Assembly (NCBI RefSeq): GCF_003957295.1
Contig: NZ_RQPJ01000021.1
Span: 46,210 to 110,209, forward strand
From: Arenibacter aquaticus
GTDB lineage: Bacteria; Bacteroidota; Bacteroidia; Flavobacteriales; Flavobacteriaceae
Reading direction: 5' to 3'
DNA: 64,000 bases
In this document: positions 1-64,000 of the stretch, in pieces
Layout: the number at the start of each line of letters is the position of its first letter
How positions within the stretch are numbered: the first letter of the stretch is position 1
Made by a program: the position numbers and the translations under genes
Notes under the pieces: generated by a model
Databases searched by the model: none
Told to the model about the DNA's origin: nothing
What the model saw: the letters and a program-made list of their open reading frames with translations, nothing else

Positions 1-1259
1 TCATACAAGAGACAGATTGCCGTGCTACGCCTACCTTTCGCTTCTCGATACAATTTTATTCCGCTGCGCTACATAAAACCACCTGCCTGCGGTAGGCAGG
101 CTCGAAGTGACGGTAGGCTTGCCCGCAATGTCGGCATTTATTAAGGTTTGAGCAACTGATTACTGTTCACTTACAACTGTTTACTGATTACTCTTCACTC
201 CAGCTTCTATTCTCTTTTTTCTTAGCTCATTGAGTTTTTGCCTTCTGACTACTGTTCACTGGCCACTTCCCATTGTTCCATGTCACCTCGACAGAGACCT
301 TTTTCAGGTCGACGAGAGGTCTCACTTATTTTGTTGGAGGTTATGATGTTATGGGGTTAAGGGGCTACGTCATTGCGATGAGCATTTGCGAAGAAGCAAT
401 CTCATCATACAAGAGACAGATTGCCGTGCTACGCCTACCTTCCGCTTCTCGATACAATGATTTTATGTTTAAGTTTCCCGAGGTCGGTTGCCAATAAATA
501 TTAGAAGCTTCCACCTCGCTATTGGGAATGTTCATTTTTTTCATTGATAAAAAAACGAACCAGGGCCGAAAAATAAAGGTACGGTGTACCTTGATTTAGA
601 GGAGCCAGCAGAAGCCAAGGATAGGCTGATTTTTTTATACTTGAAATCTACGGGATTTCCACGTCCACGGAGCCCAGGCCGCTTTCACTAAAGTGATATG
701 CTCTTTGGGCGCCTGCCTACTGGGAGGCAGGCCTCCCTTTCCAGCTGTGAAAATCCCTTGATTTACTACGCATATAAAAATAGGCCGTTAAGCTTTCTAA
801 GAGGCTTTTTGCCTATTGCCTAATGGCTTATGCCTAATGACTAGTGACTGATTACTGTTCACTCCACATTGTTAATTGCTAATTGATATTTGTTTAAGGG
901 GCTACGTCATTGCGATGAGCTTTTGCGAAGAAGCAATCTCACAATAAATAAGCAGATTGCCGCGCTTCGCCTACCTTTCGCTTCTCGATACAATTTTATT
1001 CCGCTGCGCTACATAAAACCACCTGCCTGCGGTAGGCAGGCTCGAAGTGACGGTAGACTTGCCTACCTATCGGTAGATAAACTCGCAATGACGCTTGTAA
1101 CTGACCACTGCTCACTGATTACTGTTCACTGAAAACTGAAACCTGTTTACTGAAACTGTACATTACTGAAACCTGATCATTGTTTATTGCTAATTGTTTA
1201 TTGTGAACTGATTCTGACCACTTACAACTGTTCACTGTTCACTGAAACCTTCCAGTATA
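1..1259. repeat. Gene-free block of dispersed repeats
   Basis: No convincing gene. The block is built from at least three repeat families. Family 1 is a CGTCATTGCGA...TCGCAATGACG element: complete at 905-1093, 3'-truncated at about 368-460, and running in from the left edge at 1-130. Family 2 is a degenerate unit of the type GATTACTGTTCACTG, seen near 158-200, 244-262, 837-862, 1098-1160 and 1200-1250. Family 3 is a CACCTCGAC...GAGAGGTCTC unit at about 284-330. Small palindromes such as CCTGCCTGCGGTAGGCAGG (near 81 and 1021) lie inside family 1. Short open frames at 273-497 and 890-1132 lie across the repeats and look fortuitous. At 540-800 I see GGGATTT/AAATCCC arms around a GC-rich core but no gene. 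Confidence 0.8.
905..1093. repeat. Complete CATTGCGA-type repeat with inverted ends
   Basis: A 189-base element bounded by CGTCATTGCGA (905-915) and its exact inverted copy TCGCAATGACG (1083-1093). Inside are the marker phrases GAAGAAGCAATCTCA and CAGATTGCCG, shared with the truncated copies at 1-130 and 368-460. It encodes nothing, has perfect short terminal inverted repeats and occurs in several copies, so it behaves like a non-autonomous REP or MITE-like element. Similar CATTGCGA/GCAATCTC repeats are widespread in bacterial intergenic DNA; which mobiliser is responsible, if any, cannot be told here. Confidence 0.75.
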
Positions 1260-1964
1260 TCAACGATAGGCCCTAACCGATCCCATTTCCAAGGTCACAG
1301 GGCCCAATTGGTGCTCTACCGGTAAAAATGCACCGCTCTCAGTGACCTGCCAAGTGTCCCAGCCGGCTTCCAGTCCGCCAATGGGGATTATATTTACCCA
1401 CATCCTGAAACTGATGGGAAAACCATTGGGCTGCAACAACCAAACATAGGAATCCCCGGGGGTATCCCCACCGCTGGTGTAGGTGACCATTAGCCCCTTT
1501 TCGCCATTTTCCAAATGCACTATGCTTCTGATGGTGCCCTTGTCAAAAACCTTATAAGGAGCCACCAACCAAAAGGAGTCGTTGTTAAAATAGGAGGTTG
1601 CTTTTTTAATGAGCTGCTTCTCCTTATCCGATGTGACCCGTTTATTCCCCTTCTTGGCAGTGCTCTTGGTACTGTTTTTTAAGTCTAGGGACACTTGGTA
1701 ATCTTTCCAGCTTACCAATACGGTATCTGATACCTTGTCCCATTTGTAATGGTGTTTTCCGTTTACAAAGGACCATTCCAAGTAGCGGGCCTCCTTGTAG
1801 GCCTCATGATTTAGTGCGGTTAACATCTTTGTGGCCAGGGCATCGGCTTCTTTGCCTGCCACTCCTTGGGGCAGGGGCTCATGGTATAGGGCATACAGGA
1901 TACCGGCGCTTATTAATACAAGCAGCAAGAGCCCCAAGAGTATTTTACCAAGTTTTTTTAGCAT
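1260..1964 (-). CDS. Conserved hypothetical membrane-anchored protein
   Basis: A 234-residue protein that I do not assign to a named family. Residues 5-27 form one hydrophobic segment (signal anchor or uncleaved signal). The rest is a mixed, mostly polar domain, probably periplasmic, with aromatic-rich stretches (around 60-75 and 190-215) that suggest a beta-rich fold. It starts 18 bases after the ggt stop on the same strand and is probably co-transcribed with it. The reading frame is intact and codon use looks native. Function unknown; a role with the gamma-glutamyltransferase is only implied by the operon. Confidence 0.8.
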   Translation of the reverse strand: MLKKLGKILLGLLLLVLISAGILYALYHEPLPQGVAGKEADALATKMLTALNHEAYKEARYLEWSFVNGKHHYKWDKVSDTVLVSWKDYQVSLDLKNSTKSTAKKGNKRVTSDKEKQLIKKATSYFNNDSFWLVAPYKVFDKGTIRSIVHLENGEKGLMVTYTSGGDTPGDSYVWLLQPNGFPISFRMWVNIIPIGGLEAGWDTWQVTESGAFLPVEHQLGPVTLEMGSVRAYR

Positions 1965-1982
1965 ATAGTGCTTATTTATATA

Positions 1983-3695
1983 TTAAAAACCAAAGGCGGT
2001 ATCATCCCCGCGTTTGTCTGCTCCTCCTTCCAACCTTCCGTTGGGAAGTACCTTTATGGCGTCTACCTTTCCAATTACCGGGGTGTTTTCTTCGTTGATG
2101 TTATACCCCTTCTTCTTTAGGTCGTTTACTAGACTTGCAGGAAATCCGTCCGGTTCAAAAATAATGGCGTCCGGTAGCCATTGGTGATGAAATCTTGGGG
2201 CATTGACGGCTTCTTGCATACTCATATTAAATTCATAGCAATTAAGAATGGTCTGGGCCACTGCGGTTATAATGGTGGAGCCTCCTGGGGAGCCTACTAC
2301 CATCCAAAGCTTTCCGTCTTTTTCTACAATGGTAGGGGTCATACTGCTCAGCATCCGTTTTTCTGCGGCAATGCTATTGGCTTCGGCTCCAATAAGTCCA
2401 AACATATTGGGCACTCCCGGCTTGGCACTAAAATCGTCCATTTCATTATTAAGAAAAAAACCAAGTTCATCGGAATATAGCTTGGATCCATAACCGCCGT
2501 TGATGGTAGTGGTGGCCGAAACGGCATTTCCGAAGGAATCCACAATAGAATAATGGGTGGTTTCATCACTTTCCGTAATTAACACCTCCCCGTGCGATAT
2601 GGCATCGGAAGGGGTAGCCTTATCAAAGCTGAAATTTTGCATTCTTTCCGTTAGATATTCTTCGTTCAAAAGTTGGTCCAATGGAATTTCAACAAAATCG
2701 GGATCTCCCAAAAAGTAGTTCCTATCGGCATAAGCCCTACGGGCGGCCTCGGTAAACAACTGAATGGCCTTAGTGGAATTATGCTCGTAATCAGACATCT
2801 TATAAGGTTCTATCATTTTAAAGATCTGATTGATAGTGAAGCCACCGCTACTGGGTGGACTCATGGAAATTAAAGTAAGGTCCTTGTAATTAAAAACTAT
2901 GGGCGACCGCCATTTGGCTTCATACCTAGCTAGGTCTTCCACACTTACAAATCCGCCTTTGGATTGTATAAACTGGGCCAATTTCTGAGCAACCTCCCCT
3001 TTGTAAAATCCGTCTTTTCCCTGTTCAGATATCTTTTGCAGGGTTTTGGCCAAAGCCGGGTATTTTATGGTATCCCCTTCCTTGAAAATTTTGGCAAAAA
3101 ATGTACTGTCACTATTCACCTGTATAAAGAGCTCCCTATAATGATCCAATCGCTCTTCCTGCTTCTTGGTGACCACCACTCCTTTTTCTGCCAACTGTAT
3201 TACAGGGGCCATTATTTCCTGAATGGGAAGGGACCCAAATTTTTCATGTACGGCCATCACTCCGGCAACCGTGCCCGGCACCCCTACAGCGGTGGCGCCC
3301 AAGGTGCTTTTGCCAGGGATTACATTTCCCAAGGAATCCAGGTACATATCCTTATGTGCCAACAAGGGAGCCTTTTCCCTGTAATCCAGTCCACCGGTAT
3401 TCCCATCGGCTTGCCTATAGACCATAAATCCACCACCTCCTATATTGCCCGCAAAGGGATAGGCTACGGCAAGGGCCAGTTCGGTGGCCACCATGGCATC
3501 AAAGGCATTGCCGCCCCTTTCCATTATGGAAGACCCTATTCTAGAGGCTTCAACCCGGGCAGAAACTACCATGGCCTTTTCCGTTACCAATCCGGTAGGA
3601 GAAGGGGCAGCCTGTCTACAGGCCAAGAATACAGTGCCAATAATAAGAAGAAGTAGTAGTTTTTTAATTCTTTTTAGTTGAAGGTTTTTGCCCAT
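1983..3695 (-). CDS. ggt: Gamma-glutamyltransferase, lipoprotein
   Basis: Cleaves gamma-glutamyl bonds of glutathione and related compounds and transfers or hydrolyses the glutamyl group; acts in the periplasm or outer membrane. The precursor self-cleaves before a catalytic Thr, here the Thr of the ETTHYSIVD motif, followed by GNAVSATTTINGGYGS. The substrate-binding SSMTPT and GSPGGS motifs are present. The N-terminus has a hydrophobic segment ending in FLAC, a lipobox, so it is probably a lipoprotein. I use the ATG at 3695 (570 residues), since extending to 3719 needs a TTG codon. Length is normal for the family. It lies upstream of, and probably in one unit with, the small membrane protein at 1260-1964. 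Confidence 0.95.
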   Translation of the reverse strand: MGKNLQLKRIKKLLLLLIIGTVFLACRQAAPSPTGLVTEKAMVVSARVEASRIGSSIMERGGNAFDAMVATELALAVAYPFAGNIGGGGFMVYRQADGNTGGLDYREKAPLLAHKDMYLDSLGNVIPGKSTLGATAVGVPGTVAGVMAVHEKFGSLPIQEIMAPVIQLAEKGVVVTKKQEERLDHYRELFIQVNSDSTFFAKIFKEGDTIKYPALAKTLQKISEQGKDGFYKGEVAQKLAQFIQSKGGFVSVEDLARYEAKWRSPIVFNYKDLTLISMSPPSSGGFTINQIFKMIEPYKMSDYEHNSTKAIQLFTEAARRAYADRNYFLGDPDFVEIPLDQLLNEEYLTERMQNFSFDKATPSDAISHGEVLITESDETTHYSIVDSFGNAVSATTTINGGYGSKLYSDELGFFLNNEMDDFSAKPGVPNMFGLIGAEANSIAAEKRMLSSMTPTIVEKDGKLWMVVGSPGGSTIITAVAQTILNCYEFNMSMQEAVNAPRFHHQWLPDAIIFEPDGFPASLVNDLKKKGYNINEENTPVIGKVDAIKVLPNGRLEGGADKRGDDTAFGF

Positions 3696-3797
3696 AATTC
3701 TAGCGCATTTGTCAACCAAGGATCTTTAAAATTAGGTGTGTGTTACACGATCTTAGTTGGTTGATATTTAGTTATTTTCGTTTTAATTGTGTGCTTT

Positions 3798-4385
3798 TTA
3801 GCGTAATGATAAATATTTTTGTTTGGAGAACTCTATTAATTCCTCGAAAAAAGTGGTGAACTCCCCTTCAAACTCGCTGTAATACTCCTCAAGGTCCAAT
3901 ATGGCATAATTCATTTTGGACTTGTTTTGGGTACGTCTGTTGAGGCCGTTCAAGACCCTGGAGATGCCTTCCATTTTTGCGTAGTTCAAAATCCAGTTAT
4001 CAGCTATCATATAGGGCATCATCCGTTTTACCCCGGGGGGCAGAATGTCGTAATTGTTTTCCAGTAGGTCGTAGAAATTGTCCACAAAATGGGGTAGTGG
4101 GGTAGTGGTGTAGTCGGCCCAATTCTTGGCAAGGAAATGGTCATAGAAAATATCTACGATTACCCCACTGTAATGGCTGTAGTTTTTATGCAGACGTTTG
4201 GTACTCTGCCGTACAACGGGATGCTTGTCCGTATACGTATCTATGGCCCGGTGTAGGATGATTCCCTTTTGGATATTTTGGGGCAGGTGTTTGTATTTAT
4301 TACCTCGGATACTGTCTGCAATAAAATTTCCGATCGTGATCTCGTCGTCTTCAAAGGATAGGTAGATGTGTGCTAAAAAATTCAT
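3798..4385 (-). CDS. Acyl carrier protein phosphodiesterase-like protein
   Basis: Resembles the AcpH/DUF479 family, which removes the phosphopantetheine arm from acyl carrier protein. The start MNFLAHIYLS is the characteristic family beginning, so the ATG at 4385 (195 residues) is chosen over the longer frame reaching 4430. Conserved features visible are the early LAH, GNFIADSIRG, ILHRAIDTYTDKHP and the DIFYDHFLAKNW segment, in which His and Asp residues form the presumed metal site. Divergent from glmM. Bacteroidota members of this family are not well tested biochemically, so the activity is inferred from the family. Confidence 0.88.
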   Translation of the reverse strand: MNFLAHIYLSFEDDEITIGNFIADSIRGNKYKHLPQNIQKGIILHRAIDTYTDKHPVVRQSTKRLHKNYSHYSGVIVDIFYDHFLAKNWADYTTTPLPHFVDNFYDLLENNYDILPPGVKRMMPYMIADNWILNYAKMEGISRVLNGLNRRTQNKSKMNYAILDLEEYYSEFEGEFTTFFEELIEFSKQKYLSLR

Positions 4386-4453
4386 GGACCTCGCTTGAAA
4401 TTTATTAAAGTCGAATTTACAACTTAGCAAGGTAGGATTTAAACCTAAACTTT

Positions 4454-4461
4454 TATATTTG
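4454..4461 (+). promoter_or_regulatory. Likely -7 element of glmM
   Basis: TATATTTG matches the Bacteroidota -7 consensus TAnnTTTG and lies 19 bases before the glmM ATG. No TTG is found at the usual distance upstream, so only the -7 half is supported. Confidence 0.5.
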
Positions 4462-4480
4462 ACAAAATTTAATAGAAAAT

Positions 4481-5869
4481 ATGACTTTAATAAAATCTAT
4501 TTCGGGAATACGAGGTACCATTGGAGGAAAACCTGGGAATAATCTTACCCCCATCGATGCAGTGAAATTCGCTGCCGCTTATGGTGTTTGGTTAAAAGAA
4601 TATTCCAAAAAGGAAAAATTAAAGGTAGTCATTGGTCGCGATGCACGCCTATCAGGGGAAATGATCCAAAATTTGGTAGTATCCACACTGGTAGGTCTGG
4701 GAATAGATGTGATAGATTTAAATCTATCCACGACCCCAACGGTAGAAATAGCTGTTCCTTTGGAAAAGGCCGACGGGGGTATTATCCTTACGGCAAGCCA
4801 TAACCCAAAACAATGGAACGCCCTTAAGTTATTGAATGAAAAAGGGGAATTCTTGGATGCGGAGCAGGGAGCCAAAATTCTGGCGATTGCCGAAAAAGAG
4901 GCCTTTAATTTCTCAAAAGTAGATCATTTGGGAACAATTTCCAGGAATGACTCCTATATAGACATTCATATAGATGAAGTATTGGATCTTTCCTTGGTAG
5001 ATGCCGATGTGATAAGGGCTGCCAAGTTTAAGGTAGTGGTAGACGGTGTAAATTCTACAGGAGGCATAGCCATTCCAAAACTGTTAAAGGAATTAGGGGT
5101 AGAGGTAGTGGAGTTATATTGCGACCCTACTGGGCATTTTCCCCATAATCCGGAGCCGCTTAAGGAACATTTGGCCGATATCTGCGAACTGGTTGTAAAG
5201 GAAAAGGCCGACTTTGGAATTGTGGTAGATCCGGATGTAGACCGACTTGCCTTTATTACCAATGAAGGGGAAATGTTTGGGGAAGAATATACCTTGGTGG
5301 CCTGTGCCGACTATGTGTTGGGAAAAACCAAGGGCAGTACCGTTTCCAATTTATCCTCTTCCCGTGCTTTAAGGGACATTACAGAAAAGCAGGGAGGCAA
5401 CTACGAAGCCTCAGCTGTGGGAGAAGTAAATGTAGTGACCAAAATGAAGGCCAATAATGCCATCATTGGAGGAGAGGGCAATGGAGGGATTATTTATCCA
5501 GAAAGTCACTATGGCAGGGATTCCTTGGTGGGAACGGCGCTATTTTTAATGTTAATGGCAGAGAAAGGTGGAACGGTAAGTGAGCTTAGGGCCAGTTACC
5601 CCAGCTATTTTATGAGCAAAAAGAAAATAGAACTTACTCCAGGCCTGGATGTAGATGGCATATTGGTGGCAATGGCCAAGAAATACGAAAATGAGGAAAT
5701 CTCGACCATTGATGGGGTAAAGATAGATTTTCCCGAAAATTGGGTGCATTTGCGTAAATCCAATACGGAGCCTATTATTAGGATCTATACCGAAGCCAAG
5801 AGTCAGGACGAAGCGGACAACCTTGCGGATAGAATCATAGGGGAGATCAAGGCGGTAGCCGGGATTTAA
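4481..5869 (+). CDS. glmM: Phosphoglucosamine mutase
   Basis: Converts glucosamine-6-phosphate to glucosamine-1-phosphate, feeding UDP-GlcNAc for peptidoglycan and lipid A. The 462-residue protein has the four alpha-D-phosphohexomutase domains. It starts with SISGIRGTIGG; the phosphoserine loop is TASHNPKQWNALK (the Ser of ASHNP is the catalytic phosphoserine); the metal loop is DPDVDRLA; the sugar-binding loop is GEGNGG; and the C-terminal phosphate site is RKSNTEPIIRIY. In Bacteroidota this branch is usually annotated as phosphoglucosamine mutase, but phosphomannomutase activity cannot be excluded from sequence. Followed within 30 bases by a dispersed repeat. Confidence 0.93.
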   Translation: MTLIKSISGIRGTIGGKPGNNLTPIDAVKFAAAYGVWLKEYSKKEKLKVVIGRDARLSGEMIQNLVVSTLVGLGIDVIDLNLSTTPTVEIAVPLEKADGGIILTASHNPKQWNALKLLNEKGEFLDAEQGAKILAIAEKEAFNFSKVDHLGTISRNDSYIDIHIDEVLDLSLVDADVIRAAKFKVVVDGVNSTGGIAIPKLLKELGVEVVELYCDPTGHFPHNPEPLKEHLADICELVVKEKADFGIVVDPDVDRLAFITNEGEMFGEEYTLVACADYVLGKTKGSTVSNLSSSRALRDITEKQGGNYEASAVGEVNVVTKMKANNAIIGGEGNGGIIYPESHYGRDSLVGTALFLMLMAEKGGTVSELRASYPSYFMSKKKIELTPGLDVDGILVAMAKKYENEEISTIDGVKIDFPENWVHLRKSNTEPIIRIYTEAKSQDEADNLADRIIGEIKAVAGI

Positions 5870-5889
5870 TTAAGGGTAACAAGGGTCGG

Positions 5890-6003
5890 AGTTTATTTAC
5901 TCGATAATCGAGTTTTGAACCTGACTACCGAAGGCAGGTGCTCCGACGCTTGCCTGCCTTTGTTGGCTAAGACAGGCTTGCCCCGAAGTAGTTTACGTAC
6001 GAC
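5890..6003. repeat. Dispersed repeat copy 1 (CTCGATAATCGAG type)
   Basis: Opens with the perfect 13-base palindrome CTCGATAATCGAG (5900-5912) and closes with the phrase GGCTTGCCCC-AAGTA-TTTAC (about 5975-5996). The same opening and closing phrases, with shared words between (CTG.CT.CCG.AGG..GGTG.TCCGA, then CTGCCTTTGT), recur at 32484-32624. Non-coding, between glmM and the next gene. Confidence 0.75.
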
Positions 6004-6034
6004 CCTTTTTTTATAGCTAATAATTATTTTTGAG

Positions 6035-6817
6035 ATGAGCAGATTGCGAATACTGTGTATTATTTTTTTTGGAATTACAATTTTTAAGACACAGGCACAG
6101 GCCGATACCCTTAGGGTGATGAGTTTTAATATTCTTCACGGGGCTACTACCCAAAACGATTTTAATTTAGATACTCTGGCGGGGGTTATAAACCATTATA
6201 AACCCCATTTGGTAGCCTTGCAAGAGGTAGACTTTAAGACCAATAGGGCCAAAAAATACGATCTGCCAACAGAATTGGGTATACGCACAAAAATGGCCTC
6301 CCTTTTTGCGCGCGCCATGTATTATGATGATGGGGAATATGGTGAGGCGGTGCTGTCACGCTACAGTTTTGTGGCAAGTGAAAATATAGCCCTGCCCCAT
6401 TTGCCAGCATCCGAACCCCGGGCAGCATTAATCACTAGGGTAAAGACCAAAAATGGCAACACCATACGGTTTGTGGCTACGCATCTGGACCACCAAAAGG
6501 AGGAGACCGATAGAATTATGCAGGCAAAGGCTATAGTAAAAGCTCTGGGGGATACCGAATATCCCACCTTGCTAGTGGGCGATTTAAATGCCGAGCCCGA
6601 TAGTGAAACCTTGAATATCCTGACAGAAAAATTTACCAAGACCCCACACAAGACGGCATGGCAGGGAACCTGGCCAGCAACAGGGCCCACAATATGTATT
6701 GATCATATACTCTTTAATACACCACAAAAATGGCAGGTATTGGATTATGAGGTGCTATGTGAAAATTATGCCAGTGATCATTGTATTGTTATGGCGACAC
6801 TGGTTTATTTACCTTGA
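6035..6817 (+). CDS. Exported endonuclease/exonuclease/phosphatase family protein
   Basis: A 260-residue protein with a cleavable signal peptide (hydrophobic residues 6-20, ending in TQAQA). The EEP-fold motifs are all visible: SFNILHG near 30, LQEVD near 61, THLDHQ near 152, VGDLNAEPDSE near 187, IDHILF near 222 and the terminal SDHCIV. These residues bind the metal and cleave phosphodiesters or phosphomonoesters. Export and small size suggest a periplasmic or secreted phosphodiesterase, but the substrate (nucleic acid, sphingolipid head group or inositol phosphate) cannot be read from the sequence. Its last 29 bases overlap the 3' end of the convergent gene at 6789-7802. Confidence 0.88.
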   Translation: MSRLRILCIIFFGITIFKTQAQADTLRVMSFNILHGATTQNDFNLDTLAGVINHYKPHLVALQEVDFKTNRAKKYDLPTELGIRTKMASLFARAMYYDDGEYGEAVLSRYSFVASENIALPHLPASEPRAALITRVKTKNGNTIRFVATHLDHQKEETDRIMQAKAIVKALGDTEYPTLLVGDLNAEPDSETLNILTEKFTKTPHKTAWQGTWPATGPTICIDHILFNTPQKWQVLDYEVLCENYASDHCIVMATLVYLP

Positions 6818-7802
6818 CCGAATGTTGTTTTAGGAATTCCCCACGTACCAATTTGGCCGTTTGATGTTCCCCTGTGTGGCTCCAGCCTGGAGGCATTACA
6901 ATATAAAGTAATTTGTTCTTTATACCCGGTGCCCTGGCGACGTCCTTGAAAAGGGCCACGAATTCCCCAAAATATACATCCCAAAAATTCCCGGAGTCCA
7001 TTTCCCTAGTGATACCATATTCTATTTTTATATCCCGCTCTTCATTTTGGAAGGTACCAAAAACCTTGTCCCAAATATTTAACAGGTTACAGAAATTGGT
7101 ATCCATGTAAAGCGGATTTTTGGCGTGGTGTACCCTGTGGTGGGAAGGCGTTAATATGAGTCTGTTCAAGAAGCCCATTCTACCATCTTTCATCATATTT
7201 TCACCTACATGTATAAAGGCCCCATAGGTGCCATCTATAAACATTATGGCGAAAAGCATAACCGGTTCTACCCCAAGTAGGATACACACGGTGGTTCTAA
7301 TAGCATCGGCATAGGGTGCCTCAAGAAAGAAATGGGCATGGGTAACGGAGAGGTTCATTTGCTCCGGGGCATGGTGGGTAGAATGCAAACACCAAAAGAG
7401 TCGCACTTTATGCCCCCAATAGTGATACAGAAAATGACCAAATTCCCAGACAATGTAACCGTAAATAAACCAATACCAGGTCATTTTGGTCTGGAACAGG
7501 GCATAGGGCTGCAACCACCCTATTATAAGTGTTACCATGGCAATGGCTATGAACCTGCCAATAAACCTATTAAATACATATATTAGGAAATTAACCTTAT
7601 ACACCTTGGTGTCGGGTTTTTTATAGACCAGGCCCAGTATAAATTCCAGAATCAGCAATAGGGGAATAATAGGGTAGATCAAGGCTACAACCCCGTCATA
7701 GGTAGAGAAAATACTATAGTCCCCTGCCTGTAATAATTCCAAAGCCTTACTAATTCCCAAGAAACCAATGACTTCATTGTATAGAGTACCTAAGATATCC
7801 AT
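6789..7802 (-). CDS. Sterol desaturase / fatty acid hydroxylase family membrane protein
   Basis: A 337-residue integral membrane di-iron enzyme. The family histidine boxes are present: HFLYHYWGHK around 130-140, HSTHHAPE around 148-152 and HRVHHAKN around 218-224. Four or five hydrophobic segments lie at about 38-60, 75-110 and 165-195. The family inserts hydroxyl groups or double bonds into lipids using O2. In Bacteroidota, which lack sterols, the substrate is probably a fatty acyl or sphingo/sulfonolipid chain. A second member lies at 38176-39132; the two share the histidine layout but are clearly different in sequence. Confidence 0.88.
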   Translation of the reverse strand: MDILGTLYNEVIGFLGISKALELLQAGDYSIFSTYDGVVALIYPIIPLLLILEFILGLVYKKPDTKVYKVNFLIYVFNRFIGRFIAIAMVTLIIGWLQPYALFQTKMTWYWFIYGYIVWEFGHFLYHYWGHKVRLFWCLHSTHHAPEQMNLSVTHAHFFLEAPYADAIRTTVCILLGVEPVMLFAIMFIDGTYGAFIHVGENMMKDGRMGFLNRLILTPSHHRVHHAKNPLYMDTNFCNLLNIWDKVFGTFQNEERDIKIEYGITREMDSGNFWDVYFGEFVALFKDVARAPGIKNKLLYIVMPPGWSHTGEHQTAKLVRGEFLKQHSVKVNKPVSP

Positions 7803-7964
7803 ATTTAACAGCTCATTATTAAATTAGTGGTAAAATATACGGATTTTTATAGGTTGGTACCAAATATTAAGACCAACGACCTTTTTGAACAAACCAAGGT
7901 AAGTATACAGCAAATATATGGTCTGTTTAATATAGATGCCATTAATTTGTTGATGGGGCAGGTT

Positions 7965-9887
7965 TTATTTTCTTATAATGATAAAATCGCAACGCCTATT
8001 GGCCAAGTGTTGTGCATTGCTGCAGGGAACGCCATTGGAGCATTCGTTGAGCAAACGCGACTCCCCATAGCCAATAACACTGGTAATTCTTTCTGGGGCT
8101 ATACCCATTTGCACCAGATAATTATAGGTAGACCTGGCCCTGTTGCCAGAGAGTTCAAGATTAAATGTATCCGAAGCCCTGGAATCTGTGTGGGCTTCTA
8201 TTTTAATTTTAACATTAGGGAAGCTCTTCATAAAGCTTACAATCTTGTCCAGTTCCTTGGCAGCCTTATAGGTAATATTGTAGCGGTTAAGGTTAAAGAA
8301 TATAGGGTTTACATTAATTTTTTCAACGCCATCCTCTTCTATTACGAAATTGGAGAAGGAGGTCATGGGGATGGTATCGGTTTCCTTAAAAAGAAAAGGC
8401 TTGTCCGCTTGGTTTAGCTTCTTGATCTCCTGTTTGTATTCCAATTTAAAAAAGGCGAGTGTGTAGTTGGAATCAGGGGGCAAGGACATCTCAAAAAAAC
8501 CTTCATTGTTGGAAGTGGTTTCTGCTACCAATTGGTTTTCTTCGTTATAGGCCTTTACAACCACTTGGTGAATTGGGGTGTTGGTACTGTTGTCCTTAAC
8601 CACCCCTTTGTAGTTCAAGGTTTTTGATAGTCCCTTAAATGAATAGATATCATCGTCTCCTTTACCATTGTCCCTGTTGGAAGACAGGTAGCCACGGTTT
8701 TCAATTTGGTTGATGATCAGGGCAAAATCATCCTTATTGCTATTGATGGGGCGGCCTAAATTTTTGGGCATGCCAAAGTCATTATTTGTTTTTATTTCGG
8801 ATTTAAAAATATCCAGACCACCTAGTCCAAAATGGGCGTCCGAGGCAAAATAGAGATTGTTGCCGGTAACAAAGGGGAACATTTCCCGTCCAGGGGTATT
8901 AATTGTTGGTCCTAGGTTGATGGGAGATCCTATTTTTCCATTTTCTTGGATTTCAACATAATAAATATCGGTTTCTCCAAATCCGCCAAACATATTGGAA
9001 ACAAAGTACAGCCGTTTTCCATCCTCGGTTAGAAAAGGGTGGCCAAAGGAATATTTAGGGTTGTTAAATTTTAAGGAAACAACATTTACAATGGAGTCCT
9101 GGACCAATTCCCCTTTCATGATCTGCATATTTGAAAACCCTTTGGGGTTTAGCAGTAGGTCGTTATTTTTTAAATAGTTCTGGGTGTAATAAATGGTTTT
9201 GTAATCCTTGGAATAGCTAAGGGTTCCTTCGTGATAGGCAGATTGAATATTGTTGTGGAATGGCTTTGCCTTGCTAAGTGTTCCTGTTATACTGTCTTTA
9301 TTGGCGGTTAAAATAGCTAGATAGGGCTGATTGTTCCATGAATAATTATTACCCTTTCCGGTGGCGGCTTTCCGGTTGGACGAAAATATAATGCGATCCT
9401 TATAGTACATGGGGGCAAAGTCTGATAGGGGGGAGTTAATTTCGGAATTGCGAAGGCTGAACCTTGGCATTTCTGCCATTAGGCTATCCAAATATGCTTC
9501 TTGTGCCAATAGGGTTTCCAACTTTTGGGAATTGTGGCGATAGTGTTTTTTTAGTAAGCGGTTTGCAGTAATATACTCCTTACAGGCCTTTAGGCTTTGC
9601 ACATATTTTATCAATGTATTTTCATCTATTCTTTTATCTTTTAAGGTATATAGGGTATCATACCATATCCTGGCATTGCTGTAATCGCTTATGTTAAAAT
9701 AACTTTCGGCCAATCGTTCAACAAATAGAGGTTTTTTCTTTTTCTTTTTGGATAATAATTGCTGATAACTATCAATGGCTTCCATAAAGTTGAGGTTTTG
9801 GAAATGCGCATTGGCTTCTTCCCTGGTATGCTGGGACAGACCGGTGCTAAACAGGAATAACGTAAATATGGAAAGAAGGGTTTTCAT
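7965..9887 (-). CDS. OmpA-family protein with PD40 repeats, T9SS/gliding associated
   Basis: A 640-residue exported protein. Signal peptide 1-18; helical TPR-like region about 20-130; PD40 beta-propeller repeats about 150-420 (recurring LYFVSN, LYFASD and GYLSSN motifs followed by GxxDIY/F); a carboxypeptidase-like regulatory domain about 430-500; and a C-terminal OmpA peptidoglycan-binding domain about 530-640 with IKIEAHTDSRAS and SGNRARSTYNYL. Proteins of this build couple T9SS outer-membrane components to peptidoglycan. Last gene of a three-gene operon with PorP/SprF (10-base gap) and a CHU_C protein. The right-hand end of this minus-strand gene carries the start codon; the open frame opposite at 7827-8417 is a shadow. 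Confidence 0.92.
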   Translation of the reverse strand: MKTLLSIFTLFLFSTGLSQHTREEANAHFQNLNFMEAIDSYQQLLSKKKKKKPLFVERLAESYFNISDYSNARIWYDTLYTLKDKRIDENTLIKYVQSLKACKEYITANRLLKKHYRHNSQKLETLLAQEAYLDSLMAEMPRFSLRNSEINSPLSDFAPMYYKDRIIFSSNRKAATGKGNNYSWNNQPYLAILTANKDSITGTLSKAKPFHNNIQSAYHEGTLSYSKDYKTIYYTQNYLKNNDLLLNPKGFSNMQIMKGELVQDSIVNVVSLKFNNPKYSFGHPFLTEDGKRLYFVSNMFGGFGETDIYYVEIQENGKIGSPINLGPTINTPGREMFPFVTGNNLYFASDAHFGLGGLDIFKSEIKTNNDFGMPKNLGRPINSNKDDFALIINQIENRGYLSSNRDNGKGDDDIYSFKGLSKTLNYKGVVKDNSTNTPIHQVVVKAYNEENQLVAETTSNNEGFFEMSLPPDSNYTLAFFKLEYKQEIKKLNQADKPFLFKETDTIPMTSFSNFVIEEDGVEKINVNPIFFNLNRYNITYKAAKELDKIVSFMKSFPNVKIKIEAHTDSRASDTFNLELSGNRARSTYNYLVQMGIAPERITSVIGYGESRLLNECSNGVPCSNAQHLANRRCDFIIIRK

Positions 9888-9897
9888 CCGCTTTATC

Positions 9898-10818
9898 TTA
9901 AAAGAATCTAGGTGATCGGGTATTTGGTCCCCATCTGGGCATTATATATTTTAGTATTAGTTCATGTGAACCTTGATTATAATTTCCTAAATCCGAGATA
10001 CTATAGTCATAGGAATATCCAATAAAAAAATTCCTGCTCGCCTGAAAACCTGCCATGGCACTGTAACTGTCCTGCAACCTGTGCGACGCACCCAAGGTAA
10101 ATTTTTGTAGAAAGAGGACATTTAAAGAGGCATCAATAGTGGTGGGGGCATTTTCGGTAAATTTTAAAAGAACCGATGGTTTTAGTTTTAGGTCGGCCGC
10201 AACATCTAGTACGTAACCCCCTATAAAATAAAAATGACTGTCCTTTAAGATCAGGTTTTTATCACTTACCACATTGGATTTGTTCAATAGAAAATTGGGA
10301 ATGGAGAAACCTCCATACCAATTTTCACTAAATATATATACCCCTGCCCCAATTAATGGCAGTGTGTTGTAGTAGTTGTCATAGCTGAGTAAGGCATCAT
10401 CGGCATCATAATAATTTCCCTTGGAATAATCTACCTCATAAAAATCGGCCCCGGCATTTATGCCCAGGGACATCTTTACTTTTTTGTTTAGGTTGAGGTA
10501 GTAGGAGAACATGGCCGAGGAACTAAATTCGGTAGAAGGCCCTATGTTATCCTTAAAGATATGGATGCCCAAACCTATTTTGTGATTTATGATACCGGAA
10601 ACGGTAAGGGTTTTGGTTTCGGGAGCCCCTTCTATGCCTATCCATTGCGCCCTATAAGTTAGGGTAGCATCCATTCTGTTATTCTCATTTAGGTAAGCAG
10701 GGTTTATAGTGGAGGTATTGTACATATATTGGGTGTACTGTGGCAGTTGTTGCGCCTTAAGGATGAAGGCACAAAACGTGAGGATTACCGCTAAAGGATA
10801 CTTAATGTGGATTTTCAT
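9898..10818 (-). CDS. PorP/SprF family type IX secretion membrane protein
   Basis: A 306-residue outer-membrane beta-barrel with signal peptide (hydrophobic 8-21) and the family signature start LPQYTQYMYNTSTINPAYL. It goes on with the usual alternating amphipathic strands and ends at a short, charged C-terminus. Members assist secretion or surface anchoring of particular T9SS cargo, SprF for SprB being the known case. It sits between a type B cargo-like gene upstream (25-base gap) and an OmpA-PD40 gene downstream, the standard arrangement, so its client is probably the protein at 10844-12196. Confidence 0.92.
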   Translation of the reverse strand: MKIHIKYPLAVILTFCAFILKAQQLPQYTQYMYNTSTINPAYLNENNRMDATLTYRAQWIGIEGAPETKTLTVSGIINHKIGLGIHIFKDNIGPSTEFSSSAMFSYYLNLNKKVKMSLGINAGADFYEVDYSKGNYYDADDALLSYDNYYNTLPLIGAGVYIFSENWYGGFSIPNFLLNKSNVVSDKNLILKDSHFYFIGGYVLDVAADLKLKPSVLLKFTENAPTTIDASLNVLFLQKFTLGASHRLQDSYSAMAGFQASRNFFIGYSYDYSISDLGNYNQGSHELILKYIMPRWGPNTRSPRFF

Positions 10819-10843
10819 TATATTTTTTCCAGTGTAATACGTA

Positions 10844-12196
10844 TTAGTCTTTTCTTAAAAATAACCAGCCTGTAGTATTTTCGCTTGTATTGTCCAGGTT
10901 TAGTATATAGAAGTAGGTTCCTGTGGGCAAAGGTTCTCCCTTGCCTACTACTCCGTTAACATTGGCCAGCCCGCGCCAGTTGTTTTGGTAGGCCTTTTTT
11001 TGGTAGACCAAGGCACCGTAGCGGTTAAAGATCTGCAGATTGGAGTCTGGAAAGTTTTCAATACATTCTATTTTAAAATAGTCATTGTCCCCATCATCAT
11101 TTGGGGTAAACTCATTATATATGGTTATACAGGAAGGTTCCAGATTAATTTGGGCACTGTTGTTCTGGGGATCCATGTCCCTTGGAACGGAACTCTCTAT
11201 AAAAGAAGTACTGCCGTATTGGCCGTTTGCCATGGTTTCCAGCTCAAGGCTAAGAACTGCTTTTTCCATGGGGGCCAAGGTGTCAATGGTCCATTTATTG
11301 TTTCTGGGATCATAATTGCCATGGGTAAGGTTTTTGGAAAGGTATTTAAAACCACTTTCCAGTTCCTCGCCTATAATGACCTCCTTAAAATTGGAGGAGC
11401 CATTGTTCTCGACGCTAATGGTCAACATTATTTTTTCGCCAATCATTGGCTGTTGTTTGCTTACTGTCTTGTTAATTTTTAAATCTGAGGTTTCCTTGAT
11501 TTCTACGCTCACCCATAGTCTTTCTGTACTTTCGCAACTATTGTTAATAAGGGCGGCGTAGTAGCTCTTGCCGTGGGACAATGGCGTATCAAAGTCCAGC
11601 AGTGATCCTGCTACTGCTTGGTCATACCAAACAATATTGGATTCCAATACTTGTAGATCTCCAATGGTAGGGGCGTCTTCGGTAAAAAAGACCTGAACCG
11701 GGTTGTTAGTGGTAGGGGCCAAAAGGGATAATAGGGAAACTCTTATAGCCAGCCGATCACTACTTTCTTTGCCATCCTTTAGTTGGGCGGCATAATAGGT
11801 GGTATTGTTTAGTAAGCTGGTTTCAATAGGCAATTGCTTGCCGTTGACAGGAGTATTGTACCAAACAATATGGGGTTCATTTACCTGTATTGATTCCAAG
11901 GTAGGGTGCTCCATGGCGCAAAATTGCTGCTGCGTATTTTTAGTTGTTGGGGGGGCAACCTTATCTCTCATGTCTGTAGATGCACTATGTGGGCCAGGCG
12001 GTGTTGTTACCGTTACAGTTCCAGGGAGAAAGGTTGTTCCCGCTTCTTGGGAGGTGTATAAACGGGAGCTTTGATTAACCTTGGACATAGCCATGGGACA
12101 GGAGTGTGTACAACTGTGTGCCGGTATGCAAACAAGTAGAAAAATAAGTATAATAAGGTTTACAAGACCTTCACTTCGGTTTAAAGAACCCGCCAT
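10844..12196 (-). CDS. T9SS type B sorting domain (CHU_C) surface protein
   Basis: Probably a cell-surface or secreted protein. I choose the ATG at 12196 (450 residues) because it is followed directly by a hydrophobic signal sequence ending in PAHSC; the longer frame to 12274 adds an uncharacteristic leader. Two Ig/HYR-like repeats lie around 90-240, each with IVWYNTPV/IVWYDQAV and YYAAQL/YYAALI. A DUF11-type adhesion repeat follows at about 245-350 (DLKINKTVSKQQPMIGEKI). The C-terminal CHU_C domain has FTPNDDGDNDYF, LQIFNRYGALVYQ and LPTGTYFYIL. It is short for a type B cargo; known gliding adhesins are thousands of residues. First gene of the operon. Confidence 0.88.
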   Translation of the reverse strand: MAGSLNRSEGLVNLIILIFLLVCIPAHSCTHSCPMAMSKVNQSSRLYTSQEAGTTFLPGTVTVTTPPGPHSASTDMRDKVAPPTTKNTQQQFCAMEHPTLESIQVNEPHIVWYNTPVNGKQLPIETSLLNNTTYYAAQLKDGKESSDRLAIRVSLLSLLAPTTNNPVQVFFTEDAPTIGDLQVLESNIVWYDQAVAGSLLDFDTPLSHGKSYYAALINNSCESTERLWVSVEIKETSDLKINKTVSKQQPMIGEKIMLTISVENNGSSNFKEVIIGEELESGFKYLSKNLTHGNYDPRNNKWTIDTLAPMEKAVLSLELETMANGQYGSTSFIESSVPRDMDPQNNSAQINLEPSCITIYNEFTPNDDGDNDYFKIECIENFPDSNLQIFNRYGALVYQKKAYQNNWRGLANVNGVVGKGEPLPTGTYFYILNLDNTSENTTGWLFLRKD

Positions 12197-12347
12197 AGAT
12201 ACCAAATAATTTTGTTGTATAACGCAGAAAAAACCAAAATATTTAGTTTTTAGGACATATTTGATGTGGAACACCCAGTGTTTTGGTATGTTTTCCTAGA
12301 AAAGAGGATCAATGCTTGCTGTAGATTTTTAGAAGCAGTAGCAATGC

Positions 12348-13235
12348 TTATTGGAATTTTTTGGGAACTTTGTTCCGGTGTTTCCATCGTTTATGGGTCC
12401 AGAGGTAATGTTCTGGTTTTTCCATGATCTGTTGTTCGGTAAGTCGGAGAAACCTATCTGTAATCTCATTCTTTTCCGTTTGTTTTCCCTCAATGGCAAT
12501 GGGTATGAATTCTGCCTGGTAGTAGCCTCTCTTTACCTTGGAAACCTTTAGGAAAACTACGTCAAGATCCAATTTTCTGGCCATACTTTCGGGGCCATTG
12601 AATATAGGAACTTTAACTCCCATAAATTCGCTCCAATATTGCGCTCTTTTTACTTGTGGAGATTGGTCGCTAACCATTCCGTAGCCCGCAATAACCTGGT
12701 TTTGTACGTTTTTATAAACGGTTTTAACCGTTTCTTGCTGGGTAATTAAGGTGGTGTTCCATTTGGCCCTTATTTTTCTTATTAGGCCATCAAAGTAACG
12801 ATTCCCTATTTTTTGATATACTGCATATCCCTTGGCGTCAACATAGTTATTGATACTTACGTTCCATTCCCAATTGGCATAGTGCGAACACACGATCAGG
12901 ACGCTTCTATCTTTGGTGATATTTCGCAACACTTCAATATTGGTGACCTTGTACCGTTCTTTGACCGCTTCTTTGGTAAGATCCAGAGTTTTTACCATTT
13001 CCAGGAACATATCGCACATATGGCGATAGAAATCCTTTCGGAGTCGCTTTAATTCATCCTTGTCCTTCTTCGGAAAAACAAGCATAAGATTATTCAAGAC
13101 CACTTTTTTGCGGTAACCCACCACATGGTAGACGATTACAAATACGAAATCTGAAAACATATAGAACAACCTATAGGGCAGTTTGGAAATGAGCCACAAA
13201 AAGGGGTAAGTAGTAATATAAACGAGAAATTGCAT
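12348..13235 (-). CDS. Lipid A biosynthesis-type (LpxL/HtrB) acyltransferase
   Basis: A 295-residue member of the LPLAT superfamily that transfers a secondary acyl chain in lipid A or a related lipid at the inner membrane. The catalytic H-x4-E is in CSHYANWEW (about 114-122). The N-terminal hydrophobic anchor (1-35) and the C-terminal LWTHKRWKHR motif, typical of LpxL-like enzymes, are present. The ATG at 13235 starts MQFLVYITTYPFLWLIS and is preferred over 13277, which would run through the promoter region shared with the rhomboid gene. Bacteroidota lipid A is usually under-acylated, so the acceptor may not be canonical lipid A. Confidence 0.9.
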   Translation of the reverse strand: MQFLVYITTYPFLWLISKLPYRLFYMFSDFVFVIVYHVVGYRKKVVLNNLMLVFPKKDKDELKRLRKDFYRHMCDMFLEMVKTLDLTKEAVKERYKVTNIEVLRNITKDRSVLIVCSHYANWEWNVSINNYVDAKGYAVYQKIGNRYFDGLIRKIRAKWNTTLITQQETVKTVYKNVQNQVIAGYGMVSDQSPQVKRAQYWSEFMGVKVPIFNGPESMARKLDLDVVFLKVSKVKRGYYQAEFIPIAIEGKQTEKNEITDRFLRLTEQQIMEKPEHYLWTHKRWKHRNKVPKKFQ

Positions 13236-13252
13236 GCAGAAAGAATTCTCTA

Positions 13253-13270
13253 CAAATATAGCTATATTTG
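13253..13270. promoter_or_regulatory. Palindrome holding two divergent -7 elements
   Basis: CAAATATAGCTATATTTG is a perfect 18-base palindrome in the 58-base gap between the acyltransferase (start 13235) and rhomboid (start 13294) genes. Read in each direction it gives TATATTTG, matching the Bacteroidota -7 consensus TAnnTTTG: 13263-13270 for the plus strand, 13253-13260 for the minus strand. The two promoters therefore overlap back to back. No clear -33 TTG is seen at 17-23 bases on either side. Confidence 0.6.
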
Positions 13271-13293
13271 GACCCAAAATTAATAGTTTTTTT

Positions 13294-13944
13294 ATGAATA
13301 ATATTCATATTGCCACCATAGTGATAATGGCGGCCAATGTTTTGGCATCCTTAAAAGGTTTTAACGACACTTCATTCTTTGAACGATATAAATTTGGCGT
13401 TGGCGCCATCCAAGCAGGGCAAAAAGATAGAATGGTGACTTCCGGATTTTTACATGTAGACCTGTCCCATCTATTTTTTAATATGTTTACCTTATATTTT
13501 TTCGCCGATGTGGTAATCAGCTGGTTTGGCCCCAGTAAATTTGTAATGCTGTATTTTATAAGTTTGGTGGCGGGCAGTCTACTTGCGCTCTATTTTCACA
13601 AGCGGGAACCCTATTACAGTGCCGTGGGTGCCAGTGGAGCGGTAACCGGTATTTTGTATGCCGCCATATTACTGGAGCCGCAAATGCGATTGGGGATCAT
13701 GTTTATCCCTATTCCGCTACCAGCCTATGTTTTGGGAATCATATATTTGTTCTATTCCATATACGGTATGAAAACAAGATTGGGCAATATTGGCCATACG
13801 GCCCACTTTGGCGGAGCCATAGGTGGGTATTTGGTAACCATATTTTTTAAGCCAGACCTGCTTTATACAGATACCTTAATGGTATTGTTATTGGCTTTGC
13901 CAATCCTGCTCCTTTTTGTTCTTGGTAAACTGGGGAAGATTTAG
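13294..13944 (+). CDS. Rhomboid family intramembrane serine protease
   Basis: A 216-residue membrane protein with about six transmembrane segments that cleaves transmembrane substrates within the bilayer. The catalytic Ser is in GASGAVTGILYA (about 110-121) and the catalytic His in HTAHFGGAIGGY (about 166-177). The early HVDLSHLFFNMF motif is conserved in the family. The start is the ATG at 13294; the frame opens at 13234 but that stretch holds the promoter. Ends in a strong bidirectional terminator shared with the convergent thioredoxin gene. Confidence 0.92.
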   Translation: MNNIHIATIVIMAANVLASLKGFNDTSFFERYKFGVGAIQAGQKDRMVTSGFLHVDLSHLFFNMFTLYFFADVVISWFGPSKFVMLYFISLVAGSLLALYFHKREPYYSAVGASGAVTGILYAAILLEPQMRLGIMFIPIPLPAYVLGIIYLFYSIYGMKTRLGNIGHTAHFGGAIGGYLVTIFFKPDLLYTDTLMVLLLALPILLLFVLGKLGKI

Positions 13945-13962
13945 GAGCCAATAATATGATAT

Positions 13963-13995
13963 AAAAAATCCCGTAAGAACATTACGGGATTTTTT
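13963..13995. terminator. Bidirectional terminator
   Basis: A perfect 14-base inverted repeat (AAAAAATCCCGTAA / TTACGGGATTTTTT) with a 5-base loop. It lies between the convergent rhomboid (ends 13944) and TlpA-like (ends 14018) genes and gives a U-tract in both directions. Confidence 0.92.
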
Positions 13996-14017
13996 ATATA
14001 TGGTATTTTAAACCTCT

Positions 14018-15148
14018 TTACTGTAAAAGCTCGGCAATTTTAGATTCCAATTCAGGACCTCTAAGGTTTTTGGCAACAATTACCCCATTTTCATCCAAGA
14101 TAAAGGTGGCGGGAATGGCTTCTATATTGTATAATTTGGCCACGGCATCATTAAAATAGTCCAAGTTGGAAATATGGTTCCAGGCAAGATTATCATCTTC
14201 TATTGCTTTTTTCCAATCTTCCGCCTTACGGTCCAAAGACACGCCAATGATGTTTAAACCTTTGGAGTGGTACTTATTATAAATCTTCACTACGTTGGGG
14301 TTTTCTACCCTGCAGGGCTTGCACCATGCCGCCCAGAAATCAATAATAGTTACTTTTCCCATGGCATCCTTAAGGGACAATTCTTTTCCTTCAGGAGTAG
14401 GTCCCGAGAAATTGGGAGCAGTGGCGCCTATTGCCGTACTCTTATTTTTCTCTTCCTTTGCTTTGGCCGCTTCCAAACCTTTTACGATATTTTTGGCCGG
14501 TTGGGTTTCTTTGATTTCCTCAGACAGACCATCGTACATTTCTTTGGCCTCCCCACTTGGCAGTACTCCGGCATTTAAAGCTTTTTCTATCAATAGCGCA
14601 GAGATAAGTCCGTTTGGATTGTTCTTAATAAAATCCAATTCAAAATTCTTGTATTCTTCCTGTAGCTCGGCAAACTCGTCACGCAAGGAATTAATAGTAG
14701 CTTCATCGCCGCCCATGGTAGCCTGTTGCATATCTTTTTGAATGGAAACTGCCTGATCTGATAGTTCTCTGGATTGGTCCAGATACTTAAAAAAGATATC
14801 GTTCTGTTGGGTTCCTTTTACCTTGGCAAAATGTAGACTGTCCTTTTGGGCTGTAAGTTCAATCTCACCCTTCTCCGCTACTACCGGGGTATAGCCTTGA
14901 ACTTTGTCTATAAACACATATATCAGTTCTGGTGCATCTACAGCTCCGCTCACGGTAAATTTTCCGTTTTCAACAGTGGTAGTATCTATATCTACAGGCT
15001 GATTGTTCTCATCGATCTTTCTGATAAATATTTGGGTACCGTTTTCCACATCGCCCGTCAAAGATCCATTTAATACGTATCCTTCGGGTTTACTGTTGCA
15101 GGATAATAGACCCGCAATCACGGTAAGGGATAATAGAATTTTCTTCAT
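14018..15148 (-). CDS. TlpA-like thioredoxin lipoprotein with DUF4369-type domain
   Basis: A 376-residue envelope protein. N-terminal lipobox LLSC near residue 17; residues 22-120 form the DUF4369-like beta domain common in Bacteroidota thioredoxins; a helical stretch follows at about 125-225; then a TlpA/AhpC-TSA thioredoxin domain at about 240-376 with the redox motif WCKPC (about 273-277) and the cis-Pro segment IEAIPATFI. Probably reduces or rearranges disulfides of exported proteins. A TACATTTG (plus-strand 15172-15179) lies 23 bases upstream of the start as a likely -7 element. Confidence 0.9.
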   Translation of the reverse strand: MKKILLSLTVIAGLLSCNSKPEGYVLNGSLTGDVENGTQIFIRKIDENNQPVDIDTTTVENGKFTVSGAVDAPELIYVFIDKVQGYTPVVAEKGEIELTAQKDSLHFAKVKGTQQNDIFFKYLDQSRELSDQAVSIQKDMQQATMGGDEATINSLRDEFAELQEEYKNFELDFIKNNPNGLISALLIEKALNAGVLPSGEAKEMYDGLSEEIKETQPAKNIVKGLEAAKAKEEKNKSTAIGATAPNFSGPTPEGKELSLKDAMGKVTIIDFWAAWCKPCRVENPNVVKIYNKYHSKGLNIIGVSLDRKAEDWKKAIEDDNLAWNHISNLDYFNDAVAKLYNIEAIPATFILDENGVIVAKNLRGPELESKIAELLQ

Positions 15149-15259
15149 TGTTTGTTTTCTTTTAATTGGCGCAAATGTACTTATATATAGGTAATAAAAA
15201 AAGTCATAAATGCTACGGGAACATTCATGACCTTTATTAAAAGTTATATGGGGTAGGTT

Positions 15260-15769
15260 TTAAAATTGGTAGCGTATCCCCAGGGCAATGTCAAAATCGA
15301 AATTATCCGAGAAATTTTTGTAGCCTACAACGCCTATTTCCGGCCTAAAATCCAGAGAAATAAGAAGAGGGATATCAAAATTGTATTCTATACCTATATC
15401 CCCGGCCGCCAAAACAAAGAGACCGCCATCCGGGGTGTAGGACTGGTTCTGGCTGTCTGGTCGGGAAGCAAAGTCCACACTTCCAATACCGGCACCGGCA
15501 CCGTAATACCAATTAAAATTGCCGTCCAAAGGCAAGACCCATTGGTATGAGGCCGTTAATTTAAAGGCGTCAAAATACCTACTGTCACGCCATCCAAGGT
15601 TGGCTTCCAATCGGTTGTCCCGATCCAAGGCTTTCTGATAGGAGATTTCAGCTCCAAATCCATCACTGTCCCCTAACCGTAGCCCTAGGGCATGATCGGA
15701 GATTTCTTGAGCGCTCACAGAGAACCAAGAACAACACAGCAACAATGCAAATAATTTAAAAATTTTCAT
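15260..15769 (-). CDS. Outer-membrane beta-barrel protein
   Basis: A 169-residue protein with a signal peptide (MKIFKLFALLLCCSWFSVSAQ) followed by about eight amphipathic strands and a C-terminal aromatic residue (IRYQF), typical of a small OmpW/OmpA-like barrel. The ATG at 15769 is chosen because it opens directly into the signal sequence; the frame to 15826 adds 19 poorly fitting residues. No enzymatic motifs. Function unknown. Confidence 0.82.
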   Translation of the reverse strand: MKIFKLFALLLCCSWFSVSAQEISDHALGLRLGDSDGFGAEISYQKALDRDNRLEANLGWRDSRYFDAFKLTASYQWVLPLDGNFNWYYGAGAGIGSVDFASRPDSQNQSYTPDGGLFVLAAGDIGIEYNFDIPLLISLDFRPEIGVVGYKNFSDNFDFDIALGIRYQF

Positions 15770-15872
15770 AAGGGTTCTAAATTTAATTAAAGTAAAAAAT
15801 ATAAATTCATTATTAATCTGAAACAATAAAACTTAATTTAGTGCCCAAAATTGTTTTGAGGTGGATAAAAAT

Positions 15873-18770
15873 ATGCTAAATAAATTAAAGCAGGATTTAG
15901 AAGGGGAATTGTTTACAGACAAATTAATGACAACCCTATATGCAACAGATGCATCAGTGTATAGAAAAATGCCCCTGGCGGTAGCCTATCCCAAGACGGA
16001 ATCGGACATTCAGAAATTGATTCTTTTTGCTAGGGACAACAAAGTTGGATTAATCCCTCGTACGGCAGGGACCTCCCTTGCAGGACAATGTGTGGGGGAT
16101 GGTATTGTGGTAGATGTCTCCAAAAACTTTACCAAGATTTTGTCTGTTGATGAAGAAAAGAAACAAGTTACTGTTCAGCCTGGAGTAATACGGGACGAAT
16201 TAAACCAATTCCTTGAGCCTTATGGTTTGTTTTTTGGTCCCAACACCTCTACCTCTAACCGTTGTATGATAGGTGGCATGGTTGGGAACAATTCTTCAGG
16301 GACCACTTCTATACAATACGGGGTAACAAGGGATACAGTGGTTTCCCTAAAAACCTTTCTCTCTGACGGTAACAAGGTGGAATTTAAAACCCTGTCCTTG
16401 AACGAGTATCTAGGAAAAATGGCCCTGGATAGTTTTGAAGGGGAGATTTATAGTAATATTCATAAAGAGTTAAGCAACAAGGAGATACAACAGGAGATTA
16501 TCAAAGAATTTCCAAAGCCCCAAATTCATAGGCGTAATACCGGTTACGCTGTGGATGAGTTGTTGAACAACAGCGTTTTTGGCGATGGGGAACAAGGTAT
16601 TAACCTATGTAAATTATTGAGCGGTAGTGAAGGAACCTTGGCTTTTACCACCGAAATAGTGCTCCAATTGACCCAGGTGCCCCCCAAGCGTTCCGCTATG
16701 GTGGTGACCCATTACAAGACCTTGGAAGACTGTTTGATGGATGTTGCGCCATTAATGGCCAATAGCCTGCACACCTGTGAGATGATGGACAAGGTAATAT
16801 TGGATTGTACCAAGAACAACCGCACCCAATTGGCCAATAGGTTTTTTGTGGAGGGCGATCCCGAAGCCCTGTTGATGTTGGAGGTAAAGTCGGATACCGA
16901 AGAAGACCTGGCGCGCCAGTTGGAAAAATTGCTACAGACTGTTAAGGCTTCGGGCCTTAGCTATGCCAGCCCTATTTTAAAGGACGGGGATGTAAATAAA
17001 GCCATAGAACTACGAAAGGCCGGGTTGGGACTTTTGGGTAATATTGTAGGCGACAGAAAAGCGGTGGCCTGTATAGAGGATACCGCGGTAGCCTTGGAGG
17101 ATTTAAAGGACTTTATAGGCGAATTTACACAAATCATGAAGGGGTACGGTCAGGATGCGGTGTATTATGCCCATGCAGGAGCTGGGGAGCTGCATCTAAG
17201 GCCCATACTAAATCTTAAAAAGTCGGCCGATGTTGGTTTGTTCAGGGATATAACCACGGACGTAGCCAAACTTACCAAAAAATACAACGGATCCTTTAGT
17301 GGGGAGCATGGGGATGGAATTGTAAGGGCAGAATTTATTCCTTTAATGATAGGGGATAAAAACTATGAGCTCCTAAAACGTATAAAAACTTATTTTGACC
17401 CGCATAATATTTTTAATCCCGGGAAAATTGTGGATGCCTATCCCATGGATGAATCCCTGCGCTATGAAGTAGACAGGGAAGAGCCAGAGATAGCTACTAT
17501 GATGGATTTTTCGGATAGTCAAGGTATATTAAAGGCAGCCGAAAAATGCAACGGTAGTGGCGACTGTAGAAAAACCCACAAGGTTTCGGGGGCTATGTGT
17601 CCCAGCTACCACGCTACAAAAAATGAAAAGGATACCACACGTGGACGTGCCAATACCTTACGCGAATTCTTGACCAATTCGGAAGAACCCAATAAGTTCA
17701 ATAATAAAGAGCTAAAAGAGGTATTTGACCTGTGTTTAAGTTGCAAGGCCTGTTCCAGTGAATGTCCCAGTAACGTGGATGTGGCTACCTTAAAAGCCGA
17801 ATTCCTGTACCAATACCAAGAAGAAAACGGTTATCCGTTAAGAGGTAAACTATTTGCTTATAATACTAGTTTGAACCGTCTTGGAAGTAAGGTGGCCGGA
17901 ATTACCAATGCAGTATACGATTCCAAATTTTTAGGAGGATTGCTCAAAAGAACCGCCGGGGTGGCAACAGAAAGAAGCCTGCCTAAAGTGTTTAAGGTAG
18001 ATTTTGATAAAGAGTTGATAAAGGCTAAGAGTCAGGCTACTAAAACCAAATCTAAATTGGTATTGTATATAGATGAGTTTACCAATTATTTGGATGTGGA
18101 ATTGGGCAGGGATGCCATTGAGGTATTAACAAGATTGGGGTATGAAGTGGAGCTATTTTATGGTGAAAGCGGAAGGACCTATATCTCCAAAGGCTTTTTA
18201 AAGCAGGCCAAGAAACTGGCGACTAAGAACTTGGAGCAACTTAGTGTCTTTACGGATAAAGGCCTCCCTATTGTGGGGTTGGAGCCCTCTGCCATTTTAA
18301 GTTTTAGGGATGAATACAAGCGTTTTGGACTGGATAATGGCAAGATGGAGGCCGTAGCGGCCAATTCTTTTTTAATAGAAGAGTTTTTGGCCAAGGAAAT
18401 ACAGTTGGGGCATATAACAGCAGACCAATTTACCACAGAAGCCAAAACGGTAAAGATACATACCCATTGCCACCAAAAATCCATATCCAACCAAAAGGTA
18501 ACCTTTGACGTACTTAATTTGCCACAAAACTATAGTGTTTCCATCATTAGTTCAGGATGCTGTGGTATGGCCGGGTCCTTTGGATATGAAAAGGAGCATT
18601 ATGAAGTGAGCATGCAAGTAGGGGAGTTAAAATTATTTCCAGCGGTGAGAAAGGCAGCAGCTGATGTAATCATCGCAGCCAATGGGACCAGTTGTAGGCA
18701 TCAGATTTATGACGGAACCAAGAGAAAAGCCCTTCACCCGATCACTGTACTGAAAGAAGCCTTGCTGTGA
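15873..18770 (+). CDS. FAD-linked oxidase / Fe-S oxidoreductase fusion (GlcD-GlcF / D-lactate dehydrogenase-like)
   Basis: A 965-residue fusion. The N-terminal half (about 20-460) is a PCMH-type FAD domain with PRTAGTSLAGQ and the C-terminal lobe ending SGEHGDGI...FNPGKIVD. The middle (about 540-640) holds two Fe-S cysteine sets: CNGSGDC...CPSY and CLSCKACSSECP. The C-terminal third has a CCG-type domain with THCHQKS and SGCCGMAGSFGYE. Such fusions oxidise D-2-hydroxy acids (D-lactate, glycolate, 2-hydroxyglutarate) and pass electrons on; the substrate is not determined. The ATG at 15873 is preferred to the GTG at 15861. Confidence 0.9.
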   Translation: MLNKLKQDLEGELFTDKLMTTLYATDASVYRKMPLAVAYPKTESDIQKLILFARDNKVGLIPRTAGTSLAGQCVGDGIVVDVSKNFTKILSVDEEKKQVTVQPGVIRDELNQFLEPYGLFFGPNTSTSNRCMIGGMVGNNSSGTTSIQYGVTRDTVVSLKTFLSDGNKVEFKTLSLNEYLGKMALDSFEGEIYSNIHKELSNKEIQQEIIKEFPKPQIHRRNTGYAVDELLNNSVFGDGEQGINLCKLLSGSEGTLAFTTEIVLQLTQVPPKRSAMVVTHYKTLEDCLMDVAPLMANSLHTCEMMDKVILDCTKNNRTQLANRFFVEGDPEALLMLEVKSDTEEDLARQLEKLLQTVKASGLSYASPILKDGDVNKAIELRKAGLGLLGNIVGDRKAVACIEDTAVALEDLKDFIGEFTQIMKGYGQDAVYYAHAGAGELHLRPILNLKKSADVGLFRDITTDVAKLTKKYNGSFSGEHGDGIVRAEFIPLMIGDKNYELLKRIKTYFDPHNIFNPGKIVDAYPMDESLRYEVDREEPEIATMMDFSDSQGILKAAEKCNGSGDCRKTHKVSGAMCPSYHATKNEKDTTRGRANTLREFLTNSEEPNKFNNKELKEVFDLCLSCKACSSECPSNVDVATLKAEFLYQYQEENGYPLRGKLFAYNTSLNRLGSKVAGITNAVYDSKFLGGLLKRTAGVATERSLPKVFKVDFDKELIKAKSQATKTKSKLVLYIDEFTNYLDVELGRDAIEVLTRLGYEVELFYGESGRTYISKGFLKQAKKLATKNLEQLSVFTDKGLPIVGLEPSAILSFRDEYKRFGLDNGKMEAVAANSFLIEEFLAKEIQLGHITADQFTTEAKTVKIHTHCHQKSISNQKVTFDVLNLPQNYSVSIISSGCCGMAGSFGYEKEHYEVSMQVGELKLFPAVRKAAADVIIAANGTSCRHQIYDGTKRKALHPITVLKEALL

Positions 18771-18810
18771 CCAAAAGTGTTCGTTAAAGGAAATGCCAAT
18801 ACTATCTAAG

Positions 18811-18868
18811 CACCTTTTTGCACAATACGTATTTGGAATAAATAGGTTTTGCGCAAAGGGGTGTTTTT
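18811..18868 (+). terminator. Likely terminator of the FAD/Fe-S gene
   Basis: Arms CACCTTTTTGCACAA (18811-18825) and TTGCGCAAAGGGGTG (18849-18863) pair over 15 positions with two G-U pairs and one mismatch, followed by five T. It lies 40 bases past the stop. The 23-base loop is long, so this is probable rather than certain. Confidence 0.55.
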
Positions 18869-18923
18869 ATGTGCTCTGTTTGAAAAAGTAAATAAAACTG
18901 CATTTAGCCCCCTTGGGCTAAGC

Positions 18924-19784
18924 TTATATTTTTTCTTTTTTTGTCGATTTTGTTTGGGTAGCCATATGTATGGATGCCGCAGCCATTAAATCCTGCAGAT
19001 TCATGTTTTTAAGTTCCTCATCAACGTAAAAAGCAGAGAGCTTGTCTGAACTGTAGCGATAAATTTTCCAACGTTTAAAGGTGTATTCCAAGGCTGTAAG
19101 GTTTTCTACCCAATCCCCGGAATTGAGATAGGTGCATTTCCCAAGTTCGTTTTCATATATCTCTTTGTTTGGCTGATGAATATGACCACAAATAACATAA
19201 TCATAATTATTTTCAATAGCCAGTTCCTTGGCAGCATGCTCAAAATTTTTAATAAAATTTCGGGCACCGCTTACATTGTGCTTAATTTTTTTTGCGAGGG
19301 AATATTTTTCGCGTCCCAGTTTTAGCAAGACCAAATTGGTAATTTTATTGAACAGTAATAAAAGGTCATAGCTATAGGCTCCCAATTTGGCTACCCATTT
19401 GGCATTTTTAATAGTTATATCAAAGACATCCCCGTGAAAGAACCAGGCCCTTTTACCGTTCAACTCCAAGCTTAGTTTATCCACTACATGGATATTGCCC
19501 AAGGAGGTGCCGCTAAACCTGCGTATCATATCATCATGGTTGCCGGTAATATAGTATACCTCTGTGCCGCTAGTGGCCATTCCCATTATTTTTCTAAGCA
19601 CTTTTAAGTGGGTTGCCGGAAAATACCTTTTGCTAAATTGCCCAATATCAATGATATCGCCGTTCAATATGAGTGTTTTTGGTTTTATGCTATTTAGGTA
19701 GGACAGTAATTCATCGGCATGGCAGCTAAGGGTGCCCAGATGGATATCGGAAATAACAGCTAAGTCTAATTGTCTCTTTTTCAA
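18924..19784 (-). CDS. UDP-2,3-diacylglucosamine diphosphatase-like metallophosphoesterase
   Basis: A 286-residue calcineurin-like phosphoesterase. All metal-binding motifs are seen: SDIHLG near 13, NGDIID near 41, ITGNHDD near 79, FFHGDVFD near 116 and CGHIHQP near 199. Length and these motifs match the LpxH-type branch, which hydrolyses UDP-2,3-diacylglucosamine in lipid A synthesis. Divergent from aroC across 231 bases. Assignment to the exact lipid A step is from family resemblance; other lipid or nucleotide phosphatases have the same fold. Confidence 0.82.
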   Translation of the reverse strand: MKKRQLDLAVISDIHLGTLSCHADELLSYLNSIKPKTLILNGDIIDIGQFSKRYFPATHLKVLRKIMGMATSGTEVYYITGNHDDMIRRFSGTSLGNIHVVDKLSLELNGKRAWFFHGDVFDITIKNAKWVAKLGAYSYDLLLLFNKITNLVLLKLGREKYSLAKKIKHNVSGARNFIKNFEHAAKELAIENNYDYVICGHIHQPNKEIYENELGKCTYLNSGDWVENLTALEYTFKRWKIYRYSSDKLSAFYVDEELKNMNLQDLMAAASIHMATQTKSTKKEKI

Positions 19785-19945
19785 TGATTAAGTGTTTTCT
19801 CAAATTAAGCAATCCTAGTTAATTAAAAGGTGAAGACAAGATGAAATTAGAATAAGGAAATAGTTAAGTTTATATTAAGTGGCTTTAAATCTGTTTTTAT
19901 TTGCAATATAAAACAGTTCAATTTTCGTATCTCTTTTTTAAGATT

Positions 19946-19953
19946 TACCTTTG
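19946..19953 (+). promoter_or_regulatory. Likely -7 element of aroC
   Basis: TACCTTTG matches TAnnTTTG and lies 62 bases before the aroC ATG. The upstream TTG is not at the usual spacing, so support is partial. Confidence 0.4.
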
Positions 19954-20015
19954 GAGCTTTGAGTGTTGGTTAGGTTGAAAACCAATACATAAACCACAAC
20001 TTTTTACATACGATC

Positions 20016-21080
20016 ATGGCAGGAAATACTTTTGGAAACCTTTTTAAACTAACTACCTATGGTGAATCACATGGAGTTGCCATTGGTGGGGTATTGGATG
20101 GCTGCCCAGCTGGCATTACTTTGGATCTTGAAGCCATACAAGAAGAGTTGAATAGGCGTAAACCGGGGCAATCGGCCATAGTAACCCAACGAAAGGAACC
20201 GGATACCGTAGAATTCTATTCAGGTATTTTTGAGGGGAAGACAACTGGGACACCAATAGGTTTTGCCATTCACAATACCAATCAGAAATCCCGTGACTAT
20301 TCCCATATAAAAGATTCGTACCGCCCATCGCATGCCGATTATGTTTACGATCAGAAGTATGGTTTTAGGGATTATCGTGGTGGAGGAAGGAGTTCTGCCC
20401 GTGAAACAGCCAGTAGGGTAGTGGCCGGGGCCATTGCCAAGCAATTTTTGGGCGGGATGAAAATTAACGCCTATGTTTCCCAGGTAGGGGAATTGAGCTT
20501 GGACAAAAGCTATCAAGAATTGGATATGTCCCTTATAGAATCCAATCCGGTACGCTGTCCAGATACCGATACGGCTACCAAAATGGAAGAGTATATCAAA
20601 AAAATAAAAAAAGAAGGCGATACCATAGGAGGGGTAATTAGTTGTGTTATCCAAAATGTTCCAGTAGGGTTGGGAGAGCCTGTCTTTGATAAACTACACG
20701 CCGAACTTGGCAAGGCTATGCTCTCTATCAATGCCGTAAAGGGGTTTGAGTACGGCAGCGGTTTTGAAGGGGTAAAAATGAAGGGAAGTGCCCACAATGA
20801 TCAATTTAATCCTGATGGTACAACCAAAACCAACAATAGTGGTGGTATACAAGGTGGTATTAGCAATGGTATGGATATTTATTTTAACATCGCCTTTAAG
20901 CCTGTAGCAACCGTTATTCAGGCCTATGATACCATAGATAAGGAAGGGAACAAGGTAACCACACAAGGAAAGGGTAGGCATGACCCATGCGTAGTACCTC
21001 GTGCGGTACCTATAGTAGAAGCTATGGCGGCCCTGGTTATGGCAGACTATACCTTGCTGAATAGAACCATTAAATTATAG
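20016..21080 (+). CDS. aroC: Chorismate synthase
   Basis: Makes chorismate from 5-enolpyruvylshikimate-3-phosphate with reduced FMN, the last common step towards aromatic amino acids and menaquinone. At 354 residues it has the usual length and the signatures [16 protein letters not shown] at the N-terminus, the [18 protein letters not shown]-like segment (here with SRVVAG) near 125, [10 protein letters not shown] near 285 and [13 protein letters not shown] near 330. Chorismate made here is the substrate for menF in this same window, but the genes are far apart and not in one unit. Confidence 0.97.
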
Positions 21081-21141
21081 AAGTCTATTTTTGGTGCTTT
21101 GGGGTAGTATATAGTATCTTACCGGTCTAAATCTTTTTTTT

Positions 21142-22449
21142 ATGAAGAAATTGGAACTGCATTGGCAGATATTATTGGGTATGGTAGCAGGGGTACTTTT
21201 TGCCTTGGCAATGGTACAGTTTGATTGGGGCCCCAAGCTAGTATCTGACTGGATTAAACCTTTTGGGAATATTTTTATAAATTCCCTTAAATTGATCGCC
21301 GTTCCGTTAATTCTAGCCTCTTTGATCAAAGGGGTGTCCGATCTGAAGGATATTTCCAAGCTTTCCAAAATGGGGGGTAGGACCATTGGGATCTACATAG
21401 TGACCACTATAATCGCCGTAAGTATTGGGTTGACCATAGTAAACGTTGTTAAACCGGGAGCCTCTATAAGTGAGGATACCAGGAACGAATTGGTGGAAAA
21501 CTATAAGGGTGATGCCGACTCCAAAATTGCCCAGGCAAACGAACAAAAGGAATCTGGCCCTTTAAGGGCATTGGAAGAGTTGGTTCCTGATAATATTTTT
21601 AGTGCCGCAAGTGACAATGGGAATATGTTGCAGGTCATCTTTTTTGCCATATTCTTTGGGGTGGGATTAATTCTGATCCCTGAGGAAAAGGCTTCTCCCG
21701 TTAAGAAATTTTTCGACGGATTTAACGAGGTAATCCTAAAGCTTATAGATCTAATTATGTTGGCAGCACCATATGGGGTGTTTGCCTTATTGGCAGCTTT
21801 GGTTGTAGAGTCGCCCAGTGTGGATCTTTTTAAGGCCTTGGCCTGGTATGCGGTCTGCGTGGTTTTAGGTTTGGCATTAATGATATGTGTGTACATATTG
21901 TTCGTTTGGATCTTTACCAAACGCAGTCCCTCTTTTTTTGCTAAGGGCATTTCCCCTGCACAATTATTGGCATTCTCCACTAGTTCCAGTGCGGCAACCT
22001 TACCGGTAACTATGGAGCGTGTAGAGGAACATATGGGGGTTGAGGAAGAAGTGGCCAGTTTTGTCCTTCCCATTGGAGCTACCATAAATATGGATGGTAC
22101 AAGCCTGTATCAGGCCGTGGCCGCTGTATTCATTGCCCAAGCCTTTGGAATGGACCTTAGTTTTGGTACCCAATTGGGTATCATTGTTACGGCTACCCTT
22201 GCCTCTATTGGTAGTGCTGCCGTACCAGGTGCAGGAATGGTAATGTTGGTTATTGTTCTGGCCCAAGCCGGAATACCGGAAGCAGGCCTTGCTCTAATTT
22301 TTGCCGTTGACCGCCCTTTGGACATGTGTAGGACGGTGGTAAATGTAACCGGGGATGCAGCCGTTTCCATGATGGTCGCAAAATCGGTAGATAAATTGGG
22401 CGAGCCCAAAATAAAGGAATGGAGCGACCACTATAAGGTAGAAAAGTAA
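21142..22449 (+). CDS. Dicarboxylate/amino acid:cation symporter (DAACS family)
   Basis: A 435-residue inner-membrane carrier that couples H+ or Na+ to uptake of C4-dicarboxylates, glutamate or aspartate. Family motifs: VPLILASLIKGVSDL near 53, the serine-rich reentrant loop FSTSSSAATLPV near 275, GATINMDGTSLYQ near 312 and the second loop with DRPLDMCRTVVNVTGD near 393. About eight membrane segments. The region about 100-150 is a polar, charged insertion, as in other Bacteroidota members. Substrate is not resolved by sequence. Confidence 0.92.
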   Translation: MKKLELHWQILLGMVAGVLFALAMVQFDWGPKLVSDWIKPFGNIFINSLKLIAVPLILASLIKGVSDLKDISKLSKMGGRTIGIYIVTTIIAVSIGLTIVNVVKPGASISEDTRNELVENYKGDADSKIAQANEQKESGPLRALEELVPDNIFSAASDNGNMLQVIFFAIFFGVGLILIPEEKASPVKKFFDGFNEVILKLIDLIMLAAPYGVFALLAALVVESPSVDLFKALAWYAVCVVLGLALMICVYILFVWIFTKRSPSFFAKGISPAQLLAFSTSSSAATLPVTMERVEEHMGVEEEVASFVLPIGATINMDGTSLYQAVAAVFIAQAFGMDLSFGTQLGIIVTATLASIGSAAVPGAGMVMLVIVLAQAGIPEAGLALIFAVDRPLDMCRTVVNVTGDAAVSMMVAKSVDKLGEPKIKEWSDHYKVEK

Positions 22450-22828
22450 TTACCTGCCCTGCTTACCATTATTGAGAAGCCTGAAATTTTTTTTTTGGAG
22501 ATGCCAAAAATAATCACAACCAGAATAAAAGGTATATTTTTAAGCTGCTAATCCACACAAACATATACTCAGCCTTTGCTATTAATTGGATACTTGTAAA
22601 ACCAAAGCGGTATGGGAGAGGGTGACTTCATGTATCATAGCATAAAAATAAAGGGTAGTTCAGAGGCATAATTACGTTTGGGAGCATACGCATTAATGTA
22701 CCATAGGGCTCACTGGATTGTGGACAATGGGGCAGTGTTGAAATAGTGATAATTATTTTTATCTGCTCTTGGTATAATAAGCTAGATTTTGATATCTTTG
22801 TACCGTTATTTAAAAAAACTAAGCAAAC
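22450..22828. other. Intergenic stretch with the promoter of the small membrane gene
   Basis: 379 bases with no gene. A T-run near 22488-22498 follows the symporter stop but has no clear stem. The only strong signal is the promoter at 22769-22800. Confidence 0.6.
22769..22800 (+). promoter_or_regulatory. Bacteroidota promoter TTG-N21-TATCTTTG
   Basis: TTG at 22769-22771, a 21-base spacer and TATCTTTG at 22793-22800 match the Bacteroidota sigma-A consensus (TTG, 17-23, TAnnTTTG). The ATG of the 57-residue gene lies 28 bases on. Confidence 0.8.
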
Positions 22829-23002
22829 ATGTTCGATTTTGACCAATATCTAGGGTTTTTAGCATTTTTGACCATTTTAACCATCGGTTTTTGGTTAATG
22901 ATTTTTCTTTTGACATTTGTAATTCCTTATTGGATAGGAGGTTCCCTTCTTGAAATATGGAAGGAAAAGCGCGAAGCTAAGAAAGCAAAGCGTGACCAAT
23001 AG
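22829..23002 (+). CDS. 57-residue membrane protein
   Basis: A small gene supported by context: a consensus promoter directly upstream and a strong terminator 18 bases downstream. The product starts MFDFDQYLGFLAFLTILTIG, has a long hydrophobic span (about 8-40) that could form one or two membrane passes, and ends in a highly basic and acidic tail rich in Lys, Arg and Glu (KEKREAKKAKRDQ). No known family recognised. A monocistronic small membrane protein, perhaps a regulator or a subunit of an envelope complex. Confidence 0.78.
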   Translation: MFDFDQYLGFLAFLTILTIGFWLMIFLLTFVIPYWIGGSLLEIWKEKREAKKAKRDQ

Positions 23003-23020
23003 GGATACGATATAAAATAA

Positions 23021-23051
23021 AAAAAAGGGAGCCATTTGGTTCCCTTTTTTT
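23021..23051 (+). terminator. Terminator of the 57-residue gene
   Basis: AAAAAAGGGAGCC (23021-23033), loop ATTT, GGTTCCCTTTTTT (23038-23050): a 13-base stem with one G-U pair, ending in a T-run. It also serves the convergent receptor gene. Confidence 0.88.
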
Positions 23052-23069
23052 ATGCTCTTAGATCTGGAA

Positions 23070-25575
23070 CTATCCCTCAAATTCCATATCATCGCCACCG
23101 CCATTGCGGCCGTCCCTATTTCCGTCCCTTTGGTTCTGGGGCTGGTTGAATCGGTATTGAAAGGATAGGGTAATCTGTCGTTGCCGCCACTGAAATTCGC
23201 TATAGGTAAAAACGTTTTCCGTTCGGGTTTCGGTCATTCGTTTTCGTGTATTAAAAATATCGCTGACATTTAATGAAATAGAGGCATTGTCATTTAAGAC
23301 ATCCTTGCTCAGGGCCAAATCTGAACTTAGCATACCTTTGCTCTTGCTTTGTGCATCCTGGGAAGGACCTCTGTAAAAGAAATTGGTCTGAAAATCTATT
23401 TTTCCAGGCAGCGGCAATTTTGCGCTAAAACGGGTGAACCAAGAAAAGTTATTGGCATCAAAATTTTGTACTACTTCTTCATCCTGACTGTTTACATAGG
23501 TGTAGTCCCCTTTTAAATTTCTTTGGTACGCATTTAGGTTCCAGCTTAATCTCCAATTTCGTTTAGGGGTAAAGGTGGTGGTAAATTCCATCCCGTAGCG
23601 TTCCTCTGTTGCCAAGTTTATTGGGCTACGTACCTGTACCGGTACCACAATTGGATTTTGTAGGTCGTCCGGGTTTTCTATGGTTACAAAATCGCCTGTT
23701 TCCCTGGTAACAAACTGGAATACCCCCGTAGATCTATTAAAATAACCGGAGGTAGTAAAGCTCATCTTGTCCCATCTTCTCAAATACCCCAGGTCATAGG
23801 CATCGGTAAAAGTAGGGTCCAGATCTGCATTTCCTTGGAAAAGATTGGTATTACTGGACCGGGAAGGGGTTGATATATCTGGAACGTGGTCTTCTCAGCC
23901 TTTTACTGTAACTGATGGTAACCTGCTCCTCTTCTGAAAATTCATAACCTAAAAAGATGGAAGGAAACCAATTTACATAATTCTTATTGGTTACTTCGTT
24001 GGTGTTGAGCAGTTCAATACCAATATCCGAAGCTTCCATTCGCAATCCACCTAGGATACTAAATTTATCAATCTTGGTACCCAACTGTGTGTAGGCCGCA
24101 TTAATATATTCCCTGTAGTTTAATTCATTGCTAAAATTAGGGTCGCTGTTAAAACTACCGTCCTGCTGTAACACTCCAAAATCAAAATCGGTATTGTTGT
24201 CGTTGAAGGTACCTCTATAGCCCATCTCAAATTGCGATTGGTTGTCCTTTCCAAAAGGCAGTACGTAATCCATTTGTAGCAATTGGGATTTTTGAGTTTG
24301 GTTATCAATCGTCCTTTCTGTGTCCAGGTCAATATTATCACCCAAAATAACCTCGCTAATTATAGAATTTTCATCATCTATGCCTTTGGAATATTGGTAG
24401 TCGAAGGTTAGGGTGTGTCCGTCCTCATCAAATTTCTTTTGGTAATTTAGGGAGTATTGTACCTCTTCTTCAAATTCGTCTTCCATGGTGGAACGGTTTC
24501 TTTGAATGGTAGGATCCATATTGGCATCAAAATTAAAGAAATCAACATCTACCGAATTGTCGCCATTGGATTTCCCAAAGACAAAGGAATTGGTAATACT
24601 ACTGCTCTCGTCCAAAAAGAGCTCAAACCCTACATTGGTGTTGAAGCTTTTGTCCTTTCTTTGGTAGTCCCTTATTTCGTCCTGGAAACTTAGCGTATTT
24701 CCGTTTTCATCAAAGTTTTCCTGTTCAAAAAGTGCATTCCCGGGACCGCTTCGGTAGCGATAAGTGGTATTGGTGAAAATATTGAAATTGTCCCGTCTCA
24801 AGTTTAGGCTTACCGCGCCCCCATAGCTCTCGGGATAGCCGGTATATACGTTAACAGATCCATTGAGTCCGGCTGTTTTGCTTTGCTTTAAAACAATATT
24901 TAAAATACCCGCTGTTCCCTCGGCATCATACCTTGCCGATGGATTGGTAATAACCTCTACCTTTTCAATAGCGTCTGAGGGTAACTGTTGCAGTGCATCC
25001 GGACTTAAGCCGGATAAGGCGGATGGTTTTCCATTGATCAGGATCCGGACACTTTCATTGCCCCGCAAACTTATATTGCCTTCCACATCCACGGTAACAG
25101 AAGGGACATTGCCCAGTACATCGGTAACGGACCCCCCTTTAACGGTTAGGTCAGAGCCCACATTGTACACTTTCTTGTCCAATCGTAACTCAACGGTTGT
25201 TCGTTCACCTATCACTTCCACCTCGGCCAGCTGGGCAACATCCAAGGATAGTGGTATGGTACCTAGGTCTGTGAACGATCTTAAATTCTGATTGTTCAGA
25301 GTATAGGATTTGTACGAGATATACTCAATACTGATATTGTAGTTTCCTGGAGGGGTTTCTACCGTAAACTTACCAGTGGCATCGGTTATGCCCCCGGTAA
25401 CCTTATCAGGGTTTCTAACACTTTGTAAGACCAAAGTGGCGTATTCCAAAGGCACATTGGTCTCCTGATCTATAACTGTCCCAGTTATTTTAATGGGTTG
25501 TTGTGGCCCCTTGGGACCTTGTGCAAAATTTACTAATGAAGTTAATAATAATACAACTGGGATTAGTTTTTTCAT
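23070..25575 (-). pseudogene. TonB-dependent receptor-like beta-barrel protein, frameshifted
   Basis: One gene broken into two frames: 25575-23851 (574 residues) and 23783-23070. The first part has a signal peptide, a carboxypeptidase-like regulatory domain (about 28-115), a plug (about 130-225, LRLDKKVYNVGSDL, LRGNESVRILINGKPS) and most of an outer-membrane beta-barrel (OMP_b-brl_3 type). It ends RPRSRYINPFP and then hits TAA at 23851-23853. In the next frame, SRSSNTNLFQGNADLDPTF follows at once, then the rest of the barrel. Total length 2506 bases is one over a multiple of three; adding a lost TTCCC copy gives 837 codons. Either a true frameshift (pseudogene or phase switch) or a sequencing error. 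The substrate is unknown. Confidence 0.9.
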
Positions 25576-25576
25576 G

Positions 25577-26077
25577 TTATGGTTTAGATTTTTTCTTTTT
25601 TCTTTTCTTCTTTTTGTCCTTAACTTTTTTAAAGTTGTTTTTTTGAAGTTCTACAAAGGCTTCATATTTATCGGCCGGAAGCCCAGCTTTGAGTTCTTCA
25701 TCCTGTTTCTTGGTAATTTTTTCATACCCTTCCCTCATTTTATCGGCGGGCAATTCCAATATCTGCAATTCTATACGCTCCTGTAAGTACTTTTTTAATG
25801 TGGTACTTAGAATGGCTTCCTCAAAGGCATTAAGACCCAATTTTTCTGTAATTGCCGGCATCTCGGCATCTACAATTTGGGCCGCCGTCAATTTTTCAGG
25901 TTCCTTGGGCGTCTCCTGTACCTGTGGAATGGTATTTCGCTGCCTGCCATACCCGTAACCATTATATCCACCGTATCCATATCCGTATCCATTACCATAG
26001 CCGTATTGGGCATTTAAAAAGGGGAATGACAATACGACCAATACAATACTTATAAATAATCTTCTCTTTGTCCTCAT
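25577..26077 (-). CDS. Exported Gly/Tyr-rich hypothetical protein
   Basis: A 166-residue protein with a signal peptide (about 1-23), then a Gly-Tyr repeat segment (about 24-45, repeated GYGYG units), a helical charged domain (about 60-150) and a Lys-rich tail. Its stop is one base before the start of the receptor gene, so the two are co-transcribed. The ATG at 26077 is preferred to a TTG at 26089. No family recognised. The helical part resembles small exported helical proteins of Bacteroidota, and a role in the receptor's system is implied only by the operon. Confidence 0.78.
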   Translation of the reverse strand: MRTKRRLFISIVLVVLSFPFLNAQYGYGNGYGYGYGGYNGYGYGRQRNTIPQVQETPKEPEKLTAAQIVDAEMPAITEKLGLNAFEEAILSTTLKKYLQERIELQILELPADKMREGYEKITKKQDEELKAGLPADKYEAFVELQKNNFKKVKDKKKKRKKKKSKP

Positions 26078-26259
26078 GATGATAAGCAATTAGTGGGATT
26101 CCAAAAATAATCGATGGTTTAACCATCAACAGTTAAATGTTTGTTAATTCCAAATACCTCAAGAATCGTACCTATTTTGGACTGTACTCCCGGTATTTTA
26201 GGTAGGACGGGGAGGGGTTGTAGTCTTGCACCCGGTCCATTTACTAAAACCTAAGTTCT

Positions 26260-26607
26260 CTATTGGCCCAATAAACTATCTATGTTTTGGGGTGGCCGCC
26301 CAATAACGCCCTTATTATTGCTAATAACAATAGGTCGTTCAATTAACTTTGGGTGGTTTACCATTGCAGTTATTACCTCCTCATCGGTCATAGACTTTCC
26401 TTTGTAATTTTCTTTCCAGATGGCCTCGTTTGTTCTTACCAACTCCATAGGGGGAATAGCCAAGATTTTTAGTATAGACTTTAATTCTTCATGGCTAGGG
26501 ACCTCTTCAAGGTATTTAATGACCTCAAAATCTTTTCCCGATTTTTCCAAAATGGCCAAGCCTTCCCTGGATTTTCTGCATCTTGGGTTGTGATATATTT
26601 TAATCAT
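26260..26607 (-). CDS. ArsC family reductase-like protein
   Basis: A 115-residue thioredoxin-fold protein of the ArsC/Spx family. It starts IKIYHNPRCRKSR, where the single Cys in NPRC is the arsenate-type nucleophile, and ends RPIVISNNKGVIGRPP, the family's conserved Arg and Pro segment. Known members reduce arsenate using glutathione or glutaredoxin. No arsR, arsB or other ars genes lie nearby, so a role in arsenic resistance is not supported by context; a general thiol or Spx-like role is equally possible. Confidence 0.85.
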   Translation of the reverse strand: MIKIYHNPRCRKSREGLAILEKSGKDFEVIKYLEEVPSHEELKSILKILAIPPMELVRTNEAIWKENYKGKSMTDEEVITAMVNHPKLIERPIVISNNKGVIGRPPQNIDSLLGQ

Positions 26608-26746
26608 ATTCCTATTGTTTTTATTTAGTAGGGAGTTTTTGATATCAATAGCTGCTTTTAAGGTATGCGCTTAATTCTTAGACTATGAATGTCTTACCCT
26701 TAGTTTTAAGTCCAGATATTGATATTATTTTAGTGCCTACTAGGGT

Positions 26747-27845
26747 TTAAATTTCTTCTTTTTGGCCCATCATCATTAGGTAGGCCTTTAAAAATTGATC
26801 TATGGAACCGTCCATTACAGCCTCTACGTTTCCTGTTTCTTCACCGGTACGTACGTCTTTCACCAATTTATATGGGTGCATAACGTAGTTTCTAATTTGG
26901 GATCCCCATTCAATTTTCATTTTGGAGGATTCTATTTCCTGACGGGCTTCCATTTTCTTTCTCAATTCTATTTCGTACAATTGGGACTTCAGCATCTTTA
27001 AGGCCGTAGCCCTATTGTCGTGCTGGGATCTGGAATCTGAGCAGGAAATTTGAATTCCACTTGGTTTATGCGTAAGCTGTACTTTTGTTTCTACCTTGTT
27101 CACATTTTGTCCCCCTGCACCACTGGATCGTGCGGTGGTGATTTCCACATCGGCAGGGTTAATATCGATCTCAATACTATCATCAACCAAGGGATATACG
27201 TAAACAGAGGCAAAGGAGGTATGCCGTTTTGCATTGCTATCGAAAGGAGAAATACGCACCAGTCTATGCACACCGTTCTCCCCTTTGAGCCAACCAAAAC
27301 TATAGTCACCTTCAATTTCCAGGGTCACCGTCTTTATACCGGCCACATCGCCCTCCTGATAGTTGAGTTCTTTTACCTTGTAGCCATTTTTTTCGCTCCA
27401 CATCATATACATACGCATCAACATGGAGGCCCAATCGCAGCTTTCTGTACCACCGGCACCGGCTGTTATCTGTAATATGGCCGTTAGTTCGTCACCCTCG
27501 GCCGAGAGCATATTCTTGAATTCCAATTTTTCAATGGCATCAATGGTCTTCCCATGATGATTTTCCACCTCCCCTTCGCTCATCTCTCCCTCTTTCTGAA
27601 ATTCCAGAAAAATCTCCAGATCGGCTACCAAACCCTTGGCCGCGTTGAAATCATCGACCCATTGCTTTTTGGATTGGATCAGTTTCATTTGTGCCTGGGC
27701 CTGCTGTGGATTGTCCCAAAAGTCGGGCGCCAATGTTTTTTCTTCTTCGTTTTCTATTTCTATAAGTTTGGCATCAATGTCAAAGATACCTCCTTAACGC
27801 ACCAAGGCGATCAATAAGACTCTTGTAGTGGTCCGTGGTTATCAT
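26747..27845 (-). CDS. prfB: Peptide chain release factor 2, with programmed +1 frameshift
   Basis: Terminates translation at UGA and UAA. The start is ATG at 27845. Codons 1-21 (starting [15 protein letters not shown] and ending RRYL) are in one frame and reach an in-frame UGA at 27782-27780; the main frame continues after a +1 shift with [15 protein letters not shown] and MAPDFWDNP-type sequence, giving 365 residues. The recoding site reads AGGAGG (27794-27789), TAT, CTT, TGA, C, the classical layout. The SPF codon-recognition motif ([15 protein letters not shown]) and GGQ motif ([14 protein letters not shown]) are both intact. The low-RF2-causes-frameshift loop gives autoregulation. Residues from 27733 alone would miss the N-terminus. 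Confidence 0.96.
27779..27794 (-). promoter_or_regulatory. prfB programmed frameshift site
   Basis: On the minus strand: AGGAGG, three bases, CTT TGA C. An internal Shine-Dalgarno sequence just before a CUU codon and a UGA followed by C is the known RF2 autoregulatory signal. Spacing equals that of the Escherichia coli site. Confidence 0.95.
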
Positions 27846-27911
27846 AATCAATAATTTTCATCCAAAAATAGGATTCTTTTTTTTGATAATAGATTAAAAT
27901 TGGAATGTTAT

Positions 27912-28673
27912 TTATTGTTGGGCCAGTACTTCTACAGAATGTTTGGTGTCATTACTGCCATGGGAGTATACAATACCCTTTAAAGGGGAGCAATCGTGAT
28001 AATCTTTTCCGTGTGCAACCTTTATGTGGTCTTCTTTGACCAAAAGAAGGTTGGTAGGGTCAAAGCCCATCCAGCCCACTTGGGGCACATAAGCTTCTGC
28101 CCAAGCGTGCATTTGTGAGTCTCCAAAGTAACCATGGCCCTGGTGAAGGTATCGGGAAACATAATGGGAGGGAATATTATTGGCCCGGGCCAAAGCGCAA
28201 AATAAGTGGGTGAAATCCTGACATACACCATTGGGGGTCTCTATGATTTCTTGCAATACGGTATGTACATGGGTAACCCCTGTAGTAAAGTGAATGAAAT
28301 AATAGACCCAACGGTTCAATTTTTGAAGATTCTCAAATATGCTTAGGGCAGGATCAAAAACATAAAGATTACCTGAACTCTCGGGAAGGGTAGTGAATTT
28401 GGTTTTTCGTAGAAATGGCTCAAAATCCACTTTAAAGTCTAGGCTATGAATAAGGTCGTAGTTATCTTGAAGATCAAAGACGGGGGTTTTTTCAAAAGGG
28501 TTGCTAGGTAGCTTTTTTATTTTAAAGGTGGCTGTGAAATCAATTTTTTCAAAGGTCTTTGCGGTATTGATCCGCAAGGTCTGAAATCCATAGCCGTTTT
28601 GGGAGAAATTACTTTTTATGCCCAATGAATTTTCCATAACAAAAAAATAGGGTTCTATTATTATTAAATTCAT
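27912..28673 (-). CDS. Transglutaminase-like cysteine protease family protein
   Basis: A protein of about 253 residues with the transglutaminase-like triad: Cys in GVCQDFTHLF, His in MHAWAEAYVP and Asp in GFDPTN. The N-terminal beta domain (ENSLGIKSNFSQNGYGF onwards) matches the family, but the first roughly 30 residues look atypical and a longer N-terminal strand region normal for the family seems missing. Just upstream is a nine-base A run (T run on the coding strand) at about 28686-28694, where a one-base change would fuse a different leader. Start ATG at 28673 used; TTG at 28706 is the alternative. Activity as protease or amidase is plausible; N-terminal status is uncertain. Confidence 0.75.
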   Translation of the reverse strand: MNLIIIEPYFFVMENSLGIKSNFSQNGYGFQTLRINTAKTFEKIDFTATFKIKKLPSNPFEKTPVFDLQDNYDLIHSLDFKVDFEPFLRKTKFTTLPESSGNLYVFDPALSIFENLQKLNRWVYYFIHFTTGVTHVHTVLQEIIETPNGVCQDFTHLFCALARANNIPSHYVSRYLHQGHGYFGDSQMHAWAEAYVPQVGWMGFDPTNLLLVKEDHIKVAHGKDYHDCSPLKGIVYSHGSNDTKHSVEVLAQQ

Positions 28674-28795
28674 TATAGGGAGCGGAAAAAAAAAGGGAGT
28701 TGCCAAATACTAATTTCATTATGTATTATTTTAGCGCCCTTAGTTGAAGGGTGTTGCCCGCTTAGGGCATATTTTTCAATATAATTCTATACGAT

Positions 28796-29818
28796 ATGCA
28801 GATAAACCTAATTAGTGATACGGTAACCAAACCCTCTCCAGGAATGTTGGAGGCTATGATGACAGCGGAAGTGGGTGATGATGTTTTTAAAAATGACCCT
28901 ACTGTAAATAAGTTGGAAGAAAAAGTAGCTCTATTATTTGGTAGGGAAGCCGCTCTTTTCTTCCCTAGTGGTACCATGGCCAACCAAACAGCCATTAAGC
29001 TGCATACCCAGCCTGGTGAGCAATTAATTTGTGATAAATATGCGCACGTTTACAATTATGAAGGGGGCGGAATTAGTTTTAACAGTGGGGTATCCTGTAG
29101 GCTGGTTGATGGACATAGGGGAATGATGACAGCGGCCCAGGTAGAGGAGGCCATAAACCCGCCCGATTTTTACCATAGTCCCCTTACATCCTTGGTGTGT
29201 GTAGAGAATACTACCAATAAAGGAGGGGGTGCCTGTTGGGATATGGAGGAGTTGGAGCGGATAAAAGCGGTATGTCACCAACACCATCTAAAGTATCATT
29301 TGGATGGTGCCCGTTTGTGGAATGCCCTAGTGGCCAAAAAGGAGTCCCCAAAGCAATATGGCGATTTGTTCCATACCATTAGTGTATGCCTAAGTAAAGG
29401 TTTGGGTTGCCCTATAGGATCTGTGCTAATAGGGGACAGAGAAACAATTCAGAAGGCAGTGCGGGTAAGAAAGGTTTTTGGAGGAGGTATGCGACAGGCA
29501 GGGTATCTTGCGGCAGCAGGTATCTATGCATTGGACAATCAGCTGCAAAGGTTGGAAGAGGACCACAACAGGGCAAAGGAGATAGGCCAGGCCCTACAGG
29601 CATTGACCTATGTAAAAAAAGTAGCGCCCATAGAGACTAATATTGTAATTTTTGAAATAGATCAATCACAAATTTCGACGGACATTTTCATTAAAAAGCT
29701 GGAGGAAAAGAATATTCAGATCATTGGCATGGGGCAGGGGAAATTGCGTATGGTTACCCATATGGATTATACGGAAGCGATGCACCAGAGATTATTGGAT
29801 ATTTTGGGGTCTTTATAG
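28796..29818 (+). CDS. Low-specificity L-threonine aldolase
   Basis: A 340-residue fold-type I PLP enzyme that cleaves L-threonine or allo-threonine to glycine and acetaldehyde. Visible motifs: SDTVTKPSPGMLEAM at the N-terminus, GDDVFKNDPTVNKLEE near 25, LFFPSGTMANQ near 55, HLDGARLWNA near 165 and the PLP lysine in CLSKGLGCPIGS near 199. Normal length. Its last six bases overlap the end of the convergent DUF1508 gene. Confidence 0.93.
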   Translation: MQINLISDTVTKPSPGMLEAMMTAEVGDDVFKNDPTVNKLEEKVALLFGREAALFFPSGTMANQTAIKLHTQPGEQLICDKYAHVYNYEGGGISFNSGVSCRLVDGHRGMMTAAQVEEAINPPDFYHSPLTSLVCVENTTNKGGGACWDMEELERIKAVCHQHHLKYHLDGARLWNALVAKKESPKQYGDLFHTISVCLSKGLGCPIGSVLIGDRETIQKAVRVRKVFGGGMRQAGYLAAAGIYALDNQLQRLEEDHNRAKEIGQALQALTYVKKVAPIETNIVIFEIDQSQISTDIFIKKLEEKNIQIIGMGQGKLRMVTHMDYTEAMHQRLLDILGSL

Positions 29819-30136
29819 TCCAATGGCATCGGGCAATAGGGAGATGCTTGTCTTTAGGTTCTTAATGCCGTTTTCCATGCCCGCTTCAGAGCTGTATAAT
29901 TGGGAAGTTCCTATGATATTACCATCCTTGTCCTTTAAAATGAAAAGGAATTTCCCATCATAATTGGTTTTGCGTTCAAAAACTGTGGATTGGGAAATAA
30001 GATTTTTAAGATTGGAGATGGTATGGTCCATTGCGGTCCTACTGGAGTATACTACACTGTTCAGAATGGTCTGTCCGCTTTCCGATTGCAGACTAAAGGT
30101 GAATAAGCTATCCGATTCCTGATTAATTTTTAGCAT
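29813..30136 (-). CDS. DUF1508 (YegP-like) tandem-repeat protein
   Basis: A 107-residue protein built from two DUF1508 repeats. The second is clear (DGKFLFILKDKDGNIIGTSQLYSS EAGMENGI); the first (about 1-52) is a divergent copy ending YSSRTAMDHTISNL. Start ATG at 30136 rather than a TTG at 30148. Members of this family are small soluble proteins of unknown function. Lies downstream of and convergent to the threonine aldolase gene. Confidence 0.83.
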   Translation of the reverse strand: MLKINQESDSLFTFSLQSESGQTILNSVVYSSRTAMDHTISNLKNLISQSTVFERKTNYDGKFLFILKDKDGNIIGTSQLYSSEAGMENGIKNLKTSISLLPDAIGL

Positions 30137-30354
30137 GTCCGATGGCAACTTTTTTTAAAGTTACACAAAATATATGAAACTGTAATTTGGAAGTGGTAAA
30201 TTAATAATAGTTTAATATGTTCTATTATTCGGGTTGATTTTATTGCGTAAACCAGCAGCGTGCTTAGGTTCTGCTATGGTGAATATGACCTTGCCTATTG
30301 TGCGATAACAGTTTTTAAAATCTAATTAATCTGTGGGAGGATATTTTGCATAAA

Positions 30355-30386
30355 AAACCGGGACAGGTAGGCTTTTCTACTTGTCC
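30355..30386 (-). terminator. Second terminator after trpB
   Basis: On the minus strand GGACAAGTAG (30386-30377), a six-base loop and CTACCTGTCC (30370-30361) form a 10-base stem with one G-U pair, followed by CGG and a T-run. Confidence 0.75.
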
Positions 30387-30392
30387 AATACC

Positions 30393-30443
30393 AAAAAAAA
30401 AGGGCGCAGAAAAGTATCTTAAAACAATACCTTGCTGTGCCCT
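30393..30443 (-). terminator. First terminator after trpB
   Basis: On the minus strand AGGGCACAG (30443-30435) pairs with CTGCGCCCT (30409-30401), an inner AAGGTAT/ATACTTT stem extends it, and a run of T follows. 20 bases after the trpB stop. Confidence 0.85.
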
Positions 30444-30463
30444 CCCTTGTCGGAAAAGTTTGA

Positions 30464-31675
30464 TTATTCGTCTATTTTTGGCAGACCAAAAGTGTCTACC
30501 ACATAATCTATGTCCTTATCGCCCCTACCACTTAAGTTAACCAAAATGGATGATTGAGGGTTCTGCTGTGCCAGTTTAATGGCATAGGCTACGGCGTGTG
30601 CACTTTCTAAGGCGGGGATAATACCTTCTAGTCTACTAAGTTCATAAAAGGCGTCAACAGTTTCCTGGTCAGAGACCACGTCATAGGTAACCTTGCCCAT
30701 ATCCTTCAGCATACTGTGTTCTGGACCTACCCCAGGGTAGTCCAATCCGCTGGCTACCGAATGAACGGCTCCAGGTTCACCCTTGTCATCTTTTAACATA
30801 TAGCATTTAAAACCATGTATCACACCGGGGCTGCCCAGGGTCATGGTGGCGGCGTGCTCCCCATAATCCATAGACCTACCGCCTGGTTCTACACCGTACA
30901 AGGTACATTCGGAATCGTCCATAAAAGCAGAGAAGATGCCCATGGCATTACTCCCGCCTCCTACGCAGGCAACTACCTGATCTGGCAATTCTCCGGTCAT
31001 TTCAACAAATTGATCCTTGGCTTCAATGCCTACAACCCGTTGAAAATCGCGTACCATCATTGGAAAGGGATGTGGACCTACGACCGATCCGATACAATAT
31101 ATGGTGTTGACAGGGTCTTTTAAATAAGCTTCAAAGGCCGAGTCTACTGCTTCTTTCAATGTTTTTAAACCATGGGAAACCGGAACCACCTTGGCACCCA
31201 ATATTTTCATTCTAACTACATTGGGATGTTCTTTGGCAATGTCTACCTCACCCATATGGATTTCACATTCCAATCCAAAATAAGCGGCTGCTGTGGCCAA
31301 AGCAACCCCGTGTTGTCCCGCGCCCGTTTCGGCTATCAATTTCTTTTTTCCGAGGTGTTTTGCCAGAAGGGCCTCTCCCATACAGTGGTTTAGTTTATGC
31401 GCTCCGGTATGGTTTAGGTCTTCCCGTTTTAGGTATATCCTTCCGCCGTATTTTTCGGATAGCCTATTGCAGTAATAAACAGGGGTGGGTCGCCCTTGGT
31501 AGTGCTTGCGTATACTTCTAAGCTCGGATATAAAATTATGCGATTTGCTTATGGAGAAATAAGCATCGGTTATTTTTTTCATTTCCGCCTCTAGCACTGG
31601 GGGGATAAAGGCACCTCCATATTCATTAAAAAAACCATTCTGGTCTGGGTACTTTTTAAAATAATTCTCGGTCAT
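30464..31675 (-). CDS. trpB: Tryptophan synthase beta subunit
   Basis: A 403-residue PLP enzyme that joins indole and serine to tryptophan. Conserved segments: [10 protein letters not shown] at the start, [15 protein letters not shown] (PLP Lys, usually HKIN), [27 protein letters not shown] and [12 protein letters not shown]. No trpA or other trp gene lies beside it; the neighbours are a thioredoxin-like gene upstream and a stretch without genes downstream. The sequence is divergent from the usual operon TrpB ([27 protein letters not shown] in place of YMG-VERQ). It may be a second, stand-alone TrpB used for indole salvage. An attenuator-like hairpin precedes it. Confidence 0.88.
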
Positions 31676-31984
31676 AATAAATGTTATGTATTTGTTTTGG
31701 TTTTAAAAAAAATAGGGCACTGAAAAATAGCCCTTACAATTATACTAAATTATTGGTTGGGTTTTGTTCCTTTTTATTGCTGAGGGCAGTATAACAAGAC
31801 CTACCAATATTTAATGGATGCCCCATGCCGCACTGGCCGATTTTTAAAAGAGGATCTTTTTTTTTTTTTTGTCAAAACGGGTTTAAAAGGGTCAGGAACT
31901 TGGCCAGAATTAGATGTGGCAAGTGTTGCCCAGTTTTAAAATGCCGATTTGTGATTTAGGTTACAGTTAGCTAAAACGGGTGTG
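31676..31984. other. Leader region of trpB
   Basis: 309 bases without a supported gene. It holds the hairpin with T-run at 31705-31734 and a long T run (31857-31870). A 28-codon open frame (starting MGHPLNIGRSCYT) ends just before the hairpin, but it has no Trp codon, so it is not a trp leader peptide of the usual type. Confidence 0.6.
31705..31734 (-). terminator. Terminator-like hairpin in trpB leader
   Basis: On the minus strand AGGGC (31734-31730), an 11-base loop, GCCCT (31718-31714), then eight T. It lies about 30 bases before the trpB ATG. It may end the upstream thioredoxin-like transcript, or act as an attenuator. Confidence 0.5.
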
Positions 31985-32443
31985 TTACAGTTTTCTATTT
32001 TCCCTGAGAAAATCCATATATCTGTCCACATCCGATTTGGACCCATAACCAGAGAGGGAAGCTATTTCTTTTTCATTGCTGCCAACCAAGCTGATAAAAG
32101 GGAAGACCCCTTTTTTGTTCCATTGTTTCAATAATTCCTTGTTCTGGGTAAATTCTTCCGGGCTGAGGCGTTCTTTTTTTCTGGGAAGATCAACATACAA
32201 CAAAACATAGTCCTTGGCCACTTCCTTAAACTGATCTGTTTCCAACAAGTCCTTTTTTAGGGCTTTGCAAGGGGAACACCAATCACTTCCTGTAAAGTAC
32301 ATTAGGATGTTGGTATTGTTCTTTTTTGCTATTTCACGAGCGTTGTCGTAATCGGTCAGCCAATCTACCTCCGAAGCTGTGGTACTTTTCTGCTGTGCGC
32401 AGACCAATATAGGTAAGAAGGCCAATAGTAACAAATACTTCAT
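31985..32443 (-). CDS. Thioredoxin-fold exported protein
   Basis: A 152-residue protein with a signal peptide (hydrophobic 4-15, cleavage near CAQQ) and one thioredoxin fold with the redox motif WCSPC near residue 57. The family (thioredoxin-like, YyaL/DUF255-related) is common in Bacteroidota envelopes, usually as thiol-disulfide reductases. It lies between ybaB and trpB on the same strand, but with spacers of 177 and 309 bases is probably transcribed on its own. Confidence 0.85.
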   Translation of the reverse strand: MKYLLLLAFLPILVCAQQKSTTASEVDWLTDYDNAREIAKKNNTNILMYFTGSDWCSPCKALKKDLLETDQFKEVAKDYVLLYVDLPRKKERLSPEEFTQNKELLKQWNKKGVFPFISLVGSNEKEIASLSGYGSKSDVDRYMDFLRENRKL

Positions 32444-32483
32444 TATGGGATTTTTTTTAAATGATTGGTATTAACTTAATCAT

Positions 32484-32624
32484 TTTACTCGATAATCGAG
32501 ATTTAAAACTGTCTGCCGCAGGTTGGTGATCCGAATCCTGCGTCGAAATCCAAAACAAGGGTCCTTTCCATGCCTCGAGGCCCTGCCTTTGTCCGTCAGA
32601 CTGGCTTGCCCCCAAGTAATTTAC
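32484..32624. repeat. Dispersed repeat copy 2 (CTCGATAATCGAG type)
   Basis: Begins with the same 13-base palindrome CTCGATAATCGAG (32488-32500) as the copy at 5900-5912 and ends with GGCTTGCCCCCAAGTAATTTAC (about 32602-32624, key words as in copy 1). The end of the repeat runs into the ybaB stop codon. It is longer in the middle than copy 1 (about 140 against 114 bases). Non-coding. Confidence 0.75.
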
Positions 32625-32947
32625 TTTAAAAAGGAATCCATTCCAGGAATATTGGGCATACCTTCCTTCGCAACAGCGGCCAATTCGTTTTCGTTTATTG
32701 TGGTCGCCTTTTCTATGGCTTTGTTCAGGGTTAGGATCAAGTAGTCCTCTAATTGTTCCTTGTCCTCCAATAGACTATCGTCCAACTCAATGGATTTAAT
32801 GGTTCTATTTGCGGTAATGCTAACCTTCAACAAGTTGTCCGGTGATTGTTCGTCAACAATAACGGTATTTAAACGTTCTTTGGTGGCTTTTACTTTTTCT
32901 TGGGTTTCCTTAAGTTTTCCCAACATACCCATCATATCTCCAAACAT
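32621..32947 (-). CDS. YbaB/EbfC family nucleoid-associated protein
   Basis: A 108-residue DNA-binding protein of the YbaB/EbfC family. The N-terminal helix [19 protein letters not shown] and the [18 protein letters not shown] core are typical; the C-terminal helix ([20 protein letters not shown]) also fits. Such proteins bind DNA as dimers and coat the nucleoid; in many bacteria the gene sits next to recR or dnaX, not here. The stop codon lies at the end of the dispersed repeat. Confidence 0.9.
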
Positions 32948-33195
32948 AGTATTGCAATTAATCGTTTTGTGGTAAAATTAATAAATTGAGTTGGTTTATG
33001 TAAAACAATAGTAGCAGGATTCCAAAATAATAGTATAGATAGGGGGTTAGCGCATATATCTAACAGATGGAAAGGAGCGGATGTAAAATTTTTGGTTGCG
33101 GCAACTGTTTTAATTTGTTGTTAAAGATTGCATTTAGGTAGCTGAGTCTTAATTAAATATTATTTTTGCGCATTCTTACTAATTAATAGTTACTC

Positions 33196-35256
33196 ATGCA
33201 GCGGGAAGTAAAAACACCAAGTGCAAAAAAAATAGCAAAGCAATTAATAAAGCACGGGGATGTTAGGACAGATGATTATTACTGGTTGAACCAAAGAGAA
33301 GATCCGGAGGTTATTGCCTATTTGCAGGAGGAAAACGAATATTACGAGGCACTGACCGCCCATACCAATGATTTAAAGGAAAGCCTATTCCGGGAAATGA
33401 GGTCTAGGATAAAGGAAGATGATACCTCTGTGCCATACAAATATAACGGGTATTGGTATGCTACACGTTATGAGTTGGGGAAAGAATACCCCATATTTAC
33501 CAGACGATTTGGAAAGGAAGATGCGGTAGAGGAGATCATGTTCAACTGTAATATCATGGCAGAGGGCTTTGATTACTTCAGTTTGGGAGGGCTTGCGGTA
33601 AGTCCCAATAATGAATTGGCAGCATTTTCAGTAGATACGGTTTCCAGAAGACAATATACCCTGCAGATTAAGAATTTACGCAGTGGGGAAGTGTATACGG
33701 ATAAAATAGAAAATACTACGGGGAGTGCCGTATGGGCCAACGACAACAAAACTCTTTTTTATACTAAAAAAGATCCGGTAACCCTTCGTTCCAATAATAT
33801 TTATAAGCATATACTGGGAACTCCGCCAGAGCAGGACCAGTTGGTCTTTCATGAAGAGGACGAGACCTTTACCACTTTTGTGTATAAAACCAAATCCAGG
33901 GAGTTTATTGTAATTGGTTCTTCCAGTACCTTGACCTCCGAATATCAGATTTTAAGGGCAGATGAGCCCAATGGTCAGTTTCAGATTTTCTCCAAACGTG
34001 AGCGTGGTTTGGAATATTCCATAGCTCATTACAATGACAATTTTTATATACTCACCAATAGGGATGGGGCTACCAATTTTAAGTTGATGACAACGCCCGA
34101 AGACAGGACCGAATCGGGGAACTGGGTAGATTTTATACCCCATAGGGAAGAGGTATTGTTGGAAGATATAGAGATGTTCCATGATTATTATGTGCTATCC
34201 GAGCGGGAAAACGGTCTAAATAAACTAAAAATTGTCCGTTGGGATACCGGAGAGGGTTACTACCTTCCTTTTGATAACGAGACGTATACGGCCTATGTTG
34301 GTACCAATCCGGATTTTGATACTGAAATTTTAAGGTATGGCTATAATTCACTCACTACTCCCAGTTCTGTAATAGATTTTAATATGCGGACCAAGGTGAA
34401 GGAAGTGAAAAAGGAACAAGAGGTTTTGGGAGGCAACTTTCATAAGGAAAACTACATTTCGGAAAGAGTCTGGGCCACAGCCCGGGACGGTAAAAAAATA
34501 CCAATTTCCCTAGTTTACCACAAGGATACCCAATTGGACGGCAGCAGTCCCCTGCTGCAATATGCCTACGGTTCTTACGGGCATACTATAGATTCTTATT
34601 TCTCATCTGTGCGACTAAGTTTATTGGACCGAGGCTTTATTTATGCCATAGCCCACGTTAGGGGAGGGGAATACCTTGGTAGAAAATGGTATGAGGAAGG
34701 AAGATTGCTTTACAAAAAAAATACGTTCACCGATTTTATTGATTGTTCTAAATTTTTAATTGAAAAAGAATATACCGCAGCGGAGCATTTATACGCTTCT
34801 GGAGGGTCTGCCGGGGGGTTATTGATGGGGGCCGTTATAAATCTGTCTCCCGAAATCTACAACGGCGTTATAGCAGCGGTGCCATTTGTAGATGTGCTAA
34901 CCACTATGTTGGATGATACCATTCCATTGACCACGGGGGAATACGATGAATGGGGCAATCCCAATGAAAAGGAGTATTATGATTATATGAAGTCATATTC
35001 ACCCTATGATAATGTAACAGCTAAAAAATATCCCAATATATTGGTTATTACCGGTTTGCATGATTCCCAGGTACAATATTTTGAGCCTGCCAAATGGGTA
35101 GCGAAACTTAGGGAGTATAAAAAAGATGAAAATTTATTGCTTTTTAACATCAATATGGATGCAGGCCATGGCGGTGCCTCAGGGCGTTTTGAGGCCCTTC
35201 GGGAAGTAGCCAAAGAATACGCATTTTTATTAGATTTGGAGCATAAAATTCGATAA
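33196..35256 (+). CDS. ptrB: Prolyl oligopeptidase family peptidase (oligopeptidase B-like)
   Basis: A 686-residue S9A serine peptidase. The N-terminal beta-propeller (about 70-410) precedes the alpha/beta-hydrolase domain with the catalytic Ser in GGSAGGLLMG (near 536), Asp in GLHDSQV (near 620) and His in AGHGGASGR (near 656). ARxxGTKIP-like KDGKKIPISLVYHKD and RGGEYLGRKW segments match oligopeptidase B, which cleaves peptides after basic residues. No signal peptide seen, so probably cytoplasmic. It is followed by a small gap and the cysteine-synthase-like gene. Confidence 0.92.
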   Translation: MQREVKTPSAKKIAKQLIKHGDVRTDDYYWLNQREDPEVIAYLQEENEYYEALTAHTNDLKESLFREMRSRIKEDDTSVPYKYNGYWYATRYELGKEYPIFTRRFGKEDAVEEIMFNCNIMAEGFDYFSLGGLAVSPNNELAAFSVDTVSRRQYTLQIKNLRSGEVYTDKIENTTGSAVWANDNKTLFYTKKDPVTLRSNNIYKHILGTPPEQDQLVFHEEDETFTTFVYKTKSREFIVIGSSSTLTSEYQILRADEPNGQFQIFSKRERGLEYSIAHYNDNFYILTNRDGATNFKLMTTPEDRTESGNWVDFIPHREEVLLEDIEMFHDYYVLSERENGLNKLKIVRWDTGEGYYLPFDNETYTAYVGTNPDFDTEILRYGYNSLTTPSSVIDFNMRTKVKEVKKEQEVLGGNFHKENYISERVWATARDGKKIPISLVYHKDTQLDGSSPLLQYAYGSYGHTIDSYFSSVRLSLLDRGFIYAIAHVRGGEYLGRKWYEEGRLLYKKNTFTDFIDCSKFLIEKEYTAAEHLYASGGSAGGLLMGAVINLSPEIYNGVIAAVPFVDVLTTMLDDTIPLTTGEYDEWGNPNEKEYYDYMKSYSPYDNVTAKKYPNILVITGLHDSQVQYFEPAKWVAKLREYKKDENLLLFNINMDAGHGGASGRFEALREVAKEYAFLLDLEHKIR

Positions 35257-35270
35257 TCAAAAAAAAAGAC

Positions 35271-35278
35271 TAATTTTG
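35271..35278 (+). promoter_or_regulatory. Possible -7 element of the cysteine-synthase-like gene
   Basis: TAATTTTG matches TAnnTTTG, 59 bases before the ATG at 35338. The upstream TTG is too far (32-base spacer), so the match is partial. Confidence 0.4.
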
Positions 35279-35282
35279 TCCT

Positions 35283-35319
35283 GATCTTATTGGTGTAATT
35301 TTAGCGTATCAATAAGGTC
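35283..35319 (+). promoter_or_regulatory. Inverted repeat in the leader of the cysteine-synthase-like gene
   Basis: GATCTTATTG (35283-35292) and CAATAAGGTC (35310-35319) pair over 10 positions with one G-U pair and a 17-base loop. It lies between the -7 element and the ATG. A leader stem or an operator; no T-run follows. Confidence 0.5.
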
Positions 35320-35337
35320 TAAACCTAGAAACTGTTT

Positions 35338-36378
35338 ATGGAACATAAGATCAATGCTTATAACAATCTCCTTGAGCTTGTAGGAAACACTCCATTAATC
35401 AAACTAAATAAAATAGCCGACTCCCTAAAAGGTAACTTTTACGCCAAGGTAGAAGGCTTTAATCCAGGACATTCTTCCAAAGACCGTATTGCCCTTTATA
35501 TAATAGAAGAGGCAGAGCGAACGGGGCTACTAAAAGAAGGAAGCACTATAATAGAGACTACTTCGGGAAATACGGGATTTAGCATTGCCATGATCAGTAT
35601 TATAAAGGGGTACGACTGCATACTGGCAGTAAGTTCAAAATCTTCCAAGGACAAAATAGATATGCTAAGGTCTATGGGTGCCAAGGTCTATGTGTGTCCT
35701 GCCCATGTGAGTCCGGATGACCCAAGATCCTATTACGAGGTGGCCAAGAGACTACATGAAGAAACCGAAGGCTCCATTTATATAAATCAATATTTTAACC
35801 AATTGAATGCTGAGGCCCATTACCACAGTACAGGGCCGGAAATATGGAAACAGACCAATGGACATATTACCCACTTGGTTGCTTGTAGCGGAACCGGAGG
35901 GACTATTTCCGGAACAGCTAAATATCTAAAGGAACAAAATCCCGATATACGTGTTATTGGAGTGGATGCATATGGTTCCGTTTTAAAAAAATATCATGAA
36001 ACAGGGGAATTGGATACCAAGGAAATATATCCTTATCGTATAGAGGGACTTGGTAAAAATTTGATTCCTACGGCTACCAATTTTAAGGTCATAGACGAAT
36101 TTATTAAGGTAACCGACGAAGAGAGTGCCCATACAGCAAGGGAAATTTCCAAAACCGAAGGCATTTTTGCAGGTTATACCAGTGGAGCGGTAATGCAAGC
36201 GGTAAGGCAGTTGAATGAAATGGGGGAGTTTAAGGAAAATAGTAATGTTATCATGATTTTTCCCGACCACGGTTCCCGATATATGAGTAAAATATACAGC
36301 GATCAGTGGATGAACGATCAAGGTTTCTTTGACAGTAAAAATGTAGAAGAACCACAGAAAATAGAATTCGTAAAATAG
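35338..36378 (+). CDS. Cysteine synthase family PLP enzyme; possible cysteate synthase
   Basis: A 346-residue fold-type II PLP enzyme. The PLP Lys is in [10 protein letters not shown] near residue 48 (most cysteine synthases read GSVKDR), the substrate loop is TTSGNTGFS near 77 and the phosphate loop is [10 protein letters not shown] near 187; GYTSGAV near 280 replaces the usual GSSGA. The family makes cysteine or cystathionine from activated serine. Here the next gene is an AONS-family acyltransferase, an arrangement that fits a cysteate synthase feeding sulfonolipid synthesis. Chemically tested homologues use O-phosphoserine and sulfite, but a plain cysteine synthase cannot be excluded. Confidence 0.8.
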
Positions 36379-36412
36379 TAAAGTGAAAAGTATATGTTTT
36401 TAACAATATGGG

Positions 36413-36442
36413 AAGCAACGGTAAGTAAGTCGTTGCTTTTTA
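36413..36442 (+). terminator. Likely terminator after the cysteine-synthase-like gene
   Basis: AAGCAACG (36413-36420), 10-base loop, CGTTGCTT (36431-36438), then TTTTAT. Eight-base perfect stem. Confidence 0.7.
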
Positions 36443-36455
36443 TGTCTTAAAATAG

Positions 36456-36487
36456 TTGTGTATGCTTATTAAAAATATATACTTTTG
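36456..36487 (+). promoter_or_regulatory. Bacteroidota promoter TTG-N21-TACTTTTG
   Basis: TTG at 36456-36458, 21 bases, TACTTTTG at 36480-36487: a full match to the Bacteroidota consensus. 23 bases before the ATG at 36511. It shows that the acyltransferase-like gene can be transcribed independently. Confidence 0.8.
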
Positions 36488-36510
36488 CAAAATTAATCAA
36501 CGTAGGATAG

Positions 36511-37770
36511 ATGAGAGATTTATTTGACAGAATTATCGAAAATAAAGGTCCATTAGGAAAATGGGCGTCCCAAGCAGAAGGGTATTTTGTATTCCCTAAA
36601 TTGGAGGGGCCTATATCCAATAGGATGAAATTTCAGGGAAAGGAAGTAATTACCTGGAGTATTAACGACTACCTAGGACTTGCCAATCTGCCAGAAGTTA
36701 AAAAAGTAGATGGTGAGGCAGCGTTGGAATATGGAGCAGCCTTCCCTATGGGGGCCAGGATGATGAGTGGACATACAGAATTCCATGAGCAATTGGAGCA
36801 GGAGCTTGCAGCTTTTGTGCAAAAAGAATCTGCATATTTATTGAATTTTGGTTATCAGGGTATGGTTTCGGCCATTGATGCCCTTGTTTCCAAGGATGAT
36901 ATTATAGTATATGATGTTGATTCCCATGCTTGTATTATTGATGGGGTTCGACTGCATATGGGTAAGCGTTTTACCTTTAAACACAATGATATTGGTAGTC
37001 TGGAGAAAAACCTTGATCGTGCCGTGAAATTGGCCGAGCAGACCGGAGGTGGTATATTGGTTATCTCCGAAGGTGTTTTTGGAATGCGCGGGGAGCAAGG
37101 TAAGTTGAAGGAGATTGTTGCCCTGAAAAAGAAGTATAAATTTAGATTGTTCGTGGACGATGCCCACGGTTTTGGAACTCTTGGAAAAACAGGAGCCGGA
37201 ACAGGAGAAGAGCAGGGGATTCAGGATGAAATTGATGTTTATTTTGCAACTTTTGCAAAATCTATGGCAGGTATCGGGGCTTTTTTGGCCGCGGACGAAG
37301 AGATAATAGATTATCTTAAGTACAATTTGCGCTCCCAGATGTTTGCTAAATCATTGCCAATGATTTATGTAAAAGGGGCCTTGAAAAGACTGGAAATGTT
37401 GCGCACCCAGCCAGAGCTTAAGGCGAAACTTTGGGAGAACGTAAACGCTTTGCAGAACGGGCTTAAGGAAAGAGGTTTTGATATAGGGACTACCACCAGC
37501 TGTGTAACCCCAGTGTATTTAAATGGTAGTATTCCGGAAGCAATGGCCTTAGTTAAAGATCTTAGGGAAAACTTTGGGATATTCTGTTCTATTGTAGTGT
37601 ATCCGGTAATACCTAAAGGATTAATCCTTTTGAGGATGATTCCAACGGCTACCCATACCCTACAAGATGTTTCAGAGACCTTGGAAGCTTTTTCTGTTAT
37701 TCGGGAGCGTTTGCAAAATGGAACATACAAAAGACTATCTGCCGCTGTAGCTGCTGCTATGGGAGAGTAG
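36511..37770 (+). CDS. Serine palmitoyltransferase-like (AONS family) enzyme; possible cysteate acyltransferase
   Basis: A 419-residue fold-type I PLP enzyme of the alpha-oxoamine synthase group. It joins an amino acid to a fatty acyl thioester with loss of CO2. Motifs: DSHACIIDGVRLHMGKRFTF near 145, FVDDAHGFGTLGKTGAGT near 213 and the PLP lysine in FATFAKSMAGIGAF near 247. The partner amino acid is serine in sphingolipid synthesis and cysteate in sulfonolipid (capnine) synthesis. The cysteine-synthase-like neighbour upstream points to cysteate; serine remains possible. Bacteroidota acyltransferases of this group share the start MRDLFDRI. Confidence 0.85.
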   Translation: MRDLFDRIIENKGPLGKWASQAEGYFVFPKLEGPISNRMKFQGKEVITWSINDYLGLANLPEVKKVDGEAALEYGAAFPMGARMMSGHTEFHEQLEQELAAFVQKESAYLLNFGYQGMVSAIDALVSKDDIIVYDVDSHACIIDGVRLHMGKRFTFKHNDIGSLEKNLDRAVKLAEQTGGGILVISEGVFGMRGEQGKLKEIVALKKKYKFRLFVDDAHGFGTLGKTGAGTGEEQGIQDEIDVYFATFAKSMAGIGAFLAADEEIIDYLKYNLRSQMFAKSLPMIYVKGALKRLEMLRTQPELKAKLWENVNALQNGLKERGFDIGTTTSCVTPVYLNGSIPEAMALVKDLRENFGIFCSIVVYPVIPKGLILLRMIPTATHTLQDVSETLEAFSVIRERLQNGTYKRLSAAVAAAMGE

Positions 37771-38175
37771 TGATAGAAAAAGGTAATGCAATACAATAGC
37801 CAACTTAGTTCTCTAAGTTGGCTATTTTTTTGTTTTGATGATAGATGGGGTAAACCATTGTCTTTCTAAAAATGGACTGGGGAGTTGTTGGTGCCCAAAT
37901 ACTTTTTGGGTATTGTCCAAATTGGTTTTAATCATTTTTCATTGTGTCCATTGGGGAAATGGCCGATGTATTAACCAATGCCGGGTAGTTTTGGGTTAAT
38001 ACTTATTCTTGTTGAGGGTAGTGTACTTAAAAAACAATCCACTAAGGAATATCATTACAGAATAGTAAAGGTTGGTCTAATGCCAGGACTATTTTTGGTC
38101 CATGCCCTAAGAAAAGCTTGTAAGGTGTTTGATTAAATAAATCGCACTGTGGTTAAATTAGCCGCTTTTAAAGCG
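37771..38175. other. Intergenic stretch between convergent genes
   Basis: 405 bases. Apart from the terminator at 37795-37832 nothing recognisable: no open frame with gene-like features and no repeat shared with the rest of the window. Confidence 0.6.
37795..37832 (+). terminator. Terminator after the acyltransferase-like gene
   Basis: AATAGCCAACTTAG (37795-37808), loop TTCT, CTAAGTTGGCTATT (37813-37826): a perfect 14-base stem with a T-run behind it. Confidence 0.92.
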
Positions 38176-39132
38176 TTAATTTGGTCTGCTGAAGGCAACC
38201 TTGGGGTTGCTGTCTTTTTGTTTCTTAAATAACCGCTGTTGCTGTTTAACTGTTAAGGTGCTGCCGTCCGGACTCCATCCTGGAGGGCCAAAAATATACA
38301 TAAAGGCGTGAGAAAGCTTTTTGGCTTTCTTTACATCATTGTATATATCTTTAAATTCATGGGTAAGGATAACAACCGGATTGTGGCTGTTTGGTGCGTG
38401 GATAACGCCGTACTTCACATCAATATCGTCATCAAGTTCTTTCCAGGTGCCAAACATTTTGTCGAATATATTCAAAAATCCACCGTGGTTTTTGTCCAAG
38501 TATTCTACATTTTGGGCGTGGTGTACCTGGTGCATGGTGTGGGTGTTGAATATTTTTTCCAAGAAGCCCATTTTTGGCACATAAACCGTATGCAGTTGAA
38601 ACTGCCATAATGCTTCTATTCCCAGGCATACAACCACCATTTCTGGAGGGAAGCCAATTGCTGGCATCCACATGTAGAACAATGGTTTGTAAAGAATGGT
38701 AAACCAACCGTTGCGAACCGCAGTTCCAAGGTTAAAGTTGTCCGAAGAATGGTGAACAATATGTGCAGCCCATAAAATACGGATCTCGTGATTGGCTCTA
38801 TGGAACCAATAATAGGTGAAATCGTCCGCTAACTGACATAAGAGCCATACATACCATGCATAACCAAAAGACTCATAGCCCAAAATATTGGTTCTTACCC
38901 CATCGGTGACAGGATTGAAAAAATTGTACGTAAATTCGAATATTACAATAGCCGATACAACCTTGATCAAAGGGGCTATAATTGCGGATCCAACTCCCAT
39001 AAAGCCACTGGCCGCCAAATCCTTCCAATCATATAAATGATCGTCACCATGCGTTTTGCTATACGTTAGCTCTAATAATATGAATGCAATAAAACAGGGA
39101 ACACCGTATACCAAGGGGTTGGTAAAATCCAT
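38176..39132 (-). CDS. Sterol desaturase / fatty acid hydroxylase family membrane protein
   Basis: A 318-residue membrane di-iron protein. Histidine boxes: HRANHE near 120, HIVHHSS near 133, HTMHQVHHAQN near 202. Membrane segments about 8-25, 45-75, 90-110, 145-165. The family hydroxylates or desaturates lipid chains with O2. It faces the serine-palmitoyltransferase-like gene convergently and has its own consensus promoter. In the context of sulfonolipid genes the substrate may be an amide-linked or long-chain-base acyl chain; this is inference from location only. Confidence 0.87.
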   Translation of the reverse strand: MDFTNPLVYGVPCFIAFILLELTYSKTHGDDHLYDWKDLAASGFMGVGSAIIAPLIKVVSAIVIFEFTYNFFNPVTDGVRTNILGYESFGYAWYVWLLCQLADDFTYYWFHRANHEIRILWAAHIVHHSSDNFNLGTAVRNGWFTILYKPLFYMWMPAIGFPPEMVVVCLGIEALWQFQLHTVYVPKMGFLEKIFNTHTMHQVHHAQNVEYLDKNHGGFLNIFDKMFGTWKELDDDIDVKYGVIHAPNSHNPVVILTHEFKDIYNDVKKAKKLSHAFMYIFGPPGWSPDGSTLTVKQQQRLFKKQKDSNPKVAFSRPN

Positions 39133-39149
39133 AGAAAAATCAATTTTCG

Positions 39150-39181
39150 CAAATATATAACAATATTGACTTAATCTTCAA
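39150..39181 (-). promoter_or_regulatory. Bacteroidota promoter of the hydroxylase gene
   Basis: On the minus strand TTG (39181-39179), 21 bases, TATATTTG (39157-39150): full consensus match. 17 bases before the ATG at 39132. Confidence 0.8.
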
Positions 39182-39257
39182 GTAAATAATCCCAATTAAT
39201 CTTAAATTAAAAGGATTGTATATAAGCGACTTTCAATAATTCACAATAAACGCTAAA

Positions 39258-41930
39258 TTAAAAAAGCCGTGGTTGTGAGTCGTCATCCTCTTTTGATTCT
39301 TTTTTTTGTTGTCCCCCAGCGTTGCTAGAGTTGGAATTGTCCGCTGCCGAATTTTTGTCGCCCCCCACATTTTCCTCGTCTACCACTTCCATATCGGTAG
39401 GGTTGCTTTTTTCTGGCTCCTCATAGGGTAGTGGATCCAAGGCGTTGATATTCTTAACCTTGTCTGCAGTTAATTGATTGCCTAAAGCCTTTATTCCCTT
39501 TATTGCTATAAATTCCTCCAGTTCAACGGTTTGATTGGGCTTGGCGTCTTTGCCCCTGGGTTTAACAAATTCTATTTCTATAACCGGTTTCCAGTCGGTG
39601 GAAATGAGCTCCAAGAAAGATTTGGGGTGCTCGGAAATAAACAGATCCTCCTTGTTTTCGTTCTCTATCAAGAATCGCTTCACGTAGTAGCGCTCTTTTT
39701 CTCCTTCGTAATATACGGCGGACAACGGTTTGTTGGGGTTCCATTTTTCCAGTACTATCATGTCCTCATCAAAATGTGTGGATAGGTTTGGGGTAAAGGT
39801 TTTGGCAACTCCTTTTTGGGTGACCACCAAGAGCATGTCCTCTCCTTTGAACTCCCCTAACAGCTCCCCTCGGCCGTCTACATTTAGTCTTCGAACCACC
39901 TCGTCAAACCATATTTTTCTGGGTTTTAATGTGGAGACGCCTTTTTCTTTCAGTTCAATCCGCTTTACGGAGTATTTGGTAACGATGTTGCCTTTGGAGC
40001 CCCTACCTTTTATTAGGACATCGGCAAAATCAATATCCCATTTTAATTTTTTAACACTGCCTACCTGTCTAAGGTGCACGGTGATCACTTCTGCTTCTCC
40101 ATTGGGGTTGGCAGTGAAGTAAAGTACTTCGGATTGGGGCTTTCCGGTGGTAAGGTCGTAAAGTTTGTCCCTGGTTACACTGGTTACGTTGAATCTCTTT
40201 ATGTAGCTAGCGCCTCCCTTACCGTCTTTATAGATCATATTGTAGGTGGTGCGCTTGTCTTTCTTTTTAAACACGGCAACGTGGATAATATTTTTACCTA
40301 CAAAAATTTTGGAGTCCACCTTGGCAACCATCATTTTTCCGTCGCGGGTAAATACAATAATATCGTCTATATCACTACAGTCGGTTACATATTCGTCCCG
40401 TCTTAGGGAGGTGCCCACAAAACCTTCTTCCTTGTTTACGTACAGTTTGGTGTTTCTGATTACTACTTTTGTGGCTTCGATGTCGTCAAAAATACGAATC
40501 TCCGATTTTCGTTCCCTACCTTTACCGTACTTTTCTTTTAGAGACTTAAAGTAGTTGATAGCGAATTCAATAAGATTGGCTAAGTGATGTTTTACTTCAG
40601 CTATTTTTTCTTCCAGACTATCCAGGTGTTGCTGCGCCTTGTCCAGGTCAAACTTGGAAATTCTCTTAATTCTAATTTCAGTAAGTCGAACAATGTCTTC
40701 TTCGGTCACCTTTCTTTTTAGGTGTTTTGTGTGAGGGGCAAGACCCTTGTCGATGGCTGCAATAACTCCTTCCCAGGTTTCTTCCTCTTCAATGTCCCTA
40801 TATATTCTATTTTCGATAAAGATACGCTCAAGGGAGGCAAAATGCCATTGTTCTTCCAGTTCCCCTAGCTGTATTTCCAGTTCCGATTTTAAAAGCTCCA
40901 CGGTGTAGTCCGTAGATCGCCTTAGCATCTCCGTAACCCCTATAAAAAGAGGTTTGTTGTCTTCGATAATACAGCCCAATGGTGATATGGAGGATTCGCA
41001 GGAGGTAAAGGCATAAAGGGCATCAATGGTTTTGTCCGGCGACAGGCCCGAGGGTAGGTGAACCAAAATTTCTACTTCTGCAGCGGTATTGTCCTCTATC
41101 TTTTTAATTTTTATCTTCCCTTTGTCATTTGCTTTTAGAATGGAGTCTATTAAAGAAGAGGTGTTGGTCCCATAGGGTATTTCTTTGATTACCAAGGTGT
41201 TTTTGTCCAATTGTTGGATCTTGGCCCTGACCCTGATCTTTCCACCTCTCATTCCGTCATTGTAATTGCTTACGTCTATGACCCCTGATGTTGGGAAGTC
41301 GGGGAAAATGGTGAATTTTTTGCCCTTCAGGTGTTTTATGGAGGCATCTATCAGTTCGTTGAAATTGTGCGGCAATACTTTTGTGGATAATCCTACTGCG
41401 ATTCCCTCCGCCCCTTGGGCCAATAGTAAGGGGAATTTAACGGGGAGGTTTACCGGTTCTTTTTTTCTACCGTCGTAAGAAAGTTGCCATTCCGTAATTT
41501 TTGGGCTATAGACTACTTCCAGTGCAAATTTGGTTAGTCTGGCCTCAATATATCGGGATGCAGCTGCGCTGTCCCCTGTCAAAATGTTGCCCCAGTTCCC
41601 CTGGGTATCTATAAGTAGGTCTTTTTGCCCAATTTGAACCATGGCGTCCGCTATACTGGCATCTCCGTGGGGGTGATACTGCATTGTATGTCCAACAACA
41701 TTGGCCACCTTATTGTATCGGCCGTCGTCCAGTTCCTTAAGGGCATGCATTATTCTGCGTTGAACCGGCTTAAAACCATCTTCAATGGCCGGTACGGCGC
41801 GTTCCAATATAACATAGGAAGCATAGTCTAAAAACCAATCTTTATACATTCCCGTAACCTTGGTAAGGGTATTTTGGGAAGCTTCTTGCTTGTCTTGGGG
41901 TACTTCGTTCAGTTCTTCGTTCTCTTCCAT
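39258..41930 (-). CDS. parC: DNA topoisomerase IV subunit A (GyrA/ParC family)
   Basis: Breaks and rejoins DNA in decatenation. An 890-residue protein: catalytic tyrosine in AAASRYIEARLT (about 119), the N-terminal DYASYVILERAVPAIEDGFKPVQRR motif, then the coiled-coil gate and a C-terminal beta-propeller-like region (about 520-800), with an acidic, low-complexity tail (about 830-885). The subunit pair without an adjacent gyrase gene and the 620-residue B subunit next to it support topoisomerase IV rather than gyrase, but the two paralogues cannot be fully separated by eye. It follows parE after 45 bases. Confidence 0.9.
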   Translation of the reverse strand: MEENEELNEVPQDKQEASQNTLTKVTGMYKDWFLDYASYVILERAVPAIEDGFKPVQRRIMHALKELDDGRYNKVANVVGHTMQYHPHGDASIADAMVQIGQKDLLIDTQGNWGNILTGDSAAASRYIEARLTKFALEVVYSPKITEWQLSYDGRKKEPVNLPVKFPLLLAQGAEGIAVGLSTKVLPHNFNELIDASIKHLKGKKFTIFPDFPTSGVIDVSNYNDGMRGGKIRVRAKIQQLDKNTLVIKEIPYGTNTSSLIDSILKANDKGKIKIKKIEDNTAAEVEILVHLPSGLSPDKTIDALYAFTSCESSISPLGCIIEDNKPLFIGVTEMLRRSTDYTVELLKSELEIQLGELEEQWHFASLERIFIENRIYRDIEEEETWEGVIAAIDKGLAPHTKHLKRKVTEEDIVRLTEIRIKRISKFDLDKAQQHLDSLEEKIAEVKHHLANLIEFAINYFKSLKEKYGKGRERKSEIRIFDDIEATKVVIRNTKLYVNKEEGFVGTSLRRDEYVTDCSDIDDIIVFTRDGKMMVAKVDSKIFVGKNIIHVAVFKKKDKRTTYNMIYKDGKGGASYIKRFNVTSVTRDKLYDLTTGKPQSEVLYFTANPNGEAEVITVHLRQVGSVKKLKWDIDFADVLIKGRGSKGNIVTKYSVKRIELKEKGVSTLKPRKIWFDEVVRRLNVDGRGELLGEFKGEDMLLVVTQKGVAKTFTPNLSTHFDEDMIVLEKWNPNKPLSAVYYEGEKERYYVKRFLIENENKEDLFISEHPKSFLELISTDWKPVIEIEFVKPRGKDAKPNQTVELEEFIAIKGIKALGNQLTADKVKNINALDPLPYEEPEKSNPTDMEVVDEENVGGDKNSAADNSNSSNAGGQQKKESKEDDDSQPRLF

Positions 41931-41975
41931 AAAGAAAGAATCGTGTTAGTTTGGCCTGCCTGCGAGCGGGCTGAT

Positions 41976-43838
41976 TTATATTTGGTTTTCTTCAACTAGG
42001 TCAACCTCTACTTTAAGGTTATTAATAATGAATTCTTGCCTGTTGGGGGTGTTTTTGCCCATGTAAAATTCAAGCAGGTTTTCAATGGACATTGCTTTGT
42101 CCAGCATTACCGGCTCTAATCTAATGTCTTCACCAATAAAATGTTTAAACTCATCTGGGGAAATTTCTCCAAGTCCTTTAAATCGGGTTATTTCTGGTTT
42201 TCCACTTAATTTATCTATGGCCTGTGCCTTTTCTTCCGGACTGTAACAATAAATAGTCTCCTTTTTGTTACGGACCCGGAACAGTGGGGTCTGCAGAATG
42301 TAGAGGTGGTTTTCTTTTATTAACTCAGGGAAGAATTGCAGGAAAAACGTAATCAACAGCAAGCGTATGTGCATACCGTCCACATCGGCATCAGTGGCTA
42401 TTACGATTTTGTTGTACCTTAGGTCTTCCATAGAGTCCTCTATGTTTAAAGCGGCCTGTAATAGGTTGAATTCCTCATTTTCATAAACAATTTTTTTGGA
42501 CATCCCGTAGGAGTTAAGGGGTTTTCCCCTTAAGCTGAAAACGGCCTGGGTGTTTACATCCCTGGATTTGGTTATGGATCCGGATGCCGAATCACCCTCC
42601 GTGATAAACAAGGTGCTTTCTAGGCATCTGGAGTTCTTGGAATCAGCCAAGTGTACTCTACAATCCCTTAGTTTTTTATTGTGGAGACTCGCCTTTTTTG
42701 CTCTGTCCTTGGCTAGTTTTCTAATTCCCGAAAGCTCTTTGCGCTCCCGTTCGGCCTGCATTATTTTCCGCTGTAGCTTTTCTGCGGTTTCTGGGTTTTT
42801 ATGTAGGTAATTGTCCAGATGTTTGCCTACAAAATCATTTACGTAGGTCCTTACGGTAGGTAAATCGCCACCCATATCCGTGGACCCCAGTTTGGTTTTG
42901 GTCTGACTTTCAAAGACGGGTTCCATGACCTTTATGGCAATTGCGGATATGATAGATTTTCTAATATCCGAGGGATCGTAATTCTTTCCATAAAAATCTC
43001 GTACGGTCCTTACAATGGCCTCCCTGAAGGCAGATTGGTGCGTACCGCCCTGAGTAGTATTCTGTCCGTTTACAAAGGAATGGTATTCTTCGCTGTATTG
43101 TGTCTTGCTATGGGTGAGGGCAATTTCAATATCGTCTCCCTTTAAATGGATTATGGGGTAGGCCATATCCTCCATACTGTTGTTGTCTTCCAGTAGGTCT
43201 TTGAGGCCATTGGCGGAGTGAAATTTTTCACCGTTGTAGACAATTGTTAGGCCTGGATTGAGGTAAACGTAGTTTTTGAGCATACGTTCTACATACTCAT
43301 TCCTGTATTTGTAATTTTTAAATATGATTTCATCAGGGGTGAAGGATACTTTGGTCCCTTTTCTCTTGGAGGTATCCTCGGGGCCAGTTTCCGCCACCAG
43401 ATTACCTTGATGAAATTCTGCTATTTTTAGTTTGCTTTCACGGGAGGATTCTACCTTAAAAAAACTGGACAGGGCGTTGACGGCCTTGGTACCAACACCA
43501 TTAAGCCCTACAGATTTTTTAAACGCACGGGAATCATATTTGCCCCCCGTATTCATTTTGGAAACTACATCGACCACTTTTCCCAAAGGAATTCCCCGAC
43601 CGTAATCCCTAACATTAACGGTGTTGTCCCTTATGACAATTTCAATAGTTTTTCCAGCACCCATAACAAACTCATCAATGCAGTTGTCTATAACCTCTTT
43701 TAAAAGTATATAAATACCGTCATCTGCAGAAGAACCATCACCCAGCTTGCCAATGTACATTCCCGGGCGCATTCTAATATGCTCCTTCCAGTCTAATGAG
43801 CGTATGTTGTCTTCTGTATATTGGGTGTTATCTGACAT
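41976..43838 (-). CDS. parE: DNA topoisomerase IV subunit B
   Basis: ATPase partner of the A subunit. A 620-residue GHKL-type ATPase with [11 protein letters not shown] near 47 (Mg/ATP Asn), GRGIPLG near 80, [19 protein letters not shown] near 98 and the TOPRIM motifs EGDSASG near 415 and [10 protein letters not shown] near 485. Ends with [11 protein letters not shown], a typical B-subunit tail. It is transcribed before parC and spaced by 45 bases, so one operon. Upstream lies a long gene-free stretch. Confidence 0.92.
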
Positions 43839-44219
43839 GATATAGGGCTTTTTTCAAAGTGTTGCTAATATAGGAAGTGTTGTAAAAAGATGAAACCCTT
43901 AAGTGTTAAAGTAATTAACAAAGGGGCAATGATTTGTTGATAGTAAAGGCTTTGTTTTTGGGAAAGCTAAAGGTTTCAACCATAATCAAGAACATCACAG
44001 CTATTATTACCGGATGCGTATTGGGAAAGATACCAAAAAAAGACCGATCGTCAAAAAAGTAGTGTCTTTTTTAGTAGTTGGTGGAAACAAGCGACTAAAA
44101 GTCCAACCGTGAACTTGTTAAGCCCCCGTTCAATGCAACGCCTTAATTGCTAGAGAGCCTTTAACTAAGGGACGGGGATTAAAGATGGTTATGTTATAAA
44201 ATAATGGGGGGTAGGCTGT
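43839..44219. other. Intergenic stretch upstream of parE
   Basis: 381 bases with no supported gene. A hairpin lies at 44035-44072 (AAAAAAAGAC, 19-base loop, GTCTTTTTT). A short open frame ending near 44112 has no good start and no recognised similarity. Otherwise nothing seen. Confidence 0.6.
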
Positions 44220-44867
44220 TTAAGGAGCAAGTCTGTTTATAATTGCTTTTTTTACTTCATGGCCTCCTTGAAATTTTATAAGCTTGGCCTTGCCCTTGAA
44301 TAGCAAATCGGCTTTGGATAGTTCATGTTCTAGCTTTTCTGTGGTAAGGAAATTGTCCTGATCGCCTACTATAATTTTAACTTGGGAATGTTGGAAGGCC
44401 TTAAAATTAAAATCGCCAGGGGTAAGTTCCTCGGGAATGCCGCCGGCATAAAGTACCAGCTGGTGGCAGGGTATTTTGTTTTTGGCCACCCATCTGGTGG
44501 CAATAGATACCCCTTGGGAGAATCCAAGGACAATGAGCTGGCAATGATCGGGAATGTTTTCTTCCGTATAGATCCTGTTTAGGTAACTCAATACGTTTTT
44601 TGTTTCCATTTCTCTCTTTTCCTTGGTAAGCCAACTTGCACCTACGTGTTTAAACTTGTTGTCCAAATAGTATTTGGATGGGGCTTGTGGTGCAATAACA
44701 TAATGTTTTTCTTTGGGAAGCTGGTTAAAATATTTTAAAAAATATCTGCTCAAATACCCTATTCCGTGCAGGACTATCCAAACATATTCGGTTTTTTCAT
44801 TTACTGAATTTAAGCATAGGTAGGTATTGGTGCTGCTGTATGAAATTTGCTTTTCTTTGGTGGCCAT
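44220..44867 (-). CDS. Alpha/beta hydrolase, serine esterase family
   Basis: A 215-residue protein of the phospholipase/carboxylesterase family. The nucleophile Ser is in GFSQGVS (about 108), preceded by VLHGIGY and YVIAPQAPS; Asp in VGDQDNF and His in FQGGHEV complete the triad. I choose the ATG at 44867 (MATKEKQISYSS) because the longer frame to 44999 crosses the divergent gene's start and promoter. Cytoplasmic. Divergent from menI-like gene across 70 bases. Substrate not known. Confidence 0.85.
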   Translation of the reverse strand: MATKEKQISYSSTNTYLCLNSVNEKTEYVWIVLHGIGYLSRYFLKYFNQLPKEKHYVIAPQAPSKYYLDNKFKHVGASWLTKEKREMETKNVLSYLNRIYTEENIPDHCQLIVLGFSQGVSIATRWVAKNKIPCHQLVLYAGGIPEELTPGDFNFKAFQHSQVKIIVGDQDNFLTTEKLEHELSKADLLFKGKAKLIKFQGGHEVKKAIINRLAP

Positions 44868-44937
44868 AAGAACTGTTTGGATATAAAGTAAGGCAATAGT
44901 TGTATTTTGAATGCTTAATTTTACAAAAAAATATTTG

Positions 44938-45360
44938 ATGAACGAATACAAAGAAAAAATACTGAGAATTTGCAATGAAGCCAATAAAGGAACGCTCATG
45001 GAGACCTTGGGAATAGAATATGTGGATGTTGGCGAGAATTATTTGGTGGGAAAAATGCCTGTTGCTCCCCAGGTTTATCAGCCTGATGGTGTTTTGCACG
45101 GTGGGGCAACGGTAGCATTGGCAGAAAGTGTGGGAAGCGCTGCTTCGTATATATTTTTGGATTCAAAGAAGTTTTTTGTTCGTGGATTGGAAATCTCGGC
45201 CAATCATGTCAAAAGTGTTCGTGAGGGAGAGGTATTTGCAAGGGCAGAAATAGTCCATAAGGGTAGAACTACCCAGCTATGGGATATTAAGGTGACCGAT
45301 TCCGATGCCAACCTAATATCTATTTGTAAACTAACTACCATATCCTTACCTAGAAAATAG
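44938..45360 (+). CDS. Hotdog-fold thioesterase, probable DHNA-CoA thioesterase (MenI-like)
   Basis: A 140-residue PaaI/MenI-type hotdog thioesterase. The conserved catalytic region is QPDGVLHGGATVALAES (about 47-63), where Gln/Asp/His and the Gly-Gly loop hold the substrate. ATG at 44938 (MNEYKEKIL) is chosen over the 44911 frame start because it fits family length. It ends one base before menF, and the operon goes on to menD, so hydrolysis of 1,4-dihydroxy-2-naphthoyl-CoA, a step of menaquinone synthesis, is the best guess. Confidence 0.85.
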   Translation: MNEYKEKILRICNEANKGTLMETLGIEYVDVGENYLVGKMPVAPQVYQPDGVLHGGATVALAESVGSAASYIFLDSKKFFVRGLEISANHVKSVREGEVFARAEIVHKGRTTQLWDIKVTDSDANLISICKLTTISLPRK

Positions 45361-45361
45361 T

Positions 45362-46471
45362 ATGTCTGTAAGTATTTTGGACCGGGTAGACCGGCAGTTG
45401 TCCAATAGTCTACCGGTAGTGGCTTATCGGAAACCCAATGAAAAGGCGGTTCGGGTGGTTTTGCAGAATAATTCCGATTTGCATTATGTGGAAGATTATT
45501 TGGAAAGTGGGTTTGTTTTTGCCCCTTTTGACTCTAGGGATCCGGCTGTCCTGATAAAAAGTCATGAGATTTTTCAAAGTGATTTAGATGAGGGATCTAT
45601 AAGTTTAACTCCAGTTGTTCCCAATGGTGGGGATAAGGGATTGGAAAGGGAGAATTACCTAGCTGCTATAAATAAGGGAATAACGGACATAGCCTCGGGG
45701 AAATTGGAAAAAGTGGTCCTGTCCCGTGTTTTGGAAGTGGAAGCCCCAAAGAAACCCCTTGCTTTGTTCAAGGAATTGCTAAGTCTATACCCAACTGCCT
45801 TTTGTTATATTTGGTTTCATCCTAAAGTTGGACTATGGTTGGGGGCAACTCCTGAAATTTTTCTAGAAATGGAAAACCATCGTTTTAGGACCATGTCTTT
45901 GGCCGGTACCCAGCTTTATAGGGATGGAGTAGCCCCTAAGTGGGAAATAAAGGAGCTGGAGGAACAGGAGATGGTAACCAAATTTATCCGTGAATCACTA
46001 TCGGGCAAAGTGGCGTCAATGGAGGTTTCAGAGGCCAAATCCACTAAGGCGGGAAACCTCTGGCATATTAAATCTACCGTTACCGGAAATATGGGAAAAT
46101 TCGGTTTAGCCGATATTATAAATGCCCTGCATCCAACACCTGCGGTATGTGGAGTGCCCAAAGAAGGAGCAAAAGAGTTTATTTTAAACCATGAGGGTTA
46201 TGATCGGCAATTTTATACCGGGTTTTTGGGAGAATTAAATTTTAAGGAAGAGGTGCAAAGACCTACAACGAGAAGGAACCAGGAAAACAGGGCATATAGG
46301 ACCATAAAGAAGAAAACGTCGTTGTATGTGAATTTAAGATGTATGCAATTGGTGGATGAGCGGGCTAAAATCTACGTAGGAGGGGGAATCACCAGTAGGT
46401 CTGTCCCAGAGAACGAATGGGAGGAGACCAAGGCCAAGAGTAGGACTATGTTAAATATACTTTGTAGGTAA
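45362..46471 (+). CDS. menF: Isochorismate synthase
   Basis: Converts chorismate to isochorismate, entry step of menaquinone synthesis. A 369-residue chorismate-binding enzyme with AGTQLYRDG near 179 and the terminal binding motifs LHPTPAVCGVPKE near 262 and YVGGGITSRSVPENEWEET near 342. The start ATG is one base after the preceding stop. The absence of the anthranilate-synthase features and the menD neighbour support MenF over EntC or salicylate synthase. Confidence 0.92.
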   Translation: MSVSILDRVDRQLSNSLPVVAYRKPNEKAVRVVLQNNSDLHYVEDYLESGFVFAPFDSRDPAVLIKSHEIFQSDLDEGSISLTPVVPNGGDKGLERENYLAAINKGITDIASGKLEKVVLSRVLEVEAPKKPLALFKELLSLYPTAFCYIWFHPKVGLWLGATPEIFLEMENHRFRTMSLAGTQLYRDGVAPKWEIKELEEQEMVTKFIRESLSGKVASMEVSEAKSTKAGNLWHIKSTVTGNMGKFGLADIINALHPTPAVCGVPKEGAKEFILNHEGYDRQFYTGFLGELNFKEEVQRPTTRRNQENRAYRTIKKKTSLYVNLRCMQLVDERAKIYVGGGITSRSVPENEWEETKAKSRTMLNILCR

Positions 46472-46488
46472 ACTAATGGAGAATTGTT

Positions 46489-46520
46489 TTGGATTTAGAA
46501 TTGGCGTAGTTGTATTTTTG
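46489..46520 (+). promoter_or_regulatory. Promoter upstream of menD
   Basis: TTG at 46489-46491, 21 bases, TATTTTTG at 46513-46520: consensus Bacteroidota promoter. The menD ATG lies 5 bases downstream, so a transcript from it would be leaderless or nearly so. Confidence 0.7.
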
Positions 46521-46525
46521 TTCCA

Positions 46526-48280
46526 ATGAAATATTCAAGTATTCCCGCCGCACAGTCTGTTGTTGACCATTGTAAAGCCAGAGGTATAAGCAATATAATT
46601 ATTTCTCCGGGTTCAAGAAACGCCCCGTTGACCATAGGGTTTTCCGAAGATCCGTTTTTTAATTGCTACAGTATTGTAGATGAGCGTTGCGCAGCCTTTT
46701 TTGCCTTGGGAATGGCTCAGCAACTTAGGAAGCCTACTGCTGTTTTGTGTACTTCGGGCAGTGCTTTGTTAAACTATTACCCTGCCATTTCAGAGGCTTT
46801 TTATAGTGACCTGCCACTAGTTGTTATTTCAGCGGATAGACCATGCTATAAAGTGGATATTGGAGACGGACAGACTATTAGACAGGAGAATGTGTTTGAA
46901 AAGCATATTGGCTATTCTGCAAATCTGAAGCAGGATGTGGTTCATGCAACAGAAAGTTTAATGCGCTATGATCCAGATCAATTGGCTGGACTTAGTGTGG
47001 GGCAAGCACAGGCACAAGTGCAACAATTCAATGATGCAGTATTGGACAAGGCCTTAAACATGGCCTTTATGGATAATTGCCCCGTACATATTAATATTCC
47101 TTTTGAGGAACCTCTTTATCAAACAGCGGATGAGCCAAGTGTTGTACCGCAAATCCATTTTTTGGAAGAGAGGGATAAGCCAGCGCCATCGGCCTGGGAG
47201 GAGTATAAAAATATCTGGAAACAAGCCAAGCGGAAAATGATCTTGGTGGGGGTTCTTCCGCCCAATACAATAGAAAGGGAATTTCTGGATATTTTAGCGG
47301 CAGACCCTTCAATTGTAGTATTTACAGAATGCACTTCTAACTTATCCAATACTAATTTTTTTCCTAATATAGACAGTATACTGGCTCCTATTGAAAAAGC
47401 AGGGAATAGGGAGGAGTTGTTTGGGTTGTTGCAACCAGAGGTGGTCTTGACCTTTGGGGGGCTTGTTGTATCTAAAAAGATCAAGGCCTTTTTACGGGCA
47501 TACGCTCCCGTGGCGCATTGGCATGTTGACAAAAGAAGGGCGTATGACACCTTTTTTTGCCTTAGTAAACATTTTAAGTCCGATCCCAACGATTTTTTCA
47601 AAGAGTTTTTGGATAGGACTACTGTTGTTGAGAGTGGTTATAAGGCTTTTTGGGCCGCTAAAAGAGAGCATTATAGATTGCAGAGAGAACGTTATCTGGG
47701 GGAGATACCTTTTACAGATCTATGGGCGTTGGGACACATATTGAAGAGCATTCCTAAAAATTTCCAATTGCAGCTGGGAAATAGTTCAACGGTGCGATAT
47801 GCCCAACTTTTTGATATAGATCCTTCTATAGGGGTTTTTTGCAACCGTGGCACCAGTGGTATAGATGGGAGTACGTCAACAGCCATCGGTGCATCGGTTT
47901 ATTATAAGACACCTACTTTATTGGTAACCGGAGATCTGAGTTTTCTGTATGATAGCAATGGCATGTGGAACAATTACATAAGACCCGATTTTAGGATTAT
48001 CGTTATAAACAATGACGGAGGAGGAATATTTAGGATTTTACCTGGAAAAGAGGAAACCCATAATTTTAATACCTATTTTGAAACCACCCATAGTTTAAAT
48101 TTGAAATCATTGGCAGAATTATACGGTTTCGATTTTGAAGAGGTTGCAGAAAAAGATGAACTGGAAGACACATTACTGCAATTTTATAAAGCCTCCGAAA
48201 GACCTAAAATCCTAGAGGTCAAAACTCCTAGGTTAATGAATGATAAAATTTTGCTTAGTTATTTTGATTTTATATCTTAG
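46526..48280 (+). CDS. menD: SEPHCHC synthase (MenD)
   Basis: 2-succinyl-5-enolpyruvyl-6-hydroxy-3-cyclohexene-1-carboxylate synthase, the thiamine-diphosphate enzyme that joins isochorismate and 2-oxoglutarate. 584 residues, normal length. N-terminal IISPGSRNAPLTIGF and ERCAAFFALGMAQ; PP domain GTSGIDGSTSTAIGAS near 440; and ThDP-binding GDLSFLYDSNG and NNDGGGIF around 470 and 495. It starts 54 bases after the menF stop, within that gap lies its own promoter. Confidence 0.94.
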   Translation: MKYSSIPAAQSVVDHCKARGISNIIISPGSRNAPLTIGFSEDPFFNCYSIVDERCAAFFALGMAQQLRKPTAVLCTSGSALLNYYPAISEAFYSDLPLVVISADRPCYKVDIGDGQTIRQENVFEKHIGYSANLKQDVVHATESLMRYDPDQLAGLSVGQAQAQVQQFNDAVLDKALNMAFMDNCPVHINIPFEEPLYQTADEPSVVPQIHFLEERDKPAPSAWEEYKNIWKQAKRKMILVGVLPPNTIEREFLDILAADPSIVVFTECTSNLSNTNFFPNIDSILAPIEKAGNREELFGLLQPEVVLTFGGLVVSKKIKAFLRAYAPVAHWHVDKRRAYDTFFCLSKHFKSDPNDFFKEFLDRTTVVESGYKAFWAAKREHYRLQRERYLGEIPFTDLWALGHILKSIPKNFQLQLGNSSTVRYAQLFDIDPSIGVFCNRGTSGIDGSTSTAIGASVYYKTPTLLVTGDLSFLYDSNGMWNNYIRPDFRIIVINNDGGGIFRILPGKEETHNFNTYFETTHSLNLKSLAELYGFDFEEVAEKDELEDTLLQFYKASERPKILEVKTPRLMNDKILLSYFDFIS

Positions 48281-48315
48281 GGAAATAAATCTAATCATTA
48301 AGAACAATAAAAATT

Positions 48316-48660
48316 ATGAGTAAAAGAGACGAATTAATTGAAAAGTATGCAGCAGACATAAAGGAGAAATTTGGGGAGACCCCCGATATGGATTTATTGA
48401 CCAAGGTAACAGTTGGTTTGGGACCATCAATTTACAATATGGATGCATCAAAAGTCTCTGGTTCGGACGACAAGGAACTGGAAACGGTAAAAAAGAACTT
48501 CCTGATCAAGAAATTAGGTTTAAGTGACGGCCCAGAATTAATGGAAGCCATAAAAAGTGTAGCCGATAAATACGGAAGCTCTGTAAAAAGTAAGCACAGG
48601 GCGGTAGTATATTATATGTTGGCCAAGCACTTTAATAAAGAATCGGTCTATAACAAATAG
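48316..48660 (+). CDS. DUF2853 family protein
   Basis: A 114-residue soluble, all-helical protein that belongs to the DUF2853 family by the pattern YAADIKEKFGETPDMDLL...GPSIYNMDASKVSGSD. The function is unknown. It follows menD after 35 bases and is probably in the same transcript, ending at the terminator at 48685-48714. This family is often seen in Bacteroidota next to menaquinone genes. Confidence 0.88.
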   Translation: MSKRDELIEKYAADIKEKFGETPDMDLLTKVTVGLGPSIYNMDASKVSGSDDKELETVKKNFLIKKLGLSDGPELMEAIKSVADKYGSSVKSKHRAVVYYMLAKHFNKESVYNK

Positions 48661-48684
48661 AATCTGCATTACTCAATATATACT

Positions 48685-48714
48685 GCCGCTCTTTAAAAAG
48701 AGCGGCTTTTTTTT
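48685..48714 (+). terminator. Terminator of the menI-menF-menD-DUF2853 unit
   Basis: GCCGCTCTTT, AA, AAAGAGCGGC (48685-48706), a perfect 10-base stem, then eight T. Confidence 0.93.
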
Positions 48715-48734
48715 ATTGGGATTCTTTTTAAGTG

Positions 48735-48742
48735 TATTTTTG
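48735..48742 (+). promoter_or_regulatory. -7 element of cvfB-like gene
   Basis: TATTTTTG, 4 bases before the ATG at 48747; TTG at 48716-48718 gives a 16-base spacer, one short of the usual range. A transcript from it would start at about the ATG, leaderless. Confidence 0.55.
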
Positions 48743-48746
48743 CCCC

Positions 48747-49577
48747 ATGATAGCACTAGGAAAATACAATAATTTAGAAATATTGCGAGACACCAGCGTG
48801 GGTCTCTTTTTGGGTGATGAAGAAGGCAATGATGTATTATTGCCCAATAAGTATGTCCCAGAGGAATTTGAAATTGGGGATTTTATTGATGTTTTCTGCT
48901 ATTTGGACCATGAGGAGCGTGTAGTGGCCACCACTTTAGAGCCCTATGTTATGGTAGATCAGTTTAGGTTACTACAAGTGGCCGAAGTTAACGAATACGG
49001 TGCGTTTATGGACTGGGGCCTGGAAAAACACTTGTTGGTGCCTTTTCGCGAACAACGCAATAAAATGCAGGAGGGACAATGGTATGTGGTGTACTGCTAC
49101 CTGGATGAAAAAACAGATAGGTTGGTGGCGTCCAATAAATTGGATAAATTTTTGTCCAATGATACGCTAACAATAGGGGAACTGGACAAGGTAGACCTAG
49201 TAGTGACAAGACTGACCGATTTGGGCTGGGAAGTGGTCATTAACAATAAACACAAAGGACTGGTCTACTCCAACCAAGTATTTAGGAAAGTGGCCATAGG
49301 CGATATGCTAACTGGTTATGTTAAAAGTATCAGACCCGACAATAAGATAGATATTAGTCTACAGCCAATAGGAACCGATAGTCTGGAACCCACCGCCAGT
49401 CTTATTTATCAGAAGTTGGTTTCCAACGGAGGGAGCTTGCCCCTACATGATAAGTCGGACCCAGAGGATATTAAAGCCATGTTGCAGATGAGTAAAAAAA
49501 TGTTCAAGAAAGGAATTGGCACCTTATATCGGGAACGTAAAATAGAAATTGGAACCGATGGAATTCGATTGGTTTAG
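48747..49577 (+). CDS. CvfB-like S1 RNA-binding protein
   Basis: A 276-residue protein of the CvfB family: consecutive S1-type OB domains (about 1-60, 65-130, 150-210) and a C-terminal winged-helix region (GIGTLYRERKIEIGTDGIRLV). The ATG at 48747 is preferred over the GTG at 48732 because it lies at the right distance from the -7 element. CvfB proteins bind RNA and influence virulence or gene expression in Firmicutes; the role in Bacteroidota is not established. Own promoter, so not simply part of the men operon. Confidence 0.87.
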   Translation: MIALGKYNNLEILRDTSVGLFLGDEEGNDVLLPNKYVPEEFEIGDFIDVFCYLDHEERVVATTLEPYVMVDQFRLLQVAEVNEYGAFMDWGLEKHLLVPFREQRNKMQEGQWYVVYCYLDEKTDRLVASNKLDKFLSNDTLTIGELDKVDLVVTRLTDLGWEVVINNKHKGLVYSNQVFRKVAIGDMLTGYVKSIRPDNKIDISLQPIGTDSLEPTASLIYQKLVSNGGSLPLHDKSDPEDIKAMLQMSKKMFKKGIGTLYRERKIEIGTDGIRLV

Positions 49578-49761
49578 TCATTGTCTGGTTTAATTGATGA
49601 CCGATAAGAACGGGGAAATCAGTTGATTGTGAATCTTATTCTCAAAATATTTGTTGTTTTGCAACAAAATCCATTACTTTTACAACAAGTGGAATGAAAA
49701 AGCGAGCTGGTCATTGTTTTTTCGTTAAATTTAAAAATTCACCCCTAAAACCAGTATTACT

Positions 49762-50361
49762 ATGCCGTTCATAGAAGAAAGTGATTTATTGGAATTGCAT
49801 AAGGATATAGACAAGGCTCAAATTATAAATGAGCGTCTATTAGATCAGATAAAGTATAAGAATAAGGAATTAAAACGCAGTAAGATACAACGTAACCTTT
49901 TTGGTATTGTAACGGTACTTTTTTTAATAGGTACTTTGGCAGTTTTTTCCTATAATGCCGGATTCATAAGGTCCTCCAATTACGAAAACAGAAACAATCT
50001 ATTAGTGTCCATTGATAGTTTGGAGGTAATAAAAGCTAGAATAGATAACCTTAAAGAACAAAACGAAGAGCTTAGCTTGGTAAAGGAATTCTATTTGGCT
50101 AAAAAGTTCTTGGACAAGGAAAAAATATATTCCGTACAGGTAAAGTCCTTTGTGGATAATAATATAACCCTAGCATCCGAATCCTTAAGTAATACTATTT
50201 TTGCGAAGACCAACCCATTCTACTCTTATTCGTTGGGTAATTTTGAAACCTTGGAAGAAGCTAGGTCCTTCAGGTATCAATTGGTGAAAATGGGATTTGA
50301 GGATGCCTTTGTAGCCTCATACAAAGAAGGAAAACGCATAGAAATAGAAGACCCTTACTAG
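49762..50361 (+). CDS. Single-pass membrane protein with SPOR-like C-terminus
   Basis: A 199-residue protein: charged N-terminal helix (about 1-45), one transmembrane span (about 46-66, FGIVTVLFLIGTLAVFSYN), a coiled-coil stretch (about 77-115) and a C-terminal domain (about 120-195) with KIYSVQVKSF and the FETLEEARSFRYQLVKMGF pattern, as in SPOR domains that bind denuded peptidoglycan. Its stop is one base before menA. No family name known; probably a cell-envelope protein. Confidence 0.8.
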   Translation: MPFIEESDLLELHKDIDKAQIINERLLDQIKYKNKELKRSKIQRNLFGIVTVLFLIGTLAVFSYNAGFIRSSNYENRNNLLVSIDSLEVIKARIDNLKEQNEELSLVKEFYLAKKFLDKEKIYSVQVKSFVDNNITLASESLSNTIFAKTNPFYSYSLGNFETLEEARSFRYQLVKMGFEDAFVASYKEGKRIEIEDPY

Positions 50362-50362
50362 T

Positions 50363-51271
50363 TTGCCTAAAATTAAAGCTTGGATCAATGCGGCCCGTTT
50401 AAGGACGCTTCCCTTATCATTGTCCGGAATTATAGTTGGTACTGCCTTGGCAGGTATGTACGGTATGTTTCAATGGGATATTTTTATATTGGCACTTCTT
50501 ACTACCATAGTCTTTCAGGTTACTTCCAATTTCGCCAATGACTATGGCGATGGGGTAAAGGGAACCGACAATAACAATAGGGTAGGGCCCCAACGTGCCT
50601 ACCAAAGCGGACTACTTAGTGGGAAAGAGCTTAAAAACGGAATCATCATTTGTATCCTTATCGCTGCTTTGTTGGTCATTTGGCTATTGTACCGCTCTTT
50701 TGGGACAGAGTATTTGCTGTTTACCTTAATTTTTGGAGGTTTGGGAATACTAAGTATTTGGGCGGCTATACGATACACCGTGGGGTCGTCTGCATACGGG
50801 TATAGAGGGCTAGGTGATGTATTTGTATTCCTGTTCTTTGGTTTGGTAGGGGTAATGGGCTCAATGTTCCTATATACGAAAGAACTGTTCCCCTATGCTT
50901 TCTTACCTGCCACTGCTATTGGCCTACTGAGTACAGCTGTTTTAAATTTAAATAATTTAAGGGATTTTGAATCCGATAAACTTTCCAATAAAAATACCCT
51001 GATTGTTAAAATGGGGGTCAACAATGGTAAAAAGTATCACATAATTCTTATTCTGTTGAGTTGTTTATGTATGCTGTCCTTTACCCTTCTGCATTTTAAC
51101 AATTGGATAAACACCCTACATTTATTGGCATTTGTACCTATTTTTATGCATCTAAATGCCACCATGAACCAAAAAAACACGGTTCTCTTGGATCCCCAAT
51201 TAAAAAAATTGGCCCTAAGTACCTTTTTGATGGCAATTCTCTTTTATTTTAGTTATAATAATTTTTTGTAA
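50363..51271 (+). CDS. menA: 1,4-dihydroxy-2-naphthoate polyprenyltransferase
   Basis: Attaches the polyprenyl chain to 1,4-dihydroxy-2-naphthoate in the inner membrane. A 302-residue UbiA-family protein with the first Asp-rich motif NDYGDGVKGTDN near 55 and the second LRDFESDKLSNKNT near 200, and about eight membrane segments. The start codon is TTG at 50363, one base after the preceding stop: the encoded PKIKAWINAARLRTLPLS is the usual family beginning, so TTG is right. menB, menC and menE are not in the window. Confidence 0.93.
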   Translation: MPKIKAWINAARLRTLPLSLSGIIVGTALAGMYGMFQWDIFILALLTTIVFQVTSNFANDYGDGVKGTDNNNRVGPQRAYQSGLLSGKELKNGIIICILIAALLVIWLLYRSFGTEYLLFTLIFGGLGILSIWAAIRYTVGSSAYGYRGLGDVFVFLFFGLVGVMGSMFLYTKELFPYAFLPATAIGLLSTAVLNLNNLRDFESDKLSNKNTLIVKMGVNNGKKYHIILILLSCLCMLSFTLLHFNNWINTLHLLAFVPIFMHLNATMNQKNTVLLDPQLKKLALSTFLMAILFYFSYNNFL

Positions 51272-51289
51272 TTTTGAGGTTATAACCTC
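51269..51289 (+). promoter_or_regulatory. -7 element overlapping a 14-base palindrome
   Basis: TAATTTTG at 51269-51276 matches the -7 consensus; right after it GAGGTTATAACCTC (51276-51289) is a perfect palindrome with no loop. It sits between the menA stop and the response regulator start at 51305. It looks like an operator, not a terminator. Confidence 0.55.
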
Positions 51290-51304
51290 TCAAATAACAC
51301 AACT

Positions 51305-52060
51305 TTGGAACAACCAATTAGAATTCTTATTGTCGAGGACAACGTTATTATTGCAGATGACATGCAATCGATGTTGGAAGAAATCGGCTACGAGATTGTA
51401 GACAATGTAATTGTCTACGAACAGGCAGTGGAAGTATTAAAAAATAAGGAGGTTGACCTAGTGTTGATCGATATTATTTTAGCTTCGGATAAAACGGGTA
51501 TAGACCTAGGCAAGCATATACGGGAAAATTATAACATCCCCTTTATATTTGTTACCTCCAACTCGGATCGGGCAACTGTGGAAAATGCTAAGACCGTAAA
51601 GCCAAATGGCTATTTGGTAAAGCCTTTTGAACAGCAGGATCTTTATACCTCTATAGAAATTGCCTTATCCAATTTTACGGCCATAAAGAATAACGCAGCT
51701 GCAGAAAGTCAGGAAGCTGAAGACGACAAATTAATGTCCAACAAGGTCTTGAAAGACTCTATATTTGTTAAAAAACAACATCTGTACTACAGAATCCAAT
51801 TTGGGGATATACAATTTATAAAGGCAGATAATGTTTACTTGGAAGTAAACACCGTAGACAAAAAGTTTTTGGTACGTTCTCCGCTCAAAGATTATTTAGA
51901 GAAATTGCCCCAACAGAAATTCTATAGGGCCCACAAGTCTTACATTGTGAATGTAGATCACATTGATGCTATTAATTCCAAGGATATTCTAATAAACAAT
52001 ACCTTGATTCCTATTTCCAAAGAATTTAAGGAATTTATTATATCGGCTATGAATTCATAA
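51305..52060 (+). CDS. LytTR-type response regulator
   Basis: A 251-residue regulator with a receiver domain (about 5-125: ILIVEDNVIIADDM, phospho-acceptor Asp in VLIDIILASD, Thr/Ser in FVTSNS and Lys in YLVKPFE) and a LytTR DNA-binding domain (about 150-250: IQFIKADNVYLEV, FYRAHKSYIVNV). The start codon is TTG at 51305, as no ATG lies nearby. No histidine kinase gene is adjacent, so it is an orphan regulator. LytTR members often control cell-surface or secreted functions. Confidence 0.9.
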   Translation: MEQPIRILIVEDNVIIADDMQSMLEEIGYEIVDNVIVYEQAVEVLKNKEVDLVLIDIILASDKTGIDLGKHIRENYNIPFIFVTSNSDRATVENAKTVKPNGYLVKPFEQQDLYTSIEIALSNFTAIKNNAAAESQEAEDDKLMSNKVLKDSIFVKKQHLYYRIQFGDIQFIKADNVYLEVNTVDKKFLVRSPLKDYLEKLPQQKFYRAHKSYIVNVDHIDAINSKDILINNTLIPISKEFKEFIISAMNS

Positions 52061-52083
52061 TAGCCCGTAATTATATCGTATAG

Positions 52084-52107
52084 AGGTGCCCTAGGGCACC
52101 TTTTTTT
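52084..52107 (+). terminator. Terminator of the LytTR gene
   Basis: AGGTGCCC, TA, GGGCACCT (52084-52101), then a T-run: a perfect eight-base stem. Confidence 0.9.
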
Positions 52108-52285
52108 GCAATATAGCGCACCGCTCCCGTGAAGGAATATAGTACAGAGAATTATCTATCCATCATTACGCTAGACTGTTTTGAAGAAAAGCATGGACCA
52201 AGTAATACTGTAAAGCAACCACTTTGTATTCCGGTAGGAATATAGCGGGTTTCCAATAAAGGTTGCAGGAACAGGTATATAGGGC

Positions 52286-52927
52286 TTATGCAACTGCAAC
52301 CGACTGTTCCATTTCCCTTAATTTTTTAAGGGCCTCCGATTTGGAATTCACATTCAATTTCAGATATATATTCTGAATATGAAAATTTACCGTACTAGGG
52401 GTTACAAATAGGTTGTTGGCAATAGTCTTATAGGTTGCGCCTTGACTCAAATATTCAATTATCTGATTCTCCCTTTCCGAAAAAGAAGCATAGCTTTTGG
52501 GTTGGAACAGGGATATTATTTTCTTGGCGATATCATTGCTAATCGTTGCGCCTTCATATTTTATTGAATTTAAGGCGTGAAACAAACTATTTTTGTTTAC
52601 CGGTTTGGTAAGGTAGCCATCGGCCATATTCTTAAAAGCCTTTTTTACGATATCCAAATCACTTTGGGCACTTAGCATAATGATTTTTACCTGGGCATCT
52701 TTTTTTCTAAAAAGACTAATGCCCTCAATGCCACAGCCATCTGGCATGGATACTTCGGATACAATAATGTCTGGCTGGGTTTTGTCGTAATCTTTTAAGG
52801 CTTCCTGTATAGAGCCGTAAATACCCATTAGGGAGTAGTCCCTATAGGTTTCAAAATAATTCTTGTAGGCTTCATGAAAAGTCAGGTCATGGTCTATTAC
52901 AATAATTTTTAAGGGTGTAGGTTTCAT
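52286..52927 (-). CDS. LuxR-type regulator with altered receiver domain
   Basis: A 213-residue protein: receiver fold (about 6-125) and LuxR-type HTH (about 151-205: SFSERENQIIEYLSQGATYKTIA, then the recognition helix TPSTVNFHIQNIYLKL). At the place of the phospho-acceptor Asp the sequence is VSEVSMP, so Glu58 replaces Asp; the N-terminal acidic pair reads ID instead of DD. The Ser (MLSAQ) and Lys (LTKPV) of the active site stay. Likely regulated without ordinary phosphorylation or locked. Convergent with the LytTR gene. No kinase nearby. Confidence 0.88.
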   Translation of the reverse strand: MKPTPLKIIVIDHDLTFHEAYKNYFETYRDYSLMGIYGSIQEALKDYDKTQPDIIVSEVSMPDGCGIEGISLFRKKDAQVKIIMLSAQSDLDIVKKAFKNMADGYLTKPVNKNSLFHALNSIKYEGATISNDIAKKIISLFQPKSYASFSERENQIIEYLSQGATYKTIANNLFVTPSTVNFHIQNIYLKLNVNSKSEALKKLREMEQSVAVA

Positions 52928-53383
52928 GATTTGGGAATTTGGGGTGAACTAATAATTAATTTTTCAAAGGGTATGAATTTTAGTTAATATTAAATTGTTT
53001 TTACTATGAACATAATTTTATATTGGGCAACCCTTGAGATTTAAACCGCTTTATAAAAACTTAAAATTATGTTAACAAAAGTGTAAATATAAATAATATA
53101 TTTCTAAAACAAATATTTTTTCGATGTATTTTCCTACAAAATTTTATTATTGGGAATTTGTCGATTTTTTAATATAAATATTTAATTATCAGTTGACTAT
53201 TGGTAATTTTGATGCTATTCTTGGTTGCAAGATTTTGGGGCTAATTTGTTTATTTTGGGTGTTTTGTTACGTTTTGGCCAATAAGGGGGGGTATTGAAAT
53301 TATAGGTAAAAGAGTCCAATTAAGCCCTAGGGCTTCTAGCTTTTTTGGATTGTGATATGCGAAACAAATTACTTAGAAGTATT
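52928..53383. other. AT-rich intergenic stretch upstream of the LuxR gene
   Basis: 456 bases, very AT-rich from 52970 to 53200, no open frame with gene-like features. It is the 5' region of the LuxR-type gene and the 3' region of the PorP-like gene. No repeat shared with the rest of the window. Confidence 0.6.
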
Positions 53384-55336
53384 CTAAAATTCGTCCCCGT
53401 CTTCGTATAGATTATCGGCGGTAGCAGAGGATCGGTACACTTTCATGATCCACTTGTCTTTTTGGTATTTGCCTTCCAAATTGGAAGAATAGGCCATTTC
53501 GGCATCATTTTTTTTGTTGTAGTCTGCCAAATAAACGTAATACAGCCCGTTGATCTTATTATAGAATTGATGGGCCTCTAATCCCTGTTGTTTTAATTCA
53601 TCTATAAACGAGTCTACATTTTCTTTGTTCTTGTAGACATTGGCAATTATATAGTAACCTGATTTTACACCAATCAGGTCCGATTGTTGTTCCATTTTTA
53701 TGGGTAACTTTTCGTATTTTACTGTCCGGGCATTGTTTATGCTATAGATGGTTTTCTTTTCTACCGCGGCAAGGGCAGTTTCAAAATCCGCATCGTTTGA
53801 ATCTTGGAAATGTGATTTAAGGTTTTGCTTGATCTCGCTTTTTATAATGCCAACAAGCATATTAAATCGTTTGTCAAACTCTTTGTTTTGGGCAGTTTCC
53901 ACAGAGTCTTGCCTTAAGATCAATTCGTCCAATATTAAGCGGTTTTGATAGGCGATGGTTTGACAATCATTTTGATCAACATGGGATTTTACCACTGCAT
54001 CATTGCTGTTGTGGTCTATTATTACCCTAACCGTTTGTTCATTGGTCTTCTGTGTGCGTACCAACCCATTAAGTAGTTTTCTATTTTCGTAGGCCAGGGA
54101 GTTTTGACATTCACAGTTTTCGTTTTCTTCCTCTTTTAGCCTAAACATTTCACCGCCAGAGCCCGTTTTAGGCTTGTCTTGGTATAGTTGCAGGTTACTT
54201 TGTACAACGGCATTTTTTGAGGAATCATCCCTACTTTTTAGCTCTTGTGTAAGTTTTAAGATCTGTTCCTCATAATTTCTGGTGATTCTGTCAATTTTAT
54301 TGTCTTCCTCTTTTTTGCGTTTGTTCCTAACCGCTCTTGTAAATTTTGTTTTGGGGGGGTTGGGCTTATACGTTTGGGAGTTATTATTATTGTTATTGTT
54401 GCGAAAAGTGTAGGCCAAGGAAAGCTCATGGTTCCACCCCAGACTAGCACCATATTCCATGAAGTTCTTTTCAAAGACATATCCTATAGACATTCTTTTA
54501 CTTAGATTAAACCCTAAGCCTAAGGACAGGCCGTATTTGTCATCAAAAGTAGATTGTAGCCAGCCATATTCCGGGAGGTCCAATAAAAATGATCCGGCAA
54601 GGGAGAATTCAGAGTCCTCATTTCTACGGACCTCTAATAGTGGCATAATTCTTCCATTGGAAAATATGCCTCTGCGACCATTTAAATCATGGGTGTACTG
54701 CAGGGAGGCCTTAACGGTCTTGTCGCTAAATTCTGTGAGTACACTATTTGTTGTTTGGTTATAACTGAGTAAGTTTTCGGCATATAGCCCAAAATCCAAC
54801 GCGCCTATTGAAAGGGCAATGCCCGGTTGCAATGATAGCTTGGTTTCTTTTCGGGCGTCAAGAATTTCAGGGTCGTTTTCCGAAGCGATTATTCGATTTT
54901 TGTCCAGTCCCTCATTCAAATAGGTAATATTGGTCCCAAATGTCAATGTATTGTTTTCGCTGAGTTGAATAGCGGTGGCGTAATTGGCGTTTAGCCCAAA
55001 CTCCTGGACAACACCTTCCCAATGGGTATAGACCCCTATACCAAATGCTGCTCTATCATTTAACCTGTTACTGAAGCCTAGATAGTAATTCTGATCATTA
55101 TCCGCAAAGGTGGCATATTGGTTCCTGTGCAGGATATTGATATAGCTCTTATTTTCCCGTAACAACGAATAGGCCGGGTGTATTAAAAACCTGTTGAATA
55201 CCAATTGGTTGTGGTAAGAGGTATTGGAGTTGAATTCTGAACTAGCCTCCTGGCCATAGGCAGCTCCTTTGCCAAATAAACAGCAAAACAAGGATAGGAA
55301 GAATACCTTTTTTAATATGGCAACACTGCAGTTCAT
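53384..55336 (-). CDS. PorP/SprF-like barrel fused to a SPOR-like domain
   Basis: A 650-residue protein, about twice the usual PorP/SprF length. Signal peptide (about 8-28); PorP/SprF-like barrel (about 40-315), with the family opening YHNQLVFNRFLIHPAYSLLR and the strand-rich stretch to LAYTFRNN; an Asn-rich and Lys/Arg-rich linker (about 316-365); a coiled coil (about 340-540); and a C-terminal SPOR-like domain (about 570-640: SGYYIIANVYKNKENVDSFIDEL, GLYYVYLADYNKK). The nearest upstream gene is a PD40 protein. Likely an outer-membrane part of a T9SS-related complex anchored to peptidoglycan. Confidence 0.85.
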   Translation of the reverse strand: MNCSVAILKKVFFLSLFCCLFGKGAAYGQEASSEFNSNTSYHNQLVFNRFLIHPAYSLLRENKSYINILHRNQYATFADNDQNYYLGFSNRLNDRAAFGIGVYTHWEGVVQEFGLNANYATAIQLSENNTLTFGTNITYLNEGLDKNRIIASENDPEILDARKETKLSLQPGIALSIGALDFGLYAENLLSYNQTTNSVLTEFSDKTVKASLQYTHDLNGRRGIFSNGRIMPLLEVRRNEDSEFSLAGSFLLDLPEYGWLQSTFDDKYGLSLGLGFNLSKRMSIGYVFEKNFMEYGASLGWNHELSLAYTFRNNNNNNNSQTYKPNPPKTKFTRAVRNKRKKEEDNKIDRITRNYEEQILKLTQELKSRDDSSKNAVVQSNLQLYQDKPKTGSGGEMFRLKEEENENCECQNSLAYENRKLLNGLVRTQKTNEQTVRVIIDHNSNDAVVKSHVDQNDCQTIAYQNRLILDELILRQDSVETAQNKEFDKRFNMLVGIIKSEIKQNLKSHFQDSNDADFETALAAVEKKTIYSINNARTVKYEKLPIKMEQQSDLIGVKSGYYIIANVYKNKENVDSFIDELKQQGLEAHQFYNKINGLYYVYLADYNKKNDAEMAYSSNLEGKYQKDKWIMKVYRSSATADNLYEDGDEF

Positions 55337-55585
55337 CCAACGGATTTAGTATTATCTCATAAAGCAATGGTTGTATGTCTACACATACAAGGTGTACAGT
55401 GTAGGGTCGTACTATGATGTACTGAATAGCTACCTCCTAAGAACTTTAGGAAAGTGTCTTAAAATAGACCATTATTTTTGAGGGCACTAAATTAATGATA
55501 TGTAGGTGTATTCTTACTGTTATTTTATCATAGTTTTTTGCTTTATTAAAAAATATGTGGATTTATACCTAAGTGTTCTTATTTT

Positions 55586-56854
55586 TTACTCCTCAAAAAC
55601 CGAGGTGGAATAGTCTATATTGGAGTTTTCCTGAATTGCCTCTAAGCTGTTAAAGTCCTTTTTGTCCAAGTTGCGCTTATTTCTGTCATTGGAATAGGAA
55701 AAAGCTAGCTGTTGGGGTTTATTTGTACCGTCTCCGCGGTTAGACATTACATATGCTATACCACTATTTGCCATTAAGGAAATGGAGAAATCATCTTTAT
55801 GGCTATTTATAGGGCTACCCAGGTTTACAGATGGACTTACTTTTTTCTTGTCTACCTGTACCATATATACGTCCAAGCCACCAAAACCATCGCGACCTTC
55901 GGAAGCGAAAAATAAGGAAGATCCTCCTCCAAACTTGGGGTAAAGGTCATTGTCCTCCGTGTTAACTTTTTGTCCTAAGTTCTTTGCTACTCCAAAGGAA
56001 CCGTCACTTTTTATATCTGCTACATATATATCGTATTTACCAAAAGTTCCTGGCATGTCAGAAGCAAAAAATAAGCGTTTACCATCTGGCGAAATAGTAG
56101 GGTGAATAGTGGAGGAGTTGTTTGGCGCCAAGGCAACCTCTTCTACGTTATGCCATTTTCCATTTACCTTTTTGGCCTTGAAAATTTTGTGGACTATTTG
56201 CTTTTTGGAAAAAAGTCCGTATACGGGCTTAGTGTAGGTGGCCTTACTGAAATAGGCTGTATTGCCATCTGCCGTAACTGCTACAGGAGCACTGTAGGAA
56301 AACTTTGAATTCTTTTGTTGGTCTGTGCCCAAGTTGTCTTCCAGTCCCAAGTCTTCCATTGTCAATGCTTGGGATGTATTGGACTTATCTTCTTGTAGGA
56401 AGTCCAGTTCCTTGAATTTATGCTGGGTTCCATGCCTGGAACTTGGCTGTTCCCGGTCATTTTTTAGCTGATAATCGGCCTTAACCTCGGCCACCCAATC
56501 TTTTTGCTCAAAGGGAGCATCTAGGTTGGTAGCCTTAATTTTGTTTAATGCATAGTTGTAACGTTCCGTGTACCCTTTTGAAGTACTTTCATCTGTAGGT
56601 AATTCCATGAGCTTATGATACCAAAAAACGGCCTCACCATAATTTCCCGCTAGAAAATTGGCATTGCCCAAATCTTGAAAAATTTCACTGTCCTTGAAGC
56701 CCATATTGTGCAGTTCCTCATAATATGCCATTCTTTTTGAAGCTAATTGGGAGCTTTCATCGGGGTAGGTCTTGGAATGCTGTGCCGTTGCCAATGAGCA
56801 GAATAACATAATAAAGCATCCAAGGATCCCTTTGTAATTCATGGAATTGTTCAT
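55586..56854 (-). CDS. PD40-repeat envelope protein without an OmpA domain
   Basis: A 422-residue exported protein: signal peptide (about 8-26), TPR-like helical region about 30-115 and PD40-type propeller repeats about 190-400 (HPTISPDGKRLFFASDMPGTFGKYDIYVADI, YPKFGGGSSLFFASEGRDGFGGLDVYMV). It ends after the repeats with no OmpA-type domain; compare the protein at 7965-9887, which has one. Start at 56854 or four codons later (MNYKG). Upstream of the PorP-SPOR gene by 249 bases, same strand. Confidence 0.86.
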   Translation of the reverse strand: MNNSMNYKGILGCFIMLFCSLATAQHSKTYPDESSQLASKRMAYYEELHNMGFKDSEIFQDLGNANFLAGNYGEAVFWYHKLMELPTDESTSKGYTERYNYALNKIKATNLDAPFEQKDWVAEVKADYQLKNDREQPSSRHGTQHKFKELDFLQEDKSNTSQALTMEDLGLEDNLGTDQQKNSKFSYSAPVAVTADGNTAYFSKATYTKPVYGLFSKKQIVHKIFKAKKVNGKWHNVEEVALAPNNSSTIHPTISPDGKRLFFASDMPGTFGKYDIYVADIKSDGSFGVAKNLGQKVNTEDNDLYPKFGGGSSLFFASEGRDGFGGLDVYMVQVDKKKVSPSVNLGSPINSHKDDFSISLMANSGIAYVMSNRGDGTNKPQQLAFSYSNDRNKRNLDKKDFNSLEAIQENSNIDYSTSVFEE

Positions 56855-57060
56855 AATACTCGATATTGGGGTGTTAAAGTGGACAAAGTTCTTAAAATGT
56901 TTGTGACTTACTATTATTAAAATTTCATAGGTTTTGTTTTTTTTAGAAAATTTAATGGCTGCTTTGGGGTGAAAACCAATGGGAAATTAAATACTTTGTT
57001 CTTTTATGGCCATTTAGATTGGTTGTTTTCCATGCGCTTCATATACAACTGCTTAAAATA

Positions 57061-57086
57061 AAAAAAAAGCTGCCTCCATGGCAGCC
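57061..57086 (-). terminator. Terminator of the Cu/Zn SOD gene
   Basis: On the minus strand GGCTGCC..GGCAGC hairpin (57085-57069) with five-base loop, followed by eight T. Lies 25 bases after the SOD stop. Confidence 0.85.
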
Positions 57087-57110
57087 TTTAAGTAGGTGTG
57101 CTGAGGTATA

Positions 57111-57698
57111 TTACTCAATAATACCTGCGCAACTTATTCTTTTCCCTGCATTTCCACTGGGCTGGGAAACAAAATCATCTGTTCCTTGGTGTACTATAAC
57201 GCTTTTTCCCATAAGATCTTTGTTAGGGTCTTCACACCCTATACACCACTCATCTGTAGAAAAGGTTATAGTGGCATTACCTTCGTCATCTGCTGTAAAA
57301 TTTCCAATATCCCCTCTGTGATAGCCTTCGGCGGCTCCCCATTTACCGTGTTGGGAATGGGTAGGGTTCCAATGCCCCCCTGCAGATGTTCCATCGGCAG
57401 CTGAACAATCGGCCTTTTCATGGATATGGATGGCATGCTCTCCAGGTGTTAGACCGCTAAGTGTAGCCACCATTCTTACACTGCCGTTCGTTTCCGTAAA
57501 ACTAGCAACTCCCTTAACATGGCTATCACTTTTTGGTTCTAAGTTAATTTCTAAGGTCTTTTCTTCAACCTCTAGCTGTAATTCTTCCATTGTCTGTTCT
57601 ACTTCATTCCCTGCTTTTTGTGCTTCCTTTTTAACGTCCTTGCAATTAAAGGAAAGGCCCGCCAGCAATGCTAGGGCCAAAATATTAATAGGTTTCAT
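57111..57698 (-). CDS. Cu/Zn superoxide dismutase family lipoprotein
   Basis: A 195-residue envelope protein, lipobox LSFNC near residue 18. The SOD domain (about 45-193) has EHAIHIHEKADCS (Cu ligands), HWNPTHSQHG, HRGDIGNFTADDEG (Zn site) and SVIVHQGTDDF, and the disulfide Cys (CS and C in ISCAGIIE). Dismutates periplasmic superoxide. The acidic helix at about 27-50 is a linker. Its own transcription unit, closed by the terminator at 57061. Confidence 0.92.
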   Translation of the reverse strand: MKPINILALALLAGLSFNCKDVKKEAQKAGNEVEQTMEELQLEVEEKTLEINLEPKSDSHVKGVASFTETNGSVRMVATLSGLTPGEHAIHIHEKADCSAADGTSAGGHWNPTHSQHGKWGAAEGYHRGDIGNFTADDEGNATITFSTDEWCIGCEDPNKDLMGKSVIVHQGTDDFVSQPSGNAGKRISCAGIIE

Positions 57699-57820
57699 AT
57701 TCGTGTTTTTTTTGGTGAATTATAAAATTATCAATTATTTGGGCCGTTGTCAACCTCCTAAACTATATGCGTCATTGTTAATGGGAATTGCGTCAAGAAA
57801 AAAGAAAATGGGTAGTATAA

Positions 57821-57860
57821 AAAATCCCCCTGCCAGATCTAAATTTGGCAGGGGGATTTT
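57821..57860 (-). terminator. Terminator of the YceI gene
   Basis: AAAATCCCCCTGCCA (57821-57835) and TGGCAGGGGGATTTT (57846-57860), a perfect 15-base stem with a 10-base loop. Confidence 0.92.
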
Positions 57861-57933
57861 AATGAATACAGTTTAATACACTGTAGTATATTTAGGTAGT
57901 GCTCGGCGCCAAATGGGCCATGCGGGCTAAGAC

Positions 57934-58572
57934 TTAATTCTTTTTGATGAGAACCTCGGCTTTTACAGCAACTTCACTCCAGGTCTTGCTTATTCCATCC
58001 TTTCCGGTATGCAGTGCCTCACAAGCTTTGTTTATAGAAGCTACAGCTTCTAGGGCATTCCAGTTTTCCAAATTCATAACCCCTGTGAAGGAATAGCGGT
58101 TATCCCCTGTTTTTTCATATTCCAACGGAATGCTTTGGGTACTTCCATTTAAAGTGACCTCTATAGCGTATTCATCTGCTCCGGTAGCTTTGAATTCACC
58201 AGAAATAAATTCTGTGTTCTCCATTACTCCAAAGAAGAATTCCAAAATTTTGGGATCCCTGGTACCCGTGGCATCATTGGTAAATAGACTGCTAACAGGA
58301 ATACTAAATTTTGTACCCTTCAAAGCCTCCATAGCCGTACTGCCTTCATGGGTATTGCTAAAGTTTATTTTAGTGAATTTACCACCTACCGGCAATTTTT
58401 CGGTAGTCTTGTAGGCTGTGAAACTTACAACGGTAGAATCCTGTACCAAACTAAATTTTTCTGTGGCAGCCTCAGCTTCAACGGCTTGCCCTTCTTTTTC
58501 CTTTTTGGTATTCTTACAGCTTACTCCTGTAACCAATAATAAGCCCAAGCAGGCAAAAGCTATTTTTCTCAT
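57934..58572 (-). CDS. YceI-like family lipoprotein
   Basis: A 212-residue envelope lipoprotein (lipobox VSC near residue 17). Acidic linker (about 22-38), then a YceI-type lipocalin-like fold (about 40-205): VVSFTAYKTTEKLPVGGKF, FFFGVMENTEFISGEFKA and SIPLEYEKTG. The family binds isoprenoid-type molecules in some bacteria, but the ligand here is unknown. Lies upstream of the SOD gene but with its own terminator. Confidence 0.87.
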   Translation of the reverse strand: MRKIAFACLGLLLVTGVSCKNTKKEKEGQAVEAEAATEKFSLVQDSTVVSFTAYKTTEKLPVGGKFTKINFSNTHEGSTAMEALKGTKFSIPVSSLFTNDATGTRDPKILEFFFGVMENTEFISGEFKATGADEYAIEVTLNGSTQSIPLEYEKTGDNRYSFTGVMNLENWNALEAVASINKACEALHTGKDGISKTWSEVAVKAEVLIKKN

Positions 58573-58696
58573 AATGTGCTATTTAAAATTTTAAGGCTAA
58601 AGTTAAACATAATATGGAATGCCCGACAATTATTTGTAATGATTTAATCAATTATTAATGTCGCGATACCGTTATTGAAATAAGTAAAATTGAGTA

Positions 58697-59914
58697 CTAG
58701 TTATCTGTCAATTTGGTGGTTATCTCAATAGTGTTGTGCAATGTTTTGTGAACGGGACACTTATCGGCAATTTCCAGAATTTTTGAAATTTGTGTTTCAT
58801 CCAGGCTTCCTGTTAGTTTGATGCTTCTTTGAAAGGTATCTATTTTAGTTTTGGGAGATTCGCAATTCTCACAATCCGAGGCATGGGTTTTGGAGTAGGA
58901 GGTATGTACTTCCACATTCTCCAAATCCCATTTTTTTCTTTTGGCATACATCTGTATGGTCATGGCCGTGCAGGCCGACAGGCCTGCCGAAACCAACTCG
59001 TAAGGTGATGGACCAAAATCCTGGCCTCCATAAGAGGTGGGCTCATCGGCTGTGAGATAGTGATTTCCCACTTTCATTTGTGTGGTAAACCCTTCCTCGG
59101 CATCAAGGCTCGCTACCACTTGATGGGAAGTTTCCAAAGAAGGATTTTTTGGTAATTCCAGATAACGCTTGGACCAGCTTCCTATGATGTCCCCTGCATA
59201 GGTGGCATCTTTGGAATTGCTCAATAAATGGTCTGCACCATCCAAGCTAACAAAGCTTTTGGGATGATAGGCAGCAACATAGATTTCCTCTGCATTTTTT
59301 ATTTCTACGATAGTATCCTGTGGGGAGTGAAGGATCAAGAGGGCCTTTCCCAGGCTTTTTAGTCCGTCCAGGAAGTCATTGGACTTTAGATCCTTTATGA
59401 ACTGTTGTTTAATAGTAAAACTTCTTCCTCCAATATTGACTTCGGCAAGGCCTTTGTCCTTAATGGTCTCCAAATTGTCTTTAAAGATATGTTTTACATG
59501 TTCAGGGGATGAAGGGGAACCTATAGTGGCCACCGTTTTTACCGAACTAATATGTTGGGAAGCCAAAATAGCGGCCGCCCCGCCCAAGGAGTGACCTATA
59601 AGAAGTGTAGGGGACCTGTGGTGCTCCTCAAGGTATTGGGCAGCGTCTACCAGATCTTCCACGTTGCCAGAAAAATTGGATTCGGCAAATTCCCCCTCGC
59701 TCTCCCCAAGCCCTGTGAAATCGAACCGCAACACCCCAAAACCTTGGGAGGTTAGGGCTCTACTAATATTTCTTATTGCAGAGAAGTTTTTATTACAAGT
59801 AAAGCAATGGGCAAATAAGACAAAATTATGCGGTTGTCGGTTTGCTGGCAATGCCAATTTACCAACTAGTGTTTCTCCTTTACTGTTCTTAAAACCAATC
59901 TTTTGAGTGTCCAT
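58697..59914 (-). CDS. Alpha/beta hydrolase - OsmC fusion protein
   Basis: A 405-residue fusion. N-terminal alpha/beta hydrolase (about 1-255) with GHSLGGAA nucleophile motif near 93 and FDFTGLGESEG; C-terminal OsmC/Ohr peroxiredoxin domain (about 270-400) with the two conserved Cys in LSACTAMT and DKCPVHKTL. OsmC-type enzymes reduce organic hydroperoxides. The same fusion is known widely in Bacteroidota. Four bases before the DUF2490 gene's stop, so probably transcribed with it. Confidence 0.92.
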   Translation of the reverse strand: MDTQKIGFKNSKGETLVGKLALPANRQPHNFVLFAHCFTCNKNFSAIRNISRALTSQGFGVLRFDFTGLGESEGEFAESNFSGNVEDLVDAAQYLEEHHRSPTLLIGHSLGGAAAILASQHISSVKTVATIGSPSSPEHVKHIFKDNLETIKDKGLAEVNIGGRSFTIKQQFIKDLKSNDFLDGLKSLGKALLILHSPQDTIVEIKNAEEIYVAAYHPKSFVSLDGADHLLSNSKDATYAGDIIGSWSKRYLELPKNPSLETSHQVVASLDAEEGFTTQMKVGNHYLTADEPTSYGGQDFGPSPYELVSAGLSACTAMTIQMYAKRKKWDLENVEVHTSYSKTHASDCENCESPKTKIDTFQRSIKLTGSLDETQISKILEIADKCPVHKTLHNTIEITTKLTDN

Positions 59915-59918
59915 GGTG

Positions 59919-60602
59919 CTATTTTTTTTTCAACATACCTCTTAAGTCGGGATTATAGGTAATACCTATCTGTAATCTGTCATAGTGGGCTGGGGAAAAG
60001 TGGTTTTTTAAATAGCCCAACTGTAAGCTCATGTTTTCGGTAACGTTTACGCCAAGGGCAGCATAAAGACGGTTCTGACCAAATGTCTCTCCCTGGAGGT
60101 TGATGAAAACCTCATCGTAGAAATTAAGAAAAAAGGTATTGGTCAAGGGTAGTGTCAATTGTAAACGATACCTCGCTCTATGCTGGGTATCCTTGCGATC
60201 TCCAAAATCCAAAAAGCGTTGTTCCAAAGTATATCGATGCTCAAAATTAAACTGTCCAACTTTGTTCTTTAAGAAAAAGCGCTCAAAAATACGGTGTTCA
60301 TAGAGGTGGGTTTCGTTGGGGAATTCCTCAAAACTACCATCGGTAACAATGTAACCATAGCCCAAGGTAGTACTTGCGTTGGGGTTTATGTGGTAGTTGA
60401 GGCCCGTACGTAACAACAATTGATTAAAATTTTTGGCCTGTTCATAATACCGGAACTGTGCTTCAGTATGAATGCTAAATTTCTCGGATACTTTGTTGGT
60501 GCCAAAATACATATACCACGAACCCAATTTATGCTCTCCGTTTTCTTGTGCAGTTCCGGTGAAAGTTGAAATTAGAATTAGAATACCAAAAATTTTTCTC
60601 AT
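59919..60602 (-). CDS. DUF2490 outer-membrane barrel protein
   Basis: A 227-residue protein of the DUF2490 family: signal peptide (about 1-18), then many amphipathic strands, recognised by LGSWYMYFGTNKVSEKFSIHTEAQFRYY and the YTLEQRFLDFG stretch. Predicted outer-membrane barrel, function unknown. Upstream of and next to the hydrolase-OsmC gene with a 4-base gap. Confidence 0.85.
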   Translation of the reverse strand: MRKIFGILILISTFTGTAQENGEHKLGSWYMYFGTNKVSEKFSIHTEAQFRYYEQAKNFNQLLLRTGLNYHINPNASTTLGYGYIVTDGSFEEFPNETHLYEHRIFERFFLKNKVGQFNFEHRYTLEQRFLDFGDRKDTQHRARYRLQLTLPLTNTFFLNFYDEVFINLQGETFGQNRLYAALGVNVTENMSLQLGYLKNHFSPAHYDRLQIGITYNPDLRGMLKKK

Positions 60603-60769
60603 AATGTTAATGTGTCTTTTTTGTGTTGATTATTAAAATTTATAATGAGCTGCCGCCCTGGATCAGCTTCCCTTTGATTTAATTAAAGTTCCAGGAATTT
60701 TTGTATTGATTTTTTTATGGTAAATGGATTACCGGGATGCAAAATTAGGTAATAAGACTTAAGTCACAC

Positions 60770-62146
60770 TTAATTATTTCTGGCATTTTTGGCTATGGAT
60801 TCCAATTTTTTATCAATCTCTTCCTTGGATAGCCATGTCCCCCTTACCATAACGCCCGAAATCTCTTTTAAGGCCGAGATATTGTTTAAGGGGTTATTGT
60901 TTATCAATACCATATCGGCATCCATGCCTTCCTTTATTTGGCCAAAGCTATCTTCCATTCCAAAGTACATGGCCGGATTTTTGGTGCCCGATTGCAGTAT
61001 TTCCAAGGGGGTTAAGCCGGCTTCTATCATCCCCTCCATTTCGTGGTGGATGGAGAAGCCGGGAACATTAAATAATTGGGGGGCATCGGAGCCTAATAAC
61101 AGACCGTGGCCGTCTTTCTGTAGTTTGCGTATCAATGTTCTCCTAATAGCGGTAAACCGTTCCCACTGTTCCTTATTAAAATTGGTTTTGGGAGAAGTGG
61201 AGGCGTCTTTTCTTCTTTTCCAATTAGCCAGCGTAGCATTGGGCATATATTTCATTTCTGGTTGCTTCAATAATTCGTCAGAGGATACTGGGGCAAACCA
61301 CCTTTCAAATAAACTTTGGGTGGGTACTACCCATACCTTGTTTTCCTTGGACAGGCGTACCAGTTCATCAATTTTATCGGTCTCCACAAGTGGTGTGAAG
61401 GCATAACCGAAGAAACCATTTTCACTGGGGTCTACCTCTTTGGATTCGGGAACAAGCCCCTCCAAAAATCCGTCTACATGGTCTATGGAAGCATATTGGC
61501 TCTTAAGGGCATGCCTAATGCCAACCATGACAGGGACGTGCCCGGCAAAAGGAATGTCCACTTCATTTGCCGTTTGTACCATTTGGTCAAAAACCTCCAA
61601 TTGCATACCCGGATGGATTTTTAGAAAATCGTACCCTTCATTTTTATAGGCCACAACTTTTTGCATGGCCTCTTCTTTGGTCTTGACCGAATTACCGTTA
61701 AAAGACGGACTAGAAGTAAAAATTCTAGGACTTAAAATCTTTCCATTCTGGGCCTGTTCCCGCAATTGTAGGTGGGAAGGATGCCCTAACATCCCCCTAA
61801 TTGTAGTAATGCCGTTGGATAGGTACAAAAATAAAGTTTCCTTGATCCGCTGATCCGTAGTAGGGGGTTGTGGGATATGGGCATGCATTTCGGCAAGACC
61901 CGGAATAAGGTATTTACCCTTTCCTTGGATTACATTGGTATACGCTTCCGGAAAATCTATAGACTCCCCAATTTTTTTAATAAATCCGGAATCTATGACC
62001 ACCTGACGGTTTTGCAGCACATTGCTCTGGTCAACATCAATAATGTTAACATTGGATATCAAAATGGCCGTAGGGCTTACTTTTTCCTTTGATGGTGAAC
62101 AGGAAAAGAAGAATACAGCATAAAGAAGTAGACTTGTTTTTTTCAT
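60770..62146 (-). CDS. Exported amidohydrolase family lipoprotein
   Basis: A 458-residue metal-dependent hydrolase. Lipobox FFSC near residue 15. Amidohydrolase motifs: MHAHIP (HxH) near 88, KIHPGM near 177, GHVPVM near 197, IDHVDGF near 214 and GSDAPQLF near 350. Members hydrolyse cyclic amides, imides or dipeptides; imidazolonepropionase-like or prolidase-like substrates are possible. No operon partner points to a specific one. Confidence 0.88.
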   Translation of the reverse strand: MKKTSLLLYAVFFFSCSPSKEKVSPTAILISNVNIIDVDQSNVLQNRQVVIDSGFIKKIGESIDFPEAYTNVIQGKGKYLIPGLAEMHAHIPQPPTTDQRIKETLFLYLSNGITTIRGMLGHPSHLQLREQAQNGKILSPRIFTSSPSFNGNSVKTKEEAMQKVVAYKNEGYDFLKIHPGMQLEVFDQMVQTANEVDIPFAGHVPVMVGIRHALKSQYASIDHVDGFLEGLVPESKEVDPSENGFFGYAFTPLVETDKIDELVRLSKENKVWVVPTQSLFERWFAPVSSDELLKQPEMKYMPNATLANWKRRKDASTSPKTNFNKEQWERFTAIRRTLIRKLQKDGHGLLLGSDAPQLFNVPGFSIHHEMEGMIEAGLTPLEILQSGTKNPAMYFGMEDSFGQIKEGMDADMVLINNNPLNNISALKEISGVMVRGTWLSKEEIDKKLESIAKNARNN

Positions 62147-62251
62147 TTTATCATAGTTTTAAGTTAAATGATATTTCCAATCACACATTATAAACAGGGT
62201 AATGAGCCTTACTGCTATTGCTTGTTTCAAGGCATTTTAATACAAAGACAA

Positions 62252-62986
62252 CTATCTATTTCTTACATAAATCAATTTAAACCTACCCTTGGAATTTTCC
62301 CTTTGGTCTACTTCAAAGTTTTTAATAGATTTTATCAAAGGAGTTAGTTTCTGAAAGCCGTAATTTCTTGAATCAAAATTGGGTTGTTTTTTCTGCAATA
62401 GACTTCCTACATCCCCAAGAAAGGCCCAGCCATCATCGTCTGCCACATCGGAAATGGTAGAGGCAATAAGTTTAATTTCCTTCTTGGTAATTTTGTCTAC
62501 ATCGTCTTTCTTACCACGCTTGCTATCCGTGCTTTCCGAAGTACTTCCTTCGGTTTGGTTTTTAAGGATCTCTATATATATAAATTTGTCACAGGCCACA
62601 ATAAAGGGATTGGGGGTTTTCTTTTCCCCTATACCAATAACATTCATCCCTGCTTCCCGCAAACGGGTTGCCAAACGCGTAAAATCGCTATCACTGGATA
62701 CAATACAAAAGCCACTTACCTTGTTGGAGTACAAGATGTCCATTGCATCAATGATCATGGCAGAGTCCGTTGCATTTTTACCTGTTGTATAAGCATATTG
62801 CTGAATAGGCGTAATGGCGTTTTCCAAAAGGAGATTTTTCCATTTGGATAATTTGGGGTTGGTCCAATCACCATAAATCCTTTTTATAGTGGGGTTCCCG
62901 TATTTGGCAATTTCTTCCATCATTTCCTTTACATAGGCCGATGGTATATTGTCACCGTCTATTAATACCGCTAAGTTTACTTCCAT
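62252..62986 (-). CDS. NYN domain protein (LabA/DUF88-like) with OST-HTH-type tail
   Basis: A 244-residue protein. NYN nuclease fold (about 1-140): VLIDGDNIPS (metal Asp), GKNATDSAMIIDAMDIL and CIVSSDSDFTRL (two more acidic sites). The C-terminal part (about 165-240) resembles a winged helix OST-HTH/LOTUS domain. NYN proteins often act on RNA; the target is unknown. Charged linker (about 143-170) between the domains. Confidence 0.88.
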   Translation of the reverse strand: MEVNLAVLIDGDNIPSAYVKEMMEEIAKYGNPTIKRIYGDWTNPKLSKWKNLLLENAITPIQQYAYTTGKNATDSAMIIDAMDILYSNKVSGFCIVSSDSDFTRLATRLREAGMNVIGIGEKKTPNPFIVACDKFIYIEILKNQTEGSTSESTDSKRGKKDDVDKITKKEIKLIASTISDVADDDGWAFLGDVGSLLQKKQPNFDSRNYGFQKLTPLIKSIKNFEVDQRENSKGRFKLIYVRNR

Positions 62987-63026
62987 TTAGTATTTTTTTA
63001 ATTTTTATTATAGCGTAATCCCTTTG

Positions 63027-63599
63027 TCAAGGATAACGCGACTTTATATTTTCTTTGCATAGTTGCACTATTTCACGGATCCGCTTTTGTCTGGTTTCTG
63101 TCCGTTTTGCTTGTTTAAGCCAGTAGAGATAACTCTTTCTGTAACTTCTTGCAAAACCATGGTAATTTTTAAGAGCTTCCGGCTCTTTGTCGAAAGCTTC
63201 TTGTAAATCGTTTGGGATAATCCCATTTTCAACATCATCCAAGGCATTCCAAGATCCGTCTTTTTTCGCCTCTGCAATTTTATCTAGCCCGCTAGTGTGC
63301 ATCTTTCCAGCGGAAATAAGTTCTTGAAGGTGCTTTTTATTCAATTTGCTCCAAGGGCTCTTGGGTTTTCTTGGACAGAAATATTGTCGTCGTTTTCCGT
63401 CCCCAAGACTTTTTACCGTACTATCTATCCATCCATAACAAAGAGCCACTTTTACAGCTTCTTCCCATCTCATACTTTCCTGTTCGTGTGCTACACTGTA
63501 AAAAATTAGGTGAACACCCTTGCTGTTAGCATGATGATCATGAAGCCACGCCCGCCATTCCGTGGGGGTCTTAAAATAGTATTCTTTTATAATTTTCAA
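63027..63599 (-). CDS. YdeI/OmpD-associated family protein
   Basis: A 190-residue protein of the YdeI family: starts YYFKTPTEWRAWLHDHH, then MRWEEAVKVALCYGWIDS, KPKSPWSKLNKKH and the C-terminal basic helices (SYLYWLKQAKRTETRQKRI). Members are linked to bacteriocin or stress tolerance in some bacteria; the molecular role is not clear. Four bases downstream of the M1 peptidase gene's stop. Confidence 0.87.
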   Translation of the reverse strand: MKIIKEYYFKTPTEWRAWLHDHHANSKGVHLIFYSVAHEQESMRWEEAVKVALCYGWIDSTVKSLGDGKRRQYFCPRKPKSPWSKLNKKHLQELISAGKMHTSGLDKIAEAKKDGSWNALDDVENGIIPNDLQEAFDKEPEALKNYHGFARSYRKSYLYWLKQAKRTETRQKRIREIVQLCKENIKSRYP

Positions 63600-63602
63600 A
63601 AA

Positions 63603-64000
63603 TTATTTTTTTGCAACCTCTATATAAAAGTTCCTGTCAACCACTACAGACTGTACATCTTTTTGGTAGGTGTTTTTTTTCCAGTCCAAATTGGGGTAAA
63701 TCCATTCCTCGCTACCATTCACCATTATTTTCAGTGGCATATCAAAACCACTCACAATATTGCTATAACGGTAATGCAGCTGTTGTCCTTCAATTTTATA
63801 TTCAAATATAGGCAATTGGGCATTACGCAAATACTGGTCAAAAAATTGGGTAAGGTCAATACCGGATTGCTCACTAATATAGTCCTCTATTTCTTGAGTG
63901 GTCACCGTTTTATGATAAAATTCACTATTAAGCCCTCTTAGTATGCTACGCCATTTATCATCATCGTCTATAAGTTGCCTAAGGGTATGTAGCATATTGG
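63603..64000 (-). CDS. M1 family aminopeptidase, C-terminal part (cut by window end)
   Basis: Only about the last 130 residues are in the window; the gene continues beyond position 64000. The segment has LNSEFYHKTVTTQEIEDYISEQSGIDLTQFFDQYLRNAQLPIFEY, the usual end of the M1 catalytic domain, followed by a short beta domain ending in NFYIEVAKK. The catalytic HExxH motif lies outside. Start unknown. Confidence 0.85.
   Translation of the reverse strand, partial: NMLHTLRQLIDDDDKWRSILRGLNSEFYHKTVTTQEIEDYISEQSGIDLTQFFDQYLRNAQLPIFEYKIEGQQLHYRYSNIVSGFDMPLKIMVNGSEEWIYPNLDWKKNTYQKDVQSVVVDRNFYIEVAKK

Follow-up and report, generated by a model that had tools for sequence, protein, structure and literature searches.

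The interval 35338–37770 of the analysed window, a 64,000-nucleotide stretch of DNA whose source is an Arenibacter-like member of the Flavobacteriaceae, appears to carry a capA–capB pair for sulfonolipid synthesis, and the hydroxylase gene next to it would belong to a separate hydroxylase–ParC–ParE block that was brought beside CapB; we assign this reading a probability of roughly 0.93. The sequence-only reading had described two PLP enzymes and a facing hydroxylase-like gene, and all three ORFs were found intact where it placed them: capA (35338–36378, + strand, 346 aa), capB/sulA (36511–37770, + strand, 419 aa), and the FA_hydroxylase gene (38176–39132, − strand, 318 aa), the last of which was judged to lie outside the sulfonolipid module. 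The upstream neighbour of capA encodes an oligopeptidase-B-like S9 peptidase (33196–35256, + strand; PF02897 and PF00326) and was also found at 77 of the 80 CapB loci that carry a name; it is a conserved neighbour and at most a possible member of the pathway. In the proposed pathway, CapA would convert O-phosphoserine into L-cysteate, CapB would join cysteate and an acyl thioester into 3-ketocapnine with loss of CO2, a ketoreductase encoded elsewhere would yield capnine, and its N-acylation would lead to the sulfonolipid of the outer membrane, which we infer that the Arenibacter strain makes. Sulfite would be the co-substrate of CapA. The CapA and CapB reactions are taken from passages of PMC9304779 and PMC10191378.

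The capA product is a PALP-fold enzyme (PLP fold type II). It scored 653.3 bits with the CysteaSynCapA model NF053679 (residues 3–330 on profile positions 2–329), which passes the curated equivalog cut-off of 600, and it stayed below the cut-offs of the cystathionine beta-synthase (CBS) model (388 bits vs 510), both CysK models (271 bits vs 351 for TIGR01139 and 307 bits vs 387 for the other), and the CysM model (249 bits vs 394). When the CapA model was applied to eight CBS-like proteins of the family, it gave just 457–478 bits. The closest PDB entry was 9k2p (522 bits), followed by a CBS at 277 bits. The entry 9k2p bears only the title "PLP-dependent protein beta subunit". The description of the PLP-lysine loop GHSSKDR (35467–35487, + strand, residues 44–50) and the C-terminal loop GYTSGA (36172–36189, + strand, residues 279–284) as unusual proved right. 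Among the matches listed, 121 rows (112 distinct) were more than 60% identical to CapA, a count that leaves out a CBS-like group of about 55% identity; GHSSKDR occurred in 69, GHSAKDR in 31, and GHSTKDR in 10 of these 121, and GYTSGA in 107. The entry 9k2p also has GYTSGA, together with GHSAKDR. Ten relatives of lower identity, which comprise the eight CBS-like proteins, the CysM of this genome, and one degenerate CapA, mostly have GNSVKDR and GNSAGA/S. In the CapA tree, the window protein and 9k2p shared a set (99/96) that left out the eight CBS-like proteins, 7xrq, and CysM; 16 of the 31 inner branches are open, and joins may be false because long branches meet, as the program warns, the long end branches being six rows (7xrq, CysM, the degenerate CapA, and three CapA rows). 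The assignment of the protein to the cysteate synthases is strongly supported, and by homology it would make cysteate from O-phosphoserine.

The capB product is an alpha-oxoamine synthase (PF00155). Its closest PDB entry is 28eh, entitled "Cysteate-C-fatty acyltransferase" (729 bits over residues 1–419), and it matched SulA (7u7h) over the full length with 573 bits and 61% identity. The serine palmitoyltransferases (SPT) 3a2b/8guh gave 237 bits (34% identity to 8guh), and the SPT model NF047600 gave 288.2 bits, far under its cut-off of 640. No NCBIfam model for CapB turned up in the curated-model search, so that its membership rests on similarity, on K280, and on the tree. The PLP Schiff-base lysine K250 (37258–37260, + strand), aligned with SulA K251, is invariant across the 137 CapB rows and is shared by the three paralogues of this genome (two KBL and one BioF-like). 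K280 (37348–37350, + strand) is aligned with SulA K281, a lysine proposed in the passages of PMC9304779 on this residue as the mark of cysteate transferases. At this position, lysine occupies 137 of 137 CapB rows (122 distinct), SPT 8guh has alanine, and the three paralogues have N, N, and T. The CapB tree, which contains five long rows, placed the window protein in one set (100/99) with 28eh and 7u7h, whereas SPT, KBL, and the BioF-like protein fell outside it. The assignment of CapB to the CapB/SulA cysteate acyltransferases is strongly supported, and by homology it would give 3-ketocapnine. The sequences of 9k2p and 28eh recur without a single difference within the CapA and CapB proteins of G023, a genome of the same family; with these two proteins, the window CapA and CapB share 66% and 74.5% identity, respectively.

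An alternative is that the two genes serve ordinary cysteine/cystathionine metabolism and sphingolipid synthesis by an SPT, since they share the folds and superfamilies of those enzymes; we regard it as very improbable. The curated cut-offs for CBS, CysK, CysM, and SPT were missed and that for CapA was reached, the genome encodes a separate CysM over its own cut-off, no SPT was found in it at E ≤ 1e-150, and K280, the CapA loops, and both trees speak against ordinary enzymes. The grouping with ordinary CysK/CysM and SPT that the sequence-only reading had named as evidence against itself appeared neither in the trees nor in the curated models, and its proposal of a cysteate synthase with a cysteate acyltransferase was borne out by the CapA score, the full-length matches of CapB, K280, and the trees.

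A capA–capB pair is known and ordinary for the family, not special to the Arenibacter locus. In a sample of 100 Flavobacteriaceae genera (one genome per genus, with only the best CapB kept for G022, G062, and G066), CapB was present in 97 and CapA in 94, and the two lie within 5 kb of each other in 92 of the 94 genera having both, the remaining two having them on different contigs. In one genus of the family, four genomes (G164, G200, G293, and G320) likewise have CapA at a distance from CapB. Four gapped CapA–CapB loci were compared. Two genera (G030 and G077) have a short-chain dehydrogenase between the genes, 59% identical to each other; its best match in the Arenibacter genome is only 32% identical, so that it was rejected as a guide to the ketoreductase of this strain and no orthologue is claimed. 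The other inserts, a Cupin_8 protein, an MFS transporter, and two proteins judged lipoprotein-like by eye, showed no recurrence among the loci compared. The ketoreductase candidate of Arenibacter, L171:1495-2304, scored best with the 3-ketodihydrosphingosine reductase model, at 255 bits vs a cut-off of 400. In a class sample of 247 genomes, CapB-like proteins (E ≤ 1e-100, with K280 outside the criterion) were found in 218, and CapA over its cut-off in 7, these being the seven genomes of Arenibacter's own family in the sample; a sub-threshold CapA-like gene adjoins CapB in G120 (546 bits) and G241 (508 bits). Such a wide CapB and narrow CapA fits the account in PMC10191378 of a divided supply of cysteate, according to which Alistipes makes cysteate by an archaeal-type enzyme, not by CapA.

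The gap of 132 bp between capA and capB contains a promoter-like site, so that co-transcription of the two genes is not implied. This site (36456–36487, + strand) is a Bacteroidota-type TTG-N21-TACTTTTG pattern match, to which we attach no functional value, and another match, TTG-N21-TANNTTTG, lies upstream of the hydroxylase gene (39150–39181, − strand). The window holds 5 matches to TTG-N21-TANNTTTG vs 1.8 expected, with a spacing chosen after the CapB site had been seen by eye. The pattern used first, TTTG-N17-23-TANNTTTG, gave 7 matches vs 4.8 expected, the CapB and hydroxylase sites not among them, and a sigma-70 scan of the window gave 10 vs 13.3 expected. Position 35271, at which the sequence-only reading let its segment begin, falls on a TAATTTTG box noticed by eye. 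A terminator-like hairpin (37795–37826, + strand; 14 pairs, a loop of 4, then a T-run) follows capB, and the hairpin scan of the window gave 4 vs 3.9 expected. Separate promoters for the genes, as proposed in the sequence-only reading, are plausible.

The product of 38176–39132 is a PF04116 FA_hydroxylase with intact His boxes (HRANH, HIVHH, and HQVHH). Its sequence and profile gave no credible PDB match, and the structure predicted for it was of low quality (mean pLDDT 62.7). The sequence-only reading had linked it to the two PLP enzymes as a modifier of their lipid, and a three-gene module of this kind is, in our judgement, very improbable. The hydroxylase is adjacent to and convergent with CapB, it is also the neighbour of CapB in Arenibacter hampyeongensis, and all 35 genera with an orthologue (a match of more than 500 bits; any match at E ≤ 1e-40 occurs in 55 of the 100 genomes) also have CapB, a co-presence that says little because CapB occurs in 97 of the 100 genera. 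Against the module, 62 of the 97 CapB-bearing genera have no orthologue, and only in the Arenibacter genome does it lie within 5 kb of CapB (1 of 35); in the other 34 genera it is farther away on the same contig (16) or on a different contig (18), where the distance would suit either reading. It is also on the opposite strand, with the hairpin between it and CapB. Linkage and distribution hence removed the hydroxylase from the pathway. In all 10 loci compared from the closest genera (L151–L160), it instead adjoins ParC/ParE, sometimes across a single small ORF. In the window, these type II topoisomerase genes are located at 39258–41930 (ParC) and 41976–43838 (ParE), both on the − strand; ParC passed the cut-off of NF009397 ("DNA gyrase/topoisomerase IV subunit A"), and ParE matched GyrB/ParE models, none over its cut-off, so ParC and ParE are names used here. 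The gene beside CapB in 7 of 8 named Arenibacter loci encodes a tandem-GNAT protein, which in this genome is separated from CapB by approximately 53 kb. The hydroxylase hence appears to have come beside CapB through a chromosome rearrangement, and we infer its direction: the ~53-kb stretch between CapB and its usual neighbour would have put the hydroxylase–ParC–ParE block there.

This usual neighbour in the Flavobacteriaceae is a 372-aa tandem-GNAT protein convergent with CapB, located here outside the window (G000:C19:137093-138208). The passages on capnine N-acylation in the cited sulfonolipid papers name no gene for this step, and the tandem-GNAT protein is a plausible capnine N-acyltransferase and a better candidate than the hydroxylase for a later pathway step. 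We give even odds to the fuller proposal that it performs this reaction and is of the same family as the SPT-adjacent ceramide synthase of other Bacteroidia, one family thus serving sphingolipids and sulfonolipids. Genomic association with the condensing enzyme, a criterion for the bacterial ceramide synthase bCerS, was found here as well: the GNAT gene lies near CapB in 65 of the 88 family genera having it, and each of the 19 SPT-bearing genomes in the class sample has a homologue, which in 11 of them immediately follows SPT, with a gene for 328–336 aa next in 9 of these 11. Two SPT-operon GNATs (42% and 38% identical) fell on the CapB-linked side of a 100/100 split, and the GNAT gene stands beside CapB in 3 of the 4 genomes of the one genus in which CapA lies elsewhere. 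We put at somewhat below even odds that the gene is merely syntenic and unrelated to capnine. It is convergent with CapB, and the genes past it (outer-membrane protein, YfhO-like, and glycosyltransferase) are also syntenic; it is missing at E ≤ 1e-60 from 9 of the 97 CapB genera, among them five with a genome completeness of 99% or more; 9 of the 11 SPT-adjacent homologues are only 27–30% identical and sit in the opposite part of the tree; and a homologue stands beside ParE in three other genomes. A capnine-specific role argued from co-occurrence alone was rejected, as GNAT is no commoner in CapB-positive than in CapB-negative genomes of the class (48/218 vs 9/29, p = 0.35 by a Fisher test ignoring relatedness; E ≤ 1e-40, picked after a gap in the list had been seen, the next weaker match being 8.7e-35), and the class-level association emerges only once SPT is included.

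This analysis settles how to annotate a sulfonolipid pair which, in a sample with one genome per genus, is near-universal in the family. It removes a misleading hydroxylase link and offers a testable candidate gene for the N-acylation of capnine, with which the route to sulfonolipids ends; PMC11211663 connects these lipids with gliding, choanoflagellate development, and inflammation. Among known systems, the ornithine lipid hydroxylase OlsE (NF052566) matched the window hydroxylase weakly, with 44 bits vs a cut-off of 475. Bacterial SPT (3a2b/8guh, NF047600) shares with CapB the fold family, the PLP lysine, and the checked His, Asp, His, Asn, and Arg positions, and differs in the model score and at K280 as given above. 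PMC11211663 and PMC9304779 name the Flavobacterium johnsoniae CFAT Fjoh_2419 as an enzyme of the same type; a difference is the separation of CapA from CapB in the four genomes mentioned. Relative to CapA/CapB/CapC of Capnocytophaga, described in parts of PMC10191378, CapA is of the same family by the curated model and CapB corresponds by similarity, whereas no CapC gene was recognised in or near the Arenibacter pair and the ketoreductase is a candidate only. With SulA of Alistipes finegoldii, as presented in the relevant parts of PMC9304779, CapB shares all seven of the seven active-site residues checked, including K280.

Three intact open reading frames (ORFs) were found in the window, namely CapA (35338–36378, forward strand), CapB (36511–37770, forward strand), and a hydroxylase (38176–39132, reverse strand), which confirmed the sequence-only observation of a cysteate-synthase-like, an acyltransferase-like, and a hydroxylase-like gene lying together. 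Promoter-like sites upstream of CapB and of the hydroxylase, and a terminator-like hairpin downstream of CapB, were weakly indicated by prediction. The source genome comprises 24 contigs (5.23 Mb), and its CapB is 96–98% identical to those of eight Arenibacter records. The CapA ORF scored 653.3 bits against the NCBIfam model NF053679 “cysteate synthase” (cut-off 600), and fell under the cut-offs of the models for cystathionine beta-synthase (CBS; 388 bits, cut-off 510), CysK (271 and 307 bits, cut-offs 351 and 387), and CysM (249 bits, cut-off 394). The CapA model gave only 457–478 bits for eight CBS-like proteins of the family, and a separate CysM exceeding its own cut-off is encoded in the source genome. 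Among solved sequences, the best match of CapA was 9k2p (522 bits), a PLP protein bearing no functional title, followed by a CBS at 277 bits. The 9k2p sequence is a letter-for-letter part of the CapA of another Flavobacteriaceae genome (G023), to which the window CapA is 66% identical. A tree of 35 sequences joined the window protein and 9k2p in one set (support 99/96) that excluded 7xrq, CysM, and the CBS-like proteins, though 16 of the 31 inner branches were open and the program warned that long branches meet, with six long sequences included. The loops GHSSKDR and GYTSGA, singled out earlier as unusual, proved to be signatures of the CapA family, as they occur in 69 and 107, respectively, of the 121 sequences more than 60% identical to CapA; GNSVKDR and GNSAGA/S are the usual loops in ten relatives of lower identity.

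CapB matched PDB entry 28eh, “Cysteate-C-fatty acyltransferase”, over its full length (729 bits), SulA 7u7h at 573 bits, and the serine palmitoyltransferase (SPT) 3a2b/8guh at 237 bits, and gave 288 bits with the CFB-group SPT model (cut-off 640). Lys281 of SulA was proposed, in an excerpt of PMC9304779, as a possible discriminator between sulfonolipid and sphingolipid condensing enzymes. The equivalent K280 was present in all 137 CapB sequences aligned (122 distinct), while SPT has Ala at this position and the three CapB paralogues of the source genome have Asn, Asn, and Thr; these paralogues are two glycine C-acetyltransferases over cut-off and a BioF-like protein under cut-off. No SPT was detected in this genome at E ≤ 1e-150. 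The interpretation of CapA and CapB as a two-enzyme sulfonolipid system, as originally proposed for the two PLP enzymes, is thus well supported by the CapA model, the 28eh and SulA matches, and K280.

The spread of the pair was examined across 100 genera of the family, each represented by a single genome; 81 of these genomes have at least 90% completeness and at most 5% contamination. CapB was found in 97 genera (E ≤ 1e-100) and CapA in 94 by protein search, a count that leaves out a CBS-like group of about 55% identity. All 94 CapA genera also carry CapB, within 5 kb in 92 and on separate contigs in two. The three CapB genomes outside this count are G022, in which each of two copies of CapB lies at the end of a contig and no CapA was seen; G093, with only a CapA fragment beside CapB; and G014, in which a degenerate-looking protein (L140:5442–6467; 49% identity, 369 bits against the cut-off of 600) with the PLP glycine loop TSGNTG changed to SFGDSG is encoded where capA would be expected, next to an intact CapB. 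The best 80 named loci contained CapA in 79, YbaB in 75, and an upstream S9 peptidase in 77. The latter is the oligopeptidase-B-like peptidase at 33196–35256 of the window, for which no link to lipid synthesis is known.

Among 247 genomes of the class Bacteroidia, CapB-like proteins (E ≤ 1e-100) occurred in 218 and SPT over cut-off in 19, so that sulfonolipid-type condensing enzymes look far commoner in this sample than sphingolipid ones. CapA exceeded its cut-off in seven, which are the seven Flavobacteriaceae of the sample. Sub-threshold CapA-like genes adjoin CapB in G120 (546 bits) and G241 (508 bits), and the remaining matches, among those listed, scored about 455–493 bits, in or near the CBS-like range; the search of 14 control genomes gave none. 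Such confinement agrees with the archaeal-type enzyme to which an excerpt of PMC10191378 attributes cysteate in Alistipes and Odoribacter, and most CapB-like class genomes perhaps make cysteate by a route other than CapA.

The hydroxylase belongs to PF04116 and its histidine boxes are intact; its sole NCBIfam match, OlsE, reached 44 bits, far under the cut-off of 475. Another FA_hydroxylase gene of the window (6789–7802; PF04116 at 80 bits) also shows weak OlsE likeness. Orthologues of the hydroxylase (matches over 500 bits) were found in 35 of the 100 genera, every one CapB-bearing. The two genes share a contig in 17 and lie on separate contigs in 18; they are within 5 kb in the source genome only, the next shortest distances being 11.7 and 20 kb. 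Orthologues more than 80% identical occur in eleven other genera, and in the ten examined (L151–L160; G037 left out) ParC-ParE always adjoin the hydroxylase, a single small ORF intervening in some; this arrangement was not found in ten more distant loci (L161–L170). The suggested participation of the hydroxylase in the pathway is therefore unsupported, given this usual ParC-ParE neighbourhood in close genera and a CapB proximity limited to the source genome. Of eight named Arenibacter loci, only that of A. hampyeongensis has hydroxylase-ParC-ParE downstream of CapB; in the remaining seven, this position is occupied by a convergent gene for a 372-aa GNAT-like protein. This gene is retained in the source genome in a block at 137–145 kb of contig C19. 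It lies 53 kb rightward from CapB, keeps its usual orientation, and is followed, as in relatives, by an outer-membrane protein, an 87-aa ORF, a YfhO-like protein, and a glycosyltransferase. Therefore, CapB is separated from its usual neighbour by a stretch of about 53 kb, of which the hydroxylase is the first gene, and comparison with relatives suggests that this separation is derived.

The displaced gene (C19:137093–138208; L198:11091–12209), outside the window, encodes a tandem-GNAT protein that is a better candidate partner than the hydroxylase, as a candidate capnine N-acyltransferase. Of the 88 genera having both genes, 65 carry it no more than 5 kb from CapB, and it is near CapB in 70 of the 80 best named loci, convergent in all 70; in two of the remaining ten, the flanks are short. 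It also adjoins CapB in G200, G293, and G320, three of the four genomes of one genus with CapA elsewhere. Against its attribution to capnine, the genes past it share the synteny, and it is absent at E ≤ 1e-60 from nine of the 97 same-family CapB genera, of which five have a completeness of 99% or more. A tandem-GNAT fold was predicted for the protein (mean pLDDT 80.7), the top structural matches being 2wpw and 7q3a and the weaker ones FemX and aminoacyl-phosphatidylglycerol synthases.

Homologues (E ≤ 1e-40) were present in 57 of the 247 class genomes, including all 19 with SPT over cut-off (Fisher p = 5e-14, relatedness ignored); however, no CapB-wide enrichment was seen (48/218 CapB-positive versus 9/29 others). 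In 11 of the 19, the homologue immediately follows SPT on the same strand, with match-to-match gaps of 24–601 bp, and in nine of these a 328–336-aa gene comes next, all three scanned being PF01370 epimerase-type. This order is taken as the presumed SPT, ceramide synthase, and ceramide reductase layout; a Bacteroides fragilis ceramide synthase, BF9343_4218, is cited in an excerpt of PMC10865984. A point against is that in three SPT genomes the homologue lies directly beside ParE, not SPT (L225, L226, and L227 in G206, G131, and G172; 40–42% identical). A tree of 24 GNAT proteins placed two SPT-linked members (42% and 38% identical) on the CapB-linked side of a 100/100 split and the other nine (27–30%) on the far side, and G294 alone in the class sample has the protein with neither SPT nor CapB. 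We infer that the GNAT protein may be a long-chain-base N-acyltransferase, which would partner SPT in some Bacteroidia and, in the Flavobacteriaceae, CapB. The excerpts of PMC11211663 and PMC10191378 name no gene for capnine N-acylation, nor was one announced in the titles and abstract openings searched. Work by Stankeviciute et al. (2022) and by Liu et al. (2022) may bear on the matter. What is of interest here is this N-acyltransferase lead.

The best ketoreductase candidate of the source genome (L171:1495–2304, contig C17) has 3-ketodihydrosphingosine reductase as its top model, at 255 bits (cut-off 400). According to an excerpt of PMC11211663, two species have three active reductases apiece, none adjoining the first two genes. 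In two genera, a short-chain dehydrogenase gene separates CapA from CapB (L131:4675–5535 in G030 and L132:4634–5479 in G077; 59% identical to each other), possibly as an in-operon 3-ketocapnine reductase. As for the known enzymes, the 28eh sequence is a letter-for-letter part of the CapB of G023, to which the window CapB is 74.5% identical; the window CapB is 61% identical to SulA. The window pair is a standard member of a known system.
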